Part shown: positions 1-64,000 of the stretch, one piece after another
Layout of the letters: the number at the start of each line of letters is the position of its first letter
How positions within the stretch are numbered: the stretch's first letter is position 1
NCBI RefSeq assembly: GCF_000724625.1
Contig: NZ_CP007139.1
Span: 62,001-126,000 of the forward strand
Direction of reading: 5' to 3'
Origin: Fimbriimonas ginsengisoli Gsoil 348
GTDB lineage: Bacteria > Armatimonadota > Fimbriimonadia > Fimbriimonadales > Fimbriimonadaceae
Length of the DNA stretch: 64,000 nt
Notes under the pieces: generated by a model
What the model was told of the DNA's origin: nothing
The model's database searches: none
Seen by the model: the letters and a program-made list of their open reading frames with translations, nothing else
Made by a program: the position numbers and the translations under genes

Positions 1-17
1 GACTCTCTATACAATGC

Positions 18-401
18 CTATCGGCCGCCGATAAAGGCCTTCTTCGGGATGAACAGCCGATGCCCGCTAGAGAAGCTGACTTCGATCCCCTCGGTGCTCC
101 AAGTCGTCTTATCGACCGACACGCTCCCCCCTGCGTCAAAAACCGCCGAATAGCCATAGTCGTGTCCTCCCCCGGGCGCTACCCAAATCTCGGATGATCG
201 GGGCCAACCCACCCAGTTCCACTTGATCGGCCCCTCCACGATCGTAAGTTCGTACGGATCGTAAGAACCGTAGTTGACCCCGGCAGGTTGCGGAGATCGG
301 TAGAGGACCTTGCCGGACGACATCGCCGAGAGCGACAAAACCACCAGCGTGTATAGGGCTAGGATGCCAAGTCCAAAAGCTGCCCGAAAGAACCGTTTCA
401 T
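18..401 (-). CDS. Hypothetical membrane-anchored or secreted protein
   Basis: A 127-residue protein of unknown function. Residues 1-30 are a basic start (MKRFFR) followed by one hydrophobic segment, which fits a signal anchor or signal peptide. The rest is rich in Trp, Gly, Ser and Tyr and looks like a small extracytoplasmic beta-rich domain. The ATG is preceded by GAGG at a seven-base distance, which supports this start. It ends 17 bases from the window edge, so downstream neighbours are unseen. The upstream YdeI-family gene lies on the same strand 61 bases away. I recognise no family. Confidence 0.6.
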   Translation of the reverse strand: MKRFFRAAFGLGILALYTLVVLSLSAMSSGKVLYRSPQPAGVNYGSYDPYELTIVEGPIKWNWVGWPRSSEIWVAPGGGHDYGYSAVFDAGGSVSVDKTTWSTEGIEVSFSSGHRLFIPKKAFIGGR

Positions 402-462
402 CTTCTGACCTCGGGCCCACGACGATTAAGACCAAAAAGCCGGTCACCGACCATATTTTCCG

Positions 463-1044
463 TCACTTCTTCTGGATGTACGGATTGATGAAGTAAGGGT
501 GCCGCTCCCCTTTTTCGGACGATTCGATGAGCTCCTTAAAGCGTTTCTCCTTCGTCTCCTCGCGTTTCGGGCTGGTCACCCACCAGATCGCGTGCCGCCG
601 GTAAGTGGGGGGTTGGCTTTGGAAGAACTCCCATGCCTTCGGATGCGCCTGAAAGCGCTCCCTTAGCTCGTCCGGAAAATCGTGCGGACGCCCTTCATAC
701 GAATAGGTTTTTGACTCGATCCTCTCCTCGTAGATCTTCAGACCGGCAGGGCGGACTCGTCCCTCTTCGATCAGCACTTTCATTCGCCGAAGGTTCACCG
801 CGCTCCAACTACTTTTCGGTCGCCGGCGGACGAACCGAATCGTGTACCGCTCGTCGTCCACACGCCGGCGAATCGCGTCGATCCAGCCGAAGCTCAGCGC
901 CTCGTCAACCGACTCCGGCCAAGTCATCGACGGGATGCCGGTCCCCGTTTTGTAAAAGCCGACCAAAAGCTCGTCTTCCACTTCATGGTTCTGCTCGAGC
1001 CAGGAACGAAACTGCAAGGGAGATTCGAAGTAAACCGGTTCCAT
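463..1044 (-). CDS. YdeI/OmpD-associated family protein
   Basis: A 193-residue cytoplasmic protein matching the YdeI/OmpD-associated ('bacteriocin-protection') family in length and motifs. It has the N-terminal F.W...H segment, the ESVDEALSFGWIDA block at residues 44-57, the RFVRRRPKSSWS block near 70-81 and a C-terminal stretch of basic and aromatic residues (RRHAIWWV). The molecular function of the family is poorly defined; the bacteriocin label comes from a genetic effect in E. coli relatives. No signal peptide or membrane segment is visible. It appears to be a single gene, with the RRM gene divergent upstream. Confidence 0.85.
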   Translation of the reverse strand: MEPVYFESPLQFRSWLEQNHEVEDELLVGFYKTGTGIPSMTWPESVDEALSFGWIDAIRRRVDDERYTIRFVRRRPKSSWSAVNLRRMKVLIEEGRVRPAGLKIYEERIESKTYSYEGRPHDFPDELRERFQAHPKAWEFFQSQPPTYRRHAIWWVTSPKREETKEKRFKELIESSEKGERHPYFINPYIQKK

Positions 1045-1173
1045 TTATCTCAACGGTTAAAGGTTATCTCCCCGGATAAGTCCCGGAAACTTCAGATTTC
1101 GCTGGAAATTCGGAAGATGCGGGTACCTGCCTTCCTTGGTCTCAATGGAAATGCAGAAAAGAGTCGAGAGAAC

Positions 1174-1201
1174 TTGCCTCTGGAAAGAACAGAGTCATAA
1201 T
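1174..1201 (+). promoter_or_regulatory. Candidate sigma70-type promoter for the RRM gene
   Basis: TTGCCT (1174-1179) and CATAAT (1196-1201) are separated by 16 bases on the plus strand, upstream of the RRM protein gene. If used, transcription starts near 1208 and leaves a leader of about 125 bases. The call rests on hexamer similarity only. Confidence 0.35.
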
Positions 1202-1334
1202 AGAAGCGTTACGATTCCATGTTACGTTCCCGTTACGGACTCCTGCCCCCTGGTGGCCGGCAATCACGATACGAGAGCACTGCAGCGAACCGGAACCAGA
1301 ATCCGCGGGACGGTACCCGCACAGGAGATCGAAA

Positions 1335-1802
1335 TTGGCAAGCAAATCCTTATACGTCGGCAACGTTTCGTATTCCTCAACCGAGGAATCGCTGCTGGAG
1401 GCGTTCGGCGCCCATCAGCCGAGTAACGTTCGCATTATCGAGGGGCGCGGCTTCGCGTTCATCGATGTTCCGGAAGACAGTCTCGAGGCCGCGATCGCTG
1501 AGATGAACGGTAAGCAGGTTGACGGCCGAACGCTCACCGTAAACGAGGCCCGACCCCGCTCCGGCGGTGGTGGCGGCGGTGGTGGCTATGGTGGCGGCGG
1601 CGGCGGTCGCTCCGGAGGCGGCGGCGGTTACAGCGGTGGCGGCGGTGGCGGCTACGGCGGCGGTGGTGGCGGCGGCTACGGTGGAGGCGGCGGTGGCCGA
1701 TCCGGCGGTGGCGGCGGCTATGGCGGCGGCGGTGGTGGCCGTGGTGGAGATCGCGGCGGCAGCGGCGGTGGCTACGGCGGCGGAAAGCGCAAGAGCTACT
1801 AA
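1335..1802 (+). CDS. Glycine-rich RRM RNA-binding protein
   Basis: A 155-residue protein with one RNA recognition motif (about residues 5-74) followed by a glycine-rich tail (77-155) of GGYGGG / GGRSGGG repeats. The RNP2 motif LYVGNV is at 6-11 and RNP1 GRGFAFIDV at 37-45, so the aromatic RNA-contact positions are present. Relatives in cyanobacteria and other bacteria bind single-stranded RNA and are often cold-induced; that role here is inference. The start is TTG, chosen because AGGAG sits seven bases upstream and the RRM begins immediately. A Rho-independent terminator follows. The alternative frames across the tail are low-complexity artefacts. Confidence 0.9.
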   Translation: MASKSLYVGNVSYSSTEESLLEAFGAHQPSNVRIIEGRGFAFIDVPEDSLEAAIAEMNGKQVDGRTLTVNEARPRSGGGGGGGGYGGGGGGRSGGGGGYSGGGGGGYGGGGGGGYGGGGGGRSGGGGGYGGGGGGRGGDRGGSGGGYGGGKRKSY

Positions 1803-1816
1803 GCCTCTAGAACCTT

Positions 1817-1852
1817 AAAAGCGGCTCGGCCATATGGCTGAGCCGCTTTTTT
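1817..1852. terminator. Bidirectional Rho-independent terminator
   Basis: The stem GCGGCTC / GAGCCGC is extended by a G-T wobble and GCC/GGC around an ATAT loop. It is flanked by AAAA on the left and six T on the right. It lies 14 bases after the RRM stop codon and ahead of the convergent gene ending at 1950, so it can serve both strands. Confidence 0.9.
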
Positions 1853-1949
1853 GGTTTAAGATAAGAAGGAAATGCCTAGTAGAAATGCCTGATTTGTATA
1901 CTGCACTTCAGGCAGTTGCACTTGATTGCACTTGATTGAACAGGACCCG

Positions 1950-2294
1950 TTATCGCTGCAAGACCCACTGGCGACCAAGTGGAGTCAGAGAATAACCTTT
2001 GCCGTCCGCCTTCAGGTCTTCGCCCATGACCGATCGTGGGCCTGGTCGTAAGTACCCCTTCTGCGAAAGCGACCAAGCGGCATCCATAAGCATTACCCCC
2101 AGCTCGGGCAGGCTAAGCGGCCCCTTAACCCCAATACTTTGCAGACATTGGAAGACCCAAGGCAAGTACAGGTCGAAGTCGTGGTTGTGAGGATCGTATG
2201 CTTTCGAGCATCCGGTCGAATCCGCAAGAAACTCGCGGATGAACTCCTCCGCTCCCTCTAAATTTGCTAGTTCTCTGCATTTCGTTGAAACCAT
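1950..2294 (-). CDS. Conserved hypothetical protein, paralogue A
   Basis: A 114-residue cytoplasmic protein, clearly paralogous to the gene at 3051-3410. Shared features are the N-terminal FIREFL block, HDFDLYLPW / HDFDLFLPW, MDAAW.L...G(Y/F)LRPGPR.V, and GKGYSLT..G..W near the C terminus. I chose ATG at 2294 rather than a start 20 codons upstream. GAGG lies eight bases before it, and from this Met the alignment with the paralogue is collinear (MVSTK against MIGTK). The C-terminal part looks like a small winged helix (GYSLTPLGRQW), typical of the last strand of wHTH proteins, but this is weak. Function is unknown. Confidence 0.75.
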   Translation of the reverse strand: MVSTKCRELANLEGAEEFIREFLADSTGCSKAYDPHNHDFDLYLPWVFQCLQSIGVKGPLSLPELGVMLMDAAWSLSQKGYLRPGPRSVMGEDLKADGKGYSLTPLGRQWVLQR

Positions 2295-2424
2295 GGTCTC
2301 CACCTCGAGACGTGACTTACCGACAATGTACGACACGCTTTGCACTTTTCCCAATTTCCGGCTCGTTCAAAGTTGTCGCCGACATCTTTTCAAAGAGCCA
2401 CTTATACGTTAAACTAACCACGAA

Positions 2425-3054
2425 ATGCGTTCTCATGTACCCCTATCGCTACTCGCCTTTGGTGAGCGTAAGACATTGATGGAATGGGCCCAAGATGCCC
2501 GTTGCCAGGTGTCGCTTCGCGAACTGAGGTCCCGCTTGGAGCGCGAGTGGGAGCCCGAGGCCGCAATCACCACCGCAAGCGCCTCGCGAGCGTCCCGAGC
2601 GCGCAATCTCCTTGCCGCGTTCGGTGAAGAAAAAAGCCTGAGCGAGTGGTCTCGCGACGATCGATGCGTCGTCAGCTCGCTCACGATCGCCGCCCGCGTT
2701 CAGCGGGGCTGGAATCCCGAGGAAGCGATCACCACTCCCGTCCACGGCCGTATTCGACCTCGCCGTCCTTCCACTCCGAGGCCACCGAGCGCGCGCCGCC
2801 CGCGCGCGCTGGTCAACATGGAGCCGCCATCCGATCTTGATGCCGACGCCGTGCGCGAGAAGATGAGAGAGGGGGCAGAGCTTTGGTTTGCCGGCTCCTC
2901 GGGAGACCGGGTCAGTCTCGTCGAACGAGAGGCGACGACGATCATCGCGCCCGAAGTTTTACAGCAACTTCAGGACGCGGGCGAGCTATTGGTCGTCTAC
3001 AAGACCGGATCGGTCGTCCAGTACGGACTCGCGCCGGCCGCTTCCTCGGCTTAG
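2425..3054 (+). CDS. Protein with two phage/HNH-associated DNA-binding-like repeats
   Basis: A 209-residue protein with two tandem copies of a motif of about 42 residues at 9-50 and 64-105. The pattern is AFGE.K.L.EW..D.RC.VS...L..R...GW.PE.AITT. Similar GW.PE.A(I/L)TTP repeats are common in phage proteins and HNH homing endonucleases, where they act as target-recognition modules; I know this family by pattern only. An Arg/Pro-rich linker (106-133) leads to a C-terminal alpha/beta domain (135-205) that I do not recognise. No HNH or GIY-YIG catalytic motif is present. It overlaps the convergent paralogue B by four bases. No clear Shine-Dalgarno precedes the ATG. Confidence 0.75.
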   Translation: MRSHVPLSLLAFGERKTLMEWAQDARCQVSLRELRSRLEREWEPEAAITTASASRASRARNLLAAFGEEKSLSEWSRDDRCVVSSLTIAARVQRGWNPEEAITTPVHGRIRPRRPSTPRPPSARRPRALVNMEPPSDLDADAVREKMREGAELWFAGSSGDRVSLVEREATTIIAPEVLQQLQDAGELLVVYKTGSVVQYGLAPAASSA

Positions 3055-3410
3055 GATCCCAACTCGGCGATCCACTCGGTTCCCTTTGTCGTCAGGGAAT
3101 ACCCCTTGCCGTAGCCGTCGCTGCTGCTGTCCCCGCTCACGTGGCGGGGACCGGGTCTGAGAAATCCCCGAACCACCAACTCCCACGCCGCATCCATATA
3201 GATGCGATCCAACACCGTCGGCAGTTGGCTTCCATCCTCCTCCTCGGAGTTGACCACGATCTCCATCATCCACGGCAGAAACAGGTCGAAATCGTGCTCC
3301 TTCCCCACCGCCAACTCGCCTCGATGCGTCCGCTCGTACACGAGGAATTCCCGGATGAACTCGCAGGCTTCGTCGACGGTGCGTACCTTTTGCCCCTTGG
3401 TTCCGATCAT
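3051..3410 (-). CDS. Conserved hypothetical protein, paralogue B
   Basis: A 119-residue paralogue of the gene at 1950-2294 with the same order of conserved blocks: CEFIREFL, EHDFDLFLPWM, MDAAWELVVRGFLRPGPR and GKGYSLTTKGTEW. It ends tail-to-tail, overlapping by four bases the repeat protein encoded on the other strand. The RlaP-type gene lies upstream on the same strand. The Gly-Lys-Gly-Tyr-Ser-Leu-Thr terminus suggests a winged-helix wing, as in paralogue A. I know no function for this family. The pair probably arose by local duplication around the repeat gene. Confidence 0.75.
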   Translation of the reverse strand: MIGTKGQKVRTVDEACEFIREFLVYERTHRGELAVGKEHDFDLFLPWMMEIVVNSEEEDGSQLPTVLDRIYMDAAWELVVRGFLRPGPRHVSGDSSSDGYGKGYSLTTKGTEWIAELGS

Positions 3411-3437
3411 CTCAATCGATAGGACGATGAAAACTCC

Positions 3438-4199
3438 CTATCCGGTCAGTGACGACCATCGGAAAAGGAACCGGTCCAACTCCGCGAATTCCGGCGGCTC
3501 CGCATCCTTCCATTTCACCTCGTGAAGCCGCTCCAGCTCCGCCGCCAAAAAACGATGTAGGGTCGGATCGGGCGGCCCGGCCGCCAACTCCTCTCCAGCT
3601 CGCTTAGCTTCTACCAGATGGTCGATGGCGCGGGCTACGTCCGAGTCGCCGACCACCGCGTGTCGAAGCGTATCGAATTCCATGGGAACCGCGCCACGAT
3701 TCGCCTCCAACCAGAGGCAAGCCAGGGCCGGGCGCAGCACGTACAGATACTTTTTGCGAGATACCGTTTCCCTCTGCAAGTAGCCAAGCCAATTCCCCTG
3801 CGCCATGTGTAGGTAATGCATAAAGATCCGGCGAGTCGAGTACCAGCGGTCGGCAATGTCGCGGAACTCCTCGACGAATGCCGCGTCTTGCGCGTAAACG
3901 ATCGGCGAGCTAAACCACTCGAAAAGCGACGGATTCGACTTCGTCAGGAGCTGGAGCGTTTTCCGGAGATCCCAGCCGGCTAGATCGCTATCGTCCGGCA
4001 GCATCGCCTCGATGACGTCTCGATGAGGGAGAACCGTGAGGTAGCCGGCCACCGGCCGGACGTAAAGAAAGCGGACATCGTAGTCGCTATTGACCGACTC
4101 AAATCCCCACGCGCGGCTGCCGGATTCGCAAGCGAACAGCACTCGCACCCCGTGTTCGAGCTCCGTTTCCCTAATCGCACGGGCGATTTTGTCCTTCAC
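3438..4199 (-). CDS. RlaP/YcgL-type nucleotidyltransferase
   Basis: A 253-residue protein of the DNA polymerase beta nucleotidyltransferase fold, in the YcgL/RlaP group. The signature GSRAWGF (27-33) is followed by SDYDV with metal-ligand aspartates D39 and D41. The downstream PSLFEWFSSPIVY and HYLHMAQGN blocks fit this family. In some bacteria RlaP is linked to RNA ligase operons and predicted to act in RNA repair; no ligase is visible here, so the substrate is unknown. It is nine bases downstream of the small signal-peptide gene at 4209-4490, so the two are probably cotranscribed. Confidence 0.8.
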   Translation of the reverse strand: MKDKIARAIRETELEHGVRVLFACESGSRAWGFESVNSDYDVRFLYVRPVAGYLTVLPHRDVIEAMLPDDSDLAGWDLRKTLQLLTKSNPSLFEWFSSPIVYAQDAAFVEEFRDIADRWYSTRRIFMHYLHMAQGNWLGYLQRETVSRKKYLYVLRPALACLWLEANRGAVPMEFDTLRHAVVGDSDVARAIDHLVEAKRAGEELAAGPPDPTLHRFLAAELERLHEVKWKDAEPPEFAELDRFLFRWSSLTG

Positions 4200-4208
4200 G
4201 GAACGATT

Positions 4209-4490
4209 CTACTTGCCGGGAAAATACCAGAGGCTGTTATCGGTCGGGTTTACGACCAAGATGCCGTCCTTTAGGAACCGGTTGGCGGCATTCGTGGCGT
4301 TCCCCATAACCCCGGCGAACCCAGGAAGGGTGCTCGTCTCCGGACTTCGCAAGGGAACCCCTTCGAGCATCGCCTTGATCGTCCACGGATCGGCGTGACG
4401 GACCGGGATTCGCATCGGCGCCTTCGGGTCTTGAGCCACCGCCCCACCCACCGCAAGCAGAGCCAACAAGCCGCACAACATTCCCTTCAT
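4209..4490 (-). CDS. Small exported protein of unknown function
   Basis: A 93-residue protein with a clear Sec signal peptide (MKGMLCGLLALLAVGGAVAQ) and a mature part of about 73 residues. The segment MRIPVRHADPWTIKAMLEGV resembles the short beta-alpha modules of secretin N-domains or AMIN-like repeats, but it is too short to assign. I chose the ATG at 4490 because it opens directly into the signal peptide; the frame is open further upstream but that part is basic and non-hydrophobic. It precedes the nucleotidyltransferase gene by nine bases. Confidence 0.65.
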   Translation of the reverse strand: MKGMLCGLLALLAVGGAVAQDPKAPMRIPVRHADPWTIKAMLEGVPLRSPETSTLPGFAGVMGNATNAANRFLKDGILVVNPTDNSLWYFPGK

Positions 4491-4561
4491 TAACCCATTT
4501 GACGCCGCTGGAAGCCGCTCGTTACGCCACCCTGCGGCAAAACCCTCGTCTAGGCGACACG

Positions 4562-4984
4562 CTAGAGAACCAGCGGCAAGGTCGAGCTTTCGAACCAATA
4601 CCGGGTCAGCAGCTCGAGGCAATCGATGAACGGGACGAACTCGACCGGCTTGCGGATGTAAGTGTTCGCGCCTCGCTCGTAGCACCGTACGATGTCCAGG
4701 GTCTCGTCCGACGAACTGAATATCACAACCGGAATATGTTTGGTGCGTTCATCGTCGCGAATCGCCGCCAAAACTTCGATGCCGTCCTTGCGTGGCATCT
4801 TCAGATCCATCAGGACGAGGTCGGGACTGAGACCTTGCGCAAGCATCGCCAGCGCCTCTTCGCCGTCTCGCGCCACTTGGATCTGTAACGGACGAGGCGA
4901 ACGGCGCAATCCGCGCAAGGTCATTACCTCGTCGTCGGCGTTGTCCTCCACCACGAGGACGACTGGGTCAGGTTTTTCGATCAA
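4562..4984 (-). CDS. CheY-like single-domain response regulator (Rcp1 type)
   Basis: A 140-residue stand-alone receiver domain. Acidic pocket residues are in VVEDNADDE, the phospho-acceptor Asp is in LVLMDLKMPRKDG, the conserved Ser/Thr in VVIFSSS and the Lys in RKPVEF. The NADDE extension and overall length match the Rcp1/phytochrome-associated receivers that take phosphate from a separate kinase. The start is TTG, preceded by GGAG at five bases. It is divergent from the LuxR-PAS gene. TATAAT on the minus strand (5022-5017) could be its -10 box, but no good -35 is seen. The nearest phytochrome-style kinase in the window is at 35290. Confidence 0.9.
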   Translation of the reverse strand: MIEKPDPVVLVVEDNADDEVMTLRGLRRSPRPLQIQVARDGEEALAMLAQGLSPDLVLMDLKMPRKDGIEVLAAIRDDERTKHIPVVIFSSSDETLDIVRCYERGANTYIRKPVEFVPFIDCLELLTRYWFESSTLPLVL

Positions 4985-5110
4985 TGATTCTCCATTCCAC
5001 TCACGCTTGCAATAATATTATACAGTAAATTTACCTGGCGCCTGCCCTGAGTTTTGGGGACTCAGACCTGCCCGCAGAACGCGTTTTGCAAGGGTAGGGT
5101 CACACGTTAT

Positions 5111-5689
5111 GTGGAGCCGGAAAGAACAGAAGCACTCTCAGAACGAGAGCGACAAATAGCGAGCTTGGCCTCCGAAGGGCTCACGGACAAAGAAATTGCT
5201 CGGCACCTTCGAGTGTCGATAACCACCGTCCGCACTTATTGGAATCGGATGCGGCGGAAGCTGGACGCCTCGAACCGGGCGCAGGCCATCGTACGCGCTT
5301 TGGATTCGAAGCCTCGACCGAAAAAGACGGTCACCGATTCGCTTAAGAACGTCCTCAGCTCCAGTCTTCTCGGCATCATCGTAGTCGACAAGAATGGCCG
5401 CATTACCGACACAAACGACGCATTCCTGGAAACGATCGGGTACGACCGCGAAGAGTTCGAACGGCTCGGCTTGAGCTGGCCCCAGTTGACGGTACGTCGC
5501 GTAGGGGTCTCGCCGGAGACCACGCCTTGCGTTCGGGAGCTTCGGCACCGGGACGGCCATACGGTTTGGGTCATCGCCGCTGCCCTCCTATGCGACACCT
5601 CCGAAGGCGCGATGGCGCATTACATTATCGATCTTGGCCGGATCCCGACGTACGATAGCTTCAAGGCCGCGTCACAATCGGTTGGATGA
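5111..5689 (+). CDS. LuxR-type HTH and PAS domain regulator
   Basis: A regulator with an N-terminal LuxR/FixJ-type helix-turn-helix (LSERERQIASLASEGLT, then KEIARHLRVS and TTVRTYWNRM) and a C-terminal PAS domain (SLLGIIVVDKNGRI onward). This order is the reverse of the usual sensor-then-HTH layout. I prefer GTG at 5111 (192 residues), because an AGGGTAGGG tract lies upstream. A TTG at 5054 adds 19 residues but has no ribosome site and no conserved sequence. The stop codon overlaps the cvfB start (ATGA), so the two are translationally coupled. Ligand and target genes are unknown. Confidence 0.8.
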   Translation: MEPERTEALSERERQIASLASEGLTDKEIARHLRVSITTVRTYWNRMRRKLDASNRAQAIVRALDSKPRPKKTVTDSLKNVLSSSLLGIIVVDKNGRITDTNDAFLETIGYDREEFERLGLSWPQLTVRRVGVSPETTPCVRELRHRDGHTVWVIAAALLCDTSEGAMAHYIIDLGRIPTYDSFKAASQSVG

Positions 5690-6534
5690 TCCAGATCGGC
5701 GCGTATAACCGCCTAAAAATAGCCCGGCGAACCGACCACGGCATGTATCTGACGGACGGGCAAGACGAGGTGTTGCTACCTCGCAAGTTCATTCCGGAAG
5801 GAATCGGCGAAGGCGAACAGCTCCGGGTCTTCGTCACCACCGACTCCGAAGATCGGCCGATTGCCACGACCCAGCGTCCAAAGGCGGTGGTCGGAGAGTT
5901 CGCGACGATGCAGGCAAAGATGGTCGGCGCGCACGGCGCGTTCATGGACTGGGGGCTCGACAAGGACCTGCTCGTCCCATTCGCGGAGCAGTTTCGCGCC
6001 ATCGAAGAAGGGGCTTGGTACGTCGTTCGCGTCGAACTGGATACGAAGACCAACCGGGTCTTCGGCAGTACCCGCCTTGGAAAGTATCTGAAAGGAGATG
6101 TTCGCAACCTCTCGGAAGGTCAGGAGGTCTCCTTGCTCGTAACCGACGTGGTACCGGAAGGGGCCCGCGTCGTGGTCGATAGCGCCTACTTCGGAATGGT
6201 GTTCCCCGACGAATTGCACGAACGCCTGCGAATCGGCGAGAGCCGGCGCGGCTACATCAAGCGAATCCGCGAAGACGGCGGAATCGCATTGACGCTCTCG
6301 CCGATGGGTTATCAAGGAGCGGTGGACGAGAGCCCACGGATCGTGGAGAGGCTACGTCGCGAAGGAGGCTTTATGGCGATCGGAGACAAATCGCCTCCGG
6401 AAGACATACGCCGCGAATTCGGATTAAGCAAAGCGACCTTCAAGAAGGCGCTCGGCCACCTGATGAAGTCCGGCCGCATCGAGCAGACCTTTCACGGGAT
6501 TCGCTTAAAAGAAAACGGTAACGGTAAGCCGTAA
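5686..6534 (+). CDS. cvfB: CvfB-type S1 RNA-binding protein
   Basis: A 282-residue protein with the CvfB/YitL layout: three successive S1-like OB modules (about 4-62, 70-130 and 150-212) and a C-terminal winged helix (about 220-276, with EDIRREFGLSKATFKKALGHL). The blocks GMYLTDG..EVLLP and AFMDWGLDKDLLVP are characteristic. CvfB proteins bind RNA and influence virulence and metabolism genes in Firmicutes; here a post-transcriptional role is inference. It starts within the LuxR-PAS stop codon (ATGA). The small lipoprotein gene follows 32 bases later on the same strand. Confidence 0.9.
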   Translation: MIQIGAYNRLKIARRTDHGMYLTDGQDEVLLPRKFIPEGIGEGEQLRVFVTTDSEDRPIATTQRPKAVVGEFATMQAKMVGAHGAFMDWGLDKDLLVPFAEQFRAIEEGAWYVVRVELDTKTNRVFGSTRLGKYLKGDVRNLSEGQEVSLLVTDVVPEGARVVVDSAYFGMVFPDELHERLRIGESRRGYIKRIREDGGIALTLSPMGYQGAVDESPRIVERLRREGGFMAIGDKSPPEDIRREFGLSKATFKKALGHLMKSGRIEQTFHGIRLKENGNGKP

Positions 6535-6566
6535 ACCCGATTCTGCTTCGAGAAGTCTAACCGGCT

Positions 6567-6944
6567 ATGAAGGCATGGCCGCTGATCGTCGGAATACTCG
6601 TCTTGGAGGGATGCTCTAGCCGTGTTGCCACTCCTCAACCGGTCGCCTTTCGAGGCCCCGAAGTGACGATCGATGTGCAACCCTCCGGACGGGCGGAGCG
6701 ACTGCTGCCGCCGCCAAAGCCGGCCACCGCCCCCGCCCCCGCCACCCACGTTGAAAAGCCGAAACCGCCGACGAAGCCTAAGCCTAAGCCAAAGCCTCAG
6801 AAGCGGCACAAGTCGAAGCCAAAGGTCGAAGTGGTTCACGAGGAGCGTTTGCCACCGGACGAGGATTTCATTCCGGATCGAGACGACCAGGACGATGGTG
6901 GAATGGGCATCTTCCCCGCCGACGGAAACCGCCGGGGATTGTAA
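6567..6944 (+). CDS. Small putative lipoprotein, Pro/Lys-rich
   Basis: A 125-residue putative lipoprotein. A short hydrophobic signal ends in the lipobox LEGC, so Cys16 would be lipidated and the protein held on the outer face of a membrane. The mature part is low-complexity. A Pro/Ala/Lys region (48-85, with alternating K-P) could span the periplasm or bind peptidoglycan, as in TonB-like linkers, and an acidic tail (DEDFIPDRDDQDD) follows. No folded domain is recognisable. It lies between cvfB and a zinc-ribbon membrane protein, nine bases before the latter. Confidence 0.65.
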   Translation: MKAWPLIVGILVLEGCSSRVATPQPVAFRGPEVTIDVQPSGRAERLLPPPKPATAPAPATHVEKPKPPTKPKPKPKPQKRHKSKPKVEVVHEERLPPDEDFIPDRDDQDDGGMGIFPADGNRRGL

Positions 6945-6952
6945 AGTAAGGA

Positions 6953-7270
6953 ATGCGTCAGCGCTGGCTGCTCTTTGCCGCACTCGCCGTGGTTTTTGGG
7001 ATGTTGGCAGGGGTGTTTCAATCTTGGACGGCGCTCTCTAACGCGTTCATGATCGCCACCGGCATCTCGGTTATCGGGGCAATCGCCGTCTCCATCGCCT
7101 CGCGCACCGACAAGTACAGCCTGGAGGCGCTACAAAAGGTTCACGAAAAAGCCGAGCTCGACGCCATCGACCTCCCCGATCTAGATTTCGACAGCGTGAG
7201 CTGCATTGCTTGCGGGACAGTCTACAATCGCCGCCTCCCCGTCTGCCCCCACTGCAAGACCACCCGCTAG
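6953..7270 (+). CDS. Membrane protein with C-terminal zinc ribbon
   Basis: A 105-residue protein with two hydrophobic segments (about 5-24 and 30-48). A soluble C-terminal part follows that carries two Cys pairs (CIAC and CPHC, about residues 83-101), a typical minimal zinc ribbon. The topology would leave the ribbon in the cytoplasm if both segments span. Such proteins are common and mostly uncharacterised. It begins nine bases after the lipoprotein stop. The 234 bases after it hold one copy of a dispersed repeat and no gene. Confidence 0.6.
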   Translation: MRQRWLLFAALAVVFGMLAGVFQSWTALSNAFMIATGISVIGAIAVSIASRTDKYSLEALQKVHEKAELDAIDLPDLDFDSVSCIACGTVYNRRLPVCPHCKTTR

Positions 7271-7327
7271 CCCCCTTCCCCCTCCGCCGCATGGGATGTC
7301 TGAATGGCGAACGTACGGTTCGCCGGA

Positions 7328-7354
7328 GGTCGGTCTGGAGACCAGCGGCCCCAG
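7328..7354 (-). repeat. Dispersed repeat family B, copy 1
   Basis: On the minus strand this copy contains CCGCTGGTCTCCAGACCG, with dyad GGTCT / AGACC. Related copies are at 23696-23729 and 58911-58944. This one lies 57 bases after the zinc-ribbon gene stop. Confidence 0.7.
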
Positions 7355-7504
7355 GACTACGTTCGGGGCTCCTCTACCGATTCGCTGGGATTTCGTTCGG
7401 ATTTAGTGTTACCCTAACAAGAACAAATCGTCTACTAAGCTAGAATCTAGAGCAATGGCATTGCGTCGCCAGGGGAAGGCCCCGGCGCCGGAGGGAACTA
7501 AGAA

Positions 7505-8056
7505 ATGAGCATCGTCCCGCTCAACCCATGGCTTGCCCACCGCCCCCGCCGAGGGGTCACGATCATCGACACTGCCGTCCTCCACGCAAGCGAAACCGAG
7601 GACGTCGACTCCCTAGTGCACGATCTGCGCGCCCAAGATCACAGCTACCATTACATCGTCGACCGGGACGGCACCATCTATAAAGGGGTTCCCTTCTCGG
7701 CCATTGCGTTTCATTGCGGCAATTCCTACGGTCCCCACGAAGCCGCCCGCGGCGTCTCGTGCGAGCGCGACCCGGCTGGCACATTCGTCCAACACCCTTG
7801 CGTGAACGAATACACCTTGGGCATCTGCTTCGTAAACCTCAACGACGGGGTCGACCCGTACACCCCGCAACAGGTCGAAGCCTGCTCGACGTTACTAAAA
7901 GATTTGAAGGCGGGACCGCTTTCAAAAATGCGCTTCCTGACGAGCCACGCCATGGTCTCGCCCGGCAAACACACCGACCCCGCCGGCCTCAACATCGTCG
8001 CCATCGCGAAAGAAGCCAAACTCGGCATCTGGTCCATGGAAACCGTCATGGTCTAG
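7505..8056 (+). CDS. N-acetylmuramoyl-L-alanine amidase (Amidase_2/PGRP fold)
   Basis: A 183-residue zinc amidase of the Amidase_2 family, cleaving the bond between N-acetylmuramic acid and the stem peptide. Likely zinc ligands are the His in VLHAS (about residue 27), the His in TSHAMVSPGK and a downstream His or Asp. SYHYIVDRDGTIYKGVP is the conserved central strand region. No signal peptide is visible, so it may act on cytoplasmic muropeptides as AmpD does, or be exported by another route. GGAGGG stands ahead of the ATG. A dispersed repeat begins four bases after the stop. Confidence 0.9.
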   Translation: MSIVPLNPWLAHRPRRGVTIIDTAVLHASETEDVDSLVHDLRAQDHSYHYIVDRDGTIYKGVPFSAIAFHCGNSYGPHEAARGVSCERDPAGTFVQHPCVNEYTLGICFVNLNDGVDPYTPQQVEACSTLLKDLKAGPLSKMRFLTSHAMVSPGKHTDPAGLNIVAIAKEAKLGIWSMETVMV

Positions 8057-8060
8057 TCCA

Positions 8061-8134
8061 TCCGGAGCCCCCTCTCCCTCCTTCGGCTGCATGTGCCGAA
8101 CGAGGGAGAGGGGGTTGGGGGTGAGGGAGTCCGG
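8061..8134 (+). repeat. Dispersed palindromic repeat family A, copy 1
   Basis: TCCGGAGCCCCCTCTCCCTC is followed, after a short loop, by its complement GAGGGAGAGGGGGTTGGGGG. The same architecture occurs at 34132-34195 and 46908-46972. It starts four bases after the amidase stop codon. Downstream to 8234 are two more hairpins (8190-8212 and 8216-8234), so the 230 bases between genes are filled by repeat-like dyads. Confidence 0.8.
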
Positions 8135-8286
8135 AGTGGCACTGGCTTCTACCCAGTGGGTCCCAAGGGCATCCTGCCCTCGGCCTTCTCACACGACCGA
8201 TACGGTCGTGTGGTTCATCGGCTGGGAGCCGATGCTACGGGCGGGGAACAACGCCGCTGCGATTTTAGCCCTTTGTTAAGAGGGCA

Positions 8287-8832
8287 ATGGAAGAAGTACA
8301 AAAGATCGATCTCAAAGACCAGCTCAGGAATATTCTGGAGGAAGCCAGAATGGTCCTACCGGGCATCCAGGCGCTCTTCGGGTTCCAACTGATCGCGGTT
8401 ATGAACGAGGCGTTCGGCAAAAAGCTGGCCGAATCCGAACAGCGCATCCACCTCTTGGCGATCGGATTAACCGTCGTCGCCATCGGCCTCGCCCTCGCGC
8501 CCGCGGCCGTTCATCGGATTTCGGAGCCGGACCAGGTTTCCATGGCGCTCATCAAGCGTTGCAGCCGTTTTCTTAATTGGGGTCTCAAGATCCTCGGCCT
8601 CGCCATCGTCCTCGACTTCTACCTGGTCGCGCGAATCACGTTCGGAGACGTTTGGCTTGCGCAGATCTCCTCTGCGCTGGCATTCTTCTTCCTCTTCGCC
8701 ATATGGGTCGCTTACCCCGAGCTGCGAAAGCGCGGCCGCGAGACTGGGACCTCAGGTCGGAGGCCTTTCTTTCAGGAGGCAGTGAATTCGTCAGGAAATC
8801 CGGGAAGTAGCTCGAACGTCCCGAGTAAATGA
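8287..8832 (+). CDS. DUF6328 family membrane protein
   Basis: A 181-residue integral membrane protein with four hydrophobic segments (roughly 28-48, 55-75, 95-117 and 121-142). It begins with an acidic/basic helix followed by MVLPGIQALFGFQL, typical of the DUF6328 family. The C-terminal 40 residues are polar and Ser/Gly-rich. Function of the family is unknown. It is followed by a small hydrophobic peptide gene and a Nudix gene on the same strand. GAGGG occurs just before the ATG. Confidence 0.8.
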   Translation: MEEVQKIDLKDQLRNILEEARMVLPGIQALFGFQLIAVMNEAFGKKLAESEQRIHLLAIGLTVVAIGLALAPAAVHRISEPDQVSMALIKRCSRFLNWGLKILGLAIVLDFYLVARITFGDVWLAQISSALAFFFLFAIWVAYPELRKRGRETGTSGRRPFFQEAVNSSGNPGSSSNVPSK

Positions 8833-8877
8833 AAAAATGGCACATTCCAACGAGCGTCTCGTCATACAGCCACTGCA

Positions 8878-9030
8878 ATGAAGAAGATCCATGTGGCTTT
8901 CCTTCTCTTCGCCGTCTTCGCAGCCGGCATCGGAGCGACGGCTTTGATCGTCGATCAGATTGGCTTCCACGTCTACCCGGCCACCTATGAGGCGCCATCT
9001 TCGGCAGAGGGCGCGGTAGCCTCTCGCTAG
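8878..9030 (+). CDS. Small membrane peptide, 50 residues
   Basis: ATG at 8878 opens a 50-codon frame ending with TAG at 9028-9030. The peptide starts MKKIHVAFLLFAVFAAGIGA, a textbook basic-then-hydrophobic segment, and ends with a polar Ala/Ser-rich tail. The Nudix start lies one base after its stop, as in tightly packed operons. No good ribosome site precedes the ATG, so expression is uncertain. Confidence 0.45.
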   Translation: MKKIHVAFLLFAVFAAGIGATALIVDQIGFHVYPATYEAPSSAEGAVASR

Positions 9031-9031
9031 A

Positions 9032-9532
9032 TTGCCTGCGAAACCACCGAAGCCACCGCCCGAAAGCGCCGGCCTACTTATGTTCCGGCGATCGGAAGGA
9101 CGTCTGGAACTGTTCCTCGCTCATCCGGGCGGACCTTTCTGGGAGGCCAAAGACGATGGGGCATGGACGATTCCGAAAGGACAGCCCGATCCCGGCGAAG
9201 AGTTGCTGGCAGCGGCAATTCGCGAGTTTGTCGAGGAGACCGGCTTAACTCCCCAACCCCCTTACATCCCGCTCGGCTCGATTCGCCAGAAAGCCGGGAA
9301 AACCGTGCACGTCTGGGCATTGGAAGGCGAGGCGGATCCAGACGCGGTGCGGAGCAATACGATGCGGATCGAGTGGCCCCGCGGTTCAGGCCGCCTTCTC
9401 ACCTTCCCCGAAATCGACCGGTGTGGATGGTTTTCTGCGGAGGAGGCAGCGCTTAAGCTAAACCCCGCTCAAGTGGAGTTCGTCCGCCGGTTGGTCGAAC
9501 ATATCGATGACACAACGCCTCAGTTCGCATAG
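9032..9532 (+). CDS. Nudix hydrolase
   Basis: A 166-residue Nudix protein with an exact Nudix box, GX5EX7REUXEEXGU: Gly at the start of GQPDPGE and REFVEETGL at its end (about residues 50-72). The N-terminal strand SAGLLMFRRSEGRLELFLAHPGGPFW and the later W....E(A/V)D segments resemble the NUDIX group that hydrolyses nucleoside diphosphate derivatives; the substrate cannot be told. The start is TTG one base after the upstream small gene, chosen because the fold begins at once. Its last 13 bases overlap the convergent propeller gene. Confidence 0.9.
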   Translation: MPAKPPKPPPESAGLLMFRRSEGRLELFLAHPGGPFWEAKDDGAWTIPKGQPDPGEELLAAAIREFVEETGLTPQPPYIPLGSIRQKAGKTVHVWALEGEADPDAVRSNTMRIEWPRGSGRLLTFPEIDRCGWFSAEEAALKLNPAQVEFVRRLVEHIDDTTPQFA

Positions 9533-10716
9533 CCGAGTGATGGCCAATCCCAAAGACACAGTTTCCCCGAGATATCGCGGGTAACCAGTCGCTCTCCAAA
9601 CGGAATGCATTGGAGTACGACCGCCTGATGTCCTTTCAACTCCGCCTCCGGCGAGCCCGAATCGGCGTCGATGATCAAGATCCGCCCTCCTCGTCCACCT
9701 GCGACGATATGCCCTTTCCACCAGGTAACTACCGGAAGGAGATCTGGCACGTAGCCAATGTGTACTGAATTGCGGCCTATGCCCACGATCTCGCTCGGGC
9801 CCCCGATCCGGCCATCATCGGATCCACCATCGTTGACCACGACGCGCCGATCGCCGCTGGTGGTCAAGGCGGAAATATTACTTTCTCCCACCACCAAGTG
9901 TTTCTTCTTACCGGTCGCCATTTCCAGCGCGATAAGCCCTCCGTCGGGCGCGCGGTACCAGAGCAGATCCGAATTCACGCTAAAAGCGATCACGCCGCTT
10001 GTACCAATCGATTGAAGCCGCCCGTTAGGGCCGTAGAGGACTCCCACATGCGAGCCGTCCTTTGCCTCGGAGCCGAGGAGGACGACATATTTTCCGTCCG
10101 GCGAGTCGAGAATTCCGCTTCCCCGCCGGATGCCGGGCACCCTCATTTGGCGAATCGGTTTACCCGTGTCGGCATCCCACTCTCGATACTCCCCGTCCGC
10201 CATAAAGCGGGAGACCCGCTTTCCATCCGCTGAGAGCGAATCGACGACCGGAGTATCGACCCCCTCGTTCGGCGGTCCGATATCGATTGTCAGCTTGGTC
10301 GTTAGAGTCGCTACGTCTAAGATGTGCACGATTCCGGAAGCCAAATAAACCCCCGCCTTCATTCCGTCCGAGGAGAGCGCCATATCCACTGGCTCCTCGC
10401 TAAGCGCGAGGAAAGCCTCAGGGGTCAGATTCACCGGATTTAATTTGGAAATCGTGCGCCCTTCGCGGATGAGGAGGGTCGTTCCGTCCCGCGTCGCCGC
10501 CACTTGGTCGACGTCGTTTCGAACGAATGCTTGTCTAACTCCAAACGAACGGTAGCTATCACCCGCCCATGAGCCACTGTTGTGGTAGCCACTGTAGCTT
10601 AGAAAACAGGAACCAAAACAACTGAAGAGAATGGCGACGATCACACCTACGACCAACCAGCATCCGAACGCGGGCGACTTCTTCGGGCTCGTGTTCCAGA
10701 CTGGCGGGGGCTTCAT
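9520..10716 (-). CDS. Membrane-anchored WD40/beta-propeller-like protein
   Basis: A 398-residue protein with a cytoplasmic tail of about 16 residues, one membrane segment (17-40), and a large extracytoplasmic region of repeated beta blades. Blades are suggested by recurring patterns such as VDMALSSDGMKAGVYLASG, VDSLSADGKRVSRFMADG and GSGILDSPDGKYVVLLGS, which are WD40/YVTN-style repeats. No enzymatic motif is visible. It starts three bases after the aldo/keto reductase stop, so the two are one transcript. The 3' end overlaps the Nudix gene by 13 bases tail-to-tail. The role could be a protein-binding scaffold. Confidence 0.75.
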   Translation of the reverse strand: MKPPPVWNTSPKKSPAFGCWLVVGVIVAILFSCFGSCFLSYSGYHNSGSWAGDSYRSFGVRQAFVRNDVDQVAATRDGTTLLIREGRTISKLNPVNLTPEAFLALSEEPVDMALSSDGMKAGVYLASGIVHILDVATLTTKLTIDIGPPNEGVDTPVVDSLSADGKRVSRFMADGEYREWDADTGKPIRQMRVPGIRRGSGILDSPDGKYVVLLGSEAKDGSHVGVLYGPNGRLQSIGTSGVIAFSVNSDLLWYRAPDGGLIALEMATGKKKHLVVGESNISALTTSGDRRVVVNDGGSDDGRIGGPSEIVGIGRNSVHIGYVPDLLPVVTWWKGHIVAGGRGGRILIIDADSGSPEAELKGHQAVVLQCIPFGERLVTRDISGKLCLWDWPSLGYAN

Positions 10717-10719
10717 GAG

Positions 10720-11688
10720 TTAATCGTGGTCTTTAACCAGGTGCGGCACGTACGGTTCTTCCAAGGAACGTATTTCATCGTCCGTCAGTTTCACCGCCAG
10801 TGCGGCGAGGGCATCGTCCAAGTGACGGGTTTTCGAAGCGCCGACGATCGGAGCCGTGACGACCGGCTTGCTCAGCACCCATGCCAATGCCACTTGCGCG
10901 GGAGGAATCCCGCGGCTCTCCGCGATGTCGCATACCTTGTTCGCGATCTCTGCGTCGACCTCGCTCGTGTACAGCACCTTGCTGAACGCATCCGTCTCCG
11001 CGCGAACCGTCGATGCTCCCGGACGGCGAGTGACGAAGCCACGAGCCAGCGGGCTCCAAGGAATCACCGCTATCCCTTGATCCGCGCATAGGGGAAGCAT
11101 CTCCCGCTCCTCCTCGCGGTAGACCAAGTTGTACTGCGGCTGCATGCTCACGAAACGACTCAGCCCCCGCACATCCGACGTCGAGAGCGACTTCATAAAC
11201 TGCCAGGCGAACATGCTGGAGGCGCCGAGATACCGCACCTTTCCCGCCTTGACCAGCGAGTCGAGAGCATCCATCGTCTCTTCGATCGGCGTTTCGTAGT
11301 CCCAACGGTGGGTCTGGTAGAGATCGATGTAGTCGGTCCCCAGGCGTCTCAAGGAGTCGTCGCACGATCGGAGGATGTGCTTGCGGGAAAGCCCCCGGTC
11401 GTTCGGCCCCGGTCCCATCGCGTTGTACACCTTGGTGGCGATGACCAGATCCTCCCGTTTGGCGAAGTCGCGAAACGCTCTTCCGACCACCTCTTCGCTC
11501 GCGCCGAGCGAATACATGTCGGCGGTATCGAAGAAATTGATCCCGGCCTCGAGCGCCTGCCGGATAAACGGCCGGCTCGTTTCCTCATCCAAAACCCACT
11601 CCCGCCAAGCGGGCGTCCCGTAGGTCATGCACCCAAGACAGATCCTAGAAACCTTCAACCCCGTCCGCCCGAATCTCACGTACTCCAC
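10720..11688 (-). CDS. Aldo/keto reductase
   Basis: A 322-residue NADP(H)-dependent aldo/keto reductase. The catalytic tetrad is complete: D54 (FFDTAD), Y59 (DMYS), K86 (IATKV) and H127 (YQTHRWD). The C-terminal nucleotide-binding part has PIVGASKTRHLDDAL. It resembles the YajO / general-stress AKR group that reduces small aldehydes, but the physiological substrate cannot be deduced. The start is GTG at 11688, the first codon of MEYVRFGRTGLKVS, where the fold begins. The membrane propeller gene follows three bases later. Confidence 0.92.
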   Translation of the reverse strand: MEYVRFGRTGLKVSRICLGCMTYGTPAWREWVLDEETSRPFIRQALEAGINFFDTADMYSLGASEEVVGRAFRDFAKREDLVIATKVYNAMGPGPNDRGLSRKHILRSCDDSLRRLGTDYIDLYQTHRWDYETPIEETMDALDSLVKAGKVRYLGASSMFAWQFMKSLSTSDVRGLSRFVSMQPQYNLVYREEEREMLPLCADQGIAVIPWSPLARGFVTRRPGASTVRAETDAFSKVLYTSEVDAEIANKVCDIAESRGIPPAQVALAWVLSKPVVTAPIVGASKTRHLDDALAALAVKLTDDEIRSLEEPYVPHLVKDHD

Positions 11689-11745
11689 GTTGCTAGGTTA
11701 GCAGTTGGCGGTTGGCGGAGAGGTTGACAAGGCCTCTTGCCCGTC

Positions 11746-11772
11746 GATCCCTCCAAAGCGTCTGGAGGGATC
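11746..11772. repeat. Perfect inverted repeat
   Basis: GATCCCTCCA and its exact complement TGGAGGGATC are separated by seven bases. It lies 19 bases downstream of the stop of the minus-strand membrane protein at 11791 and upstream of the AKR start. There is no T-run, so it is a candidate RNA-stabilising hairpin or weak terminator rather than a classic intrinsic terminator. Confidence 0.6.
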
Positions 11773-11790
11773 GGCGACTTTCGAACCTGT

Positions 11791-12120
11791 TTAGCTGCGG
11801 TGGACGGCCGCGGTAGCGGCGGCCATGACGATTGGGCCGAGAACACAGTATAGAAACCACATGCCAGCTACATACACTAGGCGAGCGAAGGAGAAGGGTC
11901 GTCCCGCAATTCGGTCGGCGACCGCGGCAATCGTGAACCCTAAGTAAAGAAGGGCGTGCGCGGCGACGAACATCGCATAGCGAATGGAGGCATCCCCAGG
12001 AGTATCGAAAGAGAAGAAAACGAACGCGAAGGAGATGATGAAGGCGGTCATACCCAGGCGTTGCAAGATGCCAAACCGCTCGTGATTGCCTACCCAAGCT
12101 TCTCTGGACTCAGGAGTCAT
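11791..12120 (-). CDS. Hypothetical membrane protein
   Basis: A 109-residue protein with three hydrophobic segments (about 22-40, 48-68 and 80-102) and a short hydrophilic N terminus. GAGG lies eight bases upstream of the ATG. It is 36 bases downstream of the HAD hydrolase stop on the same strand and could be its cotranscribed partner. Length and topology recall small DUF-type inner-membrane proteins; no family is recognised. Confidence 0.65.
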   Translation of the reverse strand: MTPESREAWVGNHERFGILQRLGMTAFIISFAFVFFSFDTPGDASIRYAMFVAAHALLYLGFTIAAVADRIAGRPFSFARLVYVAGMWFLYCVLGPIVMAAATAAVHRS

Positions 12121-12156
12121 CGACTTAGCCTCTACGCTTGGATTAGCCTCTACTCG

Positions 12157-13011
12157 TCAGACCGCCAAGCCGGGGATCTCCAGCAACTCCGACAAGTGCT
12201 GAATGATCGCGTCGGGGGCGTTGGCGCCGGGCGGCATCTCCTCGGAGCGGGTCGAACTGGGCGGGATGTCGCTCGCGCGGCGGATCCAGACGGCGTGCCA
12301 GCCATACTCCAAGGCGGGCGCTACGTCGTGGCCGAAACTGTTTCCGACCATCAGGAGCTCCTCGGGCTTGCAATCGACAGCGGCCGCGGCTCGGTCGAAA
12401 ACCGTGCGCTTCGGTTTGCCAACCCCCATCTCCCCCTCGATATAGATGTTCTGGAAGTAAGACTCGATCCCGAGGGTCGCGATCTCTTGGCGTTGTAGAT
12501 CGGCCGGCCCGTTGGTGATCAGGCCGAGGGGATAGCGCCACTTGAGTGTGTCGAGGACCAAAAGCGCGTCGCTAAAGAGCCGAAGGTTGGCGTCTCGCTC
12601 TCGCATGTAGGTCTCACTCAGGGCCAAAGCGCGGGCTTCGTCGATGACTCCGGCCTCGGCGAGCGTCAGCCGCATCTGCTCGGTTCGAGTCGGCTCGGCT
12701 GTCTTCAGATACGTCTCGTACCAACCGGTTTCTTTCAGCGTAGGGGCAAACCGCCGGAACGCGCTCGCCCAATGACCGACCATTTCCTCTGGCGTAATTC
12801 CCTGCGGGCCATGTAGCTCGAACGCCCGGCGGAGCGCCTGCTTCGAAGCGTCCCAATATCCGCAAAGAGTGTCGTCGAGATCGAAATAGATCGCCTTGAC
12901 GCCCGACAGATCCGGGTGGACCTTCTCCACCGACGGGCCGGCCTCACCGCGGTCGCGAAGAAGCGGAGAGGCGTTGGCGTCCAAAATATCACCGGCGGAA
13001 GAGTCGCTCAT
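12157..13011 (-). CDS. HAD-superfamily hydrolase
   Basis: A haloacid dehalogenase-like phosphatase of 284 residues from the chosen start. Motif I is YFDLDDTL (nucleophile and acid aspartates), motif II ITNG, motif III the Lys in GKPK, and motif IV GNSFGHDVAPA. The helical cap between motifs I and II places it with the YjjG/nucleotidase-like group. I chose ATG at 13011 because it overlaps the upstream PIN gene stop (ATGA) and drops a 31-residue basic extension that looks like out-of-frame coding. It is the third gene of the vapB-vapC-HAD run. The substrate is unknown. Confidence 0.88.
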   Translation of the reverse strand: MSDSSAGDILDANASPLLRDRGEAGPSVEKVHPDLSGVKAIYFDLDDTLCGYWDASKQALRRAFELHGPQGITPEEMVGHWASAFRRFAPTLKETGWYETYLKTAEPTRTEQMRLTLAEAGVIDEARALALSETYMRERDANLRLFSDALLVLDTLKWRYPLGLITNGPADLQRQEIATLGIESYFQNIYIEGEMGVGKPKRTVFDRAAAAVDCKPEELLMVGNSFGHDVAPALEYGWHAVWIRRASDIPPSSTRSEEMPPGANAPDAIIQHLSELLEIPGLAV

Positions 13012-13451
13012 ATCGAAAGGTCCACGACCTTGACCTGAGCGTACCGCGCGAAGTGGCGTCCATTTAGAGTCATGATCCGGTGAATGCCGTGAAGCTCCAT
13101 CCATGCTACGAGACGAGCATCGTGAACTTGCTTTCCTGACACCTTATTGACTGCGCATATCTGCAACCACCGGTCGACAAGCCCCTCCGGATCTGGAAGC
13201 AAGGGCACAATGCCGACGGCTTTTCGGAGCCGGTCACATGCCTCTGCAGCGTCCATACCCGCTCCATTATTCTCACGAGGACGGGTTAAAACACATAGGC
13301 ATTCGAATAGGACTTGGGGAGCCAAGACCGCTTGGCTTCCGTCCAGTAGCTCGGCCGACATTTTTGCTCTGAGCCCTGGTGTTTCCTGGCCATCGGTCAG
13401 CAAAGCACGTAAAGTCACGTTTGTGTCGAGCAGAAGCTTGTTATTCTCGAT
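13008..13451 (-). CDS. VapC-like PIN-domain toxin, non-canonical start
   Basis: A PIN ribonuclease-like protein paired with the upstream AF2212-type antitoxin. The first catalytic Asp is in LLLDTNV (codon 13427-13425). Later acidic residues are the Glu in FECLCVL and the Asp in VHDARLVAW; TLNGRHFARY is the final motif. The first standard start, GTG at 13418, would remove the catalytic Asp. The frame is open only back to 13457, where the candidates are ATA, ATC (13451, used here) or CTG (13433). Coupling to the overlapping antitoxin end may drive initiation. Its stop overlaps the HAD start. PIN toxins of this type cleave RNA; the target is unknown. Confidence 0.75.
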   Translation of the reverse strand: MENNKLLLDTNVTLRALLTDGQETPGLRAKMSAELLDGSQAVLAPQVLFECLCVLTRPRENNGAGMDAAEACDRLRKAVGIVPLLPDPEGLVDRWLQICAVNKVSGKQVHDARLVAWMELHGIHRIMTLNGRHFARYAQVKVVDLSI

Positions 13452-13677
13452 CGTTATTCAATCCCCGGTCAAATGCCGCGTCGGTTAAGTCGACCTTAGG
13501 TAACGATTCGAAAAGCGAGAACATCTTCTCAAGTTGCTCGCGGCCGGACAAGTCATCGCCGGGCAAGTCGATGCGTACCTCCGTGCCTTTCTTCAGGTGC
13601 ACCGGTTGGGTCGGGACAAAGTTCTTGCCGTCCCATTTCGCCACGACAGTAATTCCGCTCGCGATTCCCGCCATCAC
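13441..13677 (-). CDS. AF2212-like (DUF104) antitoxin
   Basis: A 78-residue antitoxin candidate. The segment VVAKWDGKNFVPTQPVHLKKGTEVRI matches the AF2212-like pattern (strand, G.(F/L).P..P..L..G..V), a small DNA-binding-like barrel found upstream of PIN toxins. The C-terminal helix (EQLEKMFSLFESL) and acidic tail likely bind and neutralise the toxin. Its final codons overlap the region where the PIN reading frame must begin. TrpS is upstream, ending 17 bases before it on the same strand. Confidence 0.75.
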   Translation of the reverse strand: MMAGIASGITVVAKWDGKNFVPTQPVHLKKGTEVRIDLPGDDLSGREQLEKMFSLFESLPKVDLTDAAFDRGLNNDRE

Positions 13678-13694
13678 TTCTTATTATCCAACGA

Positions 13695-14690
13695 CTAGTA
13701 AATTCCCATCGCAGCGCGAACCTCGCTCATCGTCGCCTGCGCGACTTCTCGCGCCCGGATGGCGCCGTCGGCGAGGATTCCCTCGATCGTAGCGTCGTCG
13801 AGCTGCGCTCGGCGCTGGCGCATCGGGCGGAAGTATTCGTTGATCGCCTCGGTGCACTCCTTCTTGTTTTGCATGCACCCGCGCAACCCGTCCCGATCCT
13901 CCTGCCACTGCGTCTGCCAGGTCGGCGAGTAGACCTTCAGGTACTGGCAAACCGCGCACCCTTCCGGGATGCCCGGATCGGTTTTCCTGATCTTCGTCGG
14001 GGTGGTGAAAGCGCTTTTGATCTTCTCCGCCGTCTGGTCCTCGGTGTCGCTGAGGTAGATGCAGTTGTCGTACGATTTCGACATCTTCCGCATGTCGAGC
14101 CCCGGAAGCTTCGCCCGCGTCTCGTCTTGCGGAATCAGATACTTGTACTCGGGAAACACCTCGACGTTGTAAAGCCGATTGAATCGCTGGCCAATATCGT
14201 TGCCGATCTCGAGGTGAGGCGCCTGGTCGCGACCGACCGGCACTCCATACGGCTTGTACAGCAGGATGTCCGCCGTCTGGAGCACCGGGTACCCCAGCAG
14301 CCCGTACGGCTCCCGTTCGGCGCTGCCCAGGTCGGCCTGCTTCTCCTTGTAAGTCGGCGTTCGCTCCAGCCAACCGAGCGGCGTAATCATACTGAGCAGC
14401 ATGTGGAGCTCCGCGTGCTCTTTGACGTGGCTCTGGATAAACACCGGCGACCGCACGGGATCGATCCCGGCGGCGACGTAATCCTTCGCAACCTCTCGCG
14501 CGTTACGACTCACCTCGCCCGCGTTCTCGTACATTGTCGTCAACGCGTGCCAATCGGCGACCATGCAGAACATGTGATAGCCCTGTTCCTGGAGGTCCAC
14601 CCAGTTCCTGAGCGCCCCTTCGTAATTACCGATGTGAAGGCGCGGGTTGGAGGACCGCATGCCGCTGAGGATGCGTTTGGAGGTCGTCAT
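13695..14690 (-). CDS. trpS: Tryptophanyl-tRNA synthetase
   Basis: A 331-residue class I aminoacyl-tRNA synthetase that charges tRNA-Trp. The HIGH-type motif is HIGN (19-22) and KMSKS is exact at 202-206. Length and the blocks DWHALTT, GYPVLQTADILLY and PVGRDQAPHLE match bacterial TrpS. A cluster HxxC/CxxC is hinted at by GCAVCQYL and GCMQNKKEC near residues 250-280, as in TrpS proteins with an insertion. It follows the M50 protease by ten bases and precedes the VapBC-like pair by 17 bases. Confidence 0.96.
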   Translation of the reverse strand: MTTSKRILSGMRSSNPRLHIGNYEGALRNWVDLQEQGYHMFCMVADWHALTTMYENAGEVSRNAREVAKDYVAAGIDPVRSPVFIQSHVKEHAELHMLLSMITPLGWLERTPTYKEKQADLGSAEREPYGLLGYPVLQTADILLYKPYGVPVGRDQAPHLEIGNDIGQRFNRLYNVEVFPEYKYLIPQDETRAKLPGLDMRKMSKSYDNCIYLSDTEDQTAEKIKSAFTTPTKIRKTDPGIPEGCAVCQYLKVYSPTWQTQWQEDRDGLRGCMQNKKECTEAINEYFRPMRQRRAQLDDATIEGILADGAIRAREVAQATMSEVRAAMGIY

Positions 14691-14700
14691 TTTCTTCTAA

Positions 14701-15408
14701 TTAAAAGCCAAGGATGAGGCGGGTAAGAGCGATAACCGCGGGGCCGATGATGAGACCGAGGACGGAGGTGTGAAAGAATATCTGCCCTCCCAGCACCAGG
14801 GCCATAAGGAGATACCAGCCGTACCTCCGATTCCACCACCACCACTTATCGCGCGCCCGGTCGGGCATCAGCAGCCCCAACAGCCACTGCCCATCCAACG
14901 GTCCGATTGGAAAGAGATTGAATAGAGCCAGCGATAGATTGAGGAGGACGCCGTAGGCGAGAAGGGCGGGGAGAACGCCTACGCTCTGAGGGTTGTCAAG
15001 AAACCGGACATTTAAGGCATCGACGATTTGATCGACCGAAGTCTGCCCGCTCACGATCATCAACCTCGCCACCAAGCCGTACAAAACGGCTTGGACGACG
15101 TTGGAGATCGGCCCCGCCGCAACCGCGGCAAAGAAATCCCAACGGGGATTCCGCATCTTGTCCGGGTCCATCGGGGCCGGCTTGCCCCAACCGATGCCTA
15201 AACCGAACTGGGCGGTGAACAGCATCATGAGCGTGCCCATGAGTTCGAAATGCTTCGTCAGGTCGAGGGTGACGCGCCCGTAAATGCGCGGAGTAGGATC
15301 TCCCGCCATGTCGGCGAATTTACAGTGGGCGTACTCGTGGAGGCCGATTCCGAAGAAAACGACCACGACGATCGGGATCAACACCGCCGGAGGCGTGTTG
15401 CCGAACAT
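14701..15408 (-). CDS. M50 site-2 protease family protein
   Basis: A 235-residue multi-pass membrane protein of the compact M50 group. The zinc site is HEYAH (24-28) in the first membrane segment, and the third ligand Asp is in NLFPIGPLDG (164-173) with the usual N-x-x-P-x-x-x-x-D-G spacing. Five to six hydrophobic segments are visible. No PDZ domain is present, which separates it from the RseP protein at 22368. The start overlaps the lysA stop (TGATG), so translation is coupled. Its substrate is unknown. Confidence 0.9.
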   Translation of the reverse strand: MFGNTPPAVLIPIVVVVFFGIGLHEYAHCKFADMAGDPTPRIYGRVTLDLTKHFELMGTLMMLFTAQFGLGIGWGKPAPMDPDKMRNPRWDFFAAVAAGPISNVVQAVLYGLVARLMIVSGQTSVDQIVDALNVRFLDNPQSVGVLPALLAYGVLLNLSLALFNLFPIGPLDGQWLLGLLMPDRARDKWWWWNRRYGWYLLMALVLGGQIFFHTSVLGLIIGPAVIALTRLILGF

Positions 15409-16706
15409 CAGGCCAATCCCTCCGGCAAGATCTCACGAGCGAGCATCTCGGCCCACGTATCCCTACGCTGCACTAGGCAGTGGCTGCCATCCAATCGGAT
15501 CAGCGCCGCTGCGGGTCGCGGAAACCGGTTGTAGTTGCTCGCCATCGAAGCATTGTACGCTCCGGTGCAAAGCACCTGCAGCAGGTCGCCCGTGGCCACG
15601 TCTCGAGGAAGACGAACATCTTCGAAAAGCTTGTCGGTCTCGCAGTGCTTTCCGGATACGGTAACGACCATTTCGTCGCCCGCCGCCGGGCCGATTCTCT
15701 CGACGTCGTATCGCGCTCCGTAAAGAGCCGGTCTCGGGTTGTCGCTCAGACCGCCGTCGACGCAAACGTACGTTCGACGACCCGCCGATTTGCTGGGAAC
15801 CGTCTTCACCAGCCCGACGGTGTACAGAGTCACTCCGGTCTCCGCCACTAGCGAACGCCCAGGCTCCTGGGCCAAAACCGGGTCGAGGCCCGATCCGGCA
15901 AGCGAGCCGGTGACGGCCTCTACGATAAGCCGGCAGTAGTCGCGCACGTTCATCGGCCGGTCCGCATCCGTGTAACTCGCCCCGAGCCCCCCGCCAACGT
16001 TCAGGTACTCGGCTGCGAACCCGTGACGCCGCAACATGTCGACCGCGAACCGTGCGATCAGCTCGCCGCCCGAACGTTGTGCCTCCGGGTCGAGGAGCTG
16101 CGAGCCGACGTGGCAATGAAAGCCGACCAGCGGCAATCCCAACTCGAGGCAGCGTAATGTGGCCCTTTCCGCCGAGCCGTCGGCGATGTTGAATCCAAAT
16201 TTCGTGTCCGCCTGCCCCGTAGAAATTTTCGCGTGGGTCACCGGGTCGACGCCGGGCGCTAGCCGCAACGCCAGCTTCGCGCTCCCCGTCCCGATCCCTT
16301 GAATCGTTTCGATCTCGCCGAAGTGGTCGACGACGATCATCCCGATCCCTTGTTCGATCGCGAAGGACAACTCCTCGAAGCTCTTGTTGTTCCCGTGGAG
16401 GTGGCAGCGTGCCGCCGGAATGCCGGCTCCTAGCGCCGCCCGAAGCTCCCCTTCGGAAGCGACGTCGATCCCGCACCCTTCCGCCGCCGCAATCGCAAGC
16501 AGCGCCACCGTCGAATTCGCCTTTGCGGCGTACGTCAGCTCGCTCTTTGGGTAAGAGGCCTCGAAGGCCTCGCGATAGGCCCGAATCCGGCCCCGAAACG
16601 TTGCCTCGTCGAGAACGTAAAGCGGTGTACCGTACGCGGTCGCCAAGTCCCGGGCCACGGACTCGGACACCCGAAACCGAGTGTCATTCGTGGGAGCCGT
16701 GGTCAT
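15408..16706 (-). CDS. lysA: Diaminopimelate decarboxylase
   Basis: A 432-residue PLP enzyme catalysing the last step of lysine synthesis, meso-diaminopimelate to lysine. The PLP lysine is K62 in YAAKANS. HGNNKS, HCHVGSQ, the phosphate-binding NVGGGLG, QEPGRSLV and the C-terminal CTGAYNASMASNYN are all present. I chose ATG at 16706 because the open frame upstream of it is basic and not conserved. It is the first gene of lysA-M50-trpS; the stop overlaps the M50 start. The divergent lipoprotein gene starts 75 bases away. Confidence 0.95.
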   Translation of the reverse strand: MTTAPTNDTRFRVSESVARDLATAYGTPLYVLDEATFRGRIRAYREAFEASYPKSELTYAAKANSTVALLAIAAAEGCGIDVASEGELRAALGAGIPAARCHLHGNNKSFEELSFAIEQGIGMIVVDHFGEIETIQGIGTGSAKLALRLAPGVDPVTHAKISTGQADTKFGFNIADGSAERATLRCLELGLPLVGFHCHVGSQLLDPEAQRSGGELIARFAVDMLRRHGFAAEYLNVGGGLGASYTDADRPMNVRDYCRLIVEAVTGSLAGSGLDPVLAQEPGRSLVAETGVTLYTVGLVKTVPSKSAGRRTYVCVDGGLSDNPRPALYGARYDVERIGPAAGDEMVVTVSGKHCETDKLFEDVRLPRDVATGDLLQVLCTGAYNASMASNYNRFPRPAAALIRLDGSHCLVQRRDTWAEMLAREILPEGLA

Positions 16707-16780
16707 AAGCGAATTATGGCATCCACAATTCCCATGGCCTGTTCTACACTTGCGCTTCGGCAATGGCAAGGTAAGTAAAC

Positions 16781-17529
16781 ATGCGACTTCAATCGATTCT
16801 CTCCGGCGCGGCGCTGGCAGCTTTGATCGGAACCCTGAGCGGGTGCGGAGGGGGCGGGGGCAGCGCCGCCGCAAATGTTGCGGGCGACTGGACCGGTACT
16901 TTCACGTCCAACACGCGCCTGGCGGGCTCGAACACCGGATCGGTCGCGATTAACTACGAGCAGACCGGGGCGACGGTGTCCGGAACCGCCGTCATCACAG
17001 TAACCCCGTCACCGGCGACGTCAGCTATCAGGGAACTCTTTCCGGAACCACTAGCGGCAACCACATCGATGCGACGATCCACTTCGCAGCTCCCCTTCCG
17101 GGTGGAAGCTCGGATATCCATCTGGCCGGCTCGGTCTCCGGCAATGCGATTTCCGGTACTTACACGTCTGGAGCCGAATCCGGAACGATTCAGGAAAGTC
17201 GGTTTACGGTGGCGAACGCGATCCCGAACGATTCGACCTGGATCGGTACCTACACGATCGTGGGGGTCGAAACTCCGCTCCCGTATCAAATCTCGTTTAA
17301 CAGCCGTAACGGGGTAGCGATCGGCGGAACTATTCTCCTCGGAGGCCAAATCACCGGCACGTTCGACGGTGCCCTTGTCGCAAATCGTCTGACCGGGACA
17401 AGCGTGACGTCAGAGGGTAACGCCAAGTGGAGCGCTTTGGTAACCAACCATGGAATGCACGGCGCGTGGGCAGCAATCGGCGCCCAAGGAAACGGCACCT
17501 TCCAAGCGACTCGCCAAGACAATCAGTAA
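16781..17529 (+). pseudogene. Putative lipoprotein gene interrupted by a frameshift
   Basis: ATG at 16781 opens a lipoprotein signal (SGC lipobox at about residue 22) and a beta-rich domain (GDWTGTFTSN, VAINYEQTGATVSGTAVIT). Near 17000 the protein-like pattern switches to the frame that continues as NPVTGDVSYQGTLSG, SGNHIDATIHF and so on to a stop at 17529. In the original frame the remainder is Arg/Pro-rich, typical of an out-of-frame shadow, and stops at 17317. The simplest reading is one missing base between about 16994 and 17004. It could be a true mutation or a sequence error. The restored protein would be about 249 residues, an exported lipoprotein of unknown function. Confidence 0.7.
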
Positions 17530-17682
17530 GGAGCGCTTTCGACGGCCAAACTTCCAAAAAGGGCGGATTGACCATCCAAGAATAGGTATTTTGGCCTTGA
17601 AGGTGCCTCATTATCGCTTTGGCGGCCCAGCAGAGACCTATCAGGAGCCTTTATTCGACCTAAGCATTAGTACAACCACCTT

Positions 17683-18255
17683 ATGAAAGGCACGACAAAG
17701 AGGTCGACGATACGAACGGTCCTGTTCGGAAGCGCGATCGCGCTCTGGCTGGGACTCATTGGCATGGGAGCCGCCGCCACAATGCGATGGGAGTTCACGC
17801 CCGGACCGATCGTCGGCGCGGAGCCGCTTACCGGCTCCCGAGGACTCGAGCTCGTGATGGTTGCCCACCCGTTCTGCCCCTGCACCGCCGCCAGCCTTAA
17901 TCAGCTCCGCGACATCGTCGTGCAGTCGCAGGGCAAACTAAGGACCCGAATCGTCTTCGTCGGCGCCAATATGGGCTCGCCCAGCCCGAACGAGCGGGCG
18001 GCTCAAGAAATTCCGGATGCCGGTATTCAGTGGGTCGACGCCAAGCAGGCTCAACGATTCGGCGCTATTACGTCCGGCCACGTCACCCTCTATCGGGACG
18101 GCGTCCCCATCTTCGAGGGCGGCATCACCGCATCTCGCGGCGTGGTGGGAGATTCCGCCGGCCAACGCGCCATCGAGACCGCTCTCCGGGGCCAAAAGCC
18201 GATTGCCGCCGCCCCGGTCTACGGGTGCGCCCTAACTCCGGGGGAATCTCCGTAA
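17683..18255 (+). CDS. Exported thioredoxin-fold-like protein with CPC motif (RedB-like)
   Basis: A 190-residue protein with an N-terminal membrane anchor (about 11-33) and an extracytoplasmic thioredoxin-like domain. The motif HPFCPC (Cys65 and Cys67) follows a beta strand (LELVMVAH), where thioredoxins carry CxxC. RIVFVGAN and GHVTLYRDGVPIFEGGIT fit later strands, the last containing a cis-Pro-like region. It resembles proteins called RedB in Planctomycetes annotations; I cannot verify homology. It abuts the sensor kinase (no intervening base after its TAA), so it probably supplies or modulates that kinase's signal. Confidence 0.65.
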   Translation: MKGTTKRSTIRTVLFGSAIALWLGLIGMGAAATMRWEFTPGPIVGAEPLTGSRGLELVMVAHPFCPCTAASLNQLRDIVVQSQGKLRTRIVFVGANMGSPSPNERAAQEIPDAGIQWVDAKQAQRFGAITSGHVTLYRDGVPIFEGGITASRGVVGDSAGQRAIETALRGQKPIAAAPVYGCALTPGESP

Positions 18256-20145
18256 ATGGCGATGCCGATCCCGGCGATCGAGCTTCCTCCGAGTGCCGCC
18301 GCACGGCGCGACGAACTGTTCGAAATCAATCGCCAGGATCTGCAAAGACGCACCGACCGCCTTTTCGGCCTGGTCATGCTGCTCCAATACGTGGGCGGTG
18401 TGATCGCCGCCGCGATCCTCTCGCCTCGAACCTGGGACGGAGTCGGAACGGTGCACCCGCACCTCACGATGGCGCTGGTGCTCGGCCTGCTCATCGCTGC
18501 TCCCGTCTGGTTCCTCGCCGCTTTCTTCCCCGGATGCGATCCTAATCGCTTCATCATCGCCATCGCGCAGATGCTGATGTCGTGCCTGCTCATCCACATT
18601 TCGGGTGGGCGGATGGAAACCCATTTCCACGTCTTCGGATCCCTGGCATTCCTTGGCTTCTACCGTGACTGGCGGGTTCTGGTCCCCGCCGTCCTCGTCG
18701 TATTGGCCGACCACGCCTTGCGGGGCTACTTCATTCCCATGTCCGTTTATGGCATCCCCACCGGCGCGGAATGGCGCTTCCTGGAGCACGCCGGTTGGAT
18801 CCTCTTCTGCGCCGTATTCATCGGCGCCGCCTGCGTCCAGAGCCGTAAGGAAATGTACGCCGTCGCCGAGCGCCAAGCGCTGGTGGAAGAGACGAAGTCT
18901 CGAATCGAACACGTGGTTATCGACCGTACCCACGACCTTCGGGAGAGCGAAGCCCGCAAAACCGCGATCGTCGCCAGCGCCCTCGACGGAATCTTCGCTC
19001 TGGACGGAAGCGGCCGGATCACGGAAATGAACCCTTCCGCCATCGCGATCTTCGGCTTTGAAGATTCACAGACCCGCCATCCCCATATCGACAAGCTAAT
19101 CTCGCTGGAAGCCGGCCGCGGCTCCATTTTCGACGTTATGGCGGCGATCAAGGACCGCGCCGACGGCGAGGGGGTCCGGATGGAAGGGACCGGCTTTCGG
19201 CCGGACGGCGATTTCCCGATGGAAATCAGCATTAGCCCGGTCCACGTCTACGGCGAGGTGACCTTCACCGTGCTTGTCCGCGACGTTTCCGAGCGAAAAC
19301 GACTCGAGGCGAAAGTTTCCCACGGCGAAAAAATGGAAACGCTCGGGCGACTGGCCACCGGAATCGCCCACGAGATCAACACTCCAAATCAATTCATCGC
19401 CGACAACGTGCGGTTCCTGCAGGATTCATTCTCCGAACTGCAATCGCTCGTGGAGAGCTATCGGAAAATGGCGGCCGAAGCCCGCGCCGGCAGCGTCTCC
19501 GAGGAGACGCTGCGGGACGTCTCCGCTGCCGAAGCGCTCCACGACTTCGAATTCCTGAGCCACGAGATTCCCAATGCCAGCCGCGAGGCGCTGGAAGGAG
19601 TGGAGCGGGTCGGCGGGATCGTCAAGGCGATGAGGCAATTCTCCCACCCCGGCACGATGCGAAAGGAGCCGATCAACGTAAATGCCGTCGTCTCCGGCGC
19701 CCTCGCCGTAAGCCGGAACGAATGGAAAAACACCGCCAAACTCGAAGTGTGCCTCGAAGAGGAGATCCCCGATGTCCTCGGACATGCCGGTGATCTGGGG
19801 CAGGCTGTGCTCAACCTGGTGGTAAATGCGTGCCACGCCGTGCGCGAACGACATCAGGATGCGCGCATGGGGGTTCTCAAGATTAGTACAATGGCCGCCG
19901 GAGATACCGTAATGATCGAAATTGAAGACGACGGTTGCGGCATCCCGGCCAAGAATCTTAAAAAGGTCTTCGAGCCGTTCTTCACCACAAAAGGGGTCGG
20001 CATCGGCACCGGCCAAGGGCTCGCCCTCGTTCATCGCGCCGTCGTGGAGCTGATGGGCGGAGACGTGGAAGTTCATTCCGAGCCCGGACAGGGAACCCGA
20101 TTCACCCTTAGGTTCCCGGTTCCGGTAAGGGAGGCCGTCCATTAG
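18256..20145 (+). CDS. Membrane sensor histidine kinase with PAS domain
   Basis: A 629-residue kinase. Residues 36-190 form a multi-spanning sensor (about six segments) with GRMETHFHVF (118-127) and FYRDWR (135-140), a pattern known from some chemotaxis receptors and kinases. A coiled linker (195-235) and a PAS domain (235-350) follow. The phospho-acceptor is His372 in GIAHEINTPNQF, in a long HisKA region with an inserted helix. The HATPase has NLVVNACHA (N box), DDGCGIP (G1), FEPFFTTK (F box) and GTGQGLAL (G2). It sits between the CPC protein and the REC-HD-GYP regulator; all three overlap or abut. The partner is almost certainly that regulator. Confidence 0.92.
   Translation: MAMPIPAIELPPSAAARRDELFEINRQDLQRRTDRLFGLVMLLQYVGGVIAAAILSPRTWDGVGTVHPHLTMALVLGLLIAAPVWFLAAFFPGCDPNRFIIAIAQMLMSCLLIHISGGRMETHFHVFGSLAFLGFYRDWRVLVPAVLVVLADHALRGYFIPMSVYGIPTGAEWRFLEHAGWILFCAVFIGAACVQSRKEMYAVAERQALVEETKSRIEHVVIDRTHDLRESEARKTAIVASALDGIFALDGSGRITEMNPSAIAIFGFEDSQTRHPHIDKLISLEAGRGSIFDVMAAIKDRADGEGVRMEGTGFRPDGDFPMEISISPVHVYGEVTFTVLVRDVSERKRLEAKVSHGEKMETLGRLATGIAHEINTPNQFIADNVRFLQDSFSELQSLVESYRKMAAEARAGSVSEETLRDVSAAEALHDFEFLSHEIPNASREALEGVERVGGIVKAMRQFSHPGTMRKEPINVNAVVSGALAVSRNEWKNTAKLEVCLEEEIPDVLGHAGDLGQAVLNLVVNACHAVRERHQDARMGVLKISTMAAGDTVMIEIEDDGCGIPAKNLKKVFEPFFTTKGVGIGTGQGLALVHRAVVELMGGDVEVHSEPGQGTRFTLRFPVPVREAVH
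20127..20134 (+). promoter_or_regulatory. Shine-Dalgarno supporting an ATT start
   Basis: AAGGGAGG lies at the very end of the kinase gene and is followed by six bases and then ATT at 20141. No ATG, GTG or TTG occurs in this frame between the upstream in-frame stop (20126-20128) and 20189, so this site points to ATT as initiator of the response regulator. Confidence 0.7.
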
Positions 20146-21247
20146 GAAGATCCTCTTCGTCGACGACGAGCCCCGGGTTTTAGATGGAATGCGCCGCCAA
20201 ATGTGGGCGCTTCGCACCGAGTGGGAAGGAATCTACGTCCCCGATGCCGAAGTCGCCTGGGCGCGGCTCGAAGAAGGGCAGATCGACGCCGTCGTCTCCG
20301 ACCTTAACATGCCGGGCCGGAGCGGCATCGAGCTCTTGAAGAGCGTCCGGGAAAGCCCGCGATTCAAAGGACTCCCGTTCTTCCTGCTCACCGGAAACAG
20401 CGAAGTAATGTTTCGCCGCGTCTCGCTGGAAAGCGGCGCCACCGAGTACCTCGCCAAGCCGTGCGATTTCAAAGAGCTCACCGCCCGCCTGCGGAATGCC
20501 TTCGTCCTCAAGGATCTTCAAGACGAAATTAAAGCGGAAAAGTCGGACTTGGAGATTCGATTAGCCGACCGCAACCGCGACTTGGAGCGGGCCCAGCGCG
20601 AGCTGTTGTTCCGGTTGGCCAAAGCCGCCGAGGCGCGCGACGTGGAGGTCGGCAATCACATCGCCCGGGTCGGTGTCTTCTCGCGCATGCTGGCGGAGGA
20701 GATCGGGTTAGAGCCGGGTTTTCAACGCCGCATCCTCCTCACCAGCCCCCTGCACGACGTCGGTAAGATCGGAATCCCGGACAGCATCCTTCGGAAGCCA
20801 GGTCCGCTCGACCCCGAGGAGCGCCGGCTCATGGAAACCCACACGACGATCGGAGGCCAGATCTTGGCCGGCGAGCTTCCCCGCGTGCTCACCAGCCTCG
20901 AGAGCGACGAACCGGCCGCCGATTTCGAGTTCATCCACACCGCCGCCCGGATCGCCATGTCGCACCACGAGCGCTGGGACGGCAAAGGGTATCCGAACGG
21001 CATCGGCGGCGAAGAAATTCCGGTGGAGGCCCGCATTGTGTCGGTGGCCGACGTCTACGACGCCCTGCGGAACGCCCGGCCCTACAAAGGACCGGTTTCG
21101 CGCGAGAAAACGATGCAAATCATCTCCGAGGGCGCGGGCAGCCAGTTCGATACGAAGATCGTCGACGCATTCAAGGCGCGGATCGAAGAGCTCGAGACGA
21201 TGCTGGAATTTATGTCCGATGCCCAACCCGAGCCGGTCGCACAGTAA
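20141..21247 (+). CDS. Response regulator with HD-GYP domain, probable ATT start
   Basis: With ATT at 20141 as start the product is 368 residues and begins MRKILFVDDEPRVLDG. That restores the first strand and acidic pocket (D8, D9) of the receiver; the phospho-Asp is D54 (VVSDLNMPG) and the Lys is in LAKPCDF. The first ATG (20189) would delete that strand. A coiled linker joins the HD-GYP domain, with HDVGKIGIPD (HD at 205-206), HHERWDGKGYPNG (GYP near 283-285) and DVYDALRNARPYK, so cyclic-di-GMP phosphodiesterase activity is likely. The start overlaps the kinase stop. The linked kinase presumably controls it by phosphorylation. Confidence 0.9.
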   Translation: MRKILFVDDEPRVLDGMRRQMWALRTEWEGIYVPDAEVAWARLEEGQIDAVVSDLNMPGRSGIELLKSVRESPRFKGLPFFLLTGNSEVMFRRVSLESGATEYLAKPCDFKELTARLRNAFVLKDLQDEIKAEKSDLEIRLADRNRDLERAQRELLFRLAKAAEARDVEVGNHIARVGVFSRMLAEEIGLEPGFQRRILLTSPLHDVGKIGIPDSILRKPGPLDPEERRLMETHTTIGGQILAGELPRVLTSLESDEPAADFEFIHTAARIAMSHHERWDGKGYPNGIGGEEIPVEARIVSVADVYDALRNARPYKGPVSREKTMQIISEGAGSQFDTKIVDAFKARIEELETMLEFMSDAQPEPVAQ

Positions 21248-21259
21248 GATCTTGTTCCT

Positions 21260-22360
21260 ATGAAGCGCGTTGTCGTCTTGGGCTCGACCGGCAGTATCGG
21301 AACCCAGACTCTCGACGTGCTACGCCAGTACACCGACCGGTTTCAGGTCGTCGGCCTCGCCGCCCGCTCAAACGATGAGCTTTTGCGCCGGCAAGCCGCC
21401 GAGCACCGAGTCACTGAGACCGCGCTCGTCGACCGCGACGGCATGGACGCCGTTACCCGGCTCGCCACCTTGGCGGAGGCCGACATCGTCGTGGTCGCGG
21501 TGGCGGGAGTGATCGGGCTTATCCCCACGATTGAAGCGATCAAAGCGGGCAAACAGATCGCGCTTGCAAGCAAAGAGGTTCTCGTCGCGGCCGGTGAGGT
21601 GGTGATGCCGCTCGTCCAACGAAATGGGGTCGTGATGACGCCGATCGACAGCGAGCATTCCGCCCTTTTCCAGTGCTTGCAGGGTTACCGCTCCGACCAG
21701 ATCGAGAGTCTCATTCTCACTGCCAGTGGCGGACCTTTCCGGGGTCGAACCCGCGCCGACCTGGAGCAGATCACCGTCGATCAGGCGCTCGACCATCCCA
21801 CATGGCGGATGGGGGGCAAGATCACCATCGACTCGGCGACCTTGATGAACAAAGGTCTGGAGATGATCGAAGCGAAGTGGCTGTTCGGCGTCGAAATGAA
21901 CCAAGTCGAAGTCGTTGTCCATCCCCAGAGCATCATTCACTCGATGGTCAAATTCCGCGACGGTTCGGTACTTGGGCAGCTCGGCTGGCCCGACATGCGG
22001 CTGCCGATCGCCTACGCCCTCCTATACCCAGAGCGACTCCCAAACGGCATGCGGCCGTGGAACCCGGTCGACACGCCAAACGTTACGTTCGAACGGGTCG
22101 ACGAATCAACTTTCCAATCGCTGGCGCTCGCCCGCGAGGCGGCGGCGATCGGCGGCACGATGCCTTGCGCGATGAACGCGGCGAACGAAGAGGCGGCGAA
22201 CGCGTTTCTCCGGAGCGAAATTAGGTTTCTTCAGATCCCCGAGATCGTGGAGAAAACGATGGCCGCCCACATAACCGAACCTGCGAACCTGGAAGCGATT
22301 TTGGCCGCCGACGAATCCGCCCGGCGTTCCTCGCGTAGTTTAATGAAGGCCCTGACCTAA
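21260..22360 (+). CDS. dxr: 1-deoxy-D-xylulose 5-phosphate reductoisomerase
   Basis: A 366-residue enzyme converting DXP to MEP with NADPH, the committed step of the non-mevalonate isoprenoid pathway. The NADPH loop is GSTGSIG (7-13). LASKEVLV, DSEHSALFQCL, TASGGPFR, the catalytic loop around HPTWRMGGKITIDSATLMNKGLE, and VHPQSIIHSMV are all present. Length is slightly short of the usual 380-400 residues, mainly at the C terminus. It precedes rseP by seven bases, the usual dxr-rseP arrangement. Confidence 0.96.
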   Translation: MKRVVVLGSTGSIGTQTLDVLRQYTDRFQVVGLAARSNDELLRRQAAEHRVTETALVDRDGMDAVTRLATLAEADIVVVAVAGVIGLIPTIEAIKAGKQIALASKEVLVAAGEVVMPLVQRNGVVMTPIDSEHSALFQCLQGYRSDQIESLILTASGGPFRGRTRADLEQITVDQALDHPTWRMGGKITIDSATLMNKGLEMIEAKWLFGVEMNQVEVVVHPQSIIHSMVKFRDGSVLGQLGWPDMRLPIAYALLYPERLPNGMRPWNPVDTPNVTFERVDESTFQSLALAREAAAIGGTMPCAMNAANEEAANAFLRSEIRFLQIPEIVEKTMAAHITEPANLEAILAADESARRSSRSLMKALT

Positions 22361-22367
22361 TCAACCC

Positions 22368-23681
22368 ATGTCGGTGACGCAGCTTCTCCAATACGCCGGG
22401 TATGGCGTGGTGTTCATCATAATGATCTCGATCCTCGTGGCCGCCCACGAGCTCGGGCATTATCTCTTTGCGCGCTTGTTCAACATGGGCGTGGAGGAGT
22501 TCGCGATCGGTTTCGGCAAGAAGCCGATCCTAATTTGGGGCCACCGCACTTACACCCTGCCGATCAAGCCGGGTGAGAATTGGGACGAAACCGGGGGTAA
22601 AGCCCTTGCCGGAGCCGAGAACACTGCGGCTTTATTATCTGCCTCGCTCGAAGGCTCAAACCCCGATCGCGAAATCGAGCGGATCGAGACTCCCACTGGT
22701 CCCGTTCTGCGTGAAACCACCGCTTTCACCGTTCGCCCTTGGCCGCTCGGCGGGTTCGTGCGAATCAAGGGGATGATGCCCGAGGAAGACGGCAGCGAAA
22801 CCAAGATCACCGGCGGCTTCTACAGCAAAGCCCCTTGGCAACGCTTTATCGTTCTGTTGGCCGGGCCGATGTTCAGCATCCTGGCCGGCATCGTTCTCCT
22901 GACGTCGGTGCTCATGGTCGACGGCAAAGACGTATTCAATAAGCAGCCAGTCCTCGGAGCCCTTACTGCGGGCAAACCAGCGGAGTTAAGTGGACTTAAG
23001 GAGGGTGATCGCGTCCTCGCTATCGGAAACAAACCGGTCTCGCAGTTCTACGACATCATCGTTGCGGTTCGAAGCAGCAACGGAGCGCCTTTGGAGTTCC
23101 AAGTAGATCGAGCGGGCGTGAAGTCGACTCACAAAGTTGTTGCGGAACTAGATCCTGAGCCGAGTTACCAACTTGGCCCCGATCTCGAAACGACCGATGT
23201 GAAGGCCAAGTCCTACAAGATCGGCATCTTGCCGAAAACTAACCGCATCCGCCTCCCGTTCGGGGCGGCGGTTGCCGAAGCCTCGAACATGCCGATCGAA
23301 GCGGTTTCAGGCTTGGCGAAGCTATTCAAACATCCTCAGAACTTCAAGGACAATGTTGGCGGCCCCGTAACCATGGTTTCCGCCACCGCTGCCGCCGTCC
23401 AGGTTGGGTTCTGGAAGGTCGTCATGCTTTCCGCCCTGCTCAGCATTTCGGTGGGGATCATGAACCTCCTCCCCGCCGCACCTCTCGACGGAGGACAGAT
23501 GCTGATGGCCGTCGCCGAAATGCTCCGAGGTGGCCGCCGCCTAAGCCTCCGCTCCCAGGCCATCGCCAACGGAATCGGCCTCACTTTCGTCGCCGTCCTC
23601 ATCCTAAGCGTATGGGTCGTCGATATCCAACGCCTAGCCACCCCCTCAAAACCCAAGCCCGCCGCCGCCAAACCCAAGTAG
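22368..23681 (+). CDS. rseP: RseP-type site-2 zinc protease with PDZ domain
   Basis: A 437-residue intramembrane metalloprotease. HELGH (27-31) is in the first membrane segment and the distal Asp is in NLLPAAPLDGG; GVEEFAIGFGKK follows the first helix. A PDZ domain (about 195-245, with PAELSGLKEGDRVLAIGNKPV) sits in the periplasmic loop. An additional stretch at 60-115 (AGAENTAALLSASLEG) is longer than in E. coli. Family members cleave anti-sigma factors and signal-peptide remnants; no sigma/anti-sigma pair is visible here. It follows dxr by seven bases. Confidence 0.93.
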   Translation: MSVTQLLQYAGYGVVFIIMISILVAAHELGHYLFARLFNMGVEEFAIGFGKKPILIWGHRTYTLPIKPGENWDETGGKALAGAENTAALLSASLEGSNPDREIERIETPTGPVLRETTAFTVRPWPLGGFVRIKGMMPEEDGSETKITGGFYSKAPWQRFIVLLAGPMFSILAGIVLLTSVLMVDGKDVFNKQPVLGALTAGKPAELSGLKEGDRVLAIGNKPVSQFYDIIVAVRSSNGAPLEFQVDRAGVKSTHKVVAELDPEPSYQLGPDLETTDVKAKSYKIGILPKTNRIRLPFGAAVAEASNMPIEAVSGLAKLFKHPQNFKDNVGGPVTMVSATAAAVQVGFWKVVMLSALLSISVGIMNLLPAAPLDGGQMLMAVAEMLRGGRRLSLRSQAIANGIGLTFVAVLILSVWVVDIQRLATPSKPKPAAAKPK

Positions 23682-23695
23682 TCCGCTTCCGGAGC

Positions 23696-23729
23696 CCGGC
23701 GGACCGCTGGTCTCCAGACCGGCCTCCCC
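23696..23729 (+). repeat. Dispersed repeat family B, copy 2
   Basis: GGACCGCTGGTCTCCAGACC followed by GGCC, with the GGTCT/AGACC dyad. It begins 14 bases after the rseP stop and is directly joined to a family E copy. Confidence 0.75.
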
Positions 23730-23775
23730 AACGGCGGAGCCATGTAGCCGGCATCTACGTGTGCTGCCCGTGCCA
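23730..23775 (+). repeat. Dispersed repeat family E, copy 1
   Basis: ACGGCGGAGCCATGTAGCCG is followed by GCATCTACGTGTGC, near-identical to 48041-48080. From 23776 to the next gene at 23937 I see no gene or further convincing element. Confidence 0.7.
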
Positions 23776-23936
23776 CTGCCATCGGGCCCAACGGCAAAAT
23801 GCCAGGTCACAACCGGGGTAAAGTCTCCGACGGAGTCACCACGGACGGTGGAAACGGAGGTCGGAGCACGGATGCTCCCTCCAACTTCCCCTCTCTCCCG
23901 CTTCCAAGCCCGCTTCTCGTTCGTCCCTTCGTTTAG

Positions 23937-24854
23937 ATGGGCCGAACCCTCCTGATCGGGAATCCACGCGTCACTTGGCGCGAGTGGCTCAAGGCGAACC
24001 GGGGAAAGCGCGACCTGCTCTGCCTCGATCCCGCCGATCCTCAACAAGGCGTGCCCGGCCGGCTAGGACTCTTCAAGGGAGAGCATCTCGTGGCGACCCG
24101 GCTCTTCGGCGGGTTAGATCCGCAGCGAGCCCCTCACGTCATCGTCGCCGCCCTTGCCGAGATGCTGCCGGCCCTCGGGTCGGACGGCCTGGTGCAGCTC
24201 TACGCCTATCGGCCGAGCCCGCTCCTCAGGCAGGTCGCCACGATCGTCCTGCAACTCGTCCGGCCAACCGAGATCCTCCTCGCCCAAGGAACCGGCCTGG
24301 AACTCCGCGGCTACCCGGTTCTGCCGACGGAGGTCGAGCTCGACGAGGTTTTGCCGGTGACGGTGCAGCATGCCCAAAGGAAAGCCCAGTGGCTGCGGCT
24401 CATCGAGCAAGGCGAAATGCACGAGGTTTCGCTTCGTGAAGTGATGGTCGAGGGAGCCAGACTCGGATCGGGCGTAGTGCTCAACGCCCAAGAACGCGAG
24501 CGAGCCGGGATCGCAGCCGTCGCTCACGCCGAACGTTGCGGCGGGACTCTCCTCGTCATCTCTCCTGAAGAACCGACCGAGGGGGAAATCGCCCGCGCCC
24601 TCGACATCACCGGCTGCTCCAGGGCCAACTTCGTCGAGACGACCGCTTACGACCACCTCCTCTGCGCCTTCGCCCGCCCCGACGGCGAGGAGATCGGCCA
24701 CGGATTTATCCGGAGCGTCGACTGGGCCTCCGGAATCATGCAAATCCTCTCCACCGCCGTCGCCCCCTCCGGAGTCCGGATCCTCCGCCTCGGCGCCCTC
24801 CGCGTCGACCCCGACGGACGAGAGCTCGGAGAACTAAGGCCATGGCAAGGATAG
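23937..24854 (+). CDS. Hypothetical protein, no recognised family
   Basis: A 305-residue soluble protein. Secondary-structure-like patterns alternate strands and helices (RDLLCLDPADP, APHVIVAALAEMLPALG, GLVQLYAYRPSPLLRQVATIVLQLV), giving an alpha/beta impression. The segment TLLVISPEEPTEGEIARAL looks like a Rossmann-type beta-alpha unit. No catalytic motif, signal peptide or membrane helix is evident. The long frame, start-to-stop coding character and same-strand context after dxr-rseP make it a real gene. No Shine-Dalgarno precedes the ATG. Confidence 0.65.
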   Translation: MGRTLLIGNPRVTWREWLKANRGKRDLLCLDPADPQQGVPGRLGLFKGEHLVATRLFGGLDPQRAPHVIVAALAEMLPALGSDGLVQLYAYRPSPLLRQVATIVLQLVRPTEILLAQGTGLELRGYPVLPTEVELDEVLPVTVQHAQRKAQWLRLIEQGEMHEVSLREVMVEGARLGSGVVLNAQERERAGIAAVAHAERCGGTLLVISPEEPTEGEIARALDITGCSRANFVETTAYDHLLCAFARPDGEEIGHGFIRSVDWASGIMQILSTAVAPSGVRILRLGALRVDPDGRELGELRPWQG

Positions 24855-24996
24855 GCGTTGGGCGTTGGGGCGGACGCATGTGGACTGTGGCGTGTGGCTC
24901 GTGGACTGAGGGAACCCATAAGACTCATCTGTCCCATAAGCCCCATTCGTCCCATCAACAACGTAAAGCCTAAACAACGCCCAACGCCTACCTGCC

Positions 24997-25055
<59 letters not shown>

Positions 25056-25077
25056 CAGAAAGGTATCCTCTCATCCG

Positions 25078-25719
25078 ATGCGCCTCTACCTTGTCCGCCA
25101 TGGGCAGACTTCGTGGAATGTGGACGGGAAGGCTCAGGGGCACACGGATATTTCGCTCGACGACAGCGGGCTCGCCCAGGCGTATGCCGTCGGCGAAGCG
25201 TTCAGAGGCATCGAGATCGACCGCATTGTCAGCAGCGATCTCCAGCGAGCATTCCAAACCGCCGAGGCGATTCAGGCCGCTACCAACGCCCCGGCCGAAC
25301 GGCGGCGTGATCTCCGCGAGCGGAGCTTTGGCGATTGGGAAGGGATGGATTTCCGCGATCTTGCGGCTACCCAGATCGAGCTTGGGCTCCAACAGGGCGT
25401 CTCGTTCACCGAAGTGCGTCCCCCAAACGGCGAGTCGTTCGCAGACGTTTGGACTCGCCTTGATCCATTCATGGACGCGATCGAAGAATCGGACGAGCGG
25501 ATTGCCGTCGTCACCCACGGGGGTACTTGCGCCGTCCTGCTTGCCCGGCTCATGCGAGCCAATGTCGACTCCATTCGGTCGTTCCGGTTCGGCAATACGG
25601 CCGTGACGGAACTGGAACGCCGCGCAGATGGGTTCTATCTACTCGTGCGGTACGCAGACACCTCGCATCTCGCCGACGCTCGCGCCTTGACGGGGAGCGT
25701 CGATGGCAGCCGTCGCTAG
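25078..25719 (+). CDS. Histidine phosphatase (phosphoglycerate mutase-like)
   Basis: A 213-residue member of the histidine phosphatase superfamily. The phosphohistidine motif is LVRHGQT (His8), the phosphate-binding Arg is in SSDLQRAFQTAE, the acid is in LRERSFGDWEG, and the second catalytic His is in VVTHGG. Members of this branch include cobalamin-pathway CobC and broad phosphatases; the substrate cannot be set from sequence. The last 17 bases overlap the lnt start region in another frame, suggesting coupling. Confidence 0.9.
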   Translation: MRLYLVRHGQTSWNVDGKAQGHTDISLDDSGLAQAYAVGEAFRGIEIDRIVSSDLQRAFQTAEAIQAATNAPAERRRDLRERSFGDWEGMDFRDLAATQIELGLQQGVSFTEVRPPNGESFADVWTRLDPFMDAIEESDERIAVVTHGGTCAVLLARLMRANVDSIRSFRFGNTAVTELERRADGFYLLVRYADTSHLADARALTGSVDGSRR

Positions 25720-27199
25720 GGCCGACGACTGGCGCGGCCGGCCGTGGAAGCAGCGATTCCACCGGGCATGGCCGTGCCTCGCTTCCGCCTTGCTGATGCT
25801 GCTAGCGTTCCCACCGTTCAACCTGGGACCGCTCGTTTTCGTCGCCCTCGTCCCGTGGATGCTTTCCCTGCGCCAATCGTCCGGGCGCGAGGCCTGGCGG
25901 TCGGGTTACGTTTTTGGCTTCCTCTACGGACTCGGGCAGCTCTTCTGGGTGGCCCAGCTCGTTAGCCGATGGGTCGGCAGCATCGCGATGGGGATCATCC
26001 CCTGGCTGATCGCTTGCTCCCTCTATGCCCTCTACTTCGGCTGGGCGGCGGTGATGATGCGCCATGCGTGGCATCGCAAATGGCCGTGGGCCATTCCGCT
26101 CGTGTGGGCCGGCATCGAGGTGATCCGCTCGTTCATCCCTACTTTCGCCTTCCCCTGGGGACTATTGGCGACGCCGCTGTGGCCCTTCCCGGGGCTTATC
26201 CAACAAGCGCACTTCGGGACGATCTTCTTAGTGTCTGCCTGGGTCGCGCTCGTCAATTTGATCGTCGCGCTGGCGGCCCTTAAATCGCCGTATGCGGTCC
26301 TGCAAAGCTACGTGGCGACCGCGCTGGCCGGGCTAACGATCTCGATCATGGCCCTCTCATCGCATCCCGCTTCGACGCCAACCCCGATCACCATCGGCCA
26401 GCCGGGCGTGGACATGGCGTTTGGCGAGCCGGAGAAGCAGATCGCGGCGCTCGGCCGGAACATCACGCCGATCGCGGAGCAGGCGGCGAAGGACGGCACC
26501 TCCCTTTTGGTGCTCCCGGAGGGGATATCCGAGGCGCCCACGATGCCGCCGAGCACGGTTTTTCGGATCCCGCCCGGTCTCCCCGTGATTTTCGGCGGCC
26601 GCCGCGGCACCGGACCGACCTACCAATCGGCCTTTTCGTTCGATGGCAAGCGGTGGCAGCATGTGGACAAAACCCGGCTCGTCGTCTTTGGGGAGTTCGT
26701 ACCCGGCCGCCACCTTTTCCCTTTCCTGACCCAGGCATTTAAGATGCCGGACAGCGACATGGAGCCGGGGACAGAGGGGGTCAAGGCGATCGACATCGCG
26801 GGGATGCGCGTCGGCCCGATTATCTGCTTCGAGGCGATGTTCCCCGACGTCGCGTATCTGCAACAGGTGAACGGCGCGCGCCTTCTGACCGTCATCGGGA
26901 TCGACGACTGGTACATGGATGGCAACGCCCCGATGCAGATGCGAGCCGCATCCGTGTGGCGCGCGGTTGAAACCGGCCTTCCGTTGGTCCGCTCGATGAC
27001 GCTTGGGTACAGCTTCGCCTGCGATGGCCATGGACAGATCCTCGCCGAGGCGCCGCTCGGCAAACCGATGGGGCTGCGCGTGAACATGCCGATCCCCAGG
27101 GAATCGACCATGTTCCACGCCGCCCCGCTATTCCCCCTCGGCTTCGCCGTTTTCACTCTCGCCATGCCTTGGCTGAGGCCGCGAAAGCCTAGAGAGTAA
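25703..27199 (+). CDS. lnt: Apolipoprotein N-acyltransferase
   Basis: A 498-residue membrane enzyme that adds the third acyl chain to the N-terminal Cys of lipoproteins. N-terminal membrane segments (about 25-215) precede a periplasmic carbon-nitrogen hydrolase domain with catalytic Glu273 (LPEGISE), Lys323 (DKTRLVVFGEF) and Cys375 (IICFEAMFPD). A final membrane helix is near 475-492. Lnt suggests an outer membrane or at least triacylated lipoproteins. The ATG lies inside the upstream phosphatase gene (17-base overlap). A bidirectional terminator follows. Confidence 0.94.
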   Translation: MAAVARADDWRGRPWKQRFHRAWPCLASALLMLLAFPPFNLGPLVFVALVPWMLSLRQSSGREAWRSGYVFGFLYGLGQLFWVAQLVSRWVGSIAMGIIPWLIACSLYALYFGWAAVMMRHAWHRKWPWAIPLVWAGIEVIRSFIPTFAFPWGLLATPLWPFPGLIQQAHFGTIFLVSAWVALVNLIVALAALKSPYAVLQSYVATALAGLTISIMALSSHPASTPTPITIGQPGVDMAFGEPEKQIAALGRNITPIAEQAAKDGTSLLVLPEGISEAPTMPPSTVFRIPPGLPVIFGGRRGTGPTYQSAFSFDGKRWQHVDKTRLVVFGEFVPGRHLFPFLTQAFKMPDSDMEPGTEGVKAIDIAGMRVGPIICFEAMFPDVAYLQQVNGARLLTVIGIDDWYMDGNAPMQMRAASVWRAVETGLPLVRSMTLGYSFACDGHGQILAEAPLGKPMGLRVNMPIPRESTMFHAAPLFPLGFAVFTLAMPWLRPRKPRE

Positions 27200-27237
27200 C
27201 TGCTTGCTCGCGGAGAGGTGCGTCTGCTCTGGGCGCT

Positions 27238-27264
27238 AAAAAGCCGGCCAGTGGCCGGCTTTTT
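27238..27264. terminator. Bidirectional Rho-independent terminator
   Basis: AAAAAGCCGGCC, a short loop, then GGCCGGCTTTTT. It lies between the converging lnt (ends 27199) and thioredoxin-TPR (ends 27318) genes, and its flanking A and T runs let it act in both directions. Confidence 0.92.
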
Positions 27265-27291
27265 AAGGCAACGATGGGCGATAGGTTTTTT

Positions 27292-27316
27292 GCTCGGGCG
27301 AGCCGCCCGTGCCACG
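27292..27316 (+). repeat. Dispersed repeat family C, copy 1
   Basis: GGGCGAGCCGCCCGTGCCAC with dyad GGGCG/CGCCC. It ends one base from the stop codon of the minus-strand thioredoxin-TPR gene. Other copies are at 55625-55648 and 59370-59393. Confidence 0.8.
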
Positions 27317-27317
27317 A

Positions 27318-28415
27318 TTAGCCTTTGGCTTTCGTGTACTGCTCCAGTCGGGCCTTCATCTCCTTGAGGGAGGCGGCGTCGAACTCCTTGGTTCCCTCGG
27401 CGATCGAAACCGCCTTCTTCTCGGTGGCGAGTGCCTCGTCCATCTGGCCGGCGCGGAAGTAAGCGACCGCGAGCGTGTCTAGAATGTTCGGCTCTTCGTG
27501 CTTCGTCAAGTCCGCCGCCCGCGTCGCGAGCCGCAGGGCGAGCGCCGTGTCGAGGTTCTTGACACCCGTCTTTTCGTCGACCAGGGTCCATGCGATTTGG
27601 TTCAGACCTTCCGCCGAATCCTTCAGCATGCCGTCGCCAAGCTCCGCCGCCGTCTTCTGAGCGGCCGCTTCGTCGAACTTAAGCTGCTCCATGAACCGGA
27701 ACATCGCGAACTGGTTCTTCATCTCGGGATGAGCGGCGATCAGCTTATCGACTTCCTCGACGGCGCCGCGGTGATCCTTCGCAACCAGCTTCGCTTTGAG
27801 CGGAGCGTACATCAACTCCCGCTTCGCGTTCTCTTCCTTCTGCTTACGTGCCTTTTCGGCTTCTGCCTTCACGTCCAGCTTGCCCGCGATCATCTTGCCC
27901 ACGGCCTCGTCCAGTCCGTCCATCGGATGGCCGATCCACGCGATCTTTCCTTTCGGATCGATGACGAACGCGGTCGGGATGCCGTCCTGGCCGGCCGCGG
28001 TCATCCAAGAGGCCGCCATCGCCCCCTCGGTCCCTTCGGCGGCGATGTTGTAGTCCATCTTTTCGCCCATCTCCTTCACGAAGGAATCGACGTTCTTAAG
28101 GTAGGAGACATCGCCCGGCGCATGGTGCTCCCAAACGCTAACTCCGGTGAAGGTGGCCTTCCCCTTGTACTTATGTGCAAGCTCAGTCAGGTGAGGGATG
28201 GACACTTTGCACGGTCCGCACCAAGTTGCCCAGAATTCGACGACATGGATTTTGCCTTTGCCAAGGCTCTTGACGGGCGTTCCCTTGAGCCACTTCGCGA
28301 CCTTGAGGGGAGGAGCCGTATCGCCGATGCCAATGGATCGAGTGGCCGGCTTTTGGGCCATCGCGAGGGATACCGAAGCGGCGGTGAGCAGTAGGAGTGC
28401 GGGGAATCTAGCCAT
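27318..28415 (-). CDS. TlpA-like thioredoxin with C-terminal helical repeats
   Basis: A 365-residue exported protein: a signal peptide (1-20), a TlpA/ResA-like thioredoxin domain (about 28-180) with active site WCGPC (Cys66 and Cys69) and the cis-Pro region GIPTAFVIDPKG, then a Lys/Glu-rich helical region (180-360) that reads as degenerate TPRs (LDTLAVAYFRAGQMDEALATEKKAV is one clear unit). It likely performs thiol exchange in the cell envelope, with the repeats binding partners. It is transcribed alone, divergent from the TMEM175 gene. Confidence 0.9.
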   Translation of the reverse strand: MARFPALLLLTAASVSLAMAQKPATRSIGIGDTAPPLKVAKWLKGTPVKSLGKGKIHVVEFWATWCGPCKVSIPHLTELAHKYKGKATFTGVSVWEHHAPGDVSYLKNVDSFVKEMGEKMDYNIAAEGTEGAMAASWMTAAGQDGIPTAFVIDPKGKIAWIGHPMDGLDEAVGKMIAGKLDVKAEAEKARKQKEENAKRELMYAPLKAKLVAKDHRGAVEEVDKLIAAHPEMKNQFAMFRFMEQLKFDEAAAQKTAAELGDGMLKDSAEGLNQIAWTLVDEKTGVKNLDTALALRLATRAADLTKHEEPNILDTLAVAYFRAGQMDEALATEKKAVSIAEGTKEFDAASLKEMKARLEQYTKAKG

Positions 28416-28502
28416 AAGTTCTTTCTCCGTAACGGATACCAGTGCCTACATTATCCGCCCAACTGACGTTAGCGCGTGAATCGGCCCGGTCACAAATAAT
28501 CG

Positions 28503-28534
28503 CGGCCTCGGACTTCGTGTCGAAGCCGAGGCCG
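28503..28534. repeat. Inverted repeat in a divergent intergenic region
   Basis: CGGCCTCGG-A-CTTCG and its complement CGAAGCCGAGGCCG surround a TGT loop, with one bulged A. It lies between the divergent thioredoxin-TPR and TMEM175 genes. There is no T-run, so it could be an operator, a repeat remnant or an RNA hairpin. Confidence 0.6.
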
Positions 28535-28658
28535 GATTGAGGATTTGAGGGTCGTATCAATGAATGCAACGGACCGCGCGATCGATCCGTTCCACGCCGC
28601 GCATAAAATGGGACCCTATCTTTTTGGGCCGGGTCTCTGATGCACAATCGGTAGGCAA

Positions 28659-29237
28659 ATGCACAAGGGACGACTCGAGGCTTTTAGCGATGGGGTGATC
28701 GCAATCGTCATCACGATCATGGTGCTGGAGCTCAAGGTGCCTCTACAGGCGGACCTCAAAGCGTTGCACGGCCTCCTTCCGGTTTTTCTAGGCTACGTTT
28801 TGAGCTTCGTCAACCTCGGGATCTACTGGAACAACCACCACCACATGCTCCACATAACGAAGCACGTGAACGGCGGAATCTTGTGGGCGAACCAGCACCT
28901 GCTCTTCTGGCTCTCGTTAATACCGTTCAGCACCGCTTGGATGAGCGAGCACTTCGAGAGCCTTCCCACCGCCCTCTATGGACTCGTCCTTTTGATGGCC
29001 GCGATCGCCTACATGATCCTCGCCCGCACGATCGTCAAAAGCGAAGGGCCGGACTCGCTACTCGCGAAAGCGCTCGGGAGGGATACCAAAGGAAAGGTCT
29101 CGCTGATGCTGTACTTGCTCGCCATCCCTGCCGCGTACATCCAACCCTGGATCTCCGCCGGGCTGTACATCCTTGTCGCCCTCATTTGGCTAGTCCCCGA
29201 CCGCCGAATCGAACGCCAGCTCGGAATGCCCGACTAA
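28659..29237 (+). CDS. TMEM175-family potassium channel-like protein
   Basis: A 192-residue membrane protein with six hydrophobic segments. The family signature R-x-x-x-F-S-D is exact at residues 5-11 (RLEAFSD), followed by GVIAIVITIMVLEL, which forms the pore-lining helix in bacterial TMEM175. WNNHHHMLH is the conserved His-rich loop. Bacterial members form potassium-permeable tetramers. A dispersed repeat starts three bases after the stop. It appears monocistronic. Confidence 0.93.
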   Translation: MHKGRLEAFSDGVIAIVITIMVLELKVPLQADLKALHGLLPVFLGYVLSFVNLGIYWNNHHHMLHITKHVNGGILWANQHLLFWLSLIPFSTAWMSEHFESLPTALYGLVLLMAAIAYMILARTIVKSEGPDSLLAKALGRDTKGKVSLMLYLLAIPAAYIQPWISAGLYILVALIWLVPDRRIERQLGMPD

Positions 29238-29240
29238 CAA

Positions 29241-29269
29241 GTAGCGTCGGCGCCCCGCCGATGCTCCCG
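29241..29269 (+). repeat. Dispersed repeat family D, copy 1
   Basis: GTAGCGTCGGCGCCCCGCCG then ATGC. It starts three bases after the TMEM175 stop. Other copies are at 30810-30835, 42384-42409 and 44561-44586. Confidence 0.8.
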
Positions 29270-29335
29270 CAGTACCGAAGGTACAGCAGGCTTCTAACGT
29301 AGACATCTATCCCACGACTTCGCGCTAAGGGGCGG

Positions 29336-30697
29336 TTATCGGAGCAGGGTCACCTTATTCGGTCCGAAGTCGTTGGCGGGCATCGCTACCTCGCCGATTT
29401 GGCGCGTCTCCGGACGGTGGACACCGAGTTGAACCGGCTCAGTCGGCAAGATCAGCTCCAGTATCCAGTCCATGAGAAGGCGAAGCTTCATGGGGAAGGT
29501 CGGCATCTTCATCAGATAGGCTCCCCGGTACATGACCCAGCCGATAAAGCCGGTAAAGTGCCTTCCTTTGAACTCCGCCGCCGCGGCGTGATGGCCGATC
29601 GCGGCAAACGAACCCAGAACATTGAAGTCGAACGGCTTCAAAGGCTCACCGTTGATCTGAGCCACGATATTCTTGGCCGCGTGCGGCCCCTGCCGCGTCG
29701 CGTTTTGCGCGGTTGCCGCATAGGGACGACCCTTCTCGTCGTACACCGTTGCCGAGTCCCCCACCGCCCAGACGTTATCGAATCCCTTCACCCGGAGGTC
29801 TCGCTCGCACTCGATGTAACCCTTCTGGCCTGTGGGAAAAGTCGGAATCTTGGCAATCAGCGGGTTTGGAGCGATCCCCGCCGCCCACACCACGGTATGG
29901 GTGGATACCCGTTCTCCGGTCGTGAGCAAGGCGTAATCCGGACCGATCTCCGTAACCGTGGTCTTGGTGCGAATGTCGAGCCCTCGCTGGGTCAAGGTTA
30001 GAACCACCCAATCGGCGAGATTTTGGTGGACCGCCGGCAGAATCCGGTCGGAGAATTCGAGGAGAAGCACGTCGATTTCCTGCGGATTTACGTTCGGGTA
30101 ATCCTTCGCCGCCTCCTTCAGGAACGCCTGATACTCGCCCGCGATCTCCACCCCCGTGAAATTAGCGCCGATGACCACGATCCGGAGCAGCTCGCGCCGC
30201 ACCGCCTCCTCGGTCACCGTGTTCGCCAGCTCGAGTAGCCGAATCGCTCGGTCACGAAGCTCCACCGCGTCGGCAAGCGATTTCAACTCGAAACCGTGCT
30301 CTTTAAGCCCGGGAATATTGTCGGGAATACGAGTGATGGAGCCAAGCGCGAAGACGAGGTGGTCGTAGTGCAGCTTCTCCGACTCGTCGCGGCCGACAAC
30401 GCGGTAGGTAACCTGTCGTAACTCGGTGTTGACCCCGAGGACGTCGGCCATCCGGAAGTCCGACTTCGGCATGAATTTGCGGATAGGAACAACGACGTGG
30501 CGAGGCTCGATCGTTCCAACTCCCGCCTCGACCAATAGCGGATCGAAGAGGAGATAGTTATTCCGGTCGATCAACGTGATCTCAAATGAGTCACGGTTCA
30601 GCCGCCGGGAAAGCTCCTGCGCCGCGTAAGCGCCTCCGAAGCCTCCGCCAAGAATGACGATGCGCCTCTTTGCGCCCGCAGGGATCCCTGTTGACAT
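29336..30697 (-). CDS. ndh: Type II NADH dehydrogenase (NDH-2)
   Basis: A 453-residue FAD-dependent NADH:quinone oxidoreductase that does not pump protons. The FAD dinucleotide-binding loop is ILGGGFGGAYAA (about 15-26), the second NADH-binding loop is IVVIGANFTGVEIAGE, and VWAAGIAPNPL and VWAVGDSATV match the family. A C-terminal amphipathic or hydrophobic stretch (GFIGWVMYRGAYL) would dock on the membrane. It appears to be a single gene; the GNAT gene lies upstream after a 130-base gap. Confidence 0.93.
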   Translation of the reverse strand: MSTGIPAGAKRRIVILGGGFGGAYAAQELSRRLNRDSFEITLIDRNNYLLFDPLLVEAGVGTIEPRHVVVPIRKFMPKSDFRMADVLGVNTELRQVTYRVVGRDESEKLHYDHLVFALGSITRIPDNIPGLKEHGFELKSLADAVELRDRAIRLLELANTVTEEAVRRELLRIVVIGANFTGVEIAGEYQAFLKEAAKDYPNVNPQEIDVLLLEFSDRILPAVHQNLADWVVLTLTQRGLDIRTKTTVTEIGPDYALLTTGERVSTHTVVWAAGIAPNPLIAKIPTFPTGQKGYIECERDLRVKGFDNVWAVGDSATVYDEKGRPYAATAQNATRQGPHAAKNIVAQINGEPLKPFDFNVLGSFAAIGHHAAAAEFKGRHFTGFIGWVMYRGAYLMKMPTFPMKLRLLMDWILELILPTEPVQLGVHRPETRQIGEVAMPANDFGPNKVTLLR

Positions 30698-30809
30698 GAT
30701 ATTTGGATTACCTCCACGACGGAGCGTACCGCCCCCTAATCCAACCCATTAGGCCGTTTGGGCTCGCATAACGTTCCCTCTTACCCTGCGTACAACCGGT
30801 ACGCAAGAT

Positions 30810-30835
30810 CGTCGGCGAGGACGCCGACGCTACTC
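30810..30835 (-). repeat. Dispersed repeat family D, copy 2, containing a stop codon
   Basis: On the minus strand, TAGCGTCGGCG is followed by CGCCGAC with a four-base loop (perfect 7-bp stem GTCGGCG/CGCCGAC). The TAG at its start is the stop codon of the GNAT gene. Confidence 0.8.
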
Positions 30836-31765
30836 CGGCAAATCCAAGACCATTGAGCGGTACCGGCGCGTCACCTCGAAACCGTGGCGGCCGTAAAACT
30901 CCACCAATCCGGTCCAGTCGATGATGCATCGCCGAACGCCGGCATTCTTTAGGTGAGTCAGCGAGTTGCCAAGGAGAGCATGCCCACTCCCCTTGCCGCG
31001 AAGCGCCGCCGAGACCCCGATCGGCCCCAGGCTTCCCCAGTTTTCACCAAGGTCGTTATGCCAAACCGCTCCACCGATCGGGCACTTGTGGCCGCTCTGC
31101 TGGATAAGCGCGAATCCATCGACCCGGTCGCCGTGAAAGAGGCCGAAGACGCATCCCGGTCCGTCCGCTTCTATCTTGCGCATCACGTCGTACCGCCACC
31201 GGTGGGGAAACTCCCGCTCGAAAAACTCCTCCAGAGCCGGAATATCTTTCGCTTCCATCAGACGAAGCTCATCTCCTTCCGGCGTAGCGTACGGGTTCTC
31301 GTAGTCGGCAAGGTCGCGCTCTAGGTCGTTGCTGACTCCGGTCGGTGCGAACCCTTCCACGGTTAGAAAGTTGATCAAGCTCGGAAAGTCCTCCGGGCAA
31401 CCGGGAAAGAAGTGGTCGGAATCTTGTCCGAACACCAGCCGGGTGCAGCCGCGGTTTCGCAAAAGCCTCTTCAAGTCCGCCAGCAGATCGACTCCGAAAT
31501 TGGCGTCGCAATAACCGATCGCCGAAAGGTTTGCTTGGTCGCGGTCGAGCCCTGGATACAGAAGGCCGGCCGACTTCTTCACGATGACGAAGCCAAGCGT
31601 CTCTCCGTCTGCCTGCTCTACATATGAGGCGCCCCAGTCGAAAACGGGGCACTGCACCGTTTTCAATTGCAGCAGATCCGCGTCGATTCGGTAACGCTCT
31701 GGATAGAAGCTATTCCAAAACGCGGCAAGCCGATCGAAGTCGACCGAGCGAAAAGAGAGCTTCAT
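30830..31765 (-). CDS. GNAT-family N-acetyltransferase
   Basis: A 311-residue protein with two GNAT-like halves. The C-terminal half has the acetyl-CoA loop motif LRGKGSGHALL (R/Q-x-x-G-x-G/A) and ends with CIIDWTGLVEFYGRHGFEVTRRY, typical of the last strands of the fold. The N-terminal half (about 1-150) has GFVIVKKS and the strand pattern but a weaker CoA loop (KRLLRNRGC). The substrate is unknown. It overlaps the upstream 165-residue gene by four bases, so they are coupled. Its stop codon lies in a dispersed repeat. Confidence 0.85.
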   Translation of the reverse strand: MKLSFRSVDFDRLAAFWNSFYPERYRIDADLLQLKTVQCPVFDWGASYVEQADGETLGFVIVKKSAGLLYPGLDRDQANLSAIGYCDANFGVDLLADLKRLLRNRGCTRLVFGQDSDHFFPGCPEDFPSLINFLTVEGFAPTGVSNDLERDLADYENPYATPEGDELRLMEAKDIPALEEFFEREFPHRWRYDVMRKIEADGPGCVFGLFHGDRVDGFALIQQSGHKCPIGGAVWHNDLGENWGSLGPIGVSAALRGKGSGHALLGNSLTHLKNAGVRRCIIDWTGLVEFYGRHGFEVTRRYRSMVLDLPE

Positions 31766-32259
31766 GCCGTACGGGCCGCCAGGTGGCGAAGGTGCTCGCC
31801 GTATAACACAAGCGCTTCTCGGGTGCGGGTAATTCGGGAGATCATGCTGCCATCGTCGGTACTTAAGAAACCTTCAAGGTCGTCGGACGCCACCAGCGCC
31901 TCAAAGGCGTCGGCGCGGTCATCCTCCGGTTCCATGCGAAGAAAAGAAACCAGGAACGGACGGATGCGAGCGTACTGGTCGCGAAACCAATCGCGATGGT
32001 TAAGGTAGCTGCGAGCAAGCTTGGGGGTCGGCCCATACTGCGCGGCGTCGCACAAGATTTCGACCAACTCTTCGTATCGCTCGTAAAACAGTATAAGTTC
32101 CGACTGCCGTTCTTGCACGGAAGGTCCTCGCTTCTCGGCCTCGACGCGTTCTCGCCGATCGGTCGCATCGCGTCGCGCGATGCGCACTCGATTGACGAGC
32201 GAACCCATCAAGTCCGTCGTTCCCTTTGCAATCCTTTGCCCTGACGTCTCGCTCCTCAA
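31762..32259 (-). CDS. Hypothetical helical protein
   Basis: A 165-residue soluble protein, mostly helical by composition, with a basic N-terminal region (residues 20-45, RVRIARRDATDRRERVEAEKRG) followed by ERYEELVEILCDAAQYG and WFRDQYARIRPFLVSFLR. No family is recognised. It overlaps the GNAT gene downstream and the DUF1844 gene upstream by four bases each, so all three form one translationally coupled operon. Confidence 0.7.
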   Translation of the reverse strand: MRSETSGQRIAKGTTDLMGSLVNRVRIARRDATDRRERVEAEKRGPSVQERQSELILFYERYEELVEILCDAAQYGPTPKLARSYLNHRDWFRDQYARIRPFLVSFLRMEPEDDRADAFEALVASDDLEGFLSTDDGSMISRITRTREALVLYGEHLRHLAARTA

Positions 32260-32552
32260 GAACTAGCCTCCGTGCTCTTCTGTACAAAGTTGAGCCGCAA
32301 GTCTCGCAACATGCCCTGCAGTTGCCGACGATCCTCTTCATCGAGCTGCGGCTCCAAAACCCGGACGAGGCTGGCAACCACGTCTATGGCGACCTTAGCC
32401 TCTTCAAGGTTCTGTTCAAGTTTCCCTGTAATTGTATCCGGTTGAAGTCCAAGTTTGGCCCAGCAAACGTGTGCCATTTGCTGAATCATCATCGCGATGT
32501 GGTCGTAAACGCTGGGCGCCTTTTGCGGGAGATTCGAATCTTGGTCAGCCAT
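32256..32552 (-). CDS. DUF1844 domain protein
   Basis: A 98-residue protein matching DUF1844: DHIAMMIQQMAHVCWAKLGL, then a TG(K/E)LEQNL.EAK.AIDVV block and a C-terminal DLRLNFVQK. The family is short, widespread and uncharacterised, often found near translation or fatty-acid genes. It is the first gene of a three-gene minus-strand operon and overlaps the next gene by four bases (ATGA). The YeiH gene is divergent, 73 bases upstream. Confidence 0.88.
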   Translation of the reverse strand: MADQDSNLPQKAPSVYDHIAMMIQQMAHVCWAKLGLQPDTITGKLEQNLEEAKVAIDVVASLVRVLEPQLDEEDRRQLQGMLRDLRLNFVQKSTEASS

Positions 32553-32625
32553 CTCTAAGAATGTAAAGACGAATCAACCGGACCGAACGACGCCCAAGAA
32601 CGACGACTGGAAGCTACAATTTGGC

Positions 32626-33579
32626 GTGGCCGCTCGGATCGCGTTTGTTGTGGGGATGTTGCTTTGCCTAATCCCCCTCTTTCCGCAAGCGGCAAAGATC
32701 CTTCCCTGGGTGGCTCCAGGAGCCCTGATCCTTGGCATCCTCATTGCCCTGACTCTGGGAAACCCCTATCCCGCCATCTCCAAGAAGATCAGTAAGACCG
32801 GTCTACAAACCTCGGTCGTCCTCCTCGGCTTCTCGGTCGACCTGCAAAAAATCCTGAAGGCGGGCGGCCAAGGAATCGTCTTCGCCCTTCTTTCCATCAC
32901 CGCCGTTTTCGGCCTCGGCTGGCTGATCCAGCGCCTACTAAAGGTTCGCCCTCTGACCAGTCTCCTTGTCAGTACCGGAACCGCCATTTGCGGCGGGAGC
33001 GCGATCGCCGCGATGGCGAGCGTCACCGAAGCGCCCCAGGAGGATGTCAGCGTCGCCGTGGGAACGGTCTTCCTTTTGAACGCCCTCGCCCTAATCTTCT
33101 TTCCCCCTTTGGGTCACGCGCTCCACCTAACCCCGGACCAGTTCGGTACCTGGGCCGGGATCGCAATCCACGACGTCGCCAGCGTCGTAGGGGCCGCCAC
33201 CGCGTTCGATCCGGCGTCGCTAGAGACTGCATCCGCCGTAAAGCTCAGCCGGGTGCTCTATCTCATTCCGATCGTGATCATCGCCGCCCAAGCGATGCGC
33301 CGTAATCGGGCCGACGGCGGAAACGCCACCCCCATTCCCTGGTTTATCGGCCTTTTCCTACTCGCGAGCGTGCTTAGCTCCTACGTACCCGCGCTCAAAC
33401 CTCTGTCGCCGGTAGCCCGGTCGCTGGCCACCGCGGGGTTCGCGCTGAGCCTGTTCGTCATCGGTTTGGGGATCTCCGCAAAGACGCTGAAGGCGGTCGG
33501 ACCGCGCCCCCTCGTACAAGGGGCGGCCCTCTGGCTATTTATTTCTGTCGCCGCGTTGCTCGCGGTGCGAGGTTTGTAG
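32626..33579 (+). CDS. YeiH-family putative anion exporter
   Basis: A 317-residue integral membrane protein of the YeiH / UPF0324 family (about ten segments). GLQTSVVLLGFSVDL, STGTAICGGSAIAAM, EDVSVAVGTVFLLNALAL and the conserved GIAIHDVASVVGA block are diagnostic. Members are called putative sulfate or taurine exporters, with little experimental proof. I used GTG at 32626; the frame is open upstream (ending DWKLQFG) but has no ATG/GTG/TTG there. It is divergent from the DUF1844 operon. Confidence 0.9.
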   Translation: MAARIAFVVGMLLCLIPLFPQAAKILPWVAPGALILGILIALTLGNPYPAISKKISKTGLQTSVVLLGFSVDLQKILKAGGQGIVFALLSITAVFGLGWLIQRLLKVRPLTSLLVSTGTAICGGSAIAAMASVTEAPQEDVSVAVGTVFLLNALALIFFPPLGHALHLTPDQFGTWAGIAIHDVASVVGAATAFDPASLETASAVKLSRVLYLIPIVIIAAQAMRRNRADGGNATPIPWFIGLFLLASVLSSYVPALKPLSPVARSLATAGFALSLFVIGLGISAKTLKAVGPRPLVQGAALWLFISVAALLAVRGL

Positions 33580-33684
33580 CGCAAGTTGCACGATTCCCGA
33601 GTTACTATTGAAACGACGAACGCGTCCATCGTGTATGTTCTCGAACCGGAGATCGCTCTGTGGACGTCTAGCGGAAAACCGACG

Positions 33685-34128
33685 ATGAAGAGGCTGCTCC
33701 CGTTACTCACCTTGGTCGCCCTGGCCGCAGTCGCTCCGGCACGTGCCCGTAGCGAGCGCGCGGAGCTCGAGGCGATGTACAAGAGCATGTCGAAAGCGTT
33801 TTCGGCCAAGGACGTCAAGGGCTGCACCGCGATGTGGGCGCCGGCCATTCGCTGGTTCCCCCCTCGCAAAGCTTCGATGACCACGCTCACCCGGACTCGC
33901 GCCGCGCTGCTTCACGATTTGCGAGTCGAATTTTCCCGAAACGATAAGGTCGCCGAAGACTTCACCTTCTTCCACTTCGACGCGGATCCCGCCCGAGCAA
34001 CGGTCGAGCTTGCCGTCTCGATCTCCCATTGGGGACCGATGAACACCTCGCGAACCCTCTCCGAGCGCCACCATTGGCTAAAAGCCGGCGGCCGCTGGTG
34101 GCTCTCCCGCATCGAAGCGATCGGATAA
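33685..34128 (+). CDS. Secreted SnoaL/NTF2-like protein
   Basis: A 147-residue protein with a signal peptide (MKRLLPLLTLVALAAVAPARA) and an NTF2-fold-like domain: the helix ELEAMYKSMSKAFSAKDVKGCTAMWAP, then strands ending HHWLKAGGRWWLSRIEAIG. Such DUF4440/SnoaL-like proteins bind small ligands or act as isomerases; here no catalytic residue can be named. I chose ATG at 33685 because it opens directly into the signal sequence. A dispersed repeat begins three bases after the stop. Confidence 0.75.
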   Translation: MKRLLPLLTLVALAAVAPARARSERAELEAMYKSMSKAFSAKDVKGCTAMWAPAIRWFPPRKASMTTLTRTRAALLHDLRVEFSRNDKVAEDFTFFHFDADPARATVELAVSISHWGPMNTSRTLSERHHWLKAGGRWWLSRIEAIG

Positions 34129-34131
34129 CCC

Positions 34132-34195
34132 TCCGGAGCCCCCTCCTCGTCGATGCATTGTGCGATGAGGAGGGGGCTGGGGGTGGAGAAATCCC
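34132..34195 (+). repeat. Dispersed palindromic repeat family A, copy 2
   Basis: GCCCCCTCCTCGTCG, a loop, then CGATGAGGAGGGGGC, followed by TGGGGGTGGAGAAATCC. It starts three bases after the stop of the NTF2-like gene and is almost identical to 46908-46972. Confidence 0.88.
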
Positions 34196-34241
34196 CCTTC
34201 CCTGCCCAAACCCTAAAGGCAACGCGTCTACAATCCCTTGT

Positions 34242-35159
34242 ATGGCCCGCCTGATCGTTCCTGCCGCCGAAGAGATTCTTGACAAGCCGTTTCCCGTCCT
34301 CGACAAAGGGTTCGTGCGTCTGGTCGACTACATGGGGAGCGACGAGCGGATCGTCCAGGCGGCGCGAGTTTCGTACGGCGAGGGGACCAAGACGTTCCGC
34401 CAAGATCGGGGGCTGATCCACTATCTCATCCGCAACTGGCACACCTCGCCGATCGAGCAGGTCCAGCTCACCTTCCACTGCAAAATGCCGATTTTCGTAG
34501 CCCGGCAGTGGGTGCGGCACCGCACCGCCCGGCTGAACGAGATTTCTGGCCGTTACTCGGTGATGAAGGACGAGTTCTACGTCCCCTCACCCGAGCACAT
34601 CCGCCCGCAGTCCTCGGACAACAAGCAGGGGCGATCGGAGGATCGGTACACCGATGAGGAAGAACGAGAGATCATCGCCCTCTTCGAAGATGAGCAGCGG
34701 CAGGTCTACGCGAACTACCAGAAGCTGCTCGACAAAAACCTCGCCCGCGAGCTGGCGCGGAACAACCTCCCGCTCTCCCTCTACACCGAGTGGTACTGGC
34801 AGATCGACCTGCACAACCTCTTTCACTTCCTGCGACTGAGGCTGGACCCTCACGCTCAGTACGAGATCCGCGCTTACGCCGAGGCGATGGCGGAATGCGC
34901 GCGAGCGGTGGCCCCCCTCGCCTACGAAGGGTTCGAAGAATATATTCTCGGCTCCGTGTCGTTCAGTAAAGCCGAATGCGAAGCGCTCGCCGACCTCCTT
35001 GGGGGACGCGAAGTAAAGCTCCAGAAACGGCAGCTACAGATCTTCGAAGAAAAGCTGACCAAAGTGCGCCGCTCCGAGCCCGCGCCTCCTCCCGAAGAGC
35101 CCGAGCTCGAGCGCCTGGAAACCGAGGGGTGGCATACGCCGGAAACAAGCACTCTCTAG
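34242..35159 (+). CDS. thyX: Flavin-dependent thymidylate synthase
   Basis: A 305-residue FAD- and NADPH-dependent enzyme making dTMP from dUMP. The ThyX motif is complete at 92-106 (RHRTARLNEISGRYS). YSVMKDEFYVPSPEHIRPQ and RLRLDPHAQYEIRAYAEAM fit the family. The C-terminal 35 residues are a Pro/Glu-rich extension. I chose ATG at 34242; the open frame upstream of it runs across the repeat and into the preceding gene and is not conserved. The gene appears to stand alone. Confidence 0.95.
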   Translation: MARLIVPAAEEILDKPFPVLDKGFVRLVDYMGSDERIVQAARVSYGEGTKTFRQDRGLIHYLIRNWHTSPIEQVQLTFHCKMPIFVARQWVRHRTARLNEISGRYSVMKDEFYVPSPEHIRPQSSDNKQGRSEDRYTDEEEREIIALFEDEQRQVYANYQKLLDKNLARELARNNLPLSLYTEWYWQIDLHNLFHFLRLRLDPHAQYEIRAYAEAMAECARAVAPLAYEGFEEYILGSVSFSKAECEALADLLGGREVKLQKRQLQIFEEKLTKVRRSEPAPPPEEPELERLETEGWHTPETSTL

Positions 35160-35289
35160 CCGCTGCCGGAAGGACTTGGGCCTATCAACGATGCGGCCTC
35201 GCTCTTGTTGCGAATTCTGTAACCGGGTTACGGAGGCTACCGATATATCGCATGCTACAAGGCCGTAACGTCTGCGATGCTATAGAGGC

Positions 35290-36438
35290 ATGCGGTTGCG
35301 GCAAGCAGTAAAAACGCTTCAGGCGAGCACGCCTTTGAGGTACGTCGCCGGAGGCGCCCTGTCTCTAGCCGCGGTATTGCTGCGCGTCGCCCTTCAGTCG
35401 GTATTACAAGACCAGAACCGGTACGCCTTTCTTCTTCCCGCGACCATTATCTGCGCTATCTTCCTCGGTTTTGGACCAGGCATGTTCTGCTGCCTGCTAG
35501 GAGTGCTTCTCACGATGAAGCTCGTTCTCCGGGGTCCCAATCAGTTGATGTACTGGGATAAAAGCGATGTCGGCGGGCTCGTGCTCTTCCTCGCCCTTAA
35601 CATCGGCATCCTCTTTTTGGCGCATCGCGAGACGCAAGAAAAACGACGGCGCATCGAGACAGAACGAAAGCTGGAGCAACTTAACGCCGAGCTCGAGCAA
35701 AAAGTCGCCGAGCGAACCCGTCAGTTGGAGATAGCGAACGAAGAGTTGGAGGGGTTTTGCTATTCCATGGCCCACGACCTCCGGACGCCTTCGCGCGCCA
35801 TCGCCGGCAACGCTCGGATCATGTTGGAAGACCACTCCACTTCCCTCACCCCGGAGCTACAAAACCACCTCCGAAGAATCAACGGCGCCGCTATCAAGCT
35901 CGGCTCCTTACTCGACGGCCTCCTCACCCATGCCCGTTTGGCAAAGCAGGAATTGATGCTGCGAGAGGTCCGGATCGACGAACTGGCCCGGGAAATCGCT
36001 TTTGTGGAAGCCCGTAGGATGAAAGCCGAAGTCCAACTCGACTCAGCCGACGGCATCGTGGTGAATGCCGACGAGCGCCAGATGCGGGTGATGCTGCGGG
36101 CCCTCCTGGACAACGCGATTCTGTACCGTAAGGCAGGCGAACCTGCCCATATCCGACTCTCCGTCGAAGGCGGAGCGCTCATCATGGCGGACGACGGCAT
36201 CGGGTTCGATATGGCATTCGCCCATAAGGTCTTTTTACCGTTCGAGCGGCTGCACCGCGACGAGGCGTATCCGGGGGTCGGCATCGGCCTCGCTAACGTT
36301 GAGCGCGTCGTTCAACGCCACGGCGGCGCCGTGTCCATCGAATCCGTCCCCGAAGAAGGAACCCGGGTTCGCATCGCCCTTCCCACTCTATCAATGCTCG
36401 GTGCTCCTAATCCGGAGTTCCAGACGACCGGCTCGTAA
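35290..36438 (+). CDS. Membrane histidine kinase (phytochrome-type transmitter)
   Basis: A 382-residue kinase: an N-terminal membrane region of three to four segments (about 20-112, resembling DUF4118/KdpD-type), a coiled coil (113-155), HisKA with His162 in SMAHDLRTPSRAI, and a HATPase (ADDGIGFDM, FERLHRDEAYPGVGIGLANV). The HDLRTP plus FERLHR..E.(Y/F)PG(V/T)GIGLA pattern is the phytochrome-like transmitter group, which typically works with single-domain receivers. The receiver at 4562 is of that type, but pairing is speculative. ileS starts 38 bases downstream. Confidence 0.9.
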   Translation: MRLRQAVKTLQASTPLRYVAGGALSLAAVLLRVALQSVLQDQNRYAFLLPATIICAIFLGFGPGMFCCLLGVLLTMKLVLRGPNQLMYWDKSDVGGLVLFLALNIGILFLAHRETQEKRRRIETERKLEQLNAELEQKVAERTRQLEIANEELEGFCYSMAHDLRTPSRAIAGNARIMLEDHSTSLTPELQNHLRRINGAAIKLGSLLDGLLTHARLAKQELMLREVRIDELAREIAFVEARRMKAEVQLDSADGIVVNADERQMRVMLRALLDNAILYRKAGEPAHIRLSVEGGALIMADDGIGFDMAFAHKVFLPFERLHRDEAYPGVGIGLANVERVVQRHGGAVSIESVPEEGTRVRIALPTLSMLGAPNPEFQTTGS

Positions 36439-36476
36439 GGAGAATAGCCTCCGTCCGGTACACTCCCGGGTTCCCC

Positions 36477-39371
36477 ATGGATCTCAGAAGTACCCTTAAT
36501 CTTCCCGATCCGAACTTCACGATCCCGATGAAGGCGGACCTGCCCAAACTCGAGCCAACGATTCAGGCTCGCTGGGAAGCCGAGGGCATTTACCACCGGA
36601 TTCAGGAAACGCGGAAAGACGCGCCCTCCTTCGTGTTGCACGACGGTCCACCCTACACGAACTCGCCTATCCACATCGGCACCGCGCTCAACAAGATCCT
36701 GAAGGATCTCGTGGTGAAGAGCCGGACGATGATGGGTTTCCGCGCCCCCTACGTTCCCGGCTACGACAATCACGGCCTGCCGATCGAGCAGACGGTGATG
36801 AAAAAATTCCAGGAGCGAAAGGTAACCCCGTCCGTCGTCGAACTCCGCAAGGCGTGCCGCGAGCACGCGGCGCAGTACGTCGACGTTCAGACCAGCCAGT
36901 TCAAACGGCTCGGCGTCTTTGGACTCTGGGAACGTCCCTACGCGACAATGGACTACCGTTTCGAGGCGGAAATCGTGCGCACGTTCAAGCGCATGGTCGA
37001 GGGCGGCTATGTCTACAAGGGGCTCCGCCCCACTCTTTGGAGCCCGACCTCACGCACCGCCCTCGCCGACACCGAAATCGTCTATCACCCGGATCACGTG
37101 TCGAAGGCGATCTACGTCGCCTTCCCGCTCCGGGAGGACCCGAACCAGATCTTCGCCAAATACCCGTGTGTCGACACGATCATCTGGACGACGACTCCGT
37201 GGACGATCCCGGCGAATCTCGCCGTCGCCTTCCACCCGACCTTGGAATACGCCGTCGTCGCCCACTGGGCCGAAGAAGGAGTTGTCCCTCCGGTCTCCGA
37301 CACCAGCGCGGAGCAAGCGCCGAGTACCTACTATGTAGTCCTTCATGCGCTCGTGCCGCGCATCGCCGACGCGCTTGGGTGGAAGCGGTATGAGGTCGTC
37401 GAGCGGTTCGACGGCATCACTTTGGACGGAGCCAGTTTCAGCCACCCGATCTTCGACCGCCCATCGATCGCCGTGATGGCTGAGTACGTGACGACCGAGG
37501 ACGGCACCGGCGTCGTCCACACCGCCCCATCGCATGGTCGCGACGACTTTTACACCGGCCAGAAATACGGGCTGCCCGTGCCGAACACCGTCGACGAGCG
37601 CGGGGTTCTCACTTCCGAAGCGGGAGAGTTCGAAGGGATCTACTACAAGGAGTGTGATACCGTGGTGGTCGACCGGCTTCGCGAGGTCGGAGCCCTGCTC
37701 GATGTCCGTGATCACGTCCACAGCTACCCGTACGCCGAACGAGACGATAAGCCTGTGATCTTCCGCGCTACCGAACAGTGGTTCGTAGCCATCGATCACA
37801 ACTTCCTTCGCGACCGGATGCTCCAAGAGATCGCCAGTATCCCGCTCGAAGAATTCACCGAGCACCCGCCGCAAGAAGAGTCTAAGGGCGTGAGCTGGGT
37901 GCCCGAGTCGGGCTACAACCGGATCGAGGCGATGGTGAAGAACCGTCCCGACTGGTGCATCTCGCGCCAGCGTCCGTGGGGCGTCGGCATCCCGATTTTT
38001 TACGGCGCCAAGACCCGAACGCCGGTGCTGGACCCGGTCGCCATCGAATCGGTAGCCAGGTTGGTCGAGCGCGAGGGTTCCGACGCCTGGTTTGTGACGG
38101 AGCCCGATGGGATCTTGCCCGCCGGATACACCCATCCGGAAACCGGGGAAACCGAATTCACCAAGGAGACCGACGTTCTCGACGTATGGTTCGACTCCGG
38201 CTCAACCTCGCTCTGCGTCCTCGAGGGAAACGTCTATCCCGAGTGGAAAGAACACTGGCCCGCCGATGTCTACCTAGAAGGGTCGGATCAGCACCGCGGC
38301 TGGTTCAATTCATCGCTCGTCATCGGCACCGCCACTCGCGGCGCCGCACCTTACCGACAGGTCGTGACCCACGGTTTCGTAACCGACAGCGAAGGGCGAA
38401 AGATGAGCAAGCGGCTCGGCAACGTCGTCGATCCGGTTGAAGCGTGCGAAAAATACGGCGCGGACATCATCCGGATCTGGGTGGCGAACGTCGACTACGC
38501 GAACGACGTTCCCTGCACCGACGCGCTGCTCAAGCAGCTCGGCGAACAGTATCGAACCGTCCGAAATACGCTCCGCTTCCTCCTAGGCAACCTTCAAGGC
38601 TTCGACGCCTCGGTAGACGTCCCCTTGATCGACATTGACGAATGGATCGTGGAGCAGACCGAGCTGCTGGTGGCCGACTGTGTGGAGTCATACCGACGGT
38701 ACGACTTCAACACGGTGATCACGGCCGTTCACAACTTCTGCGGCAAGGAGCTCTCGCGGTTCTACTTGGATGCGATCAAGGACCGGATGTACTGCGAAGC
38801 ACCCGGCTCCGCCCAGCGGCAGAGCGGGCAGGCGGCGTGTCGGCGGGTCTTGCTCTCCCTACTCAAGCTGGTCGCGCCCATTCTGGTTCATACCGCCGAG
38901 GAAACCTGGACGTTGCTTCGAGAGAGCGCACTCTTGGATCCGGGCGAACCGGAGACGGTACATGCCGCTACCTTCGATCCCCCCTCGGCCGAGAGATTGG
39001 CGGAGATCGAAGGGTCGTCGCTTCAAGTCCGGTTTGCCGTGCTCAAGGCGGTCCGCGACGACGTCTTCGCCGCGTTCGAGCCCTGGAAGAGCCCGGAGAC
39101 CGTGAAGGACAGTCAAGATGCCATCGCCTCGGTGACGCTAAAGGGGCAGCCGTTGGAAACGCTGCGCACATTCGAAACGTACGAACTGGCGAACTTGTTC
39201 AAAATGAGCTGGGTTGAACTGAATGAGGGCGAGCCCTCGGTAAGTTTCCGCCGAAGCGAATTCCTCAAGTGCGACCGGTCGCGTCTGCGTCGTCCGGACG
39301 TGGAAACGGTGGTCGTCGACGGAGCGGAGATTTCGCTAACCCGTCGTGACCGGGCGGTACTCGGAGTTTGA
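36477..39371 (+). CDS. ileS: Isoleucyl-tRNA synthetase
   Basis: A 964-residue class I synthetase charging tRNA-Ile. HIGT is at 66-69 and KMSKR near 641; the CP1 editing domain carries TIIWTTTPWTIPANLA and DGTGVVHTAPSHGRDDFY. DVWFDSGSTS and GSDQHRGWFNSSL are intact. The C-terminal zinc finger that bacterial IleS usually carries is degenerate: KCDRSRLRRPDV keeps one Cys, and the second Cys pair is replaced (SLTRRDRAVLG). The rest of the length is normal. lspA begins within the stop codon. Confidence 0.97.
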   Translation: MDLRSTLNLPDPNFTIPMKADLPKLEPTIQARWEAEGIYHRIQETRKDAPSFVLHDGPPYTNSPIHIGTALNKILKDLVVKSRTMMGFRAPYVPGYDNHGLPIEQTVMKKFQERKVTPSVVELRKACREHAAQYVDVQTSQFKRLGVFGLWERPYATMDYRFEAEIVRTFKRMVEGGYVYKGLRPTLWSPTSRTALADTEIVYHPDHVSKAIYVAFPLREDPNQIFAKYPCVDTIIWTTTPWTIPANLAVAFHPTLEYAVVAHWAEEGVVPPVSDTSAEQAPSTYYVVLHALVPRIADALGWKRYEVVERFDGITLDGASFSHPIFDRPSIAVMAEYVTTEDGTGVVHTAPSHGRDDFYTGQKYGLPVPNTVDERGVLTSEAGEFEGIYYKECDTVVVDRLREVGALLDVRDHVHSYPYAERDDKPVIFRATEQWFVAIDHNFLRDRMLQEIASIPLEEFTEHPPQEESKGVSWVPESGYNRIEAMVKNRPDWCISRQRPWGVGIPIFYGAKTRTPVLDPVAIESVARLVEREGSDAWFVTEPDGILPAGYTHPETGETEFTKETDVLDVWFDSGSTSLCVLEGNVYPEWKEHWPADVYLEGSDQHRGWFNSSLVIGTATRGAAPYRQVVTHGFVTDSEGRKMSKRLGNVVDPVEACEKYGADIIRIWVANVDYANDVPCTDALLKQLGEQYRTVRNTLRFLLGNLQGFDASVDVPLIDIDEWIVEQTELLVADCVESYRRYDFNTVITAVHNFCGKELSRFYLDAIKDRMYCEAPGSAQRQSGQAACRRVLLSLLKLVAPILVHTAEETWTLLRESALLDPGEPETVHAATFDPPSAERLAEIEGSSLQVRFAVLKAVRDDVFAAFEPWKSPETVKDSQDAIASVTLKGQPLETLRTFETYELANLFKMSWVELNEGEPSVSFRRSEFLKCDRSRLRRPDVETVVVDGAEISLTRRDRAVLGV

Positions 39372-39898
39372 AGAGATTCGGAATATTCGTTGTCGTGATG
39401 ATCGCGATGCTGATCGTCGATCAGCTTGTGAAGGGTTGGGTGCGGCAAGCGATTCCGGTCGCCCATGCCTCGTGGAACGGTGGCAAACCGTTCCCCGGCT
39501 TCTTCGAAATCACCCTCACCTATAACCAGGGCATTGCGTTCGGACTCTTCAAAGGGATGGCCAAGCTAATGACCCCGATCGCGGTGGCGATCGCAGGGGG
39601 CGCCGGCTGGTATTCGTGGCGGCACCCGGACGAAACTTCCACCGCGCACGTGGCGATGGGGCTCTTGGCCGCAGGAGCCCTGGGCAACCTCTACGACCGG
39701 CTGTTCGACGCCCAAGGCGTCACGGATATGTTCTGGTTTCGTGCCATCGACTTCCCGGTATTCAATATCGCGGACGCCTGCATCACGGTCGCGACGATCC
39801 TCCTGATCTTCACCTGGTGGGCCGATGCGCTAAAGCATCGAGCAAAAACAGTCCCGGAACCGATCGTGGGCGAAACCCCTTTGGCCGCCGACGAGTAA
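39368..39898 (+). CDS. lspA: Lipoprotein signal peptidase (signal peptidase II)
   Basis: A 176-residue four-helix membrane aspartyl protease that removes signal peptides from prolipoproteins. Conserved blocks are LIVDQLVKGWV, TYNQGIAFGLF, GALGNLYDRL, GVTD and FNIADACI; the last two are expected to hold the catalytic aspartates (residues 120 and 136). The start is TTG overlapping the ileS TGA stop, a tight coupling also seen in other bacteria with ileS-lspA. The C-terminal 25 residues are an extra polar tail. Confidence 0.95.
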   Translation: MKRFGIFVVVMIAMLIVDQLVKGWVRQAIPVAHASWNGGKPFPGFFEITLTYNQGIAFGLFKGMAKLMTPIAVAIAGGAGWYSWRHPDETSTAHVAMGLLAAGALGNLYDRLFDAQGVTDMFWFRAIDFPVFNIADACITVATILLIFTWWADALKHRAKTVPEPIVGETPLAADE

Positions 39899-39906
39899 TG
39901 TAGCTT

Positions 39907-40401
39907 ATGAGGTCCCGTGGTCCGGTTCCTGGCCCGCTCGTTATCGTGCTCATCGCGGCGGCGTTGCCCGAAATTTTTCGTCGCTGCAAGCCGCTCGCCA
40001 AAACGATCGCTGATACCCTGATCAAAGCCGGCGAGACGGTTCAGCGAATGGCCGAGACGGACGAGCCTAAAGCGGCCACCGTTGCTGACGCCCCCGTGGC
40101 CGACGACCTAACCGTCGTCGATGCCATCGTCGTAGAGCCGGGAACCGGGACCGCCGCCGAAGCGCCCAACCCGGATGTGAAGGAAGACACGACCAAGGTA
40201 GGCGCGGGAACCAAAGAAGTCGATCTAAACACCGCCAGCCCCACCGGCCACGAGGAGATCGCCTCCCAAATCGCCGCCGAAGCCAAAGGCGACGGCGCCG
40301 CCAGCGAGCCGGTTAGTCCCCGCCCCCGTAAGGCAAGAAAGCCCCTCGAACCCGACCAACCGAGAAATCCGAAGCGAACGAAGAATAGCTCGGCCGGCTA
40401 A
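39907..40401 (+). CDS. Hypothetical protein with N-terminal membrane helix and low-complexity tail
   Basis: A 164-residue protein. Residues 8-25 form a hydrophobic segment and 26-50 an amphipathic helix (PLAKTIADTLIKAGETVQRMAE), a combination reminiscent of DUF5132-type envelope proteins. The remaining 110 residues are Ala/Asp/Glu/Pro-rich and end in a basic stretch (RPRKARKPLEPDQPRNPKRTK). No catalytic motif is present. It starts eight bases after lspA and may be cotranscribed with it. Function unknown. Confidence 0.6.
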   Translation: MRSRGPVPGPLVIVLIAAALPEIFRRCKPLAKTIADTLIKAGETVQRMAETDEPKAATVADAPVADDLTVVDAIVVEPGTGTAAEAPNPDVKEDTTKVGAGTKEVDLNTASPTGHEEIASQIAAEAKGDGAASEPVSPRPRKARKPLEPDQPRNPKRTKNSSAG

Positions 40402-40420
40402 AGAGAACACGAAGGCGTTT

Positions 40421-40526
40421 AGGCGCTGGGCGTTGGGCGTTGGGCGTTGGAAAAGGGTAAAGCACTAAGCCAACAACGCCTTAACGCCTTAACGCCTTAA
40501 CGCCTTAACGCCTTAACGCCTAACGC
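40421..40526. repeat. Two short tandem arrays between converging genes
   Basis: GCGTTGG units (7 bp) at about 40424-40450 and AACGCCTT units (8 bp, about five copies) at 40475-40521. The second array runs directly into the mutL stop codon (TAG in GTAGGCGTTAG on the minus strand). The two units are near-complements of each other (CGTT / AACG), so the arrays could form a long imperfect hairpin. Confidence 0.85.
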
Positions 40527-42353
40527 CTACGTCCTCTTAAACATCCGAAGCAACGCATCCTTCCCCAAGGTGACGGTGATCGGACGTCCGTGCGGGCAAA
40601 GGTATGGGTTCTCCGTCGTGGCCAGGTCGGCGATCAGCTTTTCCATTTCGGCGATACTCAGCGGATCCCCCGCTTTGACCGCCATCTTGCACGAGCTCAT
40701 GATCCAGATCTGCTCGCGGGTTGGGACGAGCTTGCGAGTCACCGCGGTCTCGACAAGCTCGTCCACCAGATCCTTCAAGATTTGGAGAGGATCTTTGTTC
40801 CGGATCGCCGCCGGCACCGCGCGGACCACGTAGCTCTCGCCGCCGAACGGCTCGAGTTCGAAGCCAACCGCACTCAGCTCGTCCACCTTCTCCCGCAGCA
40901 ACACCGCCGATCGTCGATCCAGGTGCAAGGTTTGCGGCACCAACAGCCGCTGCTTCTCGATCGCGGTCGGACCTTTGAGCCCACAGAGATACTCGTAGAT
41001 GATCCGCTCATGGGCCACGTGTTGGTCGATGATCACCACGCCATGGCGGGTCTCCGCGATGATGAACGTCTTCATCGCCTGACCGATCACGCGAAGCTCG
41101 TCCAACAGCGAGAGAAATGGAAGATTCGAGGGCGGAGCTCCCAAGGGCGGAGGGGGGAAGGTGGAAGGCGGAGGATCTGAAGGCGCTGGCTCCAAACGCG
41201 GCTCGGCGTCCGGCCCCGGCAATGGCGACTGAGCGAGCAGCGAGAGGTCGCCGAACAGGGCGTGGGTCGGCTCGCGGTGGGTGCGCCAGTCTTCGACGGT
41301 TTGCGATTGCCGAATCTGGCGGAGCGCCTCGTTGGCAGCGGCGACTCCCGCCGCGTCCGGCATCATGCCGTGCTCCATCAGTGCGCTCTTCAGCGAGATT
41401 CGAATGGCATCGAACGCGGCTCCCTCTTGCTGGAACTTCACCTCGCTCTTCGTGGGCGAAACGTTGACGTCGATCCGCGCCGGATCGACGTCGATAAGCA
41501 GCACCAGCATTGGGTATCGCCGTTCGGGCGTGAGGTCCCGGAACGCTTGGTCGACCGCCACCGTGAGGGTCCGCGTCCTCACCGGACGGCCGTTGACGAA
41601 GAGGTACTGATAAGCCCGGGTCGGCTTGGTAACATGCGGCGGAGAAACGAACCCGCTGAGGCGCAATCCCGCCACCTCCATCCTTACCTCCGCGAGGGTT
41701 CGGGCGACTTCCCTCCCCCAAACGTCGGAGATCGCCTCTAGCATCTCCCCGCTCCCGCTCGTACGGATCGCGAGTTGCCCGTTGTGGGTCAACGTGAACG
41801 CCACCTGCGGGTAGGCGATGGCATAGCGCGAGACGTGGTCCATCGCCTGACCTAGCTCCGTCGTGTCGCTCTTGAGGAACTTGAGGCGGGCCGGCGTGTT
41901 GTAAAACAGATCCTCGACCCGGACCTCCGTTCCCTTCGGCCCTGCCGCGCCCGCCGGATCTCGAACCTCACCTCCTTCGACCGCCAGAACGCTCCGCAGC
42001 CCATCTTGGGAAGCCGTCGAAATCGAAAGCCGCGATACCGAAGCGATACTTGGAAGCGCTTCGCCCCGAAAGCCAAGCGTACGCACCGCCTGCAGGTCGT
42101 CTACCGAAGTGATTTTCGAAGTCGCGTGCCGCTCCAGCGCCTGGCGAGCGTCGTCGAGCGACATTCCAATCCCGTTATCGCTCACTCGAATCAGCGTCTT
42201 CCCGCTCGCGATAAGCTCGACTTCAATGCGAGTCGCCCCCGCGTCTAGGGCGTTCTCCACCAGCTCCTTCACCACCGAAGCCGGCCTCTCCACCACCTCC
42301 CCCGCCGCGATCTGATTGACCGTATGCGGGTCCAACAAGTGGACAAGAGGCAT
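40527..42353 (-). CDS. mutL: DNA mismatch repair protein MutL
   Basis: A 608-residue MutL. The N-terminal GHKL ATPase has ENALDAGATR, DNGIGM and TLGFRGEALPSIASVS. A Pro-rich linker (about 375-410) leads to the C-terminal dimerisation/endonuclease domain, where DQHVAHERIIYE keeps the DQHA(X)2E(X)4E metal site with Val for Ala, and CPHGRPITV is present. So this MutL should nick DNA itself, as in bacteria lacking MutH. No mutS is in the window. It appears monocistronic. Confidence 0.96.
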   Translation of the reverse strand: MPLVHLLDPHTVNQIAAGEVVERPASVVKELVENALDAGATRIEVELIASGKTLIRVSDNGIGMSLDDARQALERHATSKITSVDDLQAVRTLGFRGEALPSIASVSRLSISTASQDGLRSVLAVEGGEVRDPAGAAGPKGTEVRVEDLFYNTPARLKFLKSDTTELGQAMDHVSRYAIAYPQVAFTLTHNGQLAIRTSGSGEMLEAISDVWGREVARTLAEVRMEVAGLRLSGFVSPPHVTKPTRAYQYLFVNGRPVRTRTLTVAVDQAFRDLTPERRYPMLVLLIDVDPARIDVNVSPTKSEVKFQQEGAAFDAIRISLKSALMEHGMMPDAAGVAAANEALRQIRQSQTVEDWRTHREPTHALFGDLSLLAQSPLPGPDAEPRLEPAPSDPPPSTFPPPPLGAPPSNLPFLSLLDELRVIGQAMKTFIIAETRHGVVIIDQHVAHERIIYEYLCGLKGPTAIEKQRLLVPQTLHLDRRSAVLLREKVDELSAVGFELEPFGGESYVVRAVPAAIRNKDPLQILKDLVDELVETAVTRKLVPTREQIWIMSSCKMAVKAGDPLSIAEMEKLIADLATTENPYLCPHGRPITVTLGKDALLRMFKRT

Positions 42354-42383
42354 GCCTCTATAGTGGCACGCTCCAGCGGCTTA

Positions 42384-42409
42384 AGTAGCGTCGGCGCCTC
42401 GCCGATGCT
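42384..42409 (+). repeat. Dispersed repeat family D, copy 3
   Basis: GTAGCGTCGGCGCCTCGCCG then ATGC, between the mutL start (42353) and the stop of the phosphoesterase gene (42426), 16 bases downstream of that stop. Confidence 0.8.
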
Positions 42410-42425
42410 TCGGTAAACGGGAACG

Positions 42426-44450
42426 CTAAGTCGCCTTGATGTCGAATGCCACGACATGGTCCGACAAAGACGCCGCGTAAACGCGGCCCGGCTCCGCGAC
42501 CGGCGACGCAAGGATATGTCCGGTAGGAAGATGATACTGCCCAAGGACCTTGCCGTCTTCGGCCGACATCGAGGTCACAAGACCGTTCACAGAACCGATC
42601 GTAACCACCCCAGCCGCATGGCACGGTGAGCTGTCGTAGATCGTCGAACCGATAGCGGTCGTCCAAAGAATCTGCCCGATAGAGCTAACGCATCGCACCT
42701 CTCCCTTATCGCCAAGGCAGCCGATGTAGATCCGGTCGTCGACCAGACAAGGCGAGGAGTAACCGAACTTGTCCCCGGGAGAGTTGCAACTCCATACCGG
42801 CTCCCCGGTTTCGGCGTAGAACGACCAGAGAATATTTCCGTTCGCAGGGACGTAGACTCGTCCTCCCCCCACCGCCGGACCCCCGATAGCCGGGGAATAC
42901 GGCCAGGTCTTTTCCGTGCATGCCTGCGACCAGCGGAACTCCCCGGTGCGGGCGTCGAGGGCATAGAGGCGCCTATCCCACGCGCCGAAGTAGAACCGCT
43001 CGCCATCCGTAGCGGCCGGGCTTTGGACGAACGACGTTTCACTCTTCGGAATCTCGTAAAGCCACTTGATATTCCCGGTAGCCGCCTCGAGGCCGTAGAT
43101 CGTGCCGTCGCCCGATCCGATCGCGACGATCCCCTGAGCCTCGGCGCCGGAGGCGTAAACCGGACCGTGAGTGGGGGTCTTCCAACGCGGCTTGCCGGTG
43201 TTCCGATCGAACGCGTAGACGTTCCCGTCTGCGCTGCCGACGACGATGAGGTTCTTGAGGACGAGAGGCGAAGAGTGGCAATAGCCGCCGGTATGGGCGG
43301 TCCAAAGCGGTTCGCCATCTTTCGACCGCAAGGCGGTAAGCGAACCATCCATCGCGCTGACGTAGAGAACGTCCCGGCCGAGTCGGAGGTGGCTCATCAC
43401 GCCGCCTGAGAGTTTTCGATCCCAGATCGGCTTCATTCCCTTCGCAGAAGCGGGCGCCTCGACCTTGCCGGCGTACCGGTACTCGTCCTTACCGGCCCGG
43501 TAGGCCAAGTTGTGGGTTCCCCCCACAAGCTTGGCAGTGCTCAACAGCGCGATCGGCTGCCACGGAGTGTCGTCCCACCGGAAATCTTTGATTTCATCGG
43601 CGGGTTTGAGATCGATTTGAACTGGCCAAATCGCTCGCTTTTCTTTGGGAGCGTCGAGAGGGATCGAGAGCAAATGCTTTTGCTCCGGGTGCTCTTTCGT
43701 TCGCCGGGAGAGATGGGCTTGACTCTGCTTTCGGTCGATGCCGAGCCGCTCCCATGAGAGCTGATACAGCCCCTTATTCATCGTGTTCGGCACCCCGTTC
43801 CAGGTCCAAAGGAGGTCCGAGTGGCCATGCGCGTTGAGGATCAACTTGACGTTGTACGGCTCGATAATCCGGAGAAGCTCGGACTCGTTGTCCACCATGA
43901 TCCCTTCGCGCCCAACCCAGTGATGGGTGGCGACAAAGATCGGGATCTCCCGCCCAGCCTGCTTCAGGTCCGCCTCCAGCCAGCGGAGCATTTCGCTCTC
44001 GAAGTGCCCGTAATGCGAGAGTGGAATCGTGCTGTCCAGCAGAGCGAAATGGATACCCTTGTGACTGAACGACTTGTACATCGGGTCGCCCGTCCCCTCG
44101 CGATACGCTTTAGGTCCAAGGGGAGACCAGCGAACGTCGTGGTTGCCCGGAATGTGGTGCACCTGAAACGGAGCCGTCTTCAGTATCTCGCGATAGTTGG
44201 CGTACTCGCCGACCCATCCGTAGTCCGTCACGTCGCCGCCATTGATCCCAAAGGCGAGCGGCAGGGCCGCCATCTCCGCGAACATGGACCTATTCTCAGC
44301 GATGTTGTACTTAAGCCCAACATGGGTGTCGCTGAAGAACGCAAACGAGAACGATAAGGCGTCCACCTGGGACAACGCCTCCGCCCGCCGGGCAAACGGG
44401 GTCAGCGCGGCCGCGGCGCCAACCCGAATAAGGTCTCTTCGGGAGATCAC
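42426..44450 (-). CDS. Tat-exported metallophosphoesterase fused to PQQ-like beta-propeller
   Basis: A 674-residue protein. A twin-arginine signal (SRRDLIRVGAAAALTP) starts it. A calcineurin-like phosphoesterase domain (about 33-250) has FFSDTHVG (D41, H43), GNGGD-type INGGDVTDYG, IPGNHDVRW, VATHHWVGR and LNAHGHSDL, so a two-metal site is complete. The C-terminal half (about 320-670) is a series of PQQ-type blades (GSADGNVYAFDRNTGKPRWK, GSGDGTIYGLEAATGNIKW). The domains may join phosphatase activity to ligand or polymer binding outside the cytoplasm. No PQQ dehydrogenase catalytic residues are evident. It seems monocistronic. Confidence 0.9.
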   Translation of the reverse strand: MISRRDLIRVGAAAALTPFARRAEALSQVDALSFSFAFFSDTHVGLKYNIAENRSMFAEMAALPLAFGINGGDVTDYGWVGEYANYREILKTAPFQVHHIPGNHDVRWSPLGPKAYREGTGDPMYKSFSHKGIHFALLDSTIPLSHYGHFESEMLRWLEADLKQAGREIPIFVATHHWVGREGIMVDNESELLRIIEPYNVKLILNAHGHSDLLWTWNGVPNTMNKGLYQLSWERLGIDRKQSQAHLSRRTKEHPEQKHLLSIPLDAPKEKRAIWPVQIDLKPADEIKDFRWDDTPWQPIALLSTAKLVGGTHNLAYRAGKDEYRYAGKVEAPASAKGMKPIWDRKLSGGVMSHLRLGRDVLYVSAMDGSLTALRSKDGEPLWTAHTGGYCHSSPLVLKNLIVVGSADGNVYAFDRNTGKPRWKTPTHGPVYASGAEAQGIVAIGSGDGTIYGLEAATGNIKWLYEIPKSETSFVQSPAATDGERFYFGAWDRRLYALDARTGEFRWSQACTEKTWPYSPAIGGPAVGGGRVYVPANGNILWSFYAETGEPVWSCNSPGDKFGYSSPCLVDDRIYIGCLGDKGEVRCVSSIGQILWTTAIGSTIYDSSPCHAAGVVTIGSVNGLVTSMSAEDGKVLGQYHLPTGHILASPVAEPGRVYAASLSDHVVAFDIKAT

Positions 44451-44560
44451 TGGGGCATATCGTAACAGGTTTTAAGGCGCCGGCCGTTAGGCTTTGACCG
44501 GTCGAGTGAGGCACATGCGACCCAACCGTCCCCGATGCCCCAACGCCTAGCGCCCGGATT

Positions 44561-44586
44561 CATCGGCGAGGGCGCCGACGCTACTA
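44561..44586 (-). repeat. Dispersed repeat family D, copy 4, containing a stop codon
   Basis: On the minus strand, TAGTAGCGTCGGCGCCCTCG then CCGATG. Its first TAG is the stop codon of the Gfo/Idh/MocA gene ending at 44584. Confidence 0.8.
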
Positions 44587-45684
44587 CAGGTCGTCGGCGA
44601 ACTCGGTCTCCCCCATGGGGGCGGGGCGGTCGATGGTGGGGTTCAGCTCGATGTGCCGGCCTTCCGTGGACGACCGCTCGAAGGCGAGCATGATCTCCAG
44701 CACGTGCAGCGCGAGGTCGCCGCTGGCGCGGTGGGGACGGTTCTCGCTTATCGCATGGGCGATGTCGAGGACTCCGAGGCCCCGGGAGTCCTCGGCGAAG
44801 CCATGCGTGTTTGGGATCACGCGCCAATCCTCCTCGTTGTGCCGACGCACCGTCACATCGCCACCAAAGGTGTTTGGATCCGGCACCCGCATCGTCCCTT
44901 CGCTACCGAAGATGACGATCGGATGATCCGCCCACGAGTGATAGACGTCGAAGCTTAACTGCGTCTGGCCGAGCGCGCCTTGGACGAACTCGAGGCCGCC
45001 CACAAAGTGGGTCGGAGTCTCGACCTGAATCACATTTCCCTTGAGCGCGCCACTACCAACTGTCCGAGTGGGGAAGCTCGCGCGCGCAAGTCCGGCGACG
45101 CGCCGGACGGGACCAAGGAGAGAGACAAGGGCGGTCATGTAGTAAGGCCCCATATCGAGCATCGGTCCACCACCCGGCTTGTAAAAGAATTCCGGATTTG
45201 GGTGCCAAGGTTCGGGGCCCCGAGCGAGCATGTTCCCCTGAGCGCCGATCGGGGTACCGATCTCACCCGCATCGATCGCCTTCCGGGCGGTTTGGAGACC
45301 CGCGCCCAGGAACGTGTCGGGGGCGCAACCGACGCGCAGGCCCTTTGCCTTTGCGGCTTCGACCAATTGGCGAGCGGACTCTAGTTCGGTAGAAAGGGGC
45401 TTCTCGTTGTACACGTGCTTGCCGGCAGCAACCGCCTGCAAGCCGATCGGGCCATGCGCTTTCGGAATGGTTAGGTTTAGGACGAGGTCGACGTCCGGAT
45501 GAGCGAGCAACTGATCGACGGTAAGGGAATTCGGAATACCGTACTTGGCTGCCGCGGCATCGGCGCGGGATGTATCGAGGTCGGCCACGGCAACAATTTG
45601 AGTTGAGCGATAAGAACCAAGGTTCTTAAAGTAAATGCCGCTAATATTGCCGATGCCGACAATGCCGACGCGGAGGGGTGTCAT
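44584..45684 (-). CDS. Gfo/Idh/MocA-family oxidoreductase, copy 1
   Basis: A 366-residue NAD(P)-dependent oxidoreductase. The N-terminal Rossmann fold begins VGIVGIGNISGIYFKNL, and the catalytic-lysine motif is YNEKPLS. The C-terminal alpha/beta domain includes GGGPMLDMGPYYMTALV and FGSEGTMRVPDPN. Members act on sugars, inositols or their derivatives; the substrate is not predictable. It is a close paralogue of the next gene, in tandem on the same strand, with 76 bases between them. Confidence 0.9.
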   Translation of the reverse strand: MTPLRVGIVGIGNISGIYFKNLGSYRSTQIVAVADLDTSRADAAAAKYGIPNSLTVDQLLAHPDVDLVLNLTIPKAHGPIGLQAVAAGKHVYNEKPLSTELESARQLVEAAKAKGLRVGCAPDTFLGAGLQTARKAIDAGEIGTPIGAQGNMLARGPEPWHPNPEFFYKPGGGPMLDMGPYYMTALVSLLGPVRRVAGLARASFPTRTVGSGALKGNVIQVETPTHFVGGLEFVQGALGQTQLSFDVYHSWADHPIVIFGSEGTMRVPDPNTFGGDVTVRRHNEEDWRVIPNTHGFAEDSRGLGVLDIAHAISENRPHRASGDLALHVLEIMLAFERSSTEGRHIELNPTIDRPAPMGETEFADDL

Positions 45685-45760
45685 GGCGCAGAAGGTTACC
45701 CGCCAAGGTCCCCTTTAGGCTTATCGATATATCACTGTTCCTAGCAAGCCGGCGTTAGGA

Positions 45761-46891
45761 TCAGGACGCAAATTCGGTTTCAGACATCGCGGCCGGTCGG
45801 TCGACGCCGGAAGAGAGCTCGATGTGCCGACCCTGGTTGGAGGCGTCCTCCACGGAAAGCATAACGTCCAAGGCATGAAACGCCAGATCGCCGCTCGCAC
45901 GGTGCGGTCGGTTCTCGACGATGGCGTGAGCCATATCGAGCACGCCGACCCCACGTGAGTTCCCGGCGAAGCCAAATTTCAGGGGCACACCTTCGATATC
46001 GCCGTCCCGCCGGCCATGGCCTTGAGTGATGTTTTCCTTATCGCCTCCCCGGCGAGAGATGAATACCTCTCCACCGAACCCGTTCGGGTCGGGAACGTAG
46101 AGGGTCCCTTCCGTGCCGTAGATCACGATCGGCGGCATCGGGTTGCCATAGACGTCGAAGCTGGTAGTGATCTGCCCGATGACGCCGGAATCGAAATCCA
46201 ACACCCCCACAAGGTGCGTCGGCGTCTCCACCGGGATCACCGTGCCGTTCAAGGGTTTGCTGGTGATGGTGCGCGTTGGGAACGTGGCGCGGGCGGAGCC
46301 AGTCACGCGCCGAATACCGCCAAGGAGGTTGATAAGCGCAGTTACGTAGTACGGTCCCATGTCCAGCATCGGACCGCCCCCCTGCTCGTAATAAAAGGCC
46401 GGACTCGGATGCCAAGTCTCATGCCCCCGGCACAGCATGAACGCGTTGGCCGCAACCGGGTCGCCGATCGCACCCTCGTCGATCAACCTACGGCAGGTTT
46501 GGATTCCCGCCCCGAGGAATGTGTCGGGAGCGCAGCCGACGCGGACGCCTTTCGCCTTGGCGGTTTCGATGACCTGGCGGGCGTCCTCGCGCTGGATGCT
46601 GAGCGGCTTCTCGCTATAGACATGCTTCCCGTTCTTCACCGCCGCCAAAGCGACGGCGGCGTGCGCTTTGGGGATCGTGAGATTCAAAACGAGGTCGACG
46701 TCCGGATGGGACAGAAGCTCGTCTGGAGAAAGGACGTGCGGAACCCCGTGCTTATCGGCGGCCTGAGCGGCCCGGCTTCGATCGAGGTCGGCGACGGCCA
46801 CGATTTCGGTGGCGGCGTAGGCGGTTAAGTTTTGAAGATAGATCCCGCTAATGTTCCCAAGGCCGACGATTCCAACACGGACAGGTGTCAC
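45761..46891 (-). CDS. Gfo/Idh/MocA-family oxidoreductase, copy 2
   Basis: A 376-residue paralogue of copy 1, collinear over its whole length (VGIVGLGNISGIYLQNL, YSEKPLS, GGGPMLDMGPYYVTALI, YGTEGTLYVPDPNGFGGEV). I chose GTG at 46891, which aligns exactly with the start of copy 1 (MTPVRVGIVG against MTPLRVGIVG). The frame is open further upstream but there crosses a dispersed repeat. A short insertion (RRGGDKENITQGHGRRDG) near residue 290 distinguishes it. The pair probably arose by tandem duplication and may work in one sugar pathway. Confidence 0.9.
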   Translation of the reverse strand: MTPVRVGIVGLGNISGIYLQNLTAYAATEIVAVADLDRSRAAQAADKHGVPHVLSPDELLSHPDVDLVLNLTIPKAHAAVALAAVKNGKHVYSEKPLSIQREDARQVIETAKAKGVRVGCAPDTFLGAGIQTCRRLIDEGAIGDPVAANAFMLCRGHETWHPSPAFYYEQGGGPMLDMGPYYVTALINLLGGIRRVTGSARATFPTRTITSKPLNGTVIPVETPTHLVGVLDFDSGVIGQITTSFDVYGNPMPPIVIYGTEGTLYVPDPNGFGGEVFISRRGGDKENITQGHGRRDGDIEGVPLKFGFAGNSRGVGVLDMAHAIVENRPHRASGDLAFHALDVMLSVEDASNQGRHIELSSGVDRPAAMSETEFAS

Positions 46892-46907
46892 GCGCGGAAG
46901 TTTACAG

Positions 46908-46972
46908 TCCGAAGCCCCCTCCTCGTCGATGTATGTGCGATGAGGAGGGGGTTGGGGGTGGAGAAATCCGGA
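46908..46972 (-). repeat. Dispersed palindromic repeat family A, copy 3
   Basis: GAAGCCCCCTCCTCGTCGAT, a short loop, then GCGATGAGGAGGGGGTTGGG and GGTGGAGAAATCCGG, nearly identical to 34132-34195. It is 14 bases downstream of the stop of the minus-strand DppD gene. Confidence 0.88.
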
Positions 46973-46986
46973 CGGCAGGATGGCTT

Positions 46987-47985
46987 CTAGGAAGGCGGAA
47001 CTACGCCTCTCGCGAGAAGCGGTGCACCGGGAGGCATGTCGCGAACCTCGTCTTTTAGCCAGCATGCGGCGATGTGGCCCGGCTCGGCCGGCTCCAGAGG
47101 CGGCGCCTCGACGCACTTGTCGAACGCAAGTGGACAGCGAGGGCGGAAGGGACAGCCCTGGGGGAGGTCGGTGAAATCCGGTGGAAGGCCTCCGATCGCC
47201 TCTAACCGCTTCTTGCCCACCTGCGGCAAGGCGTTCAGCAAAGCCCGTGTGTACGGCATCGCGGCGTGGCGGAGCACCCGCTCCGCGGGTCCTGTCTCCA
47301 CGATGCGCCCCGCGTAAAAGACCGCAATCCGCTGCGATATCGAAGCGATCGCTCCGATATCGTGCGAGATGAGCATGACGGCGGTCCCTTCCCTCTCCTG
47401 AAGATCACGAAGGAGCCGGAGAATCTGGGCTTGGAGGGTGACGTCGAGTGCGGTCGTCGGCTCGTCAGCGATAAGCACCTTCGGCCGGCAGGCGAACGCC
47501 ATCGCGATGACGACGCGCTGACGCTGGCCGCCGCTCATCTGGTGGGGGTACTTACGCGCCGAATCCGGAGGGGCGGGAACGCCGACCATCTCGAGCATCT
47601 CGACCGCCTTGTTCCAGGCCTGCTGCTTGTTCATCCCCTGGTGGAGCATGAAAGCCTCGCCGATCTGGTGCCCGATCTTCATCATCGGGTTAAGGCTGGT
47701 GAACGGGTCCTGCATCACGAGGGCGATTTGTTCGCCTCTCACTTGGCGCAGCTCTCGCTCTTTCAATCCCACGAGCTCCCGCCCATCGAGCTTGATCGAC
47801 CCCGCCGAGATCTTCCCCGGAGCTTGCAGCATGCCCATGATCGCGAACCCGGTCATCGACTTACCGCACCCGGACTCGCCAACCACGCCAAGCGTCTGCC
47901 CCGCCTCCAAGTCGAACGAGACCCCTTGAAGGATCTTGGTCGACCCAAAAGAAACCTCAAGATTGCGAACTTCGAGCACGGCCAT
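46987..47985 (-). CDS. Oligopeptide/dipeptide ABC transporter ATP-binding protein (DppD/OppD type)
   Basis: A 332-residue ABC ATPase. Walker A GESGCGKS, Q-loop ALVMQDP, signature MSGGQRQRV, Walker B VLIADEPTTALDV and the H-loop LISHDI are all present. The C-terminal oligo_HPY region (CPFRPRCPLAFDKCVEAPP) identifies the peptide/nickel group and holds Cys residues that can bind an iron-sulfur cluster. I chose ATG at 47985 because the upstream extension comes from a dispersed repeat. Matching permeases are 12 kb away at 59394-61237; no DppF partner or binding protein is visible. Confidence 0.93.
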   Translation of the reverse strand: MAVLEVRNLEVSFGSTKILQGVSFDLEAGQTLGVVGESGCGKSMTGFAIMGMLQAPGKISAGSIKLDGRELVGLKERELRQVRGEQIALVMQDPFTSLNPMMKIGHQIGEAFMLHQGMNKQQAWNKAVEMLEMVGVPAPPDSARKYPHQMSGGQRQRVVIAMAFACRPKVLIADEPTTALDVTLQAQILRLLRDLQEREGTAVMLISHDIGAIASISQRIAVFYAGRIVETGPAERVLRHAAMPYTRALLNALPQVGKKRLEAIGGLPPDFTDLPQGCPFRPRCPLAFDKCVEAPPLEPAEPGHIAACWLKDEVRDMPPGAPLLARGVVPPS

Positions 47986-48040
47986 GTAACCCGTAGCGTA
48001 CCGGACGAGGCGCATCGGTACGCTGTGACCGAATCCCCCT

Positions 48041-48080
48041 ACGGCGAAGCCGTGTAGCCGGCACCTACGTGTGCCGCGCA
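48041..48080 (+). repeat. Dispersed repeat family E, copy 2
   Basis: ACGGCGAAGCCGTGTAGCCG then GCACCTACGTGTGCC; dyads ACGGC/GCCGT and GGCAC/GTGCC. It lies in the divergent gap between dppD-type and antitoxin genes. Compare 23730-23775 and 59044-59092. Confidence 0.75.
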
Positions 48081-48165
48081 TAGCCAAGCCTTCGACGTAT
48101 CATTGGGTAAAGCAAAATGGAATCCAACAGGGCACTAACCACGCCAACCCAGTGAAAGCCCCGCC

Positions 48166-48582
48166 GTGAAAACAATCACCATTACCGACGAACAGTACGA
48201 AGAACTGTCGAAAACGGCTCGCGACCTTGGCACGCAACCAGACGAACTCATCGCTGCGGTTGTCTGGGCAGTGCGAGGGAATCCCATAGGTTTGGCAGAT
48301 TCTTCAATTAGGGGACTCGTTGCCCGGCTAACATCCTCACTTGAACCGATCCAAACGACGCCCGGTGTTATGGGTGGAGTTCCGTGCGTCCGAGCAACCC
48401 GAATTCCGGTTTGGCTGCTGGTTTCGTTTCGTCGGCAGGGGCTTGCTGACGGTGAGTTGCTTCGCGCATATCCGCAATTAGATGCCTCAGACCTGCTTGC
48501 CGTGTGGAGCTACTATGCCGGGCACTCGCAGCAGATTGACTCCCAGATCGAAGCCCAAGCTGCCGAGGACTTGATTGGCTAG
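48166..48582 (+). CDS. DUF433-domain antitoxin
   Basis: A 138-residue protein whose C-terminal half is a DUF433 winged-helix-like domain (TPGVMGGVPCVRATRIPVWLLV, then LDASDLLAVWSYYAGH). The N-terminal half (MKTITITDEQYEELSKTARDLG) is a helical DNA-binding-like region, as in VapB45-type antitoxins. The start is GTG. It overlaps the DUF5615 toxin by eight bases. The fusion of an N-terminal helix-rich domain to DUF433 suggests autoregulation of the pair's promoter. Confidence 0.82.
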   Translation: MKTITITDEQYEELSKTARDLGTQPDELIAAVVWAVRGNPIGLADSSIRGLVARLTSSLEPIQTTPGVMGGVPCVRATRIPVWLLVSFRRQGLADGELLRAYPQLDASDLLAVWSYYAGHSQQIDSQIEAQAAEDLIG

Positions 48583-48952
48583 ATTTTATGGCAACGAGAA
48601 TCTGCCGCTTCCCGTCGTCGAGCATCTACGCAACCTTGGCCACGACGTGCTCACATCGAAGGATGCGGGAAACGCCAACAGAAGAATTCCGGACGAAGAC
48701 GTTCTGGAGTTCGCCAAGGAGACGGGACGGGCAGTTCTCACATTAAACCGAGTTGACTTCGTACGGCTTCACCGCAAGGTCAGCGGCATTCACGCAGGCA
48801 TCGTCACCTGCACGGAGGATTCGGATTTCGTGGCCCTAGCCGATCGAGTCCACGATGTGATCTCCACCCTTACCAACCTCGATGGCGTGCTGGTCAGAAT
48901 AACCAAAACCGGGCATTCGATCGATCCCCAACCGAACGACCTGCCACAATAG
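48575..48952 (+). CDS. DUF5615 PIN-like toxin
   Basis: A 125-residue PIN-like protein of the DUF5615 (Mut7-C/VapC45-like) group. FYGNENLPLPVVEHLRNLGHDV is the hallmark N terminus, with Asn-Glu-Asn where most members have Asp-Glu-Asn. Asp residues lie in IPDEDVLEFA, and LTLNRVDFVRLH is the last motif. The start is TTG inside the antitoxin gene; translational coupling is likely. The family is presumed ribonucleolytic. The Asp-to-Asn change at the first acidic position, if correct, could lower activity. hisC begins four bases after its stop. Confidence 0.82.
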   Translation: MARFYGNENLPLPVVEHLRNLGHDVLTSKDAGNANRRIPDEDVLEFAKETGRAVLTLNRVDFVRLHRKVSGIHAGIVTCTEDSDFVALADRVHDVISTLTNLDGVLVRITKTGHSIDPQPNDLPQ

Positions 48953-48956
48953 CGGA

Positions 48957-50069
48957 ATGATTCCCATTCGCCCGAACGTGCTCGGAATGGAGCCTTACGT
49001 TCAAGGCAAGCCGATCGAAGAGGTTAAGCGAGAGCTCGGACTGACTCGCGTCGTCAAGCTCGCCAGCAACGAAAACCCGTTCGGGCCGTCCCCGAAGGCG
49101 GTCGCCGCGATCCAGGAAGCCGCGAGTACGATGCACCTCTATCCGGACGGCGGCGCGTACGCCCTAAAGCAGGCGATCTCCAGCAAGTTCGACATCGCGA
49201 CCAACCAGATCATGGTCGGCAACGGCAGCGACGAGCTGATCCACCTGCTCGGCCTCATCACGCTCGACAAGCCAACCGACGAGCTGATGATGTGCAATCC
49301 CGGCTTCGCCCGGTACGACGCATCCGCGCACCTGGCGCCGTGCCGCCTGGTCAAGATCCCGGTCGACAGCAAGCATGTGCAAGACCTCGAGGCGATGGCC
49401 GACGCGGTGAATGAGAACACCCGAATCATCTACCTCGCCAACCCGAACAACCCGACCGGCACCATTGTGCGGCGGAACGCGGTCGATCGATTCTTGGACC
49501 GGGTGCCGGAAAGCGTGGTTGTGGTCCTCGATGAGGCGTACTACGAGTTCGCCATGCACCATCCCGAATTCCCCACCTCCCTCGAATACATCAAAGCGGG
49601 GCGGGAGAACGTCGTCGGTCTACGCACCATGAGCAAAGCTCAGGGGCTGGCCGGCCTTCGCATCGGTTACGGATTCGCGTCGACGACGATCGTCGATGCG
49701 ATAAACCGCGCGCGAGAACCCTTCAACGTAAGTCGCTTGGCGCAGGTTGCCGCGATTGCCGCTCTCGAAGACGATGAGCATGTCCGGAAGACGGTGGAGC
49801 ACAACCGGCGAGGACTCGAACTCCTCGCCGGCGTCTTTGCCGAGGTCGGCGCGGAGCCTGGCGAGAGCTTCGCGAACTTCATGTACGCCGACTTTCATCG
49901 GCCCACCCGGCCGATCTACCAGGCGCTCCTCCAACGGGGCGTCATCACGCGCCCAGGCGACCTCCTCGGTAACCCGAACTGCCTGCGCGTGAGCATTGGG
50001 ACTCAGGAAGAAATGGACATTTTCGTTGAAGAGCTTCGTAACGTAACAACCCCGGCGGTCGCGAAATGA
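48957..50069 (+). CDS. hisC: Histidinol-phosphate aminotransferase
   Basis: A 370-residue fold-type I PLP aminotransferase. LASNENPFGPSPKA (N-terminal signature), GNGSDELIHLL, LANPNNPTG, the Asp in VVVLDEAYYEF and the PLP lysine in RTMSKAQGLAGLRIGYG are all present. HisC converts imidazole-acetol phosphate to histidinol phosphate; such enzymes often also transaminate aromatic prephenate-pathway acids. The adjacent, overlapping DAHP synthase makes an aromatic amino acid role plausible. It starts four bases after the DUF5615 toxin. Confidence 0.94.
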   Translation: MIPIRPNVLGMEPYVQGKPIEEVKRELGLTRVVKLASNENPFGPSPKAVAAIQEAASTMHLYPDGGAYALKQAISSKFDIATNQIMVGNGSDELIHLLGLITLDKPTDELMMCNPGFARYDASAHLAPCRLVKIPVDSKHVQDLEAMADAVNENTRIIYLANPNNPTGTIVRRNAVDRFLDRVPESVVVVLDEAYYEFAMHHPEFPTSLEYIKAGRENVVGLRTMSKAQGLAGLRIGYGFASTTIVDAINRAREPFNVSRLAQVAAIAALEDDEHVRKTVEHNRRGLELLAGVFAEVGAEPGESFANFMYADFHRPTRPIYQALLQRGVITRPGDLLGNPNCLRVSIGTQEEMDIFVEELRNVTTPAVAK

Positions 50070-51127
50070 TCGTCGTGCTCAAGGGCGGCAGCACCGCCGA
50101 ACAGGTGCGAGAGATCAGCGAGCGGCTGGTCGAATTCGGATATCAGGTCAACCCGATCTTCGGCGTTGAAAAGACGGTCATCGGCGCGGTCGGTGGGTCG
50201 GAGCACACCAAAGTCGACTTCATCGACCAGCTCAAAGCTTACGACTCGGTGGAGGACGTCGTCCTTATCACCAAGCCGTACAAGTTCGTCGCCAAGGAAT
50301 ACAACAAGGGCGAGAAGTCGAGGATCGACCTCGGCGGCGGCGTGATCATCGGCGGCGACGAGGTCGTGATGATGGCCGGCCCCTGCACCGTCGAATCCGA
50401 GGAAGGCTTGTTCAAAACCGCCGAACGAGTGGCGGCGGCGGGCGCCAAGATCCTGCGCGGCGGCGCGTACAAGCCGTGCACCTCGCCCTACTCCTACCAG
50501 GGGATGGGAACCGATGGCCTCAAGCTGCTCCGAGCCGCGGCCGACAAGTACGGGCTGAAGGTGGTCACCGAAGTGATGCACGTCCGCAAGGTGGAAGAGG
50601 TGGCCGAATACGCCGACATTCTCCAGATCGGCACGCGCAACATGCAGAACTACGACCTCCTCACGGAGGTCGGCCGGTGCCGCACCGCCGTGATGTTAAA
50701 GCGCGGAATGACCGCCAAGCTTGAAGAGTGGCTGCTCGCCGCCGAGTACATCGCCGCCGGCGGCAACGAACGGATCATGCTCTGCGAGCGCGGCATCCGC
50801 ACCTTCGAGCCGTACACCCGCAACACCCTGGATCTCAGTGCCATCCCGGCTTTGAATTCGCTGTCTCACTTGCCGGTCATCGTCGATCCTTCTCAAGGGA
50901 CCGGGCGACGGGAGCTGGTTGCGCCGATGAGTAAAGCGGCAGTCGCGGTCGGAGCGGACGGTTTGATCATCGAGGTTCACCCGAACCCGGATCACGCGAT
51001 CAAAGACGGCGCCCAAAGCATCACCATCGAAACCTTCGAAAAGCTGATGCCCGAGCTCGGCGCGATCGCGAACGCGATCGGGCGAAATCTAGTCGAAAAC
51101 ATTCGGCGGCTGCCTGCTCTTGGCTAA
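50066..51127 (+). CDS. aroF: 3-deoxy-7-phosphoheptulonate (DAHP) synthase
   Basis: A 353-residue DAHP synthase of the class I-beta, KDO8P-synthase-like type, condensing phosphoenolpyruvate and erythrose 4-phosphate in the first shikimate step. An N-terminal ferredoxin-like regulatory domain (1-70, MIVVLKGGSTAEQVREI) precedes the barrel. MMAGPCTVESEEG, RGGAYKPCTSPYSYQG, the metal Cys within that block, and VIVDPSQGTGRRELV match. The start overlaps the hisC stop (ATGA). The N-terminal domain suggests feedback control by an aromatic amino acid. Confidence 0.94.
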   Translation: MIVVLKGGSTAEQVREISERLVEFGYQVNPIFGVEKTVIGAVGGSEHTKVDFIDQLKAYDSVEDVVLITKPYKFVAKEYNKGEKSRIDLGGGVIIGGDEVVMMAGPCTVESEEGLFKTAERVAAAGAKILRGGAYKPCTSPYSYQGMGTDGLKLLRAAADKYGLKVVTEVMHVRKVEEVAEYADILQIGTRNMQNYDLLTEVGRCRTAVMLKRGMTAKLEEWLLAAEYIAAGGNERIMLCERGIRTFEPYTRNTLDLSAIPALNSLSHLPVIVDPSQGTGRRELVAPMSKAAVAVGADGLIIEVHPNPDHAIKDGAQSITIETFEKLMPELGAIANAIGRNLVENIRRLPALG

Positions 51128-51289
51128 CCAATTCCGCAGTTAGGGAACCCTAAGCCAAATAAAGACCATACACTCGCGTTGCCGCCATTTCGCGATTGTA
51201 TGGCTCAATGTATCAAGTTTCACTGTAAAGCATCCTACTCCGACGTCAAGAATAGCTTGAATGCTTTCGAAATCCCTGCGGTGATGAAT

Positions 51290-52678
51290 CTAGTGCGCTG
51301 AAGCAACTTCCAAGACGAAACCATCTGGCGGCGTAAGCTCAGATGTGGGAGGTTTAATGGTTATTAAAGCGCCAGAGTCCGTCACAGCTATGGAACCCAC
51401 ATCACTGGCAAGATACTCAAGCAGAATATCCAGTTTGCCCCTCATCACCTCAATAGGCTCCGAGTCTTTCCCTTGGTGGTAAATGGTCCGCGCTAAACTG
51501 TTTAATTGTTCAAGAGGCACGGGCTGAAAAGTCTGAACAATATGATACAGCATCGCGGACTCTGCCTTTACCCGCCAACGATCCGTTAAGGAGTACACCG
51601 GCGCTGAGTAAGCACCAATTACTTTTGGAATGGGCTTACCGTCGCCACCCAGCAGAACTTCGGAGGTAAGTAGCATTCGAAAAAAGCATTCACTGATATT
51701 CGCCCATGCCTGCGAATCCCGCCTAGCAGATCTAGAGCTACCACACGCTTTAGTACGGGCCTCGGAGAGTAGCTTCGATGATACTATTCCTTCATCGCTG
51801 TTCACTGATATTAGTTCTTCGAAAGCCTCAAATAGAAGGTTCCGACAGTCGACAGGGGAGCCAATTCGGGCCGAAGCTAAGGAACCTTCCATCCGGGTGA
51901 TATCACGAGATCGGCCGTCCGGCGCGAGGGCTTCTTCCAGTTTCGGTTGAGGGGTTGGCGGGACCGAGTCAGACCCAAAAGGCTCGGCCCTCCTTTTGCG
52001 AATTTCCTGAACGGCAGATTCGGTCAACCAAACGGGCTCATGGCCCGCCAAGGGTTCTCCCTGGCAAAGCCACCCGTGGGATTCGCCGTGAGCCATTAGC
52101 TTTCGGATAAAAAGTTGCCCCAAGGGATGATTGGCCGTAGTGAAGTACGGATCCATTGCCGACAGCAGGGGTCTTAGCGCAAGTTTCTTAATACCGGTCT
52201 CGCGGCTGAAATGCTTTCCGCGGAATAACACTTCCTCGGTCGCCAACCTATCCTTCTCGGTGATGCCAATACCTAATGGCGGGGGTGAAGATGGGGCTAC
52301 GCCCTTATCCACCCCCGCGGCAACCGTGAGATTCGTTGTTACTACGATCGTCGACGACGAATTCAATTTCGTAGCCGAACTCAATACGGCTCTGTCATGG
52401 GAAAGGACGTGCACGACCAAATCGCCCGGCGAAGTGTTAACTGCTTCGCGGACGCATTCTTCAATCACTTCAGTGACAGAAGTTGGCAGCGAAACCAGGA
52501 CTTGAAGTCGCTCATTAGGCGAGCCGAGAGCAAATTCCTGATCGGTGCGTACGATCCATATTACCTTTGCGTCTCCGAAGATTCCTTCTACGTGGATGCC
52601 CACGCCTTCAACGAGGGAACTCATGTCGCCTCTAAAGGGGATAGCGTCAACCACGAAGATACGCTTATTAGTCGCCAT
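51290..52678 (-). CDS. Unknown 462-residue protein, possible NYN/PIN-like N-terminal domain
   Basis: The protein has an N-terminal alpha/beta region (about 1-118): strand RIFVVDAIPF, helix, strand VIWIVRT, helix VTEVIEECVREAV, strand DLVVHVLSHDRAVL, and strand STIVVTTN. The order resembles NYN/PIN nuclease folds, where VLSHD would match the usual S(G)D.DF motif, but the acidic set is incomplete and I make the call tentatively. Two helical segments follow (about 160-215 and 265-390), separated by a Pro-rich linker, and could be winged helices. The start overlaps the small membrane gene by 11 bases. Base composition is more A/T-rich than its neighbours. Other functions remain open. Confidence 0.6.
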   Translation of the reverse strand: MATNKRIFVVDAIPFRGDMSSLVEGVGIHVEGIFGDAKVIWIVRTDQEFALGSPNERLQVLVSLPTSVTEVIEECVREAVNTSPGDLVVHVLSHDRAVLSSATKLNSSSTIVVTTNLTVAAGVDKGVAPSSPPPLGIGITEKDRLATEEVLFRGKHFSRETGIKKLALRPLLSAMDPYFTTANHPLGQLFIRKLMAHGESHGWLCQGEPLAGHEPVWLTESAVQEIRKRRAEPFGSDSVPPTPQPKLEEALAPDGRSRDITRMEGSLASARIGSPVDCRNLLFEAFEELISVNSDEGIVSSKLLSEARTKACGSSRSARRDSQAWANISECFFRMLLTSEVLLGGDGKPIPKVIGAYSAPVYSLTDRWRVKAESAMLYHIVQTFQPVPLEQLNSLARTIYHQGKDSEPIEVMRGKLDILLEYLASDVGSIAVTDSGALITIKPPTSELTPPDGFVLEVASAH

Positions 52679-52871
52679 GCTGGACTCCCTTAACCGGAAG
52701 AGCGGACTCTCTTTCGTCCGATGCCTTAAGCACGACGCTTTGGTACGTCACCTGAGCGCATACAAGGAGGATCAATCCATCCAGTAATGGCTGAATTGCA
52801 TTTCCCATCATCTTGTAAAAAATTGCGCCTGCGACGAATGCCAGGACAGTGAGTGTTTTGAAGTAAATCAA
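52668..52871 (-). CDS. Small two-helix membrane protein, 67 residues
   Basis: TTG at 52871 opens a 67-codon frame. AGGAG lies seven bases upstream, and the product begins with two hydrophobic segments (about 2-22 and 26-46, MIYFKTLTVLAFVAGAIFYK then AIQPLLDGLILLVCAQVTY). A polar tail ends in VKGVQHGD. The stop lies inside the start of the 462-residue gene (11-base overlap), so the pair is coupled. Size and topology recall holin- or toxin-like membrane peptides and effector-anchoring subunits, but homology is unknown. Confidence 0.6.
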   Translation of the reverse strand: MIYFKTLTVLAFVAGAIFYKMMGNAIQPLLDGLILLVCAQVTYQSVVLKASDERESALPVKGVQHGD

Positions 52872-53061
52872 CGATGTTCTCCTATTGCTTGTTGTTTTCG
52901 TCACTCGAAAGAGAAAACGTAAACGACAACGCCAGGCGTCATAGAAAACGACAGAACAAACGTCAAAATCAGCGAAAACGGAATCAAAATCGAAAGTCAG
53001 AATCGACAAACGACATCGAAAGAAACACCCGCCAGAGAAATCGACACCCACAAACGTGGTC
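52872..53061 (-). other. Long untranslated leader, U-rich and A-poor in RNA sense
   Basis: About 190 bases lie between the predicted transcription start and the Shine-Dalgarno. In RNA sense the segment is dominated by GUUUUC, GUCGUUU and UUCGAUU-like words and has few A residues. The frame in line with the membrane protein is open through it, but its only ATG lies within the -10 box, so it would not be on the transcript. Confidence 0.5.
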
Positions 53062-53067
53062 AAGCAC

Positions 53068-53095
53068 ATTATAGCTGCTTTCCCAGACTTGTCAA
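53068..53095 (-). promoter_or_regulatory. Consensus sigma70 promoter
   Basis: On the minus strand TTGACA (53095-53090) and TATAAT (53073-53068) are separated by 16 bases, both hexamers exact. Predicted start is near 53061. From here to the TPR gene at 53333 (about 240 bases) I see no gene. Confidence 0.8.
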
Positions 53096-53332
53096 GGGGT
53101 TCGAATTTTTTTGTGGATTTTCATGGATTTGCTAGCTGACCTAATCCACGCGTTGCTAGTACTGCTTTGCCCGACGCCTTCTCTATCCTCATTCAGATGA
53201 TGTAACCACTGATTAAACGTGACCCACCAATCTCAATCGTTTCTGGGCTCCTACATCCGGTAAGGCCACCAGTCCACTAACGGTAATTTGCCCGCCGTTC
53301 AGCCTCTCCTTGGTTTACTGGACGAAGGAGGG

Positions 53333-55543
53333 CTATTTGGGGATCGCGAGCTCTTTGTAAACCCAGTGGGAGCGCCAGCCGAGTTGGATGGCGTGGCTGG
53401 CGGCTTCGGTGGCCTCGGTCTTCTTATCTTGCCGCAGTAGGGCGCCGGCGAGGTCGGCGTAGTTACCGCCGTTACCCGGCTCCAATGCGATGGCGGAGCG
53501 ATACTCTTTCTCCGATTCCGCGAAGTCGCCGTTGGCGAACAGGGCATGGCCGCGAACCGTGTGCGCCCACGGATCCTTCGGAGCCGCGGTAGTGGCGCGG
53601 GTCGCGAGATCGAGAGACTCGGCAATCTTTCCTTGCACCCGTCGGATATCCGCCAAATTGGTCAGGCCGAGAACGAACTTTGGATTGAGCCGGACACTTT
53701 GTAGGCAGTAGGGGGCCGCGTCGTCGACCCGGCCCTGCCGAACGATCGCAACGCTTAGCGAGTTCCAAGCCGAAGCCCAATCGGGCCTCATCGTGATCGC
53801 TCGGCGGAACATCTTCTCCGCTTCCGGAAGGCGATTGTCCCGCATGAGGTCGTCGCCGTAAGCGAAGAAATTAGAGCCAAGCCCTTCGGCATTGGCAACC
53901 GCCGGGACCTCGACCTCGCGGGCATCGAGGAGCCGCATCCCGAGGAGACGGGGCGTGGTAGAAGCGCCGCTCCACGACTCTTGCACAAGACGCGAAACGA
54001 TATAGAGCCGGCCTGTCTTCTTGTTCTTGGCCCGGCATGCTTGGCGAGTCACGACGTTCGTCGTCCCCCCCTCCCGGTTGACCCGAACGATGCTCCAGGT
54101 GGGGGCTTCGATCGGATCTAGGTTCATTGGCACCGCCACCCTTTGCATAAACGGGTAGGGCTGCACCCGGTTGCCGCCGATACCGAAGGTGCCGCCCGGA
54201 GCCAACTGCTTAGCGACCACGTTATAAACCTCGCTGTCGCGCCACTTCCCATTGCGTTGCGCCACCGCGGCCATGAGGGGAACCGGGGCACGAGCCGAAA
54301 TCTCCCCCGGCTGGAAGCGCATCGAACCAACCTCCTGCAAGCGATCGGCGATGAGTCGAAGGCGGGCGACCAGTTCCTTCGTCGGCTCGTCCGGCTCCGT
54401 TGTCCCCTCGGCGACCTTATCCGGCTCGGCAACGGCGACCCCATTCGCGACCCGGGCCAACCGACGAAACGCCTGGGCAAGACTCTCCGCCTCACGTGGG
54501 GTCGTTCCGAGCGGCAGGAGAAGGCCACTGGGCCCCCGGTACGACGCGCGAATCTTGTCGTTCGGCTGGAACACGATTCCGCCCCGCTGTTCTCCCCCGA
54601 AGAGCGGATCGTATCGGACGGTGGTCGGGTCGACGTTGGCGAAAGCAACCGGCTCGATTCCGCCATACCAGCCGGCCGGCGCCTGGCTCAGCTCGAAGCC
54701 GGTTTGGGTGAAGGCGAACGACATGGTCCCGCCGGTGCTCCCGGCGCCGCCTTCGCCAGCGTTTACCGTGTAGTTAGAGAACTTCCCGTTTAGCAGCGCC
54801 AAGGCATCCGCGGTACTGATCGCAGGAGTGACGAGTCCAGGTTGCGGTTTAGACTTTCCAAGTTGATCGGCCGCTTCGAACAGGTGCTTCGAGATATCCG
54901 AGAGGTTCGCCAAGTCACCGTTAATCCCATTGAATGGAAGCGGGGTGGCGGCGCGCAGGTAAACCTCGATGACCCGGAGGCGCGAGATGGCATTGGCGAG
55001 CCAAGGCGCCTGGTACAGGGCGAGACCCTGATTGCGAAACAGATCGCGCTCGAAGGTGTTCGACCAGCTTCCATCGTCGAATATTCCGAACAGCGTGTCC
55101 TCGAGGGCTCGGCAAGCGTCCAGCCGGCGCTTGCGCGCGGCGACCTCCCTTGCGGCGCCTGGGCCGAGGATGCCCCAGCTCGCCGACCACGCCTCGTCGT
55201 CCACGACGGCGATCGGGCCGAGCGTGTTGAACGCTGAAAATGGCATCGGCTCAGGACGGCCCTGTTTGCCCAGCCACTCCCACCAGGTGTACTGAAGCTT
55301 CCGCATCCGCACCAGGTCGCTCCGAAGTTGGTCGCTGGTCGAAGCTTCGACAACGCCCCAAAAACCGTTTCCGTAGGCGGGGGTATCGGGCGAATAGAGG
55401 CGATGGTGCCACCAGCGGGCAGAAACCTGGGCGGGAACGACCGTGACCGGAGTAAGGGTGCGACCCTTGCCAGTCAAGATCTGCTCGGACTGAAGACTCG
55501 TCGTCTTAGCGAGCAAAACCAAGGCAGCCAACGGGCAAGTCAT
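53333..55543 (-). CDS. Exported protein with C-terminal TPR domain
   Basis: A 736-residue protein with a signal sequence (MTCPLAALVLLAKTTS) and a large N-terminal region (about 20-560) with no recognised domain. It includes RRLDACRALEDTLFGIFDDGSW and Gly/Pro-rich loops. Residues 570-725 form about four tetratricopeptide repeats (SNFFAYGDDLMRDNRLPEAEKMFRRAI, WASAWNSLSVAIVRQGRVDDA, LGLTNLADIRRVQGKIAESLDLA, HTVRGHALFANGDFAESEKEY). TPRs imply protein-protein contacts, probably in the periplasm. The gene is monocistronic and divergent from the 100-residue membrane gene. Confidence 0.85.
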   Translation of the reverse strand: MTCPLAALVLLAKTTSLQSEQILTGKGRTLTPVTVVPAQVSARWWHHRLYSPDTPAYGNGFWGVVEASTSDQLRSDLVRMRKLQYTWWEWLGKQGRPEPMPFSAFNTLGPIAVVDDEAWSASWGILGPGAAREVAARKRRLDACRALEDTLFGIFDDGSWSNTFERDLFRNQGLALYQAPWLANAISRLRVIEVYLRAATPLPFNGINGDLANLSDISKHLFEAADQLGKSKPQPGLVTPAISTADALALLNGKFSNYTVNAGEGGAGSTGGTMSFAFTQTGFELSQAPAGWYGGIEPVAFANVDPTTVRYDPLFGGEQRGGIVFQPNDKIRASYRGPSGLLLPLGTTPREAESLAQAFRRLARVANGVAVAEPDKVAEGTTEPDEPTKELVARLRLIADRLQEVGSMRFQPGEISARAPVPLMAAVAQRNGKWRDSEVYNVVAKQLAPGGTFGIGGNRVQPYPFMQRVAVPMNLDPIEAPTWSIVRVNREGGTTNVVTRQACRAKNKKTGRLYIVSRLVQESWSGASTTPRLLGMRLLDAREVEVPAVANAEGLGSNFFAYGDDLMRDNRLPEAEKMFRRAITMRPDWASAWNSLSVAIVRQGRVDDAAPYCLQSVRLNPKFVLGLTNLADIRRVQGKIAESLDLATRATTAAPKDPWAHTVRGHALFANGDFAESEKEYRSAIALEPGNGGNYADLAGALLRQDKKTEATEAASHAIQLGWRSHWVYKELAIPK

Positions 55544-55624
55544 GGGTGCCTAATTATAGGTCCATTTGGCACTTTAACGTGTTGCCTACTCGATTCCGCA
55601 TTGGCTATCGAGCGAGTATCGAGA

Positions 55625-55648
55625 CCCGGGCGAGCCGCCCGTGCCACG
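55625..55648 (+). repeat. Dispersed repeat family C, copy 2
   Basis: GGGCGAGCCGCCCGTGCCAC preceded by CCC. It lies about 30 bases upstream of the ATG at 55679, in a divergent gap rather than at a 3' end. Confidence 0.8.
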
Positions 55649-55678
55649 CGAGGGGCCGATGGTGCAAAATAGAAGGCG

Positions 55679-55981
55679 ATGCTGCCGCAGTCCGTACGAA
55701 AGCTTGTCGCCTATCACGAAGTGCTCATGGCCATGATCCTCGTGTGGGTCGTGAGTCCGGTGGTTTTGACTCTGTTCTCCTTCTACCTAGGCACGTTCGC
55801 TGCCTCGCAGCACGTTCAAGATCTCCAGGGCGGCGACGTGGACAATGGTGCGAAGGGCGCATTGATCGGCTTGGCCGTGTCCGTCATCATCGCAATTGGC
55901 GCCACCATCATTTATCCGAAGGTGATTGCGCGCGAATATGAGGTTCGTGGACGAAGCGACGATAATCACGCCGACTATTAA
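55679..55981 (+). CDS. Hypothetical membrane protein, 100 residues
   Basis: The protein has an amphipathic start (MLPQSVRKLVAYHEVLMAM) followed by two hydrophobic segments (about 17-40 and 58-80) with a short acidic loop between them, and a polar acidic tail. It could be a small inner-membrane subunit; I recognise no family. It precedes the GYF/TM2 gene by 100 bases on the same strand. Confidence 0.6.
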   Translation: MLPQSVRKLVAYHEVLMAMILVWVVSPVVLTLFSFYLGTFAASQHVQDLQGGDVDNGAKGALIGLAVSVIIAIGATIIYPKVIAREYEVRGRSDDNHADY

Positions 55982-56081
55982 TAGATTCGCTCCGTAACTC
56001 CGCAAATCCGGAACGCAGAGCGCCCTATTTTCTGCGGTACAACGAAACCCAAAGGGCAAGAGTTGGGTAGGCAATGAACCT

Positions 56082-56615
56082 GTGACGGCGGAGTGGTACT
56101 ACATCGGGCATTACGGTCAATTGGGACCGCTCACCCGCGAGCAAATCGATGAGCTCGTCGAGGGAGGCGTCATTGCCCGTGACACCTACGTTTGGCGGGC
56201 TGGAATGTCCGAGTGGCTTGCCGCCGATCAGATTTCCGAGCTGGCGACCTCCTTTCGCCGCGCCGATCCTTACACGACCCCTCCTCCCTCCCCCACTCCC
56301 AGAGTCGTTGCCCCGCCCGCTCCCCCGCTGGCGCGAACGAGTCCACGGCCGTTCGATCAGACCCTCGCCAACCAGGCCCCCAACTACCTATCGTTCCCCC
56401 TTACCCGCAGCGATAAAAGCCGGACACTTGGGGGCATCCTCCAGTTAATCGTCCCCGGCGTCGGCCGCATGTATCTGGGGTTTTCGGCGATTGGAGTGCT
56501 CCAACTGGTACTGTCCCTTTGTGGCGTCGGCATCTTGTGGAGCTGGGTCGATGGGATTATTATTCTTGCGGGCGGCGTCCGGATGGACGGATACGGTCGT
56601 CAATTGAACGACTGA
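56082..56615 (+). CDS. GYF_2 and TM2 domain membrane protein
   Basis: A 177-residue protein with two recognisable modules. The GYF_2 (DUF4339) domain at 3-50 has WYYIGHYGQLGPLTREQI, then LVEGGVIARDTYVWRAGMSEW. A Pro-rich linker (65-100) connects it to a TM2 domain at 110-170: SRTLGGILQLIVPGVGRMYLG, then GIGVLQL..., SWVDGIIIL and YGRQL at the end. GYF modules bind Pro-rich peptides, here possibly the protein's own linker. The GTG start is the one directly before MTAEWYY. Role unknown. Confidence 0.85.
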   Translation: MTAEWYYIGHYGQLGPLTREQIDELVEGGVIARDTYVWRAGMSEWLAADQISELATSFRRADPYTTPPPSPTPRVVAPPAPPLARTSPRPFDQTLANQAPNYLSFPLTRSDKSRTLGGILQLIVPGVGRMYLGFSAIGVLQLVLSLCGVGILWSWVDGIIILAGGVRMDGYGRQLND

Positions 56616-56669
56616 AAACCGCCGGAGCGGTATGCCCCGCTCAAACGTCTGATAGGTGTAAGGAAACGA

Positions 56670-57209
56670 ATGCGAAGCTTTCTTCTTCTGCTGTTGACCA
56701 TGCTCCTTCTGCCTGCCGCCTTTGCCCAAGGCTACAAGCCGAAGGCGGGCGAAACCGTGCTCAAACTCGAGATCGAGGGGCGCGGCGACGTCTATATCAA
56801 GCTGTACACGAAGGAAGCGCCGAAGACCACCGCCCACATCTTGGCGCTGGTCAAAAAGAACTTCTATGACGGTCAGAAGTTTCATCGCGTAGAGACCTCG
56901 CCCAAGCCGTACCTGGTCCAGTTCGGAGACCCGAATTCCAAGAATAACGATCTCAGCGGCAACGGCGGCAGCGGAGAGCGGATCGCCTACGAAGACAGCG
57001 GCTACAACAATGTAGCCGACGCCGTCGGCCTCGCCCATCCGCTCGGCCAGCGAGATTCAGGCGACAGCCAGTTCTACATGCTCCTGGACAAAGCCAGCTT
57101 CCTGGACGGCAACTACACCGTCTTCGGCAAGGTTGTCGCCGGATCCGATGTCCTTAAGAAGGTCCAGAAGGGCGACAAGGTTCTGAAAGTCTCGCCCGTG
57201 GAAAAATAA
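56670..57209 (+). CDS. Exported cyclophilin-type peptidyl-prolyl isomerase
   Basis: A 179-residue protein with a signal peptide (MRSFLLLLLTMLLLPAAFAQ) and a cyclophilin domain: VYIKLYTKEAPKTTAHILALVKKNFYDG, FHRVETSPKPYLVQFGDP, GLAHPLGQRDSGDSQFYMLL and NYTVFGKVVAGSDVLKKV. The Arg of FHR and the QF/FGD core are conserved, although the usual aromatic tail (FDG.HTVFG) is adapted. It accelerates cis-trans isomerisation of X-Pro bonds during folding in the envelope. It follows the GYF/TM2 gene by 54 bases. Confidence 0.9.
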   Translation: MRSFLLLLLTMLLLPAAFAQGYKPKAGETVLKLEIEGRGDVYIKLYTKEAPKTTAHILALVKKNFYDGQKFHRVETSPKPYLVQFGDPNSKNNDLSGNGGSGERIAYEDSGYNNVADAVGLAHPLGQRDSGDSQFYMLLDKASFLDGNYTVFGKVVAGSDVLKKVQKGDKVLKVSPVEK

Positions 57210-57232
57210 CAAGTCGCCCACGGATGCGGACC

Positions 57233-57250
57233 GCAGAGCTCCAGCTCTGC
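57233..57250 (+). repeat. Inverted repeat GCAGAGCTCCAGCTCTGC
   Basis: Near-perfect palindrome with an 8-bp arm on each side of CC, 23 bases downstream of the cyclophilin stop. There is no T-run. Confidence 0.6.
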
Positions 57251-57392
57251 CTCCCCGACGCGCCATCTGGCAGGGTCCGACCACGGGTCGGGCAATCCCT
57301 GTGCCGCAGGTGAACGGCGAGAGCCGCTCCAAAACCACCCGCCCTCAACTACACTTGTATCGCAACGACGAAGTTGCGAAGGAGGGAGGGCG

Positions 57393-58898
57393 ATGACTGC
57401 CTTTTGGAAAGTGATACGCGTTACCGTCGCGCTGGGCGCGACCTTACTGACGGCTTGGGGTGCGACGCCCCGCCTAACGCCGAGGCCGACAACGGTCAAC
57501 CTGCTCAAGGTCAACGGAGTGCCGGCCTATGTCCACGGAGCCAATCTGGCATGGCTGGATGCCGCTTATGACCACGACATTGGGATCAACGCTCAGCACC
57601 CGAGTTGGGGGTGCGCCTACAACTCGACCCATATGGCCAGCTATATCCAGGACATGCGCAGCATGAACCTTGGCGTGATGCGCCTTTGGCTGATGGAGAA
57701 CTGGCAGGGCGTCACCTTCGACGCCAACGGCTACGCGACCGGATTAGACTCGACCTTTCTCACGAACCTGGACAACATCGTTGCCACCGCTTCTTCGAAA
57801 GGAATGTCTCTGTACCTCACTCTGCTGAGCTTCGACTACGACGATGTGGCGACGATCAAGAACGTCCGCACCGATGCGACGGCTCAGCAACGGTTTCTAG
57901 ACAATGTGGTAGGTCCGCTTGTGCTGCGCTACAAGGGGAATAACACCATCTTCTCCTACGACATCATGAACGAGTCTAACCTCGGCGTCCCGAACACGGG
58001 CACCGACTGGCCGTCGATGCGTACCCTGATCGCCGCGGTAGCAACCAAGATCCACACTGTGGATCCCGGCCGCCAGGTCTCATGCAGTTGTCAGTGGATG
58101 GGCTGGATCACGAACGGCACCTATTCCGGGCTCGGGCTCGACTACTACGACTATCACGAGTACAACGACAGCCCGAACCTCCCGACGGTAGCCTCACTCG
58201 CGCTCGACAAGCCGATCATCCTCGGCGAGTACGGTCCCGTCACCAACAGCGACACCGCCCAGAACAACGCGGCCAGCGCGTTTATCACTCAGGCTCGCGA
58301 TCGGGGCTGGTCGGGCGCTCTCTCGTGGTTCTACGACTATCCCGGTTCGACGAACATGCACCGGTTCCTCTACAGCAACGGAACCTGGCGCCCGATTTGC
58401 TACACCTTGCAAAGCTTCAATCCGAACGGCTCGCCGGTGATCGTGAAGTACGACTTCGAAAACACGATCTCGGGTTGGACGGGAACCAATATCGTTGGCG
58501 GACCCTGGAGCGTGACCGAACAGCATGCCAATGGCGCCTACACCCTCAAATCGGATGTCACTCTTGCGAACAACGCCTCCTATGTACAGGCGCGCGTCTT
58601 CGACGACAACTATTCCGGCAAAGTAACGCTGAGGGCACGGGTCCGTCGGGCGGCTTGGGGCACGTATGGCGCGGGCGGAATGACCGCCAAGCTCTACATC
58701 AAGACCGGCTCGGGATGGACCTGGTACGACGGAGGCGCGGTCTCCATCAACTCCACCGGCTGGACCACGCTGAGCCTAAACCTAACCGGCGTCGCCAACC
58801 TGACCAACGTTCGGGAAGTAGGCATCCAGTTCCTAACCGGCGCCTCGGGCTTCTCCGGAGGAAGCTCGGTCTACGTCGATTACCTGACCTTGGAGTGA
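57393..58898 (+). CDS. Secreted glycoside hydrolase (GH5-like) with C-terminal carbohydrate-binding-like domain
   Basis: A 501-residue exported protein (signal peptide about 1-24). The catalytic barrel (about 35-345) resembles GH5/clan GH-A: FSYDIMNESNL holds the likely acid/base Glu, and KPIILGEYGPV the likely nucleophile Glu; RLWLMENWQGV and GALSWFYDYPGSTNMHRF complete the active site. Residues 355-501 form a beta-sandwich like mannanase galactose-binding modules (YDFENTISGWTG, then GGSSVYVDYLTLE at the end). It could hydrolyse a mannan- or glucan-type polymer; specificity is not set by sequence. No sugar transporter is adjacent. Confidence 0.85.
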   Translation: MTAFWKVIRVTVALGATLLTAWGATPRLTPRPTTVNLLKVNGVPAYVHGANLAWLDAAYDHDIGINAQHPSWGCAYNSTHMASYIQDMRSMNLGVMRLWLMENWQGVTFDANGYATGLDSTFLTNLDNIVATASSKGMSLYLTLLSFDYDDVATIKNVRTDATAQQRFLDNVVGPLVLRYKGNNTIFSYDIMNESNLGVPNTGTDWPSMRTLIAAVATKIHTVDPGRQVSCSCQWMGWITNGTYSGLGLDYYDYHEYNDSPNLPTVASLALDKPIILGEYGPVTNSDTAQNNAASAFITQARDRGWSGALSWFYDYPGSTNMHRFLYSNGTWRPICYTLQSFNPNGSPVIVKYDFENTISGWTGTNIVGGPWSVTEQHANGAYTLKSDVTLANNASYVQARVFDDNYSGKVTLRARVRRAAWGTYGAGGMTAKLYIKTGSGWTWYDGGAVSINSTGWTTLSLNLTGVANLTNVREVGIQFLTGASGFSGGSSVYVDYLTLE

Positions 58899-58910
58899 GT
58901 CTTCAAGGGG

Positions 58911-58944
58911 GCCGGACCGCTGGTCTCCAGACCGGCCCCACCAG
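58911..58944 (+). repeat. Dispersed repeat family B, copy 3
   Basis: GGACCGCTGGTCTCCAGACC then GGCC, starting 12 bases after the glycoside hydrolase stop. Confidence 0.75.
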
Positions 58945-58975
58945 ATTCGTACATGTATTCAGCAGCCCTTTTTGT

Positions 58976-59227
58976 CCCGGGGTAGGAAACCCCGGGCTAA
59001 TTTCTGTGACCTCTCCGAGGTCGGGAACGAATGCAGCATTTTTACGGCGAAGCCGTGTAGGCGCAGGTTGGTTCTTACCTGCGGACAGTCCCGAAAGGAC
59101 GACCAAATTCCTCAAGGTCATCCAAAGAATGAAGGTCGTCGCTCTAGCAGTAGACGGACACGGCTCATTTTCGCGGCAACCACCCTGAAGGGGTGTCAGA
59201 GATTAGCCCCGGGTTTCCTACCCGGGG
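58976..59227. repeat. Composite intergenic inverted-repeat module
   Basis: The left arm 58976-59025 (CCCGGGGTAGGAAACCCCGG and GCTAATTTCTGTGACC) and the right arm 59181-59227 are inverted copies; the right arm read on the minus strand gives CCCCGGGTAGGAAACCCGGG and GCTAATCTCTGACACC. Inside lies a family E copy (59044-59092). The 495-base gap from 58899 to 59393 is filled by repeat-like sequence and holds no gene that I can support. Confidence 0.8.
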
Positions 59228-59369
59228 AAATGAGGCCGATCTGAACCGACCCCGGAGCGGGTCGCAGAACCTTCCGGACATCAGAACGTTGACGATCTAC
59301 AAGGCATCTCAATCGGTGAACTTAAGGTTTTCAGAAGGCAATTTTCAGCTAGGTGCCGTTTCTTACAGG

Positions 59370-59393
59370 GGCGGGCGAGCCGCCCGTGCCACG
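59370..59393 (+). repeat. Dispersed repeat family C, copy 3
   Basis: GGGCGAGCCGCCCGTGCCAC ending exactly at the stop codon of the minus-strand DppC gene (59394). Confidence 0.8.
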
Positions 59394-60290
59394 TTACTTC
59401 CCTTCCTTCGGATCCAAATACGACCTCAGACCGTCGCCGACGAAGTTAAGGGCGAAAACAGTCAGAGACAGAACGACGCAAGGGGGGATGAGCTGCTCGG
59501 GGAAGCTGTTCATGTTTTCCCGGGCACTGTTGATCATGCTTCCCCAGCTCGGCTCGGGAGCCTGGATACCGATTCCCAGGAAGCTCAGCGTGCTCTCGGC
59601 AAGGATGGTACCGGCGATTTCGATCATGCTGACCGCCATCAAAATGCCGGCGAGCTGCGGCAAAATGTGCCGGGTCACATTGTAAAAGGTAGAGGCTCCC
59701 GTCGCTTTGGCCGCGACGACAAATTCGCGATCCTTGAGGGTTGCCACCTGAGAGCGCACTAATCGAGCAATCGACGGCCACGCCGTTATCGATAACGCCG
59801 CGATGACGGGCGCAAGTTTCCCGCCCGGAACCTGCACTTTTGAGCTTTGGATGGCGCCAATAATGAGGATCGCCAACAAAATGTCCGGAAACGCGAACAT
59901 CGCGTCGGTCAGACGCATGACGGGACCGGCGATCCAACGCGGAGCGAAGACCCCCAAGACTCCCACCGTAACGCCGACTACGAGTGCGAAAAGCTGAACC
60001 ACCAAGCCGACGGTCAGCGAGATTCGCGCGCCGGCCGCAATACGGGCCACGACATCGCGGCCTTGCGGATCGGTACCGAGAGGGAAGTGCCCGCCAGCGT
60101 TTAGAAACGGCTTCGCGACGTCGTCGTAGACGCTGGTGAACGGCTGGTGCTTGGAGAGCGAATGAAGCTGCGCATCGCGGACCGATGGCCCCACGATAGC
60201 GAAGGCCACCAACAGCACCAAGAAAATCGCTCCGACGATAAGGAACGGGTCGCGGCGCGAACGCTTTCGGCCAGGGACGCGGACGATCAA
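59394..60290 (-). CDS. Peptide ABC transporter permease (DppC/OppC type)
   Basis: A 298-residue inner-membrane permease of the BPD type. An N-terminal segment (RRDPFLIVGAIFLVLLVAFAIVGP) is followed by LGTDPQGRDVVARI, five further helices and the EAA loop (EFVVAAKATGASTFYNVTRHILPQ). The start is TTG overlapping the DppB stop, with AGGGAG eight bases upstream; starts upstream of that would lie within DppB out of frame. The stop codon adjoins a family C repeat. The paired permease DppB is directly upstream; the ATPase may be the distant gene at 46987. Confidence 0.93.
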   Translation of the reverse strand: MIVRVPGRKRSRRDPFLIVGAIFLVLLVAFAIVGPSVRDAQLHSLSKHQPFTSVYDDVAKPFLNAGGHFPLGTDPQGRDVVARIAAGARISLTVGLVVQLFALVVGVTVGVLGVFAPRWIAGPVMRLTDAMFAFPDILLAILIIGAIQSSKVQVPGGKLAPVIAALSITAWPSIARLVRSQVATLKDREFVVAAKATGASTFYNVTRHILPQLAGILMAVSMIEIAGTILAESTLSFLGIGIQAPEPSWGSMINSARENMNSFPEQLIPPCVVLSLTVFALNFVGDGLRSYLDPKEGK

Positions 60291-61237
60291 ATCTGCGACT
60301 CCCTGATGCGAGGATCTAAGATCGGAAGGAGGATGTCCACAAAGAGGTTGAGAAGGATGAACATCGAGCCTGTAATCATGATTCCGGCCTGCACGACCGG
60401 CATGTTCCCCTGCTGGATCGCCTCGATCGTAGCGCTTCCCAAGCCCGGCATCACGAAATACCGTTCGATGACGAACGACCCGGTAAGGAGGAAGCCGAAG
60501 CTCGTGCCGATCGCGGTGATCACCGGCAAAATCGCATTCCGAAGCGCATGACGAAAGATCAGCCGGCGCCTCGGAACCCCTTTCGCAACCGCCGTCCGAA
60601 TGAACTCCTGCTGCATCGTATCGATCATCGTCGCCCGGGTGAGCCGCGTGATCAGCGCCATCGGCCTTGCCGCCAAGATGCAAACCGGCAAGATTAGATA
60701 ATAAATCTCGGGCGCCTTCAATTCCGTCACCCAGGTAAGTGGGAGCACGTCGAGTTTAATCACGAAGATGAAGACGAGGAGCGGCGCCAACACGAAATTA
60801 GGCACAGTAACGCCTAGAGTGCTAATCGTGAGAACCCCACGGTCGGCGAAGCGGTTCTTGTAAACCGCCGCTAGAGTGCCGAGGAGAATTCCGACTCCCG
60901 ATGCGAGAAGGATTGCGAGACAAGCGAGCTTGGCCGTCATCGGCAAAGTCCGTTTGACGATGTCGCTAACTTTTTCACGAGTGCCGAAGTAGCTCTCTCC
61001 GAAGTCTCCGTGAGATGCCTTGCCGAGGAACTCGACGTACCGGATCGGCCACGGACGGTCCAGCCCAAATTGGTGTCGAAGCCGCTCAACCGTCTCCGGC
61101 GTCGCCTTGTCCCCCGCCGCCATGGTAGCGGCATCGCCCGGCGCGATCTCGTCGGCCACAAAGGTGACAAACGAAACAAAGATCAGGCTAAGAAGCCCGA
61201 ACAACAGACGCAGCAGAATGGGCTTGGCGACCCGCAC
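60287..61237 (-). CDS. Peptide ABC transporter permease (DppB/OppB type)
   Basis: A 316-residue permease: the N-terminal helix LLRLLFGLLSLIFVSFVTFV, then APGDAA and LRHQFGLDRPWPIRYVEFL, typical of OppB. The EAA loop is MQQEFIRTAVAKGVPRRRLIFRHALRNAILPV. Six membrane segments are visible. It works with DppC as the translocation channel for peptides or nickel. No substrate-binding protein or DppD/F gene lies beside it, which is unusual for the family. It is 36 bases downstream of the CtpA gene on the same strand and could belong to its transcript. Confidence 0.93.
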   Translation of the reverse strand: MRVAKPILLRLLFGLLSLIFVSFVTFVADEIAPGDAATMAAGDKATPETVERLRHQFGLDRPWPIRYVEFLGKASHGDFGESYFGTREKVSDIVKRTLPMTAKLACLAILLASGVGILLGTLAAVYKNRFADRGVLTISTLGVTVPNFVLAPLLVFIFVIKLDVLPLTWVTELKAPEIYYLILPVCILAARPMALITRLTRATMIDTMQQEFIRTAVAKGVPRRRLIFRHALRNAILPVITAIGTSFGFLLTGSFVIERYFVMPGLGSATIEAIQQGNMPVVQAGIMITGSMFILLNLFVDILLPILDPRIRESQI

Positions 61238-61273
61238 AGGGGGTCATTCTACCGCCTGTCTCGGCGGTAGAAG

Positions 61274-62524
61274 CTATCGCGCTTTATCTTGCAAGACCTG
61301 AATCGCCCGGGCGAGTTGGCTGTCGCGTTTCGGTTCGCCGAGCACGGGCTCGGTTTTGTCCCAGTCGAGGTCGACCTTGACCGATGGCTCGAGGCCGCCG
61401 GTGAGGAAGACGCCGTCTTCATCCACTTTCCGACCGATGAACGGAGTCATCGGAAGGTAGTAGCGCGCGATCGTGATCTTGGCGCTGGAGTTATCGACCA
61501 TCGGGAAGACGTTCTGCACCGATGCCTTACCATAGCTGTGGTTGCCCACCAGGATTGCTTTGTTGTAATCCTTGAGCACACCGGCGAAGATCTCCGCGGC
61601 GCTGGCCGAGTCTTCGTTGATGAGGATCGCGACCGGATAGTTGAACTGCCGCAGAGCCCCCGAACTGGTGTGGGCGGTCTCTTCGTGTCCGTCCCGGAAC
61701 CGCATCTTTACTGCCACCTTGTCGCGGACGAACAAGCTCAGCATGTCGACGGCGGTTTCCAACAATCCACCCGGATTGCCGCGCAGGTCGATGACCAAGC
61801 CTTTCATCGGATTGCGCTCCAGCTTGTCGAGCTCCCGCTCGAACTGCATCGTGGTGGGCTCCGCGAACTGGGTGACGTTGAGGTACCCGACGTTGCTCTC
61901 TTTGAAGTAGACCCCTTCCACCGTCGGCGAAATGATCCGGGCCCGGCGGATGTTGATCGGCGTCGGCTTGGCCGTGCCAGGACGAGAGATCAGCAGGTGT
62001 ACCAAGGTGCCTTCCGGACCCTTGACCCGCTTGACGATCTCTGTCACGTCCAGCCCCGCGACCGACTTCCCTTCAACCGACACAATGACGTCGTCTTTGC
62101 GAAGCCCGGCCGCGTAAGCGGGCCCGTCATCGAACACCACCGCCACTTTCGCGCCCCGAGGGTCCGAAGAGAGTTTCGCTCCCACTCCGAAGAAGTTGGC
62201 CCGCGTTTCGTCAGCAAACTCCTGCGCCTGCGCTGGCGGGAGGAACAGGGTGTGCGGATCGCCCAGGGAGGCCATGAGGCCGGACATGCCCGCGTACTTG
62301 AGGTCCTGCGCCTTTACCGGATGCACATACGAGGAGAGGATCCGCTGGTAAGACTGCTTGAACACCTGCTCGGGGCTGGTTTTGGCGGTCGTCTTCACGC
62401 CGAACAGCATGTTCACCGACCGGATCGGCGGCAATTGACCCTGTTGAAGATCCCGATAGGAAAATCCTAAAACGAGGCAGCCGGCGATGCCGAGGATGGC
62501 GGCGATGTTCTTGGATGTGTTCAC
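61274..62524 (-). CDS. ctpA: Carboxy-terminal processing protease (S41/CtpA)
   Basis: A 416-residue S41 serine protease with an N-terminal anchor (about 6-24), a PDZ domain (about 100-190, FFGVGAKLSSDPRGAKVAVVFDDGPAYAAGLRKDDVIVSVEG), and the catalytic domain. Ser in INEDSASAAEIF and Lys in SYGKASVQ form the Ser/Lys dyad; LVIDLRGNPGG is the conserved strand. It would cleave C-terminal ends of exported proteins. It overlaps the upstream degenerate homologue by four bases (ATGA), which suggests cotranslation of the two. Confidence 0.93.
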   Translation of the reverse strand: MNTSKNIAAILGIAGCLVLGFSYRDLQQGQLPPIRSVNMLFGVKTTAKTSPEQVFKQSYQRILSSYVHPVKAQDLKYAGMSGLMASLGDPHTLFLPPAQAQEFADETRANFFGVGAKLSSDPRGAKVAVVFDDGPAYAAGLRKDDVIVSVEGKSVAGLDVTEIVKRVKGPEGTLVHLLISRPGTAKPTPINIRRARIISPTVEGVYFKESNVGYLNVTQFAEPTTMQFERELDKLERNPMKGLVIDLRGNPGGLLETAVDMLSLFVRDKVAVKMRFRDGHEETAHTSSGALRQFNYPVAILINEDSASAAEIFAGVLKDYNKAILVGNHSYGKASVQNVFPMVDNSSAKITIARYYLPMTPFIGRKVDEDGVFLTGGLEPSVKVDLDWDKTEPVLGEPKRDSQLARAIQVLQDKAR

Positions 62525-63861
62525 TTGCGGCCTCCGTTCTTGGCGAGTCGCGCGGACTTGGTGTCGAGGCTTGGTTTGAAATGAGAGGTCACCAGCGTGT
62601 AACCGGTCCCATCTGGGAGCTCGACGATATCGTAGATATCCCGGTCTCCACCGGTTTCACTTCCGCTCAGCTTAGCCAGCCCCTTCGACGAAAGTGCGAG
62701 CGCGAAGATCTCCGCCGCGCCACGCGTCGTTCGGTCGGTAATCAATGTGATCTTAGGCGGGTTCGCGTTACCTTGGCCGATCGCGAACGGAGTTGTTTTG
62801 TCGCTCCGGTTCGTCGTGAGGACTCCGTATTGGCCGGCGGGAGCGAGGACGGCAAGGCACTGCCGCATCGCTGAGAAGTCGCCCAATGTATTGTTGCGGA
62901 GGTCGAGCGTCACTTCCGGCTTGCCCGCGATCGCCTGCTTCAGCGCCTCTGGGGAGCCGGGCGTAAATGGGAGCTGGATAACCCCGTTTGCGGCTTGGAA
63001 CCCGGTCCGGCTAGAGGGCGCCCGCTGAATCGTGGTCGCGCGCTGCTCTCCGTTTCGCTCCCAAACGACTTTAACGTTCCCGGCGGTTCCGGCAAAGAGC
63101 CGATCCCGGGCGCGCAGAGGGAGGATCATTCGCTCCCATTTATCGCGGACTTCCTTGCGAAGCGCGTTCAAATCCGCCAGCGGAAGCTTCTTCTGATCAT
63201 AAAGCTTTCGCGCCTTCATGAAGCGGATCGAGAGGTCGGCGTTCAGCAGCCAGTGGCCGTCGATGGAGTAGACGATGTCGCCCGGCTTGACTCCGGCTTT
63301 GTCGGCGGGTCCGCCCGGAACCACGCTCGTGACGGTAAGGCGCGGAAACGAGGCTTGGTCGGGAGCCGAGTCGGTGGAGAGGGCCTGCTGCCGGGGATCG
63401 GCCCCTTCTTCGGTAGGCGTAGGCTGGAGAGCCGAGCGGTTGGCCTTCTTGTTAGATGAAGGAAGAAGAAGGGCGAGGTCGGCGCCGATCCCTTCGTACT
63501 TCCCTTGGCGAGCGTTGAGGAAGACGCGGAAAGCGTCCTTGTCCATGTAAACCGATTTGGGGTCGGCGAGATAGCCAACCATGCCTCGAACCGCGCCGGA
63601 AGCAAGCTTCTGCTCGTCGTTGATCGGCTCGACGTACTCCTTTTTCAGCTTTTCGGTAAGAGAATAGAAAAAGTCTCCGGCCGGGATCTCGTCGCCGCCC
63701 TGCGGAGCGCCGCCGTTCCGGGAGGCGACGAGGTTGTCCAACTTAGTCGTTGGCGCGGCCGAGAGGTCGGCTCGGTCACGCAGATTCGACCCGATAAGGA
63801 ACGCTCCGCAGGCGGCGACGATCCAGCCGGCCGCGATTAAACTCTTCTTCGTTTCGCTCAT
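62521..63861 (-). CDS. Degenerate S41/CtpA-like protein (probable pseudoprotease)
   Basis: A 446-residue protein with an N-terminal membrane anchor (about 8-25), a CtpA-like helical region (AVRGMVGYLADPKSVYMDKDAF) and a PDZ domain (about 165-235, VTSVVPGGPADKAGVKPGDIVYSIDG). A degenerate S41 domain follows: LDLRNNTLGDFSAMRQ replaces the RGNPGG strand, the serine region reads TDRTTRGAAEIFALAL, and the lysine region GSETGGDRDIYD lacks the Lys. The dyad is therefore lost and a regulatory or binding role is likelier. I chose ATG at 63861. It is upstream of and overlaps the active paralogue by four bases. Confidence 0.85.
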   Translation of the reverse strand: MSETKKSLIAAGWIVAACGAFLIGSNLRDRADLSAAPTTKLDNLVASRNGGAPQGGDEIPAGDFFYSLTEKLKKEYVEPINDEQKLASGAVRGMVGYLADPKSVYMDKDAFRVFLNARQGKYEGIGADLALLLPSSNKKANRSALQPTPTEEGADPRQQALSTDSAPDQASFPRLTVTSVVPGGPADKAGVKPGDIVYSIDGHWLLNADLSIRFMKARKLYDQKKLPLADLNALRKEVRDKWERMILPLRARDRLFAGTAGNVKVVWERNGEQRATTIQRAPSSRTGFQAANGVIQLPFTPGSPEALKQAIAGKPEVTLDLRNNTLGDFSAMRQCLAVLAPAGQYGVLTTNRSDKTTPFAIGQGNANPPKITLITDRTTRGAAEIFALALSSKGLAKLSGSETGGDRDIYDIVELPDGTGYTLVTSHFKPSLDTKSARLAKNGGRK

Positions 63862-64000
63862 CAGAAAAAATGTCCGCTTATTAAGCCTACGCCGCCTAGC
63901 CGCTCCAGTGCGCCATTTGGGTCGTTTCTGTTCCTTAGTAGGGTAGCCGGGGCTCACCGTTCCCTGGGTGAGATGATTGGCCTATCGATTCAAATCCGTA

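Follow-up and report, generated by a model that had tools for sequence, protein, structure and literature searches.

A response regulator gene of the soil bacterium Fimbriimonas ginsengisoli Gsoil 348 appears to use a real ATT start codon that is interlocked with the stop codon of the histidine kinase gene in front of it, a reading to which we assign a probability of about 0.78. The gene pair lies in a stretch of 64,000 nucleotides of contig NZ_CP007139.1 (positions 62,001 to 126,000 of the forward strand), referred to here as the window. The original prediction had named this ATT as the likely start of a REC–HD-GYP regulator, and the claim is supported by orthologues, domain profiles and within-genome controls. 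AUU starts, control by initiation factor IF3 and termination–reinitiation are each already known, and no new mechanism is required. On the evidence of sequence comparison, what is new is a homology-backed candidate for AUU initiation in a gene that is not among the classic examples and encodes a two-component output protein, together with a putative AUU start in a −5 overlap, a configuration predicted earlier from codon arithmetic.

The kinase–regulator junction

The kinase contains the H-box HEINTP, as read in the sequence, and its open reading frame ends GTC CAT TAG (Table 1). After its in-frame TAA, the regulator frame reads GGG AGG CCG TCC ATT AGG AAG ATC CTC TTC GTC GAC GAC GAG, and reading the frame onwards to 20189 revealed no ATG, GTG or TTG. 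No canonical start is thus compatible with the conserved N-terminus. The predicted Shine–Dalgarno (SD) sequence six bases 5′ of the ATT proved exact to the base: adding 20,000 to each number, A127, A128, G129 and GGAGG (130–134) are followed by the spacer CCGTCC (135–140) and by ATT (141–143). Both 16S genes end CACCTCCTTA, giving the anti-SD ...ATCACCTCCTTA, with which GGAGG pairs perfectly; pairing continues through G129:U and A128:U. AGGGAGG stands at a proper spacing from an AUH codon. ATT and TAG have one base in common (20143), which confirms the prediction that the regulator start overlaps the kinase stop codon, and the resulting 5-base ATTAG is the kind of overlap or very short gap expected of termination–reinitiation pairs. 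RNA folding predicted for the region of the start did not go beyond that of shuffled sequences (z 0.30), a point against the proposed start.

Table 1. Features of the kinase–regulator junction and other loci with apparent non-canonical starts (window positions unless stated otherwise)
Feature	Position	Strand	Remarks
PAS sensor histidine kinase gene	18256..20145	+	TAG stop 20143-20145; HATPase_c 1.1e-25, PAS 8.2e-8
In-frame TAA of the regulator frame	20126..20128	+	Regulator start must be 3′ of this TAA
Shine–Dalgarno-like AAGGGAGG	20127..20134	+	Within the last kinase codons; anti-SD CCTCCTT in both 16S genes
ATT, proposed regulator start codon	20141..20143	+	Aligned with ATG/GTG of orthologues
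ATTAG, where regulator start and kinase stop form a −5 overlap	20141..20145	+	Sequence reading; PMC10666635
REC–HD-GYP response regulator, 368 aa, predicted c-di-GMP phosphodiesterase	20141..21247	+	Domain profiles, active-site residues
First canonical start, ATG	20189..20191	+	Would drop β-strand 1, D8 and D9
infC, focal genome (L133)	genome 4654636	−	Apparent ATA start
infC, congeners (L192, L193, L195, L197, L199, L200, L202, L203)			Apparent ATA start
infC, congener (L201)			Apparent ATT start
hemC, focal genome (L312)	1486-1530 of L312 (genome about 1004640)		ATC at the conserved place
hemC, congeners (L313, L314, L315)			ATC at the conserved place

Of 15,820 arbitrary codons that precede a first canonical start, 313 had GGAGG, AGGAG or GAGGT 4–9 bases ahead of them. 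Because about 2% of codons carry such a motif by chance, an SD in front of an ATT is weak evidence by itself, and we rejected SD strength as a stand-alone argument. The weight of the evidence for the proposed ATT start comes from homology. Translation from ATT gives the N-terminus RKILFVDDE and a complete REC profile (PF00072, 1.5e-18; positions 1–110), with D8, D9, D54, T84 and K106 all present, a set obtained only with this start. From the ATG at 20189, coverage shrinks to 29–110 and β-strand 1 is lost together with both Mg-binding aspartates. Both parts of the original prediction on this point were therefore borne out, namely that ATT restores the VDDE pocket and that the first ATG cuts off the first strand. 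The HD-GYP part (HD_5, 6.1e-30; best solved relative 4mcw, E 7.9e-44) has the HDxGK motif, the metal ligands and HHExxDGxGYP, including H205, D206, K209, H234, H275, H276 and D304. The regulator probably destroys cyclic-di-GMP as a predicted phosphodiesterase. Because all active-site residues of both domains are in place, the gene does not look like one in decay, and given the intact REC active site its N-terminus is expected to be translated.

Searches of relatives and of the family yielded orthologues in six genomes (L002, L003, L004, L005, L031 and L032), with 43–51% identity, each directly behind the same kind of kinase. They start with ATG, GTG, ATG, GTG, ATG and ATG, respectively, at the position of the ATT or 1–2 codons upstream in all six, and I4, D8 and D9 are invariant in the alignment. 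Five of the six have a 4-base ATGA or GTGA overlap, and in each of the six the stop lies at start+1, a phase other than that of ATTAG. In these searches the nearest orthologues stand at about 50% identity, and the want of closer ones counts against the ATT reading. A scan of genome contigs added 60 homologues of greater distance whose N-termini could be aligned; each has a canonical start within the open frame at or upstream of β-strand 1, and there was no second ATT case among them.

Apparent non-canonical starts in the genome and phylum

The genome (5.23 Mb, one contig, two 16S genes) gave 63 REC matches, and in each of the 40 other REC genes fetched from among them a canonical start precedes β-strand 1. 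Across 291 genomes of the phylum, a DNA pattern combining an SD, ATT and the REC first strand occurred once, at this locus; the same pattern with ATG occurred at 32 sites in 28 genomes, and a reversed-pattern control gave 0 occurrences. In a survey of 2.05 Mb of the genome, taken in stretches (39%, about 1,640 gene models), no other SD and ATT stood before clearly coding sequence that reached the first canonical start. The original prediction held ATT starts to be very rare outside infC and pcnB. Their rarity agrees with the literature, where infC is the classic example among the few non-canonical starts so far characterised (PMC5472188), but infC and pcnB no longer stand alone, as Staphylococcus aureus cvfC1 also starts with AUU (PMC13009471).

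Other genes of Fimbriimonas bear on the use of AUH codons in the genus. The apparent start of infC is ATA in the focal genome as well as in eight congeners, and ATT in a ninth, mostly behind GAGGTGA. hemC is without a canonical start before its conserved N-terminus. In the focal genome and in three congeners (separate assemblies) it has an ATC at one shared position, which suggests a conserved AUC start; GGAGG and 8 bases precede the codon in the three congeners, and an 8-base overlap with the upstream stop was seen in L312, L313 and L315. Two further candidates were dropped. rsmG (L298, genome about 4557093, minus strand) has no in-frame canonical start, and a TTG one base out of frame would give an N-terminus like that of its relatives; the pattern is suggestive of a frameshift near the start or of an indel in the assembly, which may therefore hold some indels. 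In a 1,677-aa open reading frame on the minus strand (L120 16266; genome 202266), GGAGG and 7 bases lead to an ATC that lies 10 codons before the first canonical start, and the N-terminal stretch is hydrophobic; it was set aside for want of a usable, close orthologue.

Probable origin and use of the ATT codon

NTG starts cannot form a −5 overlap, whereas ATT could form one with all three stop codons (Huber et al. 2023, PMC10666635). In 2.66 million gene pairs, −5 overlaps were more than 1,000 times rarer than −4 overlaps and were put down to annotation errors or to rare non-canonical starts such as ATT (PMC10666635). When single-base changes were scanned close to the junction, a G inserted between 20143 and 20144 gave CATTGAGG, with a TTG start, a TGA stop, a −4 overlap and an unchanged kinase protein. 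A single lost G would thus explain the phase, the start codon and the stop codon together: an ancestral −4 layout ATTGAGG (TTG start, TGA stop) would become ATTAGG (ATT start, TAG stop), leaving both proteins unchanged. We infer that the junction probably arose in this way from the −4 layout of the orthologues.

The same loss could instead be a sequencing error, the true sequence being CATTGAGGAAG, with a TTG start, a TGA kinase stop and a 4-base overlap. We consider this improbable, although it is the best of the competing explanations: one added base brings back both the layout and the phase of the orthologues, and the genome was read only by Roche 454 at 22× (PMC4072686). rsmG, moreover, looks like another indel near a start. 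On the other hand, 454 errors are mostly homopolymer miscounts and a lone G dropped at 22× is rare; in the single-base scan no homopolymer miscount near the junction gave a canonical start, and other non-canonical AUH starts occur in the genus. The original prediction had named a sequencing error at the ATT as its refutation. A lone T-for-G miscall at 20143 is an unlikely form of it, as it would abolish the kinase stop and lengthen the kinase by 54 codons, and the possible form in a 22× 454 assembly is the missing G between 20143 and 20144.

Less probable still is a damaged regulator gene, or a protein that begins at 20189 without the first strand and is active through its HD-GYP part alone. 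That ATG is indeed the first canonical start and the HD-GYP part is complete, but the REC active-site residues are all kept, an equivalent start is found in no orthologue and the coding signal extends up to the ATT. A hybrid kinase–regulator, through a base overcalled 5′ of 20143 or a +1 frameshift at CAT TAG G, is very improbable, even though 19 of the single-base deletions tried around the junction, 49 in all, join the two frames. The two genes are separate in all six orthologues, and chance would have had to supply the SD as well as an AUH codon precisely where the orthologues start; tRNA-His would slip poorly from CAT to ATT, and the spacing of the SD is unlike that of prfB.

If the ATT is the start, the AUU is most likely a weak one, fed by termination–reinitiation from the kinase. 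A ribosome ending the kinase at the UAG (20143) would sit over the AUU, held there by AAGGGAGG in the last kinase codons, which makes re-initiation the likely source of the regulator. Some of these ribosomes would re-initiate with fMet-tRNA to give fMet-RKILFVDDE, for which the expected N-terminal peptide is RKILFVDDEPR or MRKILFVDDEPR. If the AUU behaves like the starts of infC, sigR and the S. aureus genes, initiation would be weak and restrained by IF3; in E. coli, higher IF3 inhibits initiation at non-canonical codons (PMC2268962). In favour of an ATT start, AUU behind a strong SD in S. aureus reaches about 10% of AUG (PMC13009471); against it counts the figure of about 0.3% of AUG from a reporter in E. 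coli (Hecht et al., cited in PMC10666635). The outcome would be a low, kinase-tied amount of the predicted c-di-GMP phosphodiesterase. A more speculative extension, which we regard as unlikely, is that the AUU in a −5 overlap has been kept as a control device, with IF3 and kinase translation setting the amount of phosphodiesterase and with infC (AUA), hemC (AUC) and this AUU forming an IF3-sensed group.

Comparison with known systems

Gene finders limited to ATG, GTG and TTG would set the regulator start 16 codons late and yield a REC domain without its active-site aspartates. The locus is a homology-backed candidate for a −5 overlap gene pair and, together with infC and hemC, suggests Fimbriimonas as a promising genus for work on AUH starts.

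Among the closest parallels, infC, which encodes IF3 and starts with AUU in E. coli and AUA in S. aureus, likewise has an AUH start behind a good SD, and in the known cases its initiation is weak and IF3-sensitive; however, infC regulates itself, whereas the regulator gene encodes a two-component output and overlaps the gene of its kinase. sigR of Streptomyces, with a GTC start, is likewise a regulatory gene with a non-canonical start and a partner, and there the start codon sets stoichiometry and IF3 represses (PMC5472188). It differs in its codon and in being the first gene of its pair, whereas the Fimbriimonas regulator, with ATT, is the second and is known from sequence. S. aureus cvfC1 (AUU) and ccpN (AUA) share the combination of an AUH start and a strong SD, and a lowered yield was measured for them (PMC13009471); cvfC1 is the first gene of an operon, with a start conserved in its genus and supported by ribosome mapping. 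Finally, the ATGA and GTGA pairs with −4 overlaps have the same interlocking of stop and start, with re-initiation by the terminating ribosome expected (PMC10666635), whereas the −5 ATTAG of the regulator lies in the other phase, from which NTG starts are excluded.
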